In this document: positions 1 to 24,317 of the stretch, piece by piece
How positions within the stretch are numbered: position 1 is the stretch's first letter
Layout of the letters: each line of letters begins with the position of its first letter
Virus record (IMG/VR): IMGVR_UViG_3300025647_000264
Span: 1 to 24,317 of that record
Source: a virus
DNA length: 24,317 bases
Reading direction: 5' to 3' (one strand)
Notes under the pieces: generated by a model
The model's database searches: none
Told to the model about the DNA's origin: nothing
What the model saw: only the letters and a program-made list of their open reading frames with translations
Program-made: the position numbers and the translations under genes

Positions 1-1529
1 TTAGTAGGAGATAATGCTGGAGTAGTTCCAGTTACAGCAAATACTTCTTCTGTATAACCGTCATTTAAGATTGTACTAGATAAAGTTTTATTAGTTAATG
101 TTTGTGTATCTGAAGTTCCAACTACTGTTCCTGTTGGTGCAGTTTTTCCAGCCCATGTTGTTAAGTCTGCATCATACGCTTGTACATTAACACCAATATC
201 AGCATCTTTTAGAATAGTAGCATCTGCTGGTTCATACACCCCAACATGAGTGTGATTACCAGTAGCTAATTGATTAACATTAACACCAACATCACCGTTT
301 GTGTTTAATGTTTCAAACGTAATATCTGTTGTCAATGCTGTATTGACATTGTAAGCTTGTACATTAACACCGATATCAGCATCATTCAATATTGTAGAAT
401 CATATGCTTGAACAGTAACACCAATGTCAGCATCTTTTAAAATAGTAGCATCTGCTGGTTCATAAATACCAGAGTGATCATGATTACCTATTGCTAATTG
501 TCCAGCACCTGTTCCTACATCTCCTGCTGAGTTTAATGTCTCATAAGTAATATCTGTTGTTAGTGCTGTATTGGCATTGTAAGCTTGAACATTTACTCCA
601 ATGTCAGCATCTTTTAAAATAGTAGCATCTGCTGGTTCATAAACACCAGAATGGTTGTGGTTACCTATTGCTAATTGTCCAACACCTGTTCCTACATCGC
701 CTGCTGAGTCTAGTGTCTCATAAGTAATATCTGTTGTCAATGCTGTATTAGCATTGTAAGCTTGAACATTAACACCAATATCGGAATCATTTAGTATTGT
801 AGAATCATATGCTTGGACATTAACACCAATGTCAGCATCTGTTAATGCATCTGTTAGACCTAGTATAGACAAAACAGAACTTGTACTTTTGTTTTTAAAC
901 AGACCAGAAGCAGCTTCATATAACACAAAGTCATTATCAGCTAAGCTTGAAATAAGAACATTATGTAATTCTTCTAATTCAAAACCATTTTGTATTGCTA
1001 TAAAAATAACACCATTAACAACATTATTTACGACATAACCTATAAATACAAGATGTTCTGGTGAATCTGGTTTTACAGCTGTTAATTGGCCAGGACTACT
1101 AGATAACCATAAAGCATCACCTAAATTGTAAGTAGAAGTGTCTATTCCTTTTAATAGACCAAAAGTAACAACTTTACCTACTTGAAAATTTGAGACATTA
1201 TCTAATAACAAGCCCATTGTTTTTGAGCTAGCTATTTCAGAAGAAGAATCAGCTAAGGCGATTGTTAGTTCACTACCATGTGAACCTGTTATATAAACAA
1301 CACTGCCTTTTGATAAAGTAACACCTGTGTTATTGTAAACCGATACAACTTCTCTTGGTTGTGTTTGTTCTATATCTACATAACCATCTTCATCAAGCTC
1401 AGCTAAGCCGTTAACAGCACCCTTTAATGATGTTTCTAACTTATCAGCGTTTAAGTTGACAAAGTTAGCATCTACCTCTGTATTTGTTAAAGGAGAGCCT
1501 TTTCCGGCTCTCGTAATAATTGTTGCCAT
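1..1529 (-). CDS. Tail fibre protein, N-terminal 509 residues (runs off the window)
   Basis: The frame is open from ATG at 1529 to the window edge with no stop, so the C-terminus is missing. GGAGAG lies 6 bases before the ATG and fixes the start. The N-terminus (ATIITRAGKGSPLTNTEVDA) has the attachment-type opening of many phage fibres. Residues about 60-225 form the globular domain often seen behind it (KGSVVYITG, VVTFGLLKGIDTS, FIAIQNGFELEELH). Residues about 226-453 are tandem repeats built on ADIGVNVQAYD and on blocks with GNHxH(S/V)GVYEPADA. Histidine pairs fall at 291/293, 350/352 and 426/428; in T4-type fibres such HxH pairs bind metal along the trimer axis. Role inferred: host recognition at the tail tip. 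It is the last gene visible in the operon and follows the adsorption cassette. Confidence 0.88.
   Translation of the reverse strand, partial: MATIITRAGKGSPLTNTEVDANFVNLNADKLETSLKGAVNGLAELDEDGYVDIEQTQPREVVSVYNNTGVTLSKGSVVYITGSHGSELTIALADSSSEIASSKTMGLLLDNVSNFQVGKVVTFGLLKGIDTSTYNLGDALWLSSSPGQLTAVKPDSPEHLVFIGYVVNNVVNGVIFIAIQNGFELEELHNVLISSLADNDFVLYEAASGLFKNKSTSSVLSILGLTDALTDADIGVNVQAYDSTILNDSDIGVNVQAYNANTALTTDITYETLDSAGDVGTGVGQLAIGNHNHSGVYEPADATILKDADIGVNVQAYNANTALTTDITYETLNSAGDVGTGAGQLAIGNHDHSGIYEPADATILKDADIGVTVQAYDSTILNDADIGVNVQAYNVNTALTTDITFETLNTNGDVGVNVNQLATGNHTHVGVYEPADATILKDADIGVNVQAYDADLTTWAGKTAPTGTVVGTSDTQTLTNKTLSSTILNDGYTEEVFAVTGTTPALSPT
180..830 (-). repeat. Tandem repeats inside the tail fibre gene (177-base and 51-base units)
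   Basis: The unit around ADATILKDADIGV recurs with starts near + positions 601, 424 and 196. The first two are 177 bases (59 residues) apart; the next is 228 bases away, which equals 59 residues plus one extra 17-residue unit (STILNDADIGVNVQAYD). The two copies between 424 and 780 look about nine-tenths identical at DNA level by eye, which suggests recent duplication. All spacings are multiples of three, so the frame is kept. Confidence 0.9.
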
Positions 1530-1547
1530 TCAAAGCTCTCCTATTTA

Positions 1548-2012
1548 TCAAGTAATTTGAAGCTTCCAAGTAATTTGTAAAGAATCGTTAGCTCCTTTGT
1601 TGATTTCAGCAAAGACAACTCTTGACAACATTGTACCAGCTCCTGGGGTGTTTGAATTAAAAAGACCTGCTTCTGTTAATGCACCACTACCTGTTCCTGC
1701 ATTAAAATTAGCTTGGTACTGAAGCGTATCATTTGTTACAGTAGTTGTTACTTGAGTAGTACTACTTAAAGCTACACGACCTAATTCACCAGACAACTGT
1801 GTTTGAGAAACAGCCGGTGCTGTTGCTCCTCCATTTCCTACAGCCATACTGGTCATTACAGCAGATGTGGCATCTTTCATTCTGGAAGTAATAAAGCTTT
1901 TTCCTACAGTTACAACAAGGTTTTCTTGTTCAATTCTTTCTTTTAAAGTACCTTCAAAATCAAAAAGCTCAATAGTAACGTGACCACTAGCTTTAATATT
2001 TTCTAATAACAT
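1548..2012 (-). CDS. Virion structural protein, tail fibre-associated family
   Basis: This 154-residue protein starts at an ATG preceded by AAGAGG at 6 bases. It has a short N-terminal strand-rich segment (GHVTIELFDFEG), then VVTVGKSFITSRM, a Gly/Ala/Thr-rich middle, and a C-terminal half containing GALTEAGLFN and LQITWKLQI. That layout (a 'fixed-field' opening, GAxTEAGLFN, and a final ITW strand) is known from small structural proteins encoded beside phage tail fibres, including T4-like and marine phages. The exact role is not established from the sequence. It lies 14 bases after the repeat-rich protein and 18 bases before the fibre gene, so it is probably made with them and sits at the tail tip. 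No signal peptide or membrane segment is seen. Confidence 0.6.
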   Translation of the reverse strand: MLLENIKASGHVTIELFDFEGTLKERIEQENLVVTVGKSFITSRMKDATSAVMTSMAVGNGGATAPAVSQTQLSGELGRVALSSTTQVTTTVTNDTLQYQANFNAGTGSGALTEAGLFNSNTPGAGTMLSRVVFAEINKGANDSLQITWKLQIT

Positions 2013-2026
2013 ATAAACCTCTTAAA

Positions 2027-2932
2027 TTAAATAATTTGTGAATTAACGTAATCAAATTTTGTTTCAAAATAGTCTTCTAGTGAGTAGTCGTGTGTTTCAA
2101 CTAAAAGATTCTCTGAAACACCGAAAGTCTCATCTTTATAAGACTCAACATCAAAATAAATAATATCGTTTGCTATTGATAAAGAATCTTCCAAAGAAGT
2201 TTCAAAAGCAAAGTGTAGATCTTCTGATACTGATGTATTATCTACTAAATCATCGGCAGTTTCAATAAACTTCTGAAGATCAATATCTTCCACTAATAAG
2301 ACATTTTCAAATATATTCTTCGTCAAAGAATATGAGAGTAAGTCTGCAGCAGAAACATTTTCACTAAAGTTTCTGTAGAAGTTCGAAAGAAACTCAACAC
2401 TCTCTTCTAAAGAAAACGAATCTTCTAAAGTTTTAGTCGTGTTTAAAAATAATACCTCTTGACTTATAACTTGTTCGTCTATAACAGGATTGCTGAAGAA
2501 AGTTAACTTTTCTGATGTCAATAATGTTTCTGTTTTTGATATATCAACAGTTAAGCTAATATTTTCAGATAGTATTAGTGTTTCTTCTAAAGGCTTTTGT
2601 ATATTAAATGAAAGAATTTCAGATATCGGTAAAAAGTCTTGAAATTCTTTTCCAAACAACACCAAAAATTGCTCATTTACAGCAGCACTATCTGAATATT
2701 CTCTACCTGAAACTGAATCAAAAAACTCAACAGGTAAAATGTAATCCAATATATTTTTGTATATTATATTGTCAAAAGAGCCGCCGATACGGGTATCGCT
2801 TAATCGCCCATAACCTGTAACAATTATATCATATTCTTTACCAGTAACATCTACCGTTACCGGTGTTGTTGTTGGTTCTTGAACAATAATAGGGTTAGCT
2901 GTTATGGTTATTGTTTTCTTTATACTAGACAT
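2027..2932 (-). CDS. Acidic protein built of about ten 18-residue repeats, putative virion protein
   Basis: The family is not recognised. This 301-residue protein is rich in Asp, Glu, Ser and Leu. From about residue 103 it is a series of degenerate units of mostly 18 residues, each opening with a pattern like SE(x)LxF followed by (K/S)xxE(D/E)xxxx; examples are SEILSFNIQKPLEETLIL, SENISLTVDISKTETLLT and SEDLHFAFETSLEDSLSI. Alternating hydrophobic residues suggest beta strands, possibly a solenoid or an elongated fibre. The N-terminal 100 residues are not repetitive (TITITANPIIVQEP, VTGYGRL). The ATG overlaps the upstream gene by 8 bases (ATGTCTAG). Placement between other tip genes suggests a virion structural part. 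Function is unknown. Confidence 0.7.
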   Translation of the reverse strand: MSSIKKTITITANPIIVQEPTTTPVTVDVTGKEYDIIVTGYGRLSDTRIGGSFDNIIYKNILDYILPVEFFDSVSGREYSDSAAVNEQFLVLFGKEFQDFLPISEILSFNIQKPLEETLILSENISLTVDISKTETLLTSEKLTFFSNPVIDEQVISQEVLFLNTTKTLEDSFSLEESVEFLSNFYRNFSENVSAADLLSYSLTKNIFENVLLVEDIDLQKFIETADDLVDNTSVSEDLHFAFETSLEDSLSIANDIIYFDVESYKDETFGVSENLLVETHDYSLEDYFETKFDYVNSQII

Positions 2933-3524
2933 CAGGTACTAATGCTGTAGGGCTAAATCTTATTTCTACAACACCTCTTAGAGGCTTCCAAGTCCGAGTA
3001 TAAACACCACCATCAGGTTCTGTTACTCTAAGCTCAAAAAAACCTCTTACCGGTGAGACGGGTGTAGGTTGAACAGACCATACCGGTCCTGTAGACAATT
3101 CTTTAGGAAATTGAACATACACAACATTTGGTTGATGTTCTTCCCATAAAGGGTCTACATCAGGTGTTATTGCTGAAACTCTATCTACACCGCTAAAGAG
3201 CTTATAATAGACATTATTATATAATACAACATCTTCTCTAGAATATTCAGTTATACTTGACCAATCTCCTTTATAAACAGGTACTCTGACTATTAAAGAA
3301 ACCTCTACACCATTTGGCATAACATCTGTTGGCATGCTATCTATGCCGTAGATGTTATAACCCTCTACAACAACCGCTTCGTATGTGTATCCTCCAAAAG
3401 CTGTTGCTAAAAAGTTTAAAGTTATTGGGAACTCGTTCTGCTCTCCTTGAATGAAAGACCAAAGAACAGAACCACTATCGTCTTGAAGATCATTTGTAAT
3501 ATCTAAAATCTTTGATCTTGCCAT
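2925..3524 (-). CDS. Putative tail-tip protein with a carbohydrate-binding-like segment
   Basis: This 199-residue protein has AAGAGG 8 bases before its ATG. The N-terminal part (QGEQNEFPITLNFLATAFGG) resembles small structural proteins found near fibre genes in other phages. Residues about 85-130 have the spacing of a CBM5/12-type chitin or carbohydrate-binding repeat: YKGDW, then YSREDVVLYNNVYYKL, then PDVDPLWEEH, i.e. Y-x-xx-DVV-x-Y-NN-x-YY followed by P and W. The C-terminal part (FFELRVTEPDGGVYTRTWKP) is strand-rich. Inference: it helps hold or decorate the host-binding tip. It overlaps the following gene by 8 bases and follows the GNAT-like gene by 2 bases. The binding-domain assignment rests on pattern only. 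Confidence 0.55.
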   Translation of the reverse strand: MARSKILDITNDLQDDSGSVLWSFIQGEQNEFPITLNFLATAFGGYTYEAVVVEGYNIYGIDSMPTDVMPNGVEVSLIVRVPVYKGDWSSITEYSREDVVLYNNVYYKLFSGVDRVSAITPDVDPLWEEHQPNVVYVQFPKELSTGPVWSVQPTPVSPVRGFFELRVTEPDGGVYTRTWKPLRGVVEIRFSPTALVPDV

Positions 3525-3526
3525 TA

Positions 3527-3985
3527 TTAAACCTCTTTTATTAAAATTCCACCATAATTTTTGTAGTCTAAGCTGTCTTCTAATATTCTAATAAATACTT
3601 CTTTTGTATTTAAAAAGCTACTAGTAGATACAAATTTTAAATTATGTGTTTTAGCGTAAATCTCTAGTTGTTTGTGAACAAATATTAAAGCTTTGACTGC
3701 AGAATATCCTGTCAAACTTGTATAATAAATCCTAAGATTTAATACTTTTGTTTGACTAAAAGGAAATAAACAACCTTCTGCAGCCAAAAACCAACCAATA
3801 AGCTCACCATCTTCTTTATGCATTGTTCTGAAAAATTGAGAAGAATTTTTATGAAGTTCTTTGAAACAGTAATCATAAGAACATTCAAAACCAGGTGGTA
3901 CATGTTGGTTGTAAAAATCTAAACTAAATTTAGTACACTCAGAGATTACTGAACTACTTCTGTCATGTTTCAATAGTATTTTCAA
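3527..3985 (-). CDS. GNAT-like acetyltransferase or related fold, starts at TTG
   Basis: This is a frame of up to 152 residues. The layout resembles GNAT-type phage proteins: a strand pair FFRTMHKEDGELIGWFLAAE, a central strand LRIYYTSLTG, a helix SAVKALIFVHKQLEIYAKTH and a late strand FVSTSSF. The canonical acetyl-CoA loop RxxGxG/A is not seen; TGYSAVKA occupies that place, so activity is uncertain. No ATG or GTG is available near the start. The frame begins TTG AAA ATA CTA at 3985, with a second TTG at 3973. The first overlaps the preceding gene by 23 bases and has only a poor, close AAAGA before it. The next in-frame methionine is around residue 54, which would cut the fold. Proteins like this are known as accessory genes in phage structural clusters; the substrate is unknown. 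Confidence 0.55.
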   Translation of the reverse strand: MKILLKHDRSSSVISECTKFSLDFYNQHVPPGFECSYDYCFKELHKNSSQFFRTMHKEDGELIGWFLAAEGCLFPFSQTKVLNLRIYYTSLTGYSAVKALIFVHKQLEIYAKTHNLKFVSTSSFLNTKEVFIRILEDSLDYKNYGGILIKEV

Positions 3986-4229
3986 AATCTTTAAATATAT
4001 CGTAAATTGTTTTAACAGAATCTGCTGATAAGATAGATTCGTTGATTACATTAGAGTAGTCAACTAATTCTTTTATTCTGTTCGGTAGTTTTTTACCAGC
4101 AGCTAGCATGTTTATTTGTTTTGTTATTGGAGCTATTTTTAATATCTCTTTTGATGTTTTATCATTAACTTTCTCATAGTATTGTTGTTTTGTTTCATCT
4201 AATGTTTTATCGGAAAAATTAATACGCAT
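3963..4229 (-). CDS. Hypothetical 88-residue alpha-helical protein
   Basis: The family is not recognised. The chosen start is ATG at 4229, with GGAGAAGAGG ending 9 bases before it; a TTG three codons upstream keeps the frame open but is unlikely. The ATG overlaps the stop of the preceding gene, so translation is probably coupled. The protein is charged and predicted mainly helical: LDETKQQYYEKV, then KEILKIAPITKQINMLAAG, and a C-terminal helix SVKTIYDIFKDFENT. No cysteines are present after the chosen start, and no membrane segment is seen. The position directly after a small Ig-like protein and near the hub gene resembles that of small fibre-assembly proteins in other phages, but no motif supports a function. 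Confidence 0.6.
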   Translation of the reverse strand: MRINFSDKTLDETKQQYYEKVNDKTSKEILKIAPITKQINMLAAGKKLPNRIKELVDYSNVINESILSADSVKTIYDIFKDFENTIET

Positions 4230-4599
4230 CAAACACAACCTCTTCTCCTATGAAAGGAAAACACTCAAATCTTAATTTAAACTGTCCTATAACATCTGTT
4301 GAAAACTCTAGAACATCTGAAACAGTATATTGTTCTGTATTATTGGTTGTTATTAGACAATTATCAGGAACATTTGAAACGGTAATAAAATCAACAGTAT
4401 CAGCTGATAAGGTGTACTTATCAATAGAAAGTTGCATTTCAGGTTTTGCAAGAATAACACCTTCTTTTACATAAAATTTATCATCAGTTACTGTTGAACT
4501 GTTTCCTAACTCAATAAAATCACCTTGCAAACCAGGTGATGTACCTGTATATATACTTTCAATGACGCCAGTGTCTTTGTTATAAATTGCATATTTCAC
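4219..4599 (-). CDS. Small tail-tip accessory protein with Ig-like C-terminal domain
   Basis: This 126-residue protein starts at GTG in a GTGA overlap with the stop of the hub gene; AGGA lies 9 bases upstream. The nearby ATG is in another frame. The N-terminus KYAIYNKDTGVIESIY is of the kind found in phage proteins of the fibre-assembly neighbourhood. Residues about 57-120 (LSIDKYTLSADTVDFITVS, then VSDVLEFSTDVIGQFKLRF and ECFPF) fit an Ig-like beta sandwich of a type often encoded just after large tail-tip genes. Inferred role: decoration or assembly of the hub or fibres. Coupling to the hub stop codon suggests production in proportion to it. Function is not proven. Confidence 0.6.
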   Translation of the reverse strand: MKYAIYNKDTGVIESIYTGTSPGLQGDFIELGNSSTVTDDKFYVKEGVILAKPEMQLSIDKYTLSADTVDFITVSNVPDNCLITTNNTEQYTVSDVLEFSTDVIGQFKLRFECFPFIGEEVVFDAY

Positions 4600-7500
4600 T
4601 TTTTAAGTCCTATTACTTGTATATAACGATTGGCCACGTTACACAACGGCATACCGGATTGTTTAACATATAAATACACAGTCACTGCTAGGTTTGGGTC
4701 GGTAGCTGTATAAACTGATCCTGCATTTGAGCCAGCATCATACATTGAACTATTACCGTACGCCCAATATGACTCATTATACAGAGTTCCTGAACCTCCA
4801 AAGCTAGAATAAGTAACCTTTACAGACATGGAACTATCAGTTGCTCCATATTGGATAGCATGGTTAAAACCAAAAGTAACAAAATAAGGTATTCCTGCAC
4901 TACTAGTAGTTAATGTTAACCTTGCCACTTCTGTCCAAACATTAGTATTTGGTATCGCTGTCACCGAACTAGTGAATGCACCATTGGGTACAGTAACAGC
5001 CTGATTTGCTATTTTTAAAGTATCAACAGATAAATCAGCAATTTTACCATTAGTAACAGCTAAGTTGTTGATATAAGAAGTATCAACAGCTAAGGAATTC
5101 ATAAAATTCCCTATAAAGCCATCTGCTCCTACTGTTTTGCTAAGTTTGTTTCCTGACCAGATAACTAAGCTCGTTAACCAATCAGGTGACTGTGGATGAT
5201 TTGCTGTAACATCTGCTCCATCTTCAGGCCTTAATCCATTGTTATCTGCAACATTTGACCAAAGAGCTTTGAGACCTAAACTAGCACCGTCAATCAGCTG
5301 ATTGGTGTTTGTAAAATTATTAGCCACTTCTGACCAAGAAGCTGTTGGTGCAGTTGATGAACGGTAAAACTTTAGATTGCTCGTGTTAAACCAAAGATCA
5401 CCAACACCTTCTACAGTAGAAGGGGCTGTGCTTTGAGAATATGTCCTAATCTTACTATCGGCTGTTGCCTGCGCACCTGCTGCAATTAAGAGAGCATCAC
5501 TAATACTAGAGTCTTGTGCAGATTGCCAACCATTGTTGTAAACATACATTTTATAACCAGCATCAGTATCAATCCAGATATCGCCTAACGAAGCTCCTGA
5601 TGGTGTATTTGGTTGATAATAAGTCGTAGTTAAACCGTCTACAGCTCCTTCTAAAATAGCAATATTAGTATCTTTACAACTTACCCAAGAACTACCGTTC
5701 CAACTGTAAAGATGATTACGATCGTTAGTATCGACCCATAGATCAGATGTTGTCAAGCCTAACGAACTAGAAGGGGCGTTATCTTGTCTATAAACATTAG
5801 ATTTTGTAGCATTATCTTGTGGTTTGTTAGCACCGGTTATTGAATTCCAAAGAGCTGTTGAACCTAATTCAGCATCATCAAAGAGTTGACTAGTATTTGT
5901 ATAATGATTACCTACAGCTAACCAAGTTGGGGTTGGTGCTGTTGTTGTCCTGTATAAAATTTGCTCTTCTGTGTGAAAAAACAAATCACCAATACCTTCA
6001 CAAGAAGTCGGATAAACAGATGCACTATACGTAACAACTTTACCGTCAGCAGTGTCTTGGGCTTCTATTGCTGCGTTAAGAGCAGTGACAATTTCAGAGT
6101 CACTCGCATCAGACCAAGTTTCACCATCAAAAAAGTAAACTTTGTTACCATTTGCAGTATCAAACCAAAGATCTCCTAAAGAGGCGTTCTCTGGTATAGT
6201 TGGTTGATAAAAAGAATAAGTTTTACCATCTACAACACCTTCTAAGAAAGCAATATCAGCATCTTTTACACTAACCCAGCTTGTACCGTTCCAAGTATAA
6301 GGATGGTTGTTGTTAGCAGAGTCATACCAAATATAATTTTCAGTAAACGTCCCATCGTTTTGTGGTGGATTTTCATCTACAAAAACCCTAGAATTAGTAG
6401 CATTAGGGGCAGGTAATCCTAAACCAAACATTTTATACCAATCAAAACCAGTACCAGATGCAAACAAAGGAGTACCATCAGCAGCTCTTATTAAGATATC
6501 TTGAAACTGAGCAAAACCTTGTTTATCAATTCTCCAACCTGCAAAATTAGTACCATCTGCTACAAAGTTATCTGACTCTAATACATTACCTATTTGAGCA
6601 GCATTAGTAATAATTGCTGTATTTGTAACTAAAGCGTTTGCTCCAACAGTACCAGCAAGCAACTGATCACCAGAAATAAAAGCTTTACCTTCATCGTGTG
6701 ATAAATCAGAACCACCATTGTAAGTAGCTAATATTCTTCCACCAGCAGAAATTACATATACCATAGAAGGGTTCGCTTCTAATATACCACTATTTGGTAT
6801 ATAGAAAATGAAAAGCCTTTCATTCTCAAACAAAGCAACACCAGCACTTACAGTTTCTAAGAAATCACCATTAACTAAAACATCAAAAGAATCCCAAGAG
6901 ACTTGGTTTGTATTTGGTGTATTAGGGTAAAAAGTTAAACCTACATAAGTATATAGATCAGGGTCTTTCTTTAACGCAGCTGATAATAAACCTGCAAATT
7001 CTGGACCTTCACCATAAGGGTCTTTTGCTGCAACTGTATAATACCTTTCTAAAGTATCTTCTACGGGGAATACAGCATAATTAGCATCAGATTCTATAAC
7101 AACAAGAGGCGTTTCCGAAGAATCGCTCTCATATTGTTTAAATACATAGGCTACTAAGTCTGGATGATCAACAATAGAACAGCGAGTTGTTACAGAGTTG
7201 AAGCTAGGCAAAACATTTAAACTTGTTATAACAGGTTCAGTATTTTCAAAAGTAGCTTGAACAGCTTCTGATGTAAAACCTGAAGTGTCAAAAACAGCAA
7301 CCCTAACAACAAACTTCCTTGTAGGAATCCCAAAATGTGTTATGTTTTTCTCTAAAGTAAAAGAATAACTACCACCATAAGTTTCGTTCTTTTCTACTGT
7401 AGTCTCATAAACAACATTATAATCTAAATCTAAGATTTGAATCCCATATTTGAAAATTGTATTTAATATAGCAGAATTTTCAGGGTTGTTATCCCAAACA

Positions 7501-10337
7501 ATATTAGCATCTTTGTTTTCAAAAACAGTACCATCTGTACCACCTATTCTGAGATTTACAGGCGGTTTTAGTTCAGAAGTATATATGATAAGGTTTACAC
7601 CATCATACTCAGCTAAAAGACGGCCTGAACTAGCTACATAAAAATCAGTAGTCCAGAAAACTTCAGCATATTCGACACCAGAAGACAGTCTTGCATATAA
7701 TAAATAGACATATAAAACATCACCTGTCCAAGGGTCTGTCGATCCATTTGCAACTGAAAAATAAGGACCATCGTTTACACTTAACTGAAAATTAGACCAT
7801 GAAATTATATGATTTGTAGGGTTCGCTGCGATAGTTAGACCTAAAAACCTATATGAATATATCTGAATTGTTGTTGCTTTAAAAGGATCAACAAAAGTAA
7901 CATCAGATGTTCTACCAGAAGTTGTTACGGTTTGAACACCGAAAAAAGCACTAGGAGCTTCAAGCTTAGGCAACACATATTTTACGTTAATTGTTGTACC
8001 TAAAAGTGAAAACACGGGTCTACCATCTTCAGCTGGTGGAGTAGAAGCTAATGAATAATATACATTATAGTGTGATAAATCAGAAATACTAACAGTAGCC
8101 CACTCTAATGTACCTGAGGAGTTGTTAACATTTGTAGACGGTAAATAAACTACCCATTCTGGTGCAGGTACAATACTATCATATATTGGCGGAATAGAGC
8201 CTTCAAAGTCATATTTATCAGACCAAGCAACCATACTAGGGTGAAATCTTGTAGCAGTTATTTCACAAGTTGTTCCTTCTTTCACTCTAGAAGAATCTAC
8301 TTTAAAATGAATAGGTTCTTCCACAAAAGGAAAGAGAGTTTTACTGTCAAGAAGAAAAAGATCACCTGGTTCTAAATAAACACTTTTTAATATATAAGAG
8401 AACTTAACAACAAAAGAACCTCTACTTGTTCTTACAATCTCTTCAGCTCTTGCTAATGCATGATAAGGATCTGTCATACCTTCTTCAAACGTTTCATATT
8501 CTAGCTTTACATCATTATCTTCTTCTAAAAACAGATCATAAAGTTCAGTGTTGTAATCAAAAGATACATATCTATCATAAATGTTAAACCTAGTTGTCCA
8601 GATAGTATAACTGTCATTGTGAATTCTAGCTCCAAAAGACTTAGTATCTTGTTGACCAGTAGCTTCCATCAAAACTCTGTAAGCCTTGTCGTTATTAGGG
8701 TCTCCTAAATATATTGAACCTGTCGTTAAACTTTTTGCTTGATCTTCCGTTATAATAGACAACTTCATGATCTCAGTATCTGTGATTACATTGTTGTCAT
8801 CTATAGAAGATTCATAAATTGTAAAATGACCAGTATTTAAAACACCAAAAATAACTTCATAAGTACCGGCTCTTTCTTTTTCAACAATAAAATAACCAGA
8901 AGAAGCCATTGAAGTAGAAGCACTGTCAAAAATACCATACTGATTTAAGAACTGATTTCTTTGCCATCTTTTACCTTCTTCATCAAGACCGCCTTTTGCC
9001 AGTGGTAGTTTTATACCACCTAGTCCTTTTAGACCACTGTCGTTAGTTCTTGGTGGCCAAGAAACTAAATCTTCTTTAAAGTTTTCAAACTCGTTGTGAA
9101 ACTTAACAACAGCTCTGTTATATTTATCAGATGCAGAAGGAAACTTTATTTCAAACTCTTGGCCTAAAGATAAGTCGTCATCGGTTATTGTAGGACATTC
9201 AGGCAAAGAACCATCATCATTAGGATAGACAATTTTTAGTTTATAAGTACCAGCTGACCAAACAAGTCTAGCATCAGCCATTGTACCTAAAATAGATTCA
9301 ATATTTTCTCTTACAGGTTTATCTGTATCAATGATAATATTACATTCAAACAAATATACAGGTCTTGTCCAGTACTGTGGCATTTCTTGAGAAGTAGGTC
9401 TCCAGATTTTACCAGAAACAGCAGCATTCTCCATTACAACTTTACCACATATTAGTGATGCTTCGTAAAAACTTTTTAAATCTATTTCACCAAGACGGAC
9501 TCCTCTGCCAGAATCTTTATCTAAAAGATAGTCTAACAAACATAAAGCAGGATTTACAGAATAAATCCTAGTATCAGCTACACTATAATCAGAACCGTTA
9601 AAAGTAATAGGTCTTATTTTTCGACCTTCAATAAAACTAGTAACATCGGGCATACCATTAAACTGAACATTCTTTTCATTCAACCTAACACAAGCTGTTA
9701 AATAAGCAATATCATCAAAAGAAGCTGTTGCCCTCTGAGGCGCATTTGCTGCTGCAATAGAATCTACACCACCATTTAAATGGTAATCTACTCTCAAACC
9801 AGATGATATCTTTTTTAACAACTCACCTGTATCTTTGACACCCCAGTCATATAAACTAGGATCATCTAAATATCTTGTATTATCAAAACAGACATCTCTT
9901 ACAGCATTTATAGGACCAACACAAAAGGTTTGTTGAAATAAGAGAAATTCATTTTTTGTGCCTGATTGGTCTTTAGTAAGTTGTTCAGCAGGAGCATCAT
10001 CATAATTTCTTGTGACTTCTATGATTGAACCGTCAATATCATAGGTAGATATCGTATAAGAGCCAGCAGCTTGACTGTTTGAACCAACAACAAACCATGT
10101 GTCTGCTGACGGCTCTACATAATGGAAAAATGAAAACGTTGAATGGAACAAACGATTTCCACCTACTTTAGCTCTACCATAAACAACAGGTAGAGGGTGT
10201 GCAGTATTTTCTGTTACAGTTTCAAAACCTCCTCTTATTTTTGAATCAGGCGGTTTTGGTGCTTTTGGTTTTGTTAAAACTTGCACAGCAACGACTGCAA
10301 TAGCTATTATTGGATAAATTATTAGTTCAACAGACAT
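4596..10337 (-). CDS. Central tail hub / tip attachment protein, lambda gpJ-like
   Basis: A 1913-residue protein with AGGAGA 6 bases before its ATG. Residues 3-20 are a hydrophobic stretch, then KPKAPKPPD, as at the start of many J-type or I/J-fused hub proteins. Residues up to about 720 hold the hub core: HPLPVVYGRAKVGG, NPALCLLDYLLDKDSGRGV (about 258-275) and NIESILGTMADARLVW, all characteristic of the family. Fibronectin III-like domains follow from about 724, interleaved with two copies of an 80-residue module (about 829 and 1131). Around 1216 a linker (SGDQLLAGTVGANAL) leads into two 197-residue tandem repeats (about 1315-1710). The C-terminal 200 residues (ending VIGLKK) are probably the receptor-binding part. 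It is longer than lambda gpJ (1132 residues) because of the repeats. It caps the tail tube and contacts the host surface. Confidence 0.9.
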   Translation of the reverse strand: MSVELIIYPIIAIAVVAVQVLTKPKAPKPPDSKIRGGFETVTENTAHPLPVVYGRAKVGGNRLFHSTFSFFHYVEPSADTWFVVGSNSQAAGSYTISTYDIDGSIIEVTRNYDDAPAEQLTKDQSGTKNEFLLFQQTFCVGPINAVRDVCFDNTRYLDDPSLYDWGVKDTGELLKKISSGLRVDYHLNGGVDSIAAANAPQRATASFDDIAYLTACVRLNEKNVQFNGMPDVTSFIEGRKIRPITFNGSDYSVADTRIYSVNPALCLLDYLLDKDSGRGVRLGEIDLKSFYEASLICGKVVMENAAVSGKIWRPTSQEMPQYWTRPVYLFECNIIIDTDKPVRENIESILGTMADARLVWSAGTYKLKIVYPNDDGSLPECPTITDDDLSLGQEFEIKFPSASDKYNRAVVKFHNEFENFKEDLVSWPPRTNDSGLKGLGGIKLPLAKGGLDEEGKRWQRNQFLNQYGIFDSASTSMASSGYFIVEKERAGTYEVIFGVLNTGHFTIYESSIDDNNVITDTEIMKLSIITEDQAKSLTTGSIYLGDPNNDKAYRVLMEATGQQDTKSFGARIHNDSYTIWTTRFNIYDRYVSFDYNTELYDLFLEEDNDVKLEYETFEEGMTDPYHALARAEEIVRTSRGSFVVKFSYILKSVYLEPGDLFLLDSKTLFPFVEEPIHFKVDSSRVKEGTTCEITATRFHPSMVAWSDKYDFEGSIPPIYDSIVPAPEWVVYLPSTNVNNSSGTLEWATVSISDLSHYNVYYSLASTPPAEDGRPVFSLLGTTINVKYVLPKLEAPSAFFGVQTVTTSGRTSDVTFVDPFKATTIQIYSYRFLGLTIAANPTNHIISWSNFQLSVNDGPYFSVANGSTDPWTGDVLYVYLLYARLSSGVEYAEVFWTTDFYVASSGRLLAEYDGVNLIIYTSELKPPVNLRIGGTDGTVFENKDANIVWDNNPENSAILNTIFKYGIQILDLDYNVVYETTVEKNETYGGSYSFTLEKNITHFGIPTRKFVVRVAVFDTSGFTSEAVQATFENTEPVITSLNVLPSFNSVTTRCSIVDHPDLVAYVFKQYESDSSETPLVVIESDANYAVFPVEDTLERYYTVAAKDPYGEGPEFAGLLSAALKKDPDLYTYVGLTFYPNTPNTNQVSWDSFDVLVNGDFLETVSAGVALFENERLFIFYIPNSGILEANPSMVYVISAGGRILATYNGGSDLSHDEGKAFISGDQLLAGTVGANALVTNTAIITNAAQIGNVLESDNFVADGTNFAGWRIDKQGFAQFQDILIRAADGTPLFASGTGFDWYKMFGLGLPAPNATNSRVFVDENPPQNDGTFTENYIWYDSANNNHPYTWNGTSWVSVKDADIAFLEGVVDGKTYSFYQPTIPENASLGDLWFDTANGNKVYFFDGETWSDASDSEIVTALNAAIEAQDTADGKVVTYSASVYPTSCEGIGDLFFHTEEQILYRTTTAPTPTWLAVGNHYTNTSQLFDDAELGSTALWNSITGANKPQDNATKSNVYRQDNAPSSSLGLTTSDLWVDTNDRNHLYSWNGSSWVSCKDTNIAILEGAVDGLTTTYYQPNTPSGASLGDIWIDTDAGYKMYVYNNGWQSAQDSSISDALLIAAGAQATADSKIRTYSQSTAPSTVEGVGDLWFNTSNLKFYRSSTAPTASWSEVANNFTNTNQLIDGASLGLKALWSNVADNNGLRPEDGADVTANHPQSPDWLTSLVIWSGNKLSKTVGADGFIGNFMNSLAVDTSYINNLAVTNGKIADLSVDTLKIANQAVTVPNGAFTSSVTAIPNTNVWTEVARLTLTTSSAGIPYFVTFGFNHAIQYGATDSSMSVKVTYSSFGGSGTLYNESYWAYGNSSMYDAGSNAGSVYTATDPNLAVTVYLYVKQSGMPLCNVANRYIQVIGLKK
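5216..6395 (-). repeat. Two tandem copies of a 197-residue module in the hub gene
   Basis: Copy A (about 5815-6395) and copy B (about 5216-5800) share a long ordered series of motifs: WNGxSWVSxKD, then IAxLEGxVDG, YQPxxP, ASLGDxWxDT, GDLxF, TAPTxxW, TNTxQL and LGxxALW. The WNG motifs are about 590 bases apart. Short aromatic blocks such as WYDS/WVDT and YxWNGxSWV look like sugar-contacting or strand-rich fibre modules. Protein similarity is clear while the DNA has diverged, so the duplication is older than the one in the fibre gene. Confidence 0.85.
6700..7855 (-). repeat. Dispersed pair of an 80-residue module in the hub gene
   Basis: Two segments, about 7600-7855 and 6700-6950, encode the same pattern: GLTxxxN, then (I/V)SWxxFxVxVN, a run with FY or YLLY, and finally (S/A)GR(L/I)LAxYxG. 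They are separated by about 900 bases holding fibronectin-like domains. The pattern suggests a fibronectin-plus-module cassette that was duplicated as a unit. Confidence 0.7.
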
Positions 10338-10345
10338 AAATTCTC

Positions 10346-10963
10346 CTATGCATCATTTACACCTCGACCCCATCTTATTGTAATAGATTCAGAACTTGCA
10401 AATATTTCTTCACAGCACGTATCGTGGGGGTGTGTTCTTGCTCTTTCTTCTTTATTCATATAAACACAGTTCTTAAAGTCAAGGTTTGCTACAGGACTTG
10501 AACCTTTAACTTCTACTTTAACCTCACCAAACTCATTAGCATCTATTAGGGCTGAAACACCTTCAATCAATCCTCTATAAACTATAAGAGTGTTTGAGAG
10601 TTCTTTTAGTGGTTTACCAGAGTTATCTACAAATCCAAACCTAATCTCCATAGTAAAACCAATCAAGTGGTGTGATTTTGCATAATTTATCAAAGCGCGG
10701 TCAGGATCTGAAAGCACTATTTTATACAATTCTCTATCAACCTTGCCATCTAATCCGGGAGGGTCTATTGCTAGTATTTTACCATCAGAAGAATAGCTGT
10801 GCTTGTCTGTTAATAAACCAGAATCAGTCATTTGTAAATCACTGTAAAACGTTGTTGACGTATACAAAATGCTTTCGTTTTTATCATAAATCCGAAATAA
10901 TAAAAAAGATTCGATTGCAGGTTCTTCTAGTAATGTTTTTAAAACATCATTAAATTCTATCAT
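10346..10963 (-). CDS. Tail hub-assembly protein (gpL / baseplate hub-type)
   Basis: A 205-residue protein whose ATG overlaps the previous stop (ATGA), with AGAGG 5 bases upstream. Motifs in order: SSDGKILAIDPPGLDGK, ELYKIVLSDP, FTMEIRFGFVD, LIVYRGLIEGVSALID and a C-terminal NCVYMNKEERARTHPHDTCC ending in ITIRWG. The pattern of a charged R/K run, then (P)xDT, then a hydrophobic stretch and a final W-G is typical of tip-assembly proteins encoded just before J-like hubs. Lambda gpL carries a cysteine-bound 4Fe-4S cluster; here three cysteines and two histidines (HPHDTCC) lie close together, which could bind metal, but four matching cysteines are not present. Inferred role: part of the tip complex between distal tail protein and hub. 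Confidence 0.6.
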   Translation of the reverse strand: MIEFNDVLKTLLEEPAIESFLLFRIYDKNESILYTSTTFYSDLQMTDSGLLTDKHSYSSDGKILAIDPPGLDGKVDRELYKIVLSDPDRALINYAKSHHLIGFTMEIRFGFVDNSGKPLKELSNTLIVYRGLIEGVSALIDANEFGEVKVEVKGSSPVANLDFKNCVYMNKEERARTHPHDTCCEEIFASSESITIRWGRGVNDA

Positions 10964-11562
10964 AAAGCCTCTATTAGTTTTATTGTACCATTATCCATTA
11001 ATATACCATCAGTATAGCTCATACCTATTACCGTATCTGTATCAAAGTAGAAATTTCCAATAACGTCATCAGCAATCTGTAAACCAGAGTTTGTAAAGTC
11101 TTTACGAATATTTGGAAAAATTTTTAAACTCAGCTCATTAGGGTAAAGTGTTTCGGTAACCATATATATTTTAGTATGACTCTCGGTTCTTATAAAAGTA
11201 CCTTGTGGTATTGTAAGATTATTAAATAGTAATGTTATTGAAGAATCTGTAACACCTGCTGAACCTTTTAAATCAAACGGAGTTGAAGTGTAAGAACGTT
11301 TAGCAACTACTCCTGTGTTTTGTGGCATAATAACTTGCACAATACTGTGATGACCTCTCATTACCATCCATGAAAACAATTCATCTGCTGTAGTAGAGAG
11401 GGGTGAGAGATTTGTAGTAATCTCCCACCTTTGTGCAGGTCTTTTAAAAACAGCTCTTTTCAAGCTTTGTGCATCTCCAATGAAAACAGGTTCGTTACTT
11501 GTTACTGTAAGTGGTGCTGCAAATTGTGCTATTACAGAACCGTTTCTATATAGACCATACAT
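10960..11562 (-). CDS. Distal-tail / minor tail protein
   Basis: A 200-residue protein starting at a TAATG overlap with the tape measure stop. The N-terminus has LTVTSNEPVFIGDAQSLKRA followed by RPAQRWEITTNLSPL. This combination of a surface loop, SLKR, and QRWE is common to a family of minor tail proteins encoded immediately after the tape measure in lambda-like phages. The second half (SITLLFNNLTIPQGTFIRT, then HTKIYMVTE and NELSLKIFPNIRKDF) is strand-rich and resembles the C-terminal part of the same group. Position after the tape measure and before the hub is that of distal tail proteins, which form the ring joining tube and tip. Assignment to Dit rather than lambda gpM is by position and is not certain. 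Confidence 0.6.
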   Translation of the reverse strand: MYGLYRNGSVIAQFAAPLTVTSNEPVFIGDAQSLKRAVFKRPAQRWEITTNLSPLSTTADELFSWMVMRGHHSIVQVIMPQNTGVVAKRSYTSTPFDLKGSAGVTDSSITLLFNNLTIPQGTFIRTESHTKIYMVTETLYPNELSLKIFPNIRKDFTNSGLQIADDVIGNFYFDTDTVIGMSYTDGILMDNGTIKLIEAL

Positions 11563-14500
11563 TATTCTTTCTTGCCTCTTTCTTTATTGTTAGCGTTAAC
11601 ACCTGTTGTGATTTGCGGTATCATTCTCATTATTTCAGCTTTAGTTTGCCTAGAGATATCTCCTGTAACATTCAGGTTTATTATTTGTTGTTTACTATTG
11701 TTGTTTGTTTCTCTTGTAGTGATAAGATCAGAAGAACGACTGAAATCAGGAGTAGATGTTAATGCTTCTGTGACAAGCCCACCTTCTGCAAAACCAACTA
11801 AACCACCGTTGTTCATCTTTTCTAATAAAGGTCTGTAAGCTTTTGTAACACCAGCTCTAACAACAAACTCTCCATTTGACAACATAGCAGGTATTGAATC
11901 AGAAGTAGCTGTACCAGCACCACTAACAAAACCACCAGTAGCGTATCCATTAGGCTCTGGTTTTTTCTTGAACATGTTTATTATGGCCATAATAGGACCC
12001 AGCATCTTAAAAATACCAGCTAAGCCTCCCATCATACCACTACCACTACCCATAAGGCTACCAAACATGTTCATAAAACCACCCATTCCACCTCCACCAA
12101 GCAGAGATGTCATATTTAGTCCACTAAATAAGCCGCCCATACCACCGCCAAACAAACCGGCTAAACTTCCAAACAGTCCTCCAGCACCAGCAGCAGCCGC
12201 ACCAGCACCGCCAACACCAGAAGCTATTGCGGGTAATGCAGAGATTAAGCCACCAATAAACATTTTCTTAGGTTTTTTGACTAAACCACCATCAGCTTTC
12301 TTTTGGAACAAGCCCATAATCATTGGTAATAAACTACCAAATATACCGCCCATTCCGCCAAGCATACCACCCATTCCACCAAGCATACCACCCATTCCAC
12401 CAAGCATGCCTCCTGCACCACCTAGCATGCCTCCTGCACCACCGAATAAAGCTGGTAACATTGAAATAAGACCGCCTAAGAAGTAACCACGTGGACCAGT
12501 AGAAGAGCCTACAACACCTCCGTTTGCAAACCCTTTAGCGTTTAATCTGCTTAACAATGGTAAATACCTTTTAGTACTTGCTGCATTCATTACAAACTCA
12601 CCGTTTGATAACATTGCAGGGATACTGTCTGATCTTGCTGTTCCGGCTCCGCTTATAAAACCACCATCAGCAAAGCCTAACATCGGCAATATACTGGAAA
12701 ATAAGCTTAAAAAGCCACTTCCACCACCAGAACCCCCAAACAAAGAACTAAACAACCCGCCTATACCACTAAAAAGACCACCACTACTGCCAGAACCACC
12801 AAACAAAGAACCAAACAAGCTGGATAGGCCGCTAAACATACCACCGCCACTAGAACTACCAGAGCTAAACAAGCTGGACAGGCCACTAAAAATACCACCA
12901 CTACCAGAACCACCAAAATTAAACAAGCTGGATAGACCACTAGACAAAGAACCAAACAAATCACTAACAGTTTTTCCTATAAAACCGCTTTCTCCGAAAA
13001 GATCTGCAATTGTTGTTGATGCTTCACCAAAGAAGTCTCCAAAACCTGTTGTAAGGTTTGAAAAGAAGCTTTCTTCTGCTTGTGAAGGAGTATTGCCTGT
13101 TTGCAATATACTTTCAAAACTTAAAAGATCTTTACCAGCATTTCCAAAAGGAAGGTCTGAACTTTTGTCTTTAAAAGTAGTATCTAATACACCTGTTAAA
13201 GAGTTACCCCAAAAAGAGTCTTCAGAAGAAGGGTTTATAATTGCATTATCAAGTGTTGTCCCAAAGAAATCACTTTTATCAAGATCACTAAAAGATTTAC
13301 TAAAGCTATCAGGTAAACTTTCAAGCAAACCTCCTGCAGTATCTGCAGCATTTGCTGTAACAGCTGCAGCGAAGATTCCAACAGAAGTAGCAAAAGAGCT
13401 TACTGATGTTTGAAAGATAGTATCAGATAAATCTATTTCAGTAGTTTTACCAAAAAACTCTTTTAAACCGCTCATAGCATCTTCAAAAAGACCTTCAAAG
13501 TTTAGGCTATCAAAGAGGCTGTCAGTAAACCCTTCTAATGCCATATCAAAAATTTTCTCACTAAGACTATGAGCTAAAGACTTGATATCACCTTCACCAC
13601 GAATAAAAGACTTAATACCAGACACAAAAGATTCTTTAAAACCGGATACCAAACCTCTAGCTATTAAAGATATTGTGTTATTAGCACTGCTCTCTTTTCT
13701 TAATGTTTCAATATTTTTATCAACTGCTTGAAGAGTATTTAGATATCTATCATCTTCTTCTTTAGTTCCAGTACCTAATTTACTTTCTAAAATCTTCTTA
13801 GCAAGAATATTCTTATTAAGCTCATTTACTCTTTCACGACCAAGTCTTGCAGATTCTGTAGGAGTCAATTCAGCTAATTTACCTAAAGATCTTAAATCAG
13901 CTTTTGCATTTGTTATCATCTTTTTCAAAGAATCAAAAGCTTGAGAAAGTCTTTCATTAGTCTCATCTAAGTTGCTATTTTCTAAAATTTTATTAATTGT
14001 TTCTATTTTACTTTTGGTATTACCATATAACAAAACTTGAGACTCTAAAAGACGTTCTGTAGCCTCTTTTGCATCTCTTTCAGCAACAGTAGCTTTAAAA
14101 ATGTCTTCTAAGCTTGAACCAGCTTCTAAGGACTTATCTTTTGCAATTTTTAAAACATCTCTTAAAGCTTTTAACTTTTCTAAGAGATTTGGAGCAACGT
14201 TGTCAAGATTTTTAAAATAAGAGTTAAAGTCAACACCAAGACTCGTGTTTAAAATAGACAATTTGTCTTTAGCAGATCCGTATAAAAAGACTTCTTTCTC
14301 TAAAAGCTCATTAGCATCTTTTCTAGCTTTTATTTGTTGTTTTATAGCTTTAAGCAAGTCTTTGCTTGTTTTTGCATTTTTTAAAGCAGTCTCAGCATCT
14401 TTATAGCTTTTAGAAAAACCTTTAATATTGCTAAAAAACGGTTTTGAGAGCTGAGTAAGACCTTCTGCATATGCGTTTAAATCTATTCCAAGATTCTTAA

Positions 14501-17500
14501 AGCTATCTTCAACATCACCGGAACCGATACCGGATGAAGATTTTATTGAACTACTTTTTGTAGAAGCAATCCCTTCTTCAATTATCTTTTTACGATAACT
14601 CTTTATTTGGTTTATTTGGTTTTCTAAAAGTTCTCTAGCTTTCGGTTGTTTTTCTTTAGCCAATTTCTCTTCTAAACTTGTAAGTTCGCCACCAAGCGTT
14701 ACTATTTTATAGTTTAAATAAGATAACTTGTCTGCTGTTTCAACAGAAACTGTATATCCTAGCTTTTTAAGACTTTCTTGAAAGGATAATATACCCTGAT
14801 TACCAGATGTCATATTACCAAAGGTTTTTGAAAAACCACTCATCATATTGTCTTTTATCTTTTCAAATTTAGAAAGAAAATCATCAAAACGATTTGATTC
14901 AGGTTGTGTAAAAGATTCGTTAGCTTTTAAAATAGGATTATTTATAGCAGCATTTACAGCATCACTAACAGTAATTTGATTTGCTGTTTTAATCAAAATA
15001 TTTTTACCAGTAATAACATCTAAATTTTCAGATACAGCATTTGAAACACGTGGTCCAACAGAACCACCTTTTTCAAATCTAGAATATGTTCCGCTATTAA
15101 TTTGTTCAAGTAATGGTAAAAATTTTTTAGTTTGTTCAGCATTAACAACATATTCACCATTAGAAAGCATCGCAGGTATTGAATCAGATGTTCCAGTACC
15201 AGGGCCGATTATGTATCCGCCTGTTGCCTTTTTAAGAGGAGGTGGAACAGTTGATGAATTTTTTGAAACAGAAACACCAGTGACTTCATTAAACAGATCA
15301 ACAAACTTATCACCAATTGCGTCAAAAAGATTATTTATTTTTTCTTTTAAATAGTCAACTGAAAATACAGTTGTTACCCACTCTTTTGTGTCTTTAAAAA
15401 GATCTCCGACTGATTCAAAGAAGACAGAAACATCTAAAACAATTCTTTCATAATAGTATATTGCTCTTTCTTTTAAGTAATTAAAGAGATCTACGGCTGG
15501 CTGTAAAAATGCTACAATTTGATCGAGCCAATATGCAAACATTCCTTCTAATCTATCTTGTGCTGGACCTTCAAAGCCGTTTAAAGCGGCTTCTGCAACT
15601 CTTCTAAGAACACCTGCAAAACCAGTACTCCATACCTGATTAACTTCATTTTTTAATTTTTCAGTAGATTCGCCACCAAAACCTTCAAAAATAGAAAGAA
15701 CTAATAATTTAACTTTTTTTCCTAGAAATTCAACCCCTTCTAATGCAGATTCAGCACCTGGGATGTCTTTTGTTAAAGACAAATAAGAACTACGTGCTTT
15801 TTCATACTTTTCAGAAACAGGGCGTTTTAGTCTCTTATCAAGCCACTTATTCAAATCGTTTGCCATTTCTTCTGGCAAATTTCTGAAAATAACACCTAAA
15901 GAAGCAATTGTACCTGCAATTAAAAGTAAAGGACCAACCAATGGCGCACCAAATATAGCCGCAAGAGCTGGAAATACAATACTAGAAAAAACAGCAACTA
16001 AACCAGCACCAAGAGCTGTTGTTACAGCCGCTGCTATTGCCTGAGAAACAGTAGTAGTAAAAAAGATAATTCCTAACTTCTCAAGGCTAGTGGCTTTATC
16101 CCCTAAGTCTAATGCAATTGCGCTCCCTAGTTGAAAACCACCTGTGGCCCCTATGATTCCACCTAAATTTGCAAAAGTAGATATAATACCTTGTTTTGTT
16201 TCAGCAACATTTTCTTTAAAAGTTTTTGAAATCTCTTTAATACCGCTTTTAAGCTCAGCTACACTTTTTCGATAATTGTTTTGAAAGTCAGAAGAATTAA
16301 ACTTCTGTTGTCGTATTATAGCTTCTCTTTGTATTTGTGCAGCTTCATACAATTTCTTAAAAGCAGCTAACTCAACAGGTGACAAACCTGTAAAATCTTT
16401 GGTACGTAACCGTCTATCAACATCTCCTAAAGAGAACCTGCCACCGCTTGCAACATTAAACAACCACTCTTTTCTAGCAAATGCAGCATTAGCTGCAGGA
16501 ACCTGCCTGGCTATTTGATTAGAAGCATCTGTAAAACCTTTTTGAATTTTTTCTAAATTACGAACCATAGTTCTTCTTTCAAAAAACTTCTCAAGATTTA
16601 TAGCGGCTTTTGTGGGAGCCGTTACGGTAAACTTAATCATATCCATGAATTTTGTTCTGAATGTTTCAAACAAAAGCATAGATTTTAATACAACAGACAA
16701 GGCAGCAGCTGGGTTTGCAAAAGCATTATGTGGTAATATAAGTCGAATACCTTTTGCAATTATTTCTACAAAATTGTATGCAACATCTTGGAAGAAAGTA
16801 TTTACTGCTTTTGAGCCAACAGCACCAGTAGTCAACACGACACCTACTGTAGACACTAAACTTAAAATAAAAGAACGTAAAGGACCGCCATCAAGTAATT
16901 TAGAAATACCATAAGAGATTGCTCCTACAATTGTAGTTGCAGCTCCTACACGGTAATCAAAAGTCCCTGTTTCTTCTTTAGAAGGAAAAGCGTTTAAAAA
17001 ATCATGACCAATAACAGGTTTGTCTTTCAGTCTACGTTTCCTACCCCTGCCTACTCTTGAAGATTCACTAGTATCAACAGGTGTACCGTAAAGAGTGCCT
17101 GGGTATATATCTTTAATTCCTGCTGCTTGTTTAAAAAACCGCACTATACCAAGGTCATTAACCCTGTATTGCATTGTCTTGATTATTTCAAAAACAACGT
17201 CTTTTATTTTACCAAGACTGTCAAGAACGCTGTCAGCTTTAAAAATGTCTCCAAACGTTAAACCCATTTCTTTTAATTTCTTTTGGAAATCTTTATCAGG
17301 TAACACAAATAACGCTGAAAATGTAGCAAAAACTCCCGTTAAAACCAAACCAACTTTTAATAATATTTTTGAAAGATTAAAAGCTTCTGTTCTAATTCTG
17401 GAAAAAGCTGTAAGCAAAGCACCTGTTGTGAAAAGCATTGCTTTTACTTTTGAACTAGTTGATGCAAAACCGTTTGCAACATCATTTGTAAAGCTTTTAA

Positions 17501-19010
17501 CAGCTTTTAAAGGCTTATCACCAAGCCTCTTAAACCACGCAACTGTCATATTAATCAGATCCGGTACAGATGAATGACCAATCACATCATCATATAACCA
17601 CCAAAAGGTTTTTGAAACTTTTTCAGCCCAGTTGCTAACATAATCAAAGGCCTTTTCTAGATTAGGAAAAACCTTAAAAACGTCAATTTCTTTTAAATAT
17701 ATTTTAATATTACTAAAAGCATTTGTTAAAAACTTTTCAAGATCTTTTACAACCGTAACAAATGTTGCCTTTAAATCAATCTTACTAACAAAAGTTTTTA
17801 CTTTAGCAATAGCTTTTAATAACAATGCCTCAAATACTGTAAAGGTGTTTTGAAAAACCAGTTTTAACTGTTGACCTATTGCTGAAAAGATAGCAACAGT
17901 AAACAAGGCAATATCTTTTAACTGTTGTACAAGAGGGTTTAAAGCATTTGCTATTAAATTGAATACTCGTTCAACAGAAGACAAAGGTTCTATAACATTT
18001 CTTAAAATTGTGCTTTTTAAGATTATTATATGATATTCAAAATCTTCTGCAAACATTAAAACACGATTAGCAACTTTATCAATATATTTTGCAATGTTTG
18101 GAAAAGCACTGAAAAAGTACCTTGCCATAGAATCAAACGCTATTTTTACAGCTTGAGATAGATTCCCTACAGATTCTGCTAATGTTATTGTTGTTTTGTT
18201 AAAAGCCCTTTGGACAGCCGCCTCAGCTTTAAGAGAGGCTCTTAGAATTTTATCAGTAGACAATTCACCGGCTGTACTCATTTCACGCAAGCCAGCAATT
18301 GTTGTTGAAAGGGCTTTAGCTATTTCCCTTGTAAAGATTGGAGCATTTTCTGAAAGAGATCTAAATTCATCACCTTGCAACCTGCCTGATGCTAAAGCTT
18401 GACCAAGTTGTATAATAGCTGAATTAGCTTCTTGTGCATTAGCCCCTGATAGCTTTAAAGACTGTGCAACTGTTTTTGTAACTCTTGCGGCATCTTGTTG
18501 GCTTAAATTAAATTCTTTTCCAGAAAGAGATATTTTAGAAAATAATGTAGTAATAGCGTTTAAATCTGAACGCGTACTTATTGAAATTCTTCTCGTCTCT
18601 TTAATAGCATTATTAAAGTCAGCTTGACTGTTAGTAATGTTTTTTAGTTTATTATCTAAAAGTACAAAATCATCTGCAGTATTAGCAAAAAATTTGACTG
18701 TTTGGAAAGAAGCAAAAGCAACTGCTGCACCTTTTAAGGCAATATTAAGTCTATTAAAATTATAAGTAGACTTATTTGAAGCTCTGTCGATCTTGTTAAA
18801 AGTCTTTTGACCTTCATTACCTAACTTGTTTAAATTTTTAGTTACAGCTTTTGTATTGCTATCTAATGTAGTTAATCCGTCATTTGAAGACATCTTAAAT
18901 CTTGGTATTTTAGCATTTTTAGCTAAATCAGCAATTTTTCTATTTAAAGCTGCTAATTTTTGACTAGCATCTTCTGTAGCCAAGGAAACAGGAACAACTA
19001 CACCGGACAT
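11562..19010 (-). CDS. Tape measure protein, 2482 residues
   Basis: ATG at 19010 with AGGTG 4 bases upstream. The N-terminal tape-measure domain is marked by LQGDEFRSLSENAPIFTREI at about residues 207-226. The next thousand residues are helical with several hydrophobic stretches, the strongest at about 955-1040 (GIIFFTTTVSQAIAAAV, LVGPLLLIAGTIASLGVIF), which could form the membrane-crossing part during DNA entry. A box reading SDSIPAMLSNGE(Y/F)V recurs near residues 1275, 2127 and 2368. A long coiled-coil region (about 1370-1780) precedes a Gly/Ser/Phe-rich part and a Gly/Met tandem repeat. At about 1.5 angstrom per residue the tail would be roughly 370 nm, among the longer known. No lytic transglycosylase or peptidase motif was recognised. 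It is the largest gene, following the chaperones as expected. Confidence 0.95.
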   Translation of the reverse strand: MSGVVVPVSLATEDASQKLAALNRKIADLAKNAKIPRFKMSSNDGLTTLDSNTKAVTKNLNKLGNEGQKTFNKIDRASNKSTYNFNRLNIALKGAAVAFASFQTVKFFANTADDFVLLDNKLKNITNSQADFNNAIKETRRISISTRSDLNAITTLFSKISLSGKEFNLSQQDAARVTKTVAQSLKLSGANAQEANSAIIQLGQALASGRLQGDEFRSLSENAPIFTREIAKALSTTIAGLREMSTAGELSTDKILRASLKAEAAVQRAFNKTTITLAESVGNLSQAVKIAFDSMARYFFSAFPNIAKYIDKVANRVLMFAEDFEYHIIILKSTILRNVIEPLSSVERVFNLIANALNPLVQQLKDIALFTVAIFSAIGQQLKLVFQNTFTVFEALLLKAIAKVKTFVSKIDLKATFVTVVKDLEKFLTNAFSNIKIYLKEIDVFKVFPNLEKAFDYVSNWAEKVSKTFWWLYDDVIGHSSVPDLINMTVAWFKRLGDKPLKAVKSFTNDVANGFASTSSKVKAMLFTTGALLTAFSRIRTEAFNLSKILLKVGLVLTGVFATFSALFVLPDKDFQKKLKEMGLTFGDIFKADSVLDSLGKIKDVVFEIIKTMQYRVNDLGIVRFFKQAAGIKDIYPGTLYGTPVDTSESSRVGRGRKRRLKDKPVIGHDFLNAFPSKEETGTFDYRVGAATTIVGAISYGISKLLDGGPLRSFILSLVSTVGVVLTTGAVGSKAVNTFFQDVAYNFVEIIAKGIRLILPHNAFANPAAALSVVLKSMLLFETFRTKFMDMIKFTVTAPTKAAINLEKFFERRTMVRNLEKIQKGFTDASNQIARQVPAANAAFARKEWLFNVASGGRFSLGDVDRRLRTKDFTGLSPVELAAFKKLYEAAQIQREAIIRQQKFNSSDFQNNYRKSVAELKSGIKEISKTFKENVAETKQGIISTFANLGGIIGATGGFQLGSAIALDLGDKATSLEKLGIIFFTTTVSQAIAAAVTTALGAGLVAVFSSIVFPALAAIFGAPLVGPLLLIAGTIASLGVIFRNLPEEMANDLNKWLDKRLKRPVSEKYEKARSSYLSLTKDIPGAESALEGVEFLGKKVKLLVLSIFEGFGGESTEKLKNEVNQVWSTGFAGVLRRVAEAALNGFEGPAQDRLEGMFAYWLDQIVAFLQPAVDLFNYLKERAIYYYERIVLDVSVFFESVGDLFKDTKEWVTTVFSVDYLKEKINNLFDAIGDKFVDLFNEVTGVSVSKNSSTVPPPLKKATGGYIIGPGTGTSDSIPAMLSNGEYVVNAEQTKKFLPLLEQINSGTYSRFEKGGSVGPRVSNAVSENLDVITGKNILIKTANQITVSDAVNAAINNPILKANESFTQPESNRFDDFLSKFEKIKDNMMSGFSKTFGNMTSGNQGILSFQESLKKLGYTVSVETADKLSYLNYKIVTLGGELTSLEEKLAKEKQPKARELLENQINQIKSYRKKIIEEGIASTKSSSIKSSSGIGSGDVEDSFKNLGIDLNAYAEGLTQLSKPFFSNIKGFSKSYKDAETALKNAKTSKDLLKAIKQQIKARKDANELLEKEVFLYGSAKDKLSILNTSLGVDFNSYFKNLDNVAPNLLEKLKALRDVLKIAKDKSLEAGSSLEDIFKATVAERDAKEATERLLESQVLLYGNTKSKIETINKILENSNLDETNERLSQAFDSLKKMITNAKADLRSLGKLAELTPTESARLGRERVNELNKNILAKKILESKLGTGTKEEDDRYLNTLQAVDKNIETLRKESSANNTISLIARGLVSGFKESFVSGIKSFIRGEGDIKSLAHSLSEKIFDMALEGFTDSLFDSLNFEGLFEDAMSGLKEFFGKTTEIDLSDTIFQTSVSSFATSVGIFAAAVTANAADTAGGLLESLPDSFSKSFSDLDKSDFFGTTLDNAIINPSSEDSFWGNSLTGVLDTTFKDKSSDLPFGNAGKDLLSFESILQTGNTPSQAEESFFSNLTTGFGDFFGEASTTIADLFGESGFIGKTVSDLFGSLSSGLSSLFNFGGSGSGGIFSGLSSLFSSGSSSGGGMFSGLSSLFGSLFGGSGSSGGLFSGIGGLFSSLFGGSGGGSGFLSLFSSILPMLGFADGGFISGAGTARSDSIPAMLSNGEFVMNAASTKRYLPLLSRLNAKGFANGGVVGSSTGPRGYFLGGLISMLPALFGGAGGMLGGAGGMLGGMGGMLGGMGGMLGGMGGIFGSLLPMIMGLFQKKADGGLVKKPKKMFIGGLISALPAIASGVGGAGAAAAGAGGLFGSLAGLFGGGMGGLFSGLNMTSLLGGGGMGGFMNMFGSLMGSGSGMMGGLAGIFKMLGPIMAIINMFKKKPEPNGYATGGFVSGAGTATSDSIPAMLSNGEFVVRAGVTKAYRPLLEKMNNGGLVGFAEGGLVTEALTSTPDFSRSSDLITTRETNNNSKQQIINLNVTGDISRQTKAEIMRMIPQITTGVNANNKERGKKE
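12349..12443 (-). repeat. 21-base tandem repeat in the tape measure gene
   Basis: Units begin at + positions 12349, 12370, 12391, 12412 and 12433. The first three are nearly identical; the last two differ by a few bases. Each codes for seven residues of the form GGMLGGM or GGMLGGA. Because the unit is a multiple of three, copy-number change would lengthen or shorten the protein without a frameshift. Confidence 0.9.
12700..12950 (-). repeat. Gly/Ser/Phe-rich repeats of 18-21 residues in the tape measure gene
   Basis: At least four degenerate units carry (S)GLSSLF followed by a Gly/Ser run and GG(I/M/L)F: for example SGLSSLFNFGGSGSGGIF and SGLSSLFSSGSSSGGGMF. The DNA is also visibly repetitive (recurring aacaagctggayaggccact). 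The segment lies between the coiled-coil part and the second SDSIPAML box. Confidence 0.8.
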
Positions 19011-19017
19011 AATACAC

Positions 19018-19293
19018 CTACTTATAACTTACAATAATTCCGTTTGGTTTTAAAAATCTGTTAGATAACAGCGTTTTTTCAATAAAATACTCAGGTGCTT
19101 GTTGCGAAGAACCTTTGTTTAAATACTCAAGATACTCTGTGTTGTTTTCAACACCTGATTTAGTAACTGTCCAGTTGTCTCTTGCATTCCCAGTATCAAC
19201 AGGTGTAACAGCTCTTAACTGTTCAACAAGCTTATGTTTGAGTTTTTCTAAATCAACATTTTTTAAAACGTCTTTTAATTCGATTTTTACCAT
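19018..19293 (-). CDS. HK97 gp10-like neck/tail-completion family protein
   Basis: A 91-residue protein overlapping the chaperone T frame by 7 bases (ATGGTAA). A possible ribosome site, GGAG, lies 12 bases upstream, so coupling to the T frame is likely. Motifs are characteristic: LRAVTPVDTGNARDNWTVT, then NNTEYLEYLNKGSSQQAPEY and FIEKTLL. The TPVDTGxAR(D/N)xW and YxxxLNxGSSxQAPxxF pattern is shared by the HK97 gp10 group of neck or tail-completion proteins. Family members usually lie in the head-tail joining cluster near the terminator; here the gene sits between tail chaperones and tape measure. It may act in tail completion or as a tape-measure partner. Its length is short for the family. 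Confidence 0.75.
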   Translation of the reverse strand: MVKIELKDVLKNVDLEKLKHKLVEQLRAVTPVDTGNARDNWTVTKSGVENNTEYLEYLNKGSSQQAPEYFIEKTLLSNRFLKPNGIIVSYK

Positions 19294-19619
19294 TTCAATT
19301 TATCTCCACCTTTAGCATTCATCAATTTCATGAAGAAAGCTGAATTCTTAAGATTAGCAGTATTACCTTCTTTGTTTCTAGAATCTTCTGCAATCCTTGC
19401 TAAAGAAGAAAATATTTTTTCTGGTTTTTCTTTAACACCAAACGATTGCATTATTAAAGCAGTTCTGTAATCTTCTCTCCAACCAATAGGACGTTTATCA
19501 AGAAACAACATCCACTTTTGAAACTCATCATTTGGCATTTCATTTTCAAGTTGATAAACAGGCGTTCTTAATAAAAGAGCTAGCTCAAATAAAGCTAACT
19601 CTTCTTCGCCTATTTCTAC
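19287..19619 (-). CDS. T-frame extension of the tail assembly chaperone (gpGT), made by -1 frameshift
   Basis: This frame has no needed start of its own: it is open upstream to the slippery site and reads VEIGEEELALFELALLLRTP on entry. It continues through NEMPNDEFQKWMLFLD and RPIGWREDYRTALI, the conserved W...RPxGWREDxR pattern of lambda gpT-type proteins. An internal ATG at 19538 lacks a ribosome site and would delete conserved residues, so frameshifting is the better model. After slippage the join is ...LVEGK-VEIG..., giving a 215-residue fusion (105 from G, 110 from T). In lambda the T part of gpGT binds the tail tube protein while the G part coats the tape measure during assembly. It is absent from the finished virion in that system. 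Confidence 0.9.
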   Translation of the reverse strand, partial: VEIGEEELALFELALLLRTPVYQLENEMPNDEFQKWMLFLDKRPIGWREDYRTALIMQSFGVKEKPEKIFSSLARIAEDSRNKEGNTANLKNSAFFMKLMNAKGGDKLKW

Positions 19620-19933
19620 TTTCCCTCGACTAAACCAGAGAATTGCATAATATTGTTAGAAAGTTTTGACAACTCATCAATAGAGAAATCATCAAAATCT
19701 TCATCAGAAAGACTTTCAGCGTCTTCTACTCCAAGACGAATAACTTTTCGAAGGATATCATAATGCTTATCTTCATCGGTTTCAGCTTGAATTGCAAGCT
19801 GTCTAATTTCATTTACTTCTGAGATGCTCAGCTTGAAAATTTTGACGTCTTCACCCATGAATTTAACTGTCTTGCTTAACTTACGACCAACAAGACCTTT
19901 GATACCTTTACCTTCTACTTTGATAACAGACAT
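19616..19933 (-). CDS. Tail assembly chaperone, gpG-like
   Basis: A 105-residue protein starting at ATG in a TAATG overlap, with AGAGGTG just upstream. It opens with a short basic segment (VEGKGIKGLVGRKLSKTVKF), then MGEDVKIFKLSISEVNEI and a helical acidic C-terminal half (DEDFDDFSIDELSKLSNNI). The reading of 'phage tail assembly chaperone' rests on three points: position between tube and tape measure genes, an acidic C-terminal half ending in a canonical slippery site, and an adjoining frame with clear gpT features. The short form is expected to be the main product, with a small fraction read through to gpGT. It acts in the cytoplasm on the tape measure protein and is not part of the mature particle in lambda. 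Confidence 0.88.
   Translation of the reverse strand: MSVIKVEGKGIKGLVGRKLSKTVKFMGEDVKIFKLSISEVNEIRQLAIQAETDEDKHYDILRKVIRLGVEDAESLSDEDFDDFSIDELSKLSNNIMQFSGLVEGK
19619..19625 (-). other. -1 ribosomal frameshift heptamer GGGAAAG
   Basis: On the minus strand the G gene ends GAG GGA AAG TAG. The heptamer G GGA AAG fits X XXY YYZ and is identical to the lambda G-T slippery sequence. It lies immediately before the G stop. A one-base backward slip enters the open T frame with valine. No obvious pseudoknot was seen downstream. Confidence 0.92.
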
Positions 19934-20160
19934 TATTCACCTCTAAATTCTTTTTTATTTACCAGTTGAAAATCATCAACCATTTTTCTTAATCCATGCA
20001 GTTTAGCTAGTGTTTCAAAAACTTCTGCACCCTTTTCTTGATCACCTTCAAAGTCTTTCAACCTATCAAAGGTTTTCCTAATACTAATATCTATAGCTTT
20101 TCGCATATGCTTTGTTGTTGTTTTTAGAACAAAGCTTGTACTAAAAGGTTTATCTTTCAT
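19933..20160 (-). CDS. Hypothetical 75-residue basic helical protein
   Basis: The family is not recognised. It starts at ATG with TAGGA 9 bases upstream, follows the tube gene terminator, and ends in a TAATG overlap with the G chaperone, so it is coupled to it. The protein is basic at its N-terminal half (KTTTKHMRKAIDISIRKTFDRL) and mixed in the second half (GAEVFETLAKLHGLRKMVDDF), predicted as two or three helices. No cysteine, signal peptide or membrane segment. Position suggests a third member of the tail chaperone group or a tube/tape measure assembly factor. No motif proves this. Confidence 0.65.
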   Translation of the reverse strand: MKDKPFSTSFVLKTTTKHMRKAIDISIRKTFDRLKDFEGDQEKGAEVFETLAKLHGLRKMVDDFQLVNKKEFRGE

Positions 20161-20176
20161 TCAAATATTCCTAAAT

Positions 20177-20204
20177 AAAGGGTAGCATCATTGTACTACC
20201 CTTT
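20177..20204 (-). terminator. Intrinsic terminator-like hairpin after the major tail protein gene
   Basis: A perfect 9-base-pair stem, AAAGGGTAG/CTACCCTTT, encloses a 10-base loop; read on the minus strand it is followed by ATTT. It lies in the largest gap of the window (57 bases), 13 bases after the tube gene stop. The U run is short, so termination is probably partial. It would reduce chaperone and tape measure transcription relative to the abundant tube protein. Confidence 0.75.
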
Positions 20205-20217
20205 TGTTAATTAACTA

Positions 20218-20802
20218 TTAAGCAGCATCAACAGTATAGATTCCAAAGAATTCTGATTGAGCTGATAAAGTCAATGTTGCTGTGTTAGCGTCAGTTAATT
20301 GAGGGTTAAGCAACAAAGCCTCGATTTTACCGATAAAATACCAAACAGAGTTTTCAACACTACCAATACCAGTTGTACCGGTGGTAGAGTCATAACCAGT
20401 AGGTTCAGTGTTCATAAGAGCAAAACGGAACACATACTGATTACCATCACCAACAGCAGCACCTAACAGAGTAGAATCAGCCCAATCAGAAGCTACTAAA
20501 TTGATTGTCAGTTCTAAGTTAGGTGAATCTGATTGACCTTGGATTTGTTGTGAAGTTTTTGCACCATAAACAGGAACGTTTACAATGTTAGGTGGTGTAC
20601 CTAATGAAGGAAACTCACGAACGTTTTTAACACGTACAAAAGTATTTGCAGCTTTAGTACCACCTGATGATTCAATCTCTGTAGCAAACAAAGCATCAAA
20701 CTCAGCTTTTGTATCTAATGTTGCAAAATCAGGCGGTGTGCTTGGCATAGCTAATGCCAAGTCAGAAAACATACCCGCGCCAATAGATGATAAATGAGAC
20801 AT
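20218..20802 (-). CDS. Major tail (tube) protein
   Basis: A 194-residue protein whose ATG overlaps the terminator gene stop (TAATG), with GGAG 7 bases upstream. It forms the hexameric tube in this type of tail. The sequence is strand-rich: VRVKNVREFPSLGTPPN, then VYGAKTSQQIQGQSDSP, LELTINLVASDW, YVFRFALMNTEP and a final LTLSAQSEFFGIY. The central SxQxxGQSDxPxLELTIN stretch with FxxxxN and an end of TLTLSxQSE is typical of tail tube proteins of lambda-like phages. It lies directly after the terminator-type gene and before the chaperones. The downstream hairpin fits high expression. Confidence 0.88.
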   Translation of the reverse strand: MSHLSSIGAGMFSDLALAMPSTPPDFATLDTKAEFDALFATEIESSGGTKAANTFVRVKNVREFPSLGTPPNIVNVPVYGAKTSQQIQGQSDSPNLELTINLVASDWADSTLLGAAVGDGNQYVFRFALMNTEPTGYDSTTGTTGIGSVENSVWYFIGKIEALLLNPQLTDANTATLTLSAQSEFFGIYTVDAA

Positions 20803-21206
20803 TAACTTTCTCCGAAGAAATTAAAAGGGATTGTATATAAAGTTCGATACAAATCACTATTATCACGGTCAATACCGTCTGGTGATAAGGAACTGTTACT
20901 AAACTGTATAACACCTGCATCTACTTTAATAGATTTGCCTTGTAGATAGGCATCAAGTGTATCTGCTAATAAATTAGAACTGCTTGGTCCTTTATTTTTA
21001 ACAGTAAATATTTCTATATTCAATAAACCTCTTGCTGATGTCAGGTTGATTCCGGTATCAGAAGACAATATTGTAACTCTCAAATAATCACTATTCTCTA
21101 CTTTACCTGTAAAGTTGCTAGGAAATATTTTGATATTCTCACTTAACCATGCTTCTGTACTAAACACAGAAAACACAGCCTCTTGCGTTGCTGAATATTT
21201 ACCCAT
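20802..21206 (-). CDS. Tail terminator-type protein (DUF4128-like)
   Basis: A 134-residue protein starting at a TAATG overlap, with AGAGG upstream. Pattern: N-terminal helix (ATQEAVFSVFSTEAWL), strand (DYLRVTILSS), then RGLLNIEIFTVKNKGPS with a helix (SNLLADTLDAYLQGK), and a C-terminal DLYRTLYTIPFNFFGE. The order of helix, strand, GxLxIxIFT(V), helix LADxLDAYLQGK and a final strand is that of the phage tail terminator-like family. In assembled virions this protein forms the ring that stops tube growth and links the tail to the head. Position just before the tube gene supports the call. Confidence 0.75.
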   Translation of the reverse strand: MGKYSATQEAVFSVFSTEAWLSENIKIFPSNFTGKVENSDYLRVTILSSDTGINLTSARGLLNIEIFTVKNKGPSSSNLLADTLDAYLQGKSIKVDAGVIQFSNSSLSPDGIDRDNSDLYRTLYTIPFNFFGES

Positions 21207-21562
21207 TATGCTACCTCTACAGTTTTTACTTTCAAGATATAACCATCACTTTCAAATGGTGTTTTTAGTTTGTAAGTTTTACTGTCAAAAGTAACAGTAT
21301 CAAAAACACCAAAATCACTAACATCACTCTGTTTAAAAAGAATATCATAATAAAAAGAATGAGAACCATCTTGTTGTTTTTTAGTTACTTTCTCAACAAC
21401 ACCTTTTACTACTATTGAACTAACATACTCAGAAGTGCTTGTTCCTGTTGAAAAATCAAAAGAACCTTCTGAGTATTTATTGATAGTTATGTCTTTAGCA
21501 AGAGTACCTATTAGTTTAAAAGCTAGATCTACATTTCTCTTAACTAAACTATCTAAGCTCAT
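21206..21562 (-). CDS. Head-closure / head-tail joining-type protein
   Basis: A 118-residue protein starting in a TAATG overlap. Motifs: LVKRNVDLAFKLIGTLAKDI, then a strand pair VKGVVEKVTKKQ, FYYDILFKQ and FDTVTFDSKTYKLKTPFES, with a closing DGYILKVKTVEVA. The layout of a helical N-terminus followed by a small beta barrel, with a strand reading TVTFDxKTYKL, resembles the head-closure proteins that sit between portal-side adaptor and tail terminator. It lies in exactly that place in the gene order. No catalytic residues are expected. Identification rests mainly on fold pattern and context. Confidence 0.6.
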   Translation of the reverse strand: MSLDSLVKRNVDLAFKLIGTLAKDITINKYSEGSFDFSTGTSTSEYVSSIVVKGVVEKVTKKQQDGSHSFYYDILFKQSDVSDFGVFDTVTFDSKTYKLKTPFESDGYILKVKTVEVA

Positions 21563-22041
21563 TAGTTAGCCCTCCACCAAGTCTTTGAACCAGCATTTAC
21601 TAGTAAAGGTCTTGTTAAAGAACGAACAGAATTAGATAGTTTGTTAGGGTTGTTTATGAACTCTAATTTAATAGAACCTACTTCTAAGTTTTTAACTGTA
21701 CCACTACTATCTAACAAGCCATCATTGTTTAATAAATGATAAGCTAGTTCTAGATTAGCTTTGATAATTCTGTTGGGAACAACAGTTTCTTCTAGAACAA
21801 CCAAAGAACCAATCTTAGGATCAAAGTATTCGCCAGTTCTAGGAAAAGCTAAATCTTGATCTTCATATACAGCCGAGCCTGTCCAAGACATTAAATCTAA
21901 CATGCTAGTGGCTGTAATTAAGGCTTGAGCTTTTAAAGTAGCATCTGCTTCAACCCATGCAGCTACATCTAATTTATCTGCAAAGTAAAGATCAGCCTCT
22001 TCTACTGTAACATAAGAATTAACGCCTTTAGACAAAGCCAT
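21562..22041 (-). CDS. Head-tail adaptor, DnaT-like family
   Basis: A 159-residue protein starting at ATG with AAGAGGTAAGTC upstream, 10 bases after the capsid gene. The N-terminus NSYVTVEEADLYFADKLDVAAW matches the family often named 'putative DnaT-like ssDNA binding', whose members open with YVSVxEADxYFAxR. Further features are ATSMLDLMSWTGSAVYEDQ with DLAFPRTGEYF, and a helical ANLELAYHLLN. The family sits between major capsid and tail terminator genes in many siphoviruses and acts as a head-tail connector; the DnaT name is historical and DNA binding is unproven. Position here is as expected. Confidence 0.75.
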   Translation of the reverse strand: MALSKGVNSYVTVEEADLYFADKLDVAAWVEADATLKAQALITATSMLDLMSWTGSAVYEDQDLAFPRTGEYFDPKIGSLVVLEETVVPNRIIKANLELAYHLLNNDGLLDSSGTVKNLEVGSIKLEFINNPNKLSNSVRSLTRPLLVNAGSKTWWRAN

Positions 22042-22051
22042 GACTTACCTC

Positions 22052-23263
22052 TTACGAGTGGAAAATAGGCAGGATGCCTAATGAAAGTGCAGAAGCAGAC
22101 TTACGAGTCCAAACACCAGTAGTACTTGCTAAGACATCTGTAGCAGCTGTTAATGCTTTTTGAGTACCAGACTCAAGAACATCATAGTAGTTTGCATTGC
22201 TTGGGAAAGCAACTTGAGAACCAGCCCAGTTGTAACCAGCAGGAGCTAATACATAACCCCAACGATACCAGATAGAAGTAGTACCACCACCATGATAAGC
22301 TTTAGCATCACGTTGAATCTCTACAGGATAAGGTACAGCCAGAGAAGACATTGCAATTGCACCAGGCAATACAATAAAAGAAGTCTTAGCCCCTGCAATA
22401 TCAACACCAGCACCTGTATTGATTTTAGTCAGTTCTGCACTTGACAGAGACTGATTAGCTCTGGTTTGGATTAAACGCAGTTTACCATTAAAGATAGTGT
22501 TGAATTCAATAGAACCATCACGAACACGATCACTATCTACTAAGTTAGCTGAACGTAAGGAAGACATTACTTCAGGAGAGGCTACTAAATAAGCGTATTC
22601 TGGAGAATAGTCTTTCCAAGCTTTATCCATTGCTTCTAAGAAGCCTTCAGCTCGTTGAGCACCAACATAAGCAGCATTAGCTGTTGTACCGTCAGCTTCA
22701 TAGCCTACTTTGTTGATCAGTTTAGCTGAACCTAAGTCTACATAGAAACCATATTTAAGGTCAGTAGGATCGTTGTCAAAGGTCTGACCACCTAAGCCTG
22801 TACCACCACCACCAACAGCAGCACCGTTGATAGCTTCAGAGATAGCAACACCACGTAAGATAGCCAGAATAGCATCGTGTTCGTCTGTAGCACGAGTTTG
22901 ACCGAAATCACGACCAATCTTAGCCAGACCGTCTTGTTGGCTGACAACTTGTTGCATATTAACAGAGTCAGCACCGTGAGTACGGACTGTTTTAATATAG
23001 TTTAAGAAATCAGAACTAAAGCTGGTAGTTGTACCGGCAGTTGCTGATGTCAAACTAGCAACGTTAATTGTTGGGTTTAAAGGTTTCATCCAACGCATCT
23101 GACCAACAAAGGTCTCTGTGCTGGTGTCGATTTGTGGGTTAGAACCTACGATACCTGTACCAGATAGCTTTTTAGCATCTGTGTAAGCTTCATCAGAGTA
23201 AGCACTAACTGCGCTTTGTAATGCGTATTCGGTAGCACCGTTAATATCAGTTCTTAAAGTCAT
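22052..23263 (-). CDS. Major capsid protein
   Basis: A 403-residue protein. The N-terminus (EYALQSAVSAYSDEAYTDAK) leads into a Gly/Thr-rich stretch and then a core with GLAKIGRDFGQTRATDEHD, LAILRGVAISEAINGA, AQRAEGFLEAMDKAWKDYSP, YAYLVASPEVMSSL and a late VPYPVEIQRDAKAYHGGG followed by IWYRWGYVLAPAGYNW. Size, position after the scaffold and the late strand-rich domain fit an HK97-fold capsid protein that forms the icosahedral shell. The start is fixed because TAA stands directly before the ATG in the same frame. No clear ribosome site is seen, which is odd for an abundant protein. No cleavage site was identified. Confidence 0.85.
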   Translation of the reverse strand: MTLRTDINGATEYALQSAVSAYSDEAYTDAKKLSGTGIVGSNPQIDTSTETFVGQMRWMKPLNPTINVASLTSATAGTTTSFSSDFLNYIKTVRTHGADSVNMQQVVSQQDGLAKIGRDFGQTRATDEHDAILAILRGVAISEAINGAAVGGGGTGLGGQTFDNDPTDLKYGFYVDLGSAKLINKVGYEADGTTANAAYVGAQRAEGFLEAMDKAWKDYSPEYAYLVASPEVMSSLRSANLVDSDRVRDGSIEFNTIFNGKLRLIQTRANQSLSSAELTKINTGAGVDIAGAKTSFIVLPGAIAMSSLAVPYPVEIQRDAKAYHGGGTTSIWYRWGYVLAPAGYNWAGSQVAFPSNANYYDVLESGTQKALTAATDVLASTTGVWTRKSASALSLGILPIFHS

Positions 23264-23290
23264 TTATTTATACCATTAATTAAAAATTTA

Positions 23291-23932
23291 TCAAAGCTTA
23301 CCCTCATTAGCGAGTTTAAGCACTTCAGCTTGTGTCATTTCAAACAGAGACCTTTTAGAACTAGGAGAATTGCTTGTAACATTAGAACTAGTACCCCCAC
23401 CAGAATTTACTTTAGGCTTAAATAAAAAGGACTGCTCTTCACTTTCAGCATACCCTTTAACAAAATCCTTTAAAGTAGCTCCAGATTCGTGTACCCAATT
23501 ACCATCTTTATCTTGGACAAGTTGTACAGATATTTCTTTAAAAGCTAGGTCTTTTGCTTTATTGTTTTTAAAGTCTAAACCACCTAACTCACTAGATAAT
23601 ATACTATCTCTTGTCAAACCTAATATTTGATTCTTTAATGTTTTATTTTCATTCTCTATTTCAGCAAGTTTCATTTCATAAGCTTCTTTATGTTTACCCT
23701 CTTCTTCAAGCCTTTTTAATTTAGCTTGTTTTTCTTGCTGTTCATATTCTGCAGCCTTTTTAAGAGCTAAATCCCTTTCAGCATACAATTTGTCCATAGA
23801 CTCTTTGATTGAAAAGAATTTTTCTTTGTAACTAGCTTCTGATTCAGTAGTCTCTGTTTGTTTAGCAGGAGCTTCAGGCTCTACTGGTTCTTCTACTGAA
23901 TTGTTTTCTTCTTGCACGTCTTGTTCTGTCAT
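23291..23932 (-). CDS. Capsid scaffolding protein
   Basis: A 213-residue protein from ATG at 23932, with AAGG 8 bases upstream; a GTG at 23950 keeps the frame open but lies inside a hairpin loop region and is less likely. The N-terminal 45 residues are acidic and Pro/Glu-rich (EENNSVEEPVEPEAPAK). A long charged coiled coil follows (residues about 40-105: KEKFFSIKESMDKLYAERDL, LKRLEEEGKHKEAYEMKLAE), then a compact C-terminal part with SSLF-type segments ending SLFEMTQAEVLKLANEGKL. This is the usual form of phage scaffolds: coiled coil plus a small basic C-terminal capsid-binding helix. It guides shell assembly and leaves before DNA packaging. It stands immediately before the capsid gene. Confidence 0.82.
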   Translation of the reverse strand: MTEQDVQEENNSVEEPVEPEAPAKQTETTESEASYKEKFFSIKESMDKLYAERDLALKKAAEYEQQEKQAKLKRLEEEGKHKEAYEMKLAEIENENKTLKNQILGLTRDSILSSELGGLDFKNNKAKDLAFKEISVQLVQDKDGNWVHESGATLKDFVKGYAESEEQSFLFKPKVNSGGGTSSNVTSNSPSSKRSLFEMTQAEVLKLANEGKL

Positions 23933-23940
23933 TTTAATTA

Positions 23941-23959
23941 CCTTGAGCACCGCTCAAAA
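23941..23959 (-). promoter_or_regulatory. Hairpin overlapping the scaffold ribosome binding site
   Basis: Minus-strand TTGAGC-GGT-GCTCAA forms a perfect 6-base-pair stem with a 3-base loop, extended by two G-U pairs. Its 3' arm contains AAGG, the ribosome binding site of the scaffold gene. It lies between the polymerase-like gene stop and the scaffold start. Possible translational control, an RNA processing site or a hairpin promoter; function not shown. Confidence 0.5.
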
Positions 23960-23973
23960 TCGCCTCACCGAGA

Positions 23974-24317
23974 CTAACCAATACCATACCAATATTTATT
24001 TTTATCGAAAGTGTGTTGAATATCTTCTAAGATATCTTCTTTCTTTAAAATATCAGCATCTTCTAGTGTTTTACCACCAACAACAGACCTACCAGCCACC
24101 GGAAGGAGACCTGTGTCAATAGCTTCGTTTAAATACTTATCGTATTCTTCTTGAGGAAGACCACGTTTCCTCATCTCATTTAATGTATCTAATAATGAAT
24201 TTTTAGAGATTGTTGATGCATAGATCTGTCTTAAAGCATCTCTTGCTTCAAGCATATCAGCTGCATTAGTGACAAAAGCGTCATGAACAGTGCTTGTAGG
24301 TACACTATTCTTTTGCC
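23974..24317 (-). CDS. C-terminal fragment of a T7/mitochondrial-type single-subunit RNA polymerase (or polyvalent protein ending in that domain)
   Basis: The frame is open from the window edge to TAG at 23974; 113 residues are visible and the start lies outside. Near the beginning is VHDAFVTNAAD, which lines up without gaps on T7 RNA polymerase HDSFGTIPAD, the palm motif C that holds catalytic Asp812 (the Asp here is at 24280-24282). Mitochondrial polymerases have a similar VHDxxWTHAxD. The following helix (MLEARDALRQIYASTI), LLDTLNEMRKRG and a late LLPVAGRSVVGGKTLEDADIL match the order in the T7 C-terminus, including its L-DIL near the end. It extends about 30 residues past that point and ends WYGIG rather than FAFA. 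Pol I-type DNA polymerases have VHDE here instead. It may be a stand-alone polymerase or the end of a large virion protein. Confidence 0.7.
   Translation of the reverse strand, partial: QKNSVPTSTVHDAFVTNAADMLEARDALRQIYASTISKNSLLDTLNEMRKRGLPQEEYDKYLNEAIDTGLLPVAGRSVVGGKTLEDADILKKEDILEDIQHTFDKNKYWYGIG

Follow-up and report, generated by a model that had tools for sequence, protein, structure and literature searches.

What is a protein that ends like a single-subunit RNA polymerase (ssRNAP) doing directly upstream of the scaffold gene of a long-tailed phage? The window analysed here, a stretch of 24,317 nt (IMGVR_UViG_3300025647_000264), is the late region of such a phage, encoded on the minus strand; it carries late genes only, and the early region lies outside its span (Table 1). 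The reading frame at issue (23974-24315, minus strand) gives 113 amino acids and is open at the window end, where the gene runs off. Taken alone, the fragment matches PHROG 2051 (RNA polymerase) with an E value of 1.5e-5 and Pfam RNA_pol with an E value of 0.0047, the 16.2 bits of the latter match being under the Pfam cut-off of 22. The first-pass annotation had described a polymerase-like C-terminus, its HDxF taken as palm motif C, adjoining the scaffold gene of a siphovirus with a tape measure protein of 2482 residues. The surroundings bear this out: the scaffold gene does adjoin, the capsid gene is recognised by its profile and the tape measure gene is matched by tape-measure PHROGs. Assignment to a long-tailed phage follows from the distal tail, major tail and tail terminator proteins, which fit one, and no tail sheath was found among the window ORFs scanned. 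Downstream of the distal tail gene, a 1913-residue protein (4596-10337, minus strand) has clear PHROG matches that are all of unknown function.

Table 1. Features of the window (coordinates without prefix) and of the overlapping contig L005
Feature	Coordinates	Strand	Basis or remark
MuF-RNAP gene, last 113 codons and stop (residues 1519-1631)	23974..24317	-	100% identical to part of the L005 copy
Palm motif C, TVHDAFVT	24268..24291	-	MAFFT alignment to T7 H811/D812; codons H1529 24283-24285, D1530 24280-24282
Head scaffolding protein	23291..23950	-	phrog_206, E 6.7e-12; listed with a GTG start, an internal ATG may be the true start
Major capsid protein	22052..23263	-	phrog_247, E 6.1e-17
Head-tail adaptor Ad1	21562..22041	-	phrog_477, E 5.6e-25
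Tail terminator	20802..21206	-	phrog_179, E 7.4e-7
Major tail protein	20218..20802	-	phrog_158, E 2.4e-9
Tail tape measure protein, 2482 aa	11562..19010	-	many tape-measure PHROGs, best E 3.9e-60
Distal tail protein	10960..11562	-	phrog_1302, E 1.9e-9
Complete MuF-RNAP gene, 1631 aa	L005:2636-7531		between portal and scaffold

MuF and polymerase parts of the full-length protein

An IMG/VR scan yielded the overlapping contig L005, which reproduces the fragment without a difference, has the same neighbour genes as the window and reaches 7 kb further upstream; the full-length sequence considered from here on belongs to L005, another contig apparently from the same phage population, and not to the window itself. 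The 113 residues are the end of a protein that passes the RNA_pol cut-off over its complete length of 1631 residues. Pfam places Phage_Mu_F (PF04233) at residues 131-237 (56.7 bits, cut-off 29.6) and RNA_pol (PF00940) on two stretches of the same chain (45.9 bits, cut-off 22), and both families recur in four further family members scanned; in EBPR siphovirus 1, which has a split gene, the RNA_pol score of the first part is under the Pfam cut-off. PHROG matches of the full protein are to phrog_241 (head morphogenesis, 7.5e-59) and to RNA polymerase (5.9e-21). By sequence and model, the protein has a MuF-type minor head part at residues ~1-340, with the gene lying beside the portal gene and ahead of scaffold and capsid as expected of one, and residues ~550-1631, the C-terminal two thirds, are a complete DNA-dependent ssRNAP of the T7 family with an intact active site.

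The first-pass annotation had named an aspartate of palm motif A, a lysine and tyrosine of motif B, a MuF or other domain and a profile match to ssRNAPs as what the complete protein should reveal, and every one of these was recovered. Motif A is DASSSGAQ with Asp D1103, aligned with T7 D537 by hhalign and MAFFT, and motif B supplies R1165, K1169 and Y1177 (T7 R627, K631, Y639). The DxxGR motif is DHRARIY at 838-844 (D838/R842), which hhalign sets on T7 DWRGRVY; a placement of motif A at this same DHRARIY was overturned by that alignment. The HS motif contributes H1504 (T7 H784) and motif C, as HDAF, has H1529-D1530 at T7 H811-D812 (MAFFT). All five motifs line up by MAFFT with T7, with five of the non-virion polymerases (nvRNAPs) introduced below, with other phage RNAPs and with the N4 enzymes. 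Among 61 single-ORF fusion proteins, the equivalents of K631, Y639 and the DxxGR Asp and Arg are identical throughout (61/61), those of H784, H811 and D812 as well as the motif C Phe are invariant in all 59 that cover them, and R1165 as the R627 equivalent is kept in 58; the motif A Asp is invariant across the family alignments. A dN/dS of 0.03-0.09 in five informative pairs shows the fusion proteins to be under strong purifying selection.

The polymerase core has only about 20% identity to T7. Searched as a single sequence against PDB sequences, the protein gave weak T7 matches only (E 0.13), improving to E 0.0015 with a profile; the top match there, 1uly, is limited to an upstream part and was put down to chance. 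An AlphaFold2 model of residues 445-1631 (pTM 0.71, mean pLDDT 73.5; low confidence for the ~970-1090 insert and for a stretch before motif C) aligns by VIA with T7 RNA polymerase at Z 30.0 and rmsd 3.5 over 521 residues covering T7 42-883, as compared to Z 26-27 for mitochondrial RNAPs and Z 18.4 for the N4 mini-vRNAP. The modelled structure is that of a right-hand fold with a T7-like N-terminal domain, and the downstream correspondence noticed at first pass in the fragment continues to T7 residue 883.

Between DxxGR and motif A, the L005 gene carries an in-frame 124-residue module (L005:5534-5905, aa 967-1090) that is absent from most relatives and replaced in L012 by a different module of ~240 residues. 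Pfam gives no match for it, and similar sequences occur in hypothetical proteins of jumbo phages of the phiKZ type (FLC9, 46.8%; PhiPA3 gene 373).

A family of fusions, a second polymerase and two candidate promoter classes

A profile scan found relatives encoded in at least 568 IMG/VR stretches, the 61 single-ORF MuF+RNAP proteins being part of this family. The order portal, MuF+RNAP, scaffold, major capsid is constant in all loci complete enough to judge, the fusion proteins scanned have lengths of 1463-1801 residues, and each of 13 long records contains exactly one MuF gene, which is the fused one. Matches across the RNAP part were found in only three of 50,697 phage records: DSS3_VP1 and DSS3_PM1 (Naomviridae; 30.8% identity to the fusion protein), which have the same fusion plus a canonical RNAP, and EBPR siphovirus 1 (51.9%), which has it in a split gene. 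Public annotation leaves the RNAP part unnamed in all three, listing a head protein and a hypothetical protein in EBPR siphovirus 1 and a minor head protein-like or head morphogenesis protein in the DSS3 phages. The phages that carry a MuF-RNAP are common in metagenomes and make up a large, mostly uncultured group. A prophage origin was considered and rejected: among 84,980 genomes of bacteria and archaea scanned, only one metagenome-assembled genome had matches, on two contigs, which argues against a prophage lifestyle. Pelagibacter phage Kolga EXVC016S (L121), a related siphovirus with a canonical RNAP, has a related MuF protein of 633 residues on which no fused RNAP was seen at the sensitivity of the search; it might serve as an unfused outgroup to date the fusion.

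The PF00940 search revealed a stronger, canonical ssRNAP beside the fused copy in 12 of the 13 long genomes or records, the sole exception being the partial record of EBPR siphovirus 1, in which no nvRNAP was seen. The best stretch of the canonical enzyme scores 86-272 bits (it is broken into several frames in G007), as against low PF00940 scores of the fused copy in whole genomes, and where the map is known its gene lies ahead of those for DNA polymerase and primase-helicase. In a phylogenetic tree whose deep branching is weak, the MuF-RNAPs form one clade with support of 100, apart from the nvRNAPs, which group with the enzymes of autographiviruses and Kolga. Recent duplication of the nvRNAP as the origin of the fusion was rejected on the strength of these positions. 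Fusion to a virion protein and pairing with a non-virion RNAP, two marks of the functional class of virion RNAPs, are found together in this family.

Two motif classes were recognised as candidate promoters. Class I, CCCGTTAAATTAACCC, emerged from an intergenic word search in five genomes; with as many as 2 mismatches allowed, 1.25 Mb of loci contain 91 sites, all of them on the coding strand. In 68 of 93 loci a site falls between the fusion gene and scaffold; relatedness among many of the loci means that these counts are not independent. In whole genomes it precedes the terminase, scaffold, replication and early blocks. DSS3_VP1 has AATAGGKTRCGTTAAAGAGGGGG in its place, with strong hairpins downstream of it, much like T7 starts. 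That class I comes directly behind the fusion gene is suggestive of heavier transcription of scaffold and capsid than of the fusion protein itself, as would fit a low-copy virion part.

Class II was found by inspection of early gaps and comprises 27 bp, with a GCG and A-rich block upstream of an 11-mer core. Exact matches to the core number 29 across 10 genomes; every one is on the coding strand, and the opposite strand has no exact match. When the first four genomes are shuffled, 0-0.13 matches are expected per genome and strand. The other six genomes played no part in motif discovery; in these, the reversed motif gave no match and the upstream block, which was outside the 11-mer query, is also conserved at fixed spacing. 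The copy at G007:69669 is without the upstream block and looks like chance. All 10 genomes have at least one class II copy no more than 6 kb upstream of the nvRNAP gene, the distance in G006 and G007 assuming a circular or permuted map. The exact 11-mer is absent from DSS3_VP1, and a strict pattern (exact GCGNAAA, GG before TATC) had no match in the IMG/VR scan; some known class II sites differ from the strict pattern by a letter, and it was the looser 11-mer that worked on whole genomes.

Many class I and class II copies (G001, G003, G005, G009, DSS3_VP1) stand directly 5' of short RNA hairpins, strongest in DSS3_VP1 with a mean MFE of -9.6 as compared to about -4 elsewhere, which suggests transcripts with 5' stem-loops. 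T7-type starts often directly precede an RNA hairpin. The window itself contains neither class I nor class II convincingly and, with late genes only, shows no nvRNAP gene either. Its gap at 20161-20217 (minus strand) has GTTAATTAAC, followed by AAAGGGTAG...CTACCCTTT and T-rich sequence, that is, a terminator-like hairpin beside sequence similar to the class I core.

What the fused polymerase may do

Our favoured reading, which we consider probable, is that of a bifunctional virion protein, with an injected MuF-RNAP reading early genes from class II and the nvRNAP then reading from class I. The MuF part would bring a few polymerase copies into the procapsid at the portal; these would exit via the tail, ahead of the DNA or with it, and in the cell they would transcribe the first phage genes without the host RNA polymerase. 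Promoters of the MuF-RNAP would be the class II sites, TTGCGnAAA-N5-GGTATCTTATATGA, upstream of the nvRNAP gene, and the nvRNAP thus produced would read class I (ACCCCGTTAAATTAACCC; AATAGGKTRCGTTAAAGAGGGGG in DSS3_VP1) ahead of the terminase, replication and scaffold/capsid genes. We infer packaging, ejection and the assignment of each motif to its enzyme; virion carriage and injection, suggested already at first pass, gain strength from the MuF fusion in 61 proteins, from the slot between portal and scaffold and from the second RNAP in 12 of 13 records. Since a minor head protein carries a complete T7-type RNAP, these phages probably inject a ready-made polymerase together with their DNA and so begin transcription of the phage genome.

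The most serious competitor to this proposal leaves the early genes to the host enzyme, which would recognise class II in a sigma-dependent manner, and gives the injected MuF-RNAP a different job, for instance priming replication or drawing the DNA in by transcription. Class II indeed contains TATGAT or TATGAA, the former resembling a -10 box, and sometimes TTG ~16 bp upstream. However, the upstream element is GCG plus an A-rich block at one fixed spacing and not TTGACA, the 11-mer core is unchanged in 10 diverged genomes, and an RNA hairpin directly follows many of the copies, and we rate this competing account as rather unlikely. Class II could also be a regulator site. A different possibility is that the MuF-RNAP acts late only, tethered at the portal while heads assemble and coupling late transcription or DNA packaging to the procapsid, with no injection at all. 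MuF proteins may remain at the portal instead of being ejected; they are described as portal or procapsid components (PMC5512222), and the fusion gene lies among late structural genes. Yet the scaffold and capsid genes already have another phage RNAP and class I motifs to serve them, and the virion-fused RNAPs of P23-45 (PMC10770324) and N4 (PMC5512222) are injected early polymerases; we hold the late, tethered role for improbable.

Least of all do we favour an RNAP half that has lost enzymatic activity and persists for a structural or DNA-binding role within the minor head protein. The wide divergence from T7 in the core and the low PF00940 scores of the fused copy would be in line with it, but the tested catalytic residues are invariant wherever covered in the 61 proteins, the dN/dS of the informative pairs is low and the whole fold is preserved in the model, so that loss of activity seems very improbable. 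The bifunctional virion protein, to which we return, finds its parallels in systems already known.

Relation to known systems and gene interruptions

The first-pass annotation had drawn a parallel to N4, and one part of it stands: N4 gp50, like the MuF-RNAP, has a right-hand ssRNAP domain within a multidomain late protein, and a second RNAP accompanies it in the phage. As to type, the parallel fails, with Z 30 to T7 against Z 18 to N4. N4 gp50 is a protein of about 3500 residues with a C-terminal metalloprotease-containing region from short-tailed phages (Schitoviridae), whereas the MuF-RNAP has an N-terminal MuF carrier, comes from a long-tailed phage and shows T7-like motifs (DxxGR, DASSSG, HDAF); in the Pfam and PHROG scans it revealed MuF and RNAP only, and no metalloprotease. 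The two appear separate in the tree, where the MuF-RNAPs are a clade of their own and the deep branching order is weak. Membership among the N4 vRNAPs was set aside in view of the fold nearer T7, the T7-like motifs, the missing metalloprotease and the family's length range. N4-like vRNAPs, according to Iyer et al. 2017 (PMC5512222), occur only in N4-like phages or prophages.

The nearest functional analogue is P23-45 gp96, a virion RNAP on a structural protein of a long-tailed phage from which an nvRNAP takes over (PMC10770324). The arrangement of paired virion and non-virion polymerases is that of N4 and of P23-45 (PMC5512222, PMC10770324). The P23-45 polymerases are two-barrel enzymes, the virion one at the N-terminus of the tape measure protein, whereas the MuF-RNAP is of the right-hand T7 type on a MuF protein and has neither the two-barrel form nor the tape-measure fusion. 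Virion RNAP fusions named in PMC10770324 are those of crAss-like phages, N4-related phages and the P23-45 tape measure. In MuF effector fusions and polyvalent proteins, MuF carries an enzymatic domain that is presumed to reach the host; the RNAP modules reported in the accessible text of PMC5512222 are in N4-type proteins, not with MuF. With T7 RNAP and the ssRNAPs of autographiviruses and siphoviruses, the MuF-RNAP has the whole fold and the catalytic motifs in common; these T7-like enzymes are stand-alone and made in the cell, whereas the MuF-RNAP is fused and forms a separate deep clade.

No MuF-RNAP fusion was described in the open-access literature searched, a body of work to which the presumed original description of the DSS3_VP1 group does not belong. 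Virion RNAPs and MuF effector fusions are known, and a T7-type RNAP on a MuF protein is new within that literature. Virion RNAP architectures described so far are few (N4-like, crAss-like, phiKZ-like and the P23-45 tape measure); a T7-type RNAP on MuF, if true, would be an independent solution to the virion-packaged polymerase and would suggest that large enzymes can naturally enter cells on MuF. The broader proposition, that a large group of uncultured lytic siphoviruses transcribes its early genes independently of the host through a MuF-delivered T7-type RNAP, which turns on a second T7-type polymerase from its own bipartite 27-bp promoter class, and that these phages represent an independent origin of the virion-RNAP cascade and exemplify MuF as a general injection carrier, we regard as evenly balanced. 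DSS3_VP1 and DSS3_PM1 are sequenced isolates, which makes packaging, injection and promoter use directly testable; DSS3_VP1 grows on Ruegeria pomeroyi DSS-3 and has a minor head protein of 1463 residues beside an RNAP of 732. DSS3_VP1 is reported to use dU-DNA (PMC12697855), adding interest as to how its polymerases read their templates.

In several relatives (L008/L020, L007, L002, L006, L009, L015, L019), interruptions of the fusion gene recur at certain positions. An intein-like in-frame insert with weak HINT/LAGLIDADG matches lies in the MuF domain before CRS (L007, L008), and group I introns are found near DxxGR (aa 857), near motif B (1174) and near the HS motif that precedes motif C (1505); L008 has five Rfam group I matches. 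The gp47/gp49 split of EBPR siphovirus 1 is probably due to a group I intron (40.5 bits, under the gathering score). The canonical RNAP of a 104-kb genome (L127; G007:97000-104241) comes in pieces too, with breaks close to the DxxGR, A and B motifs and no Rfam match at the gathering score.
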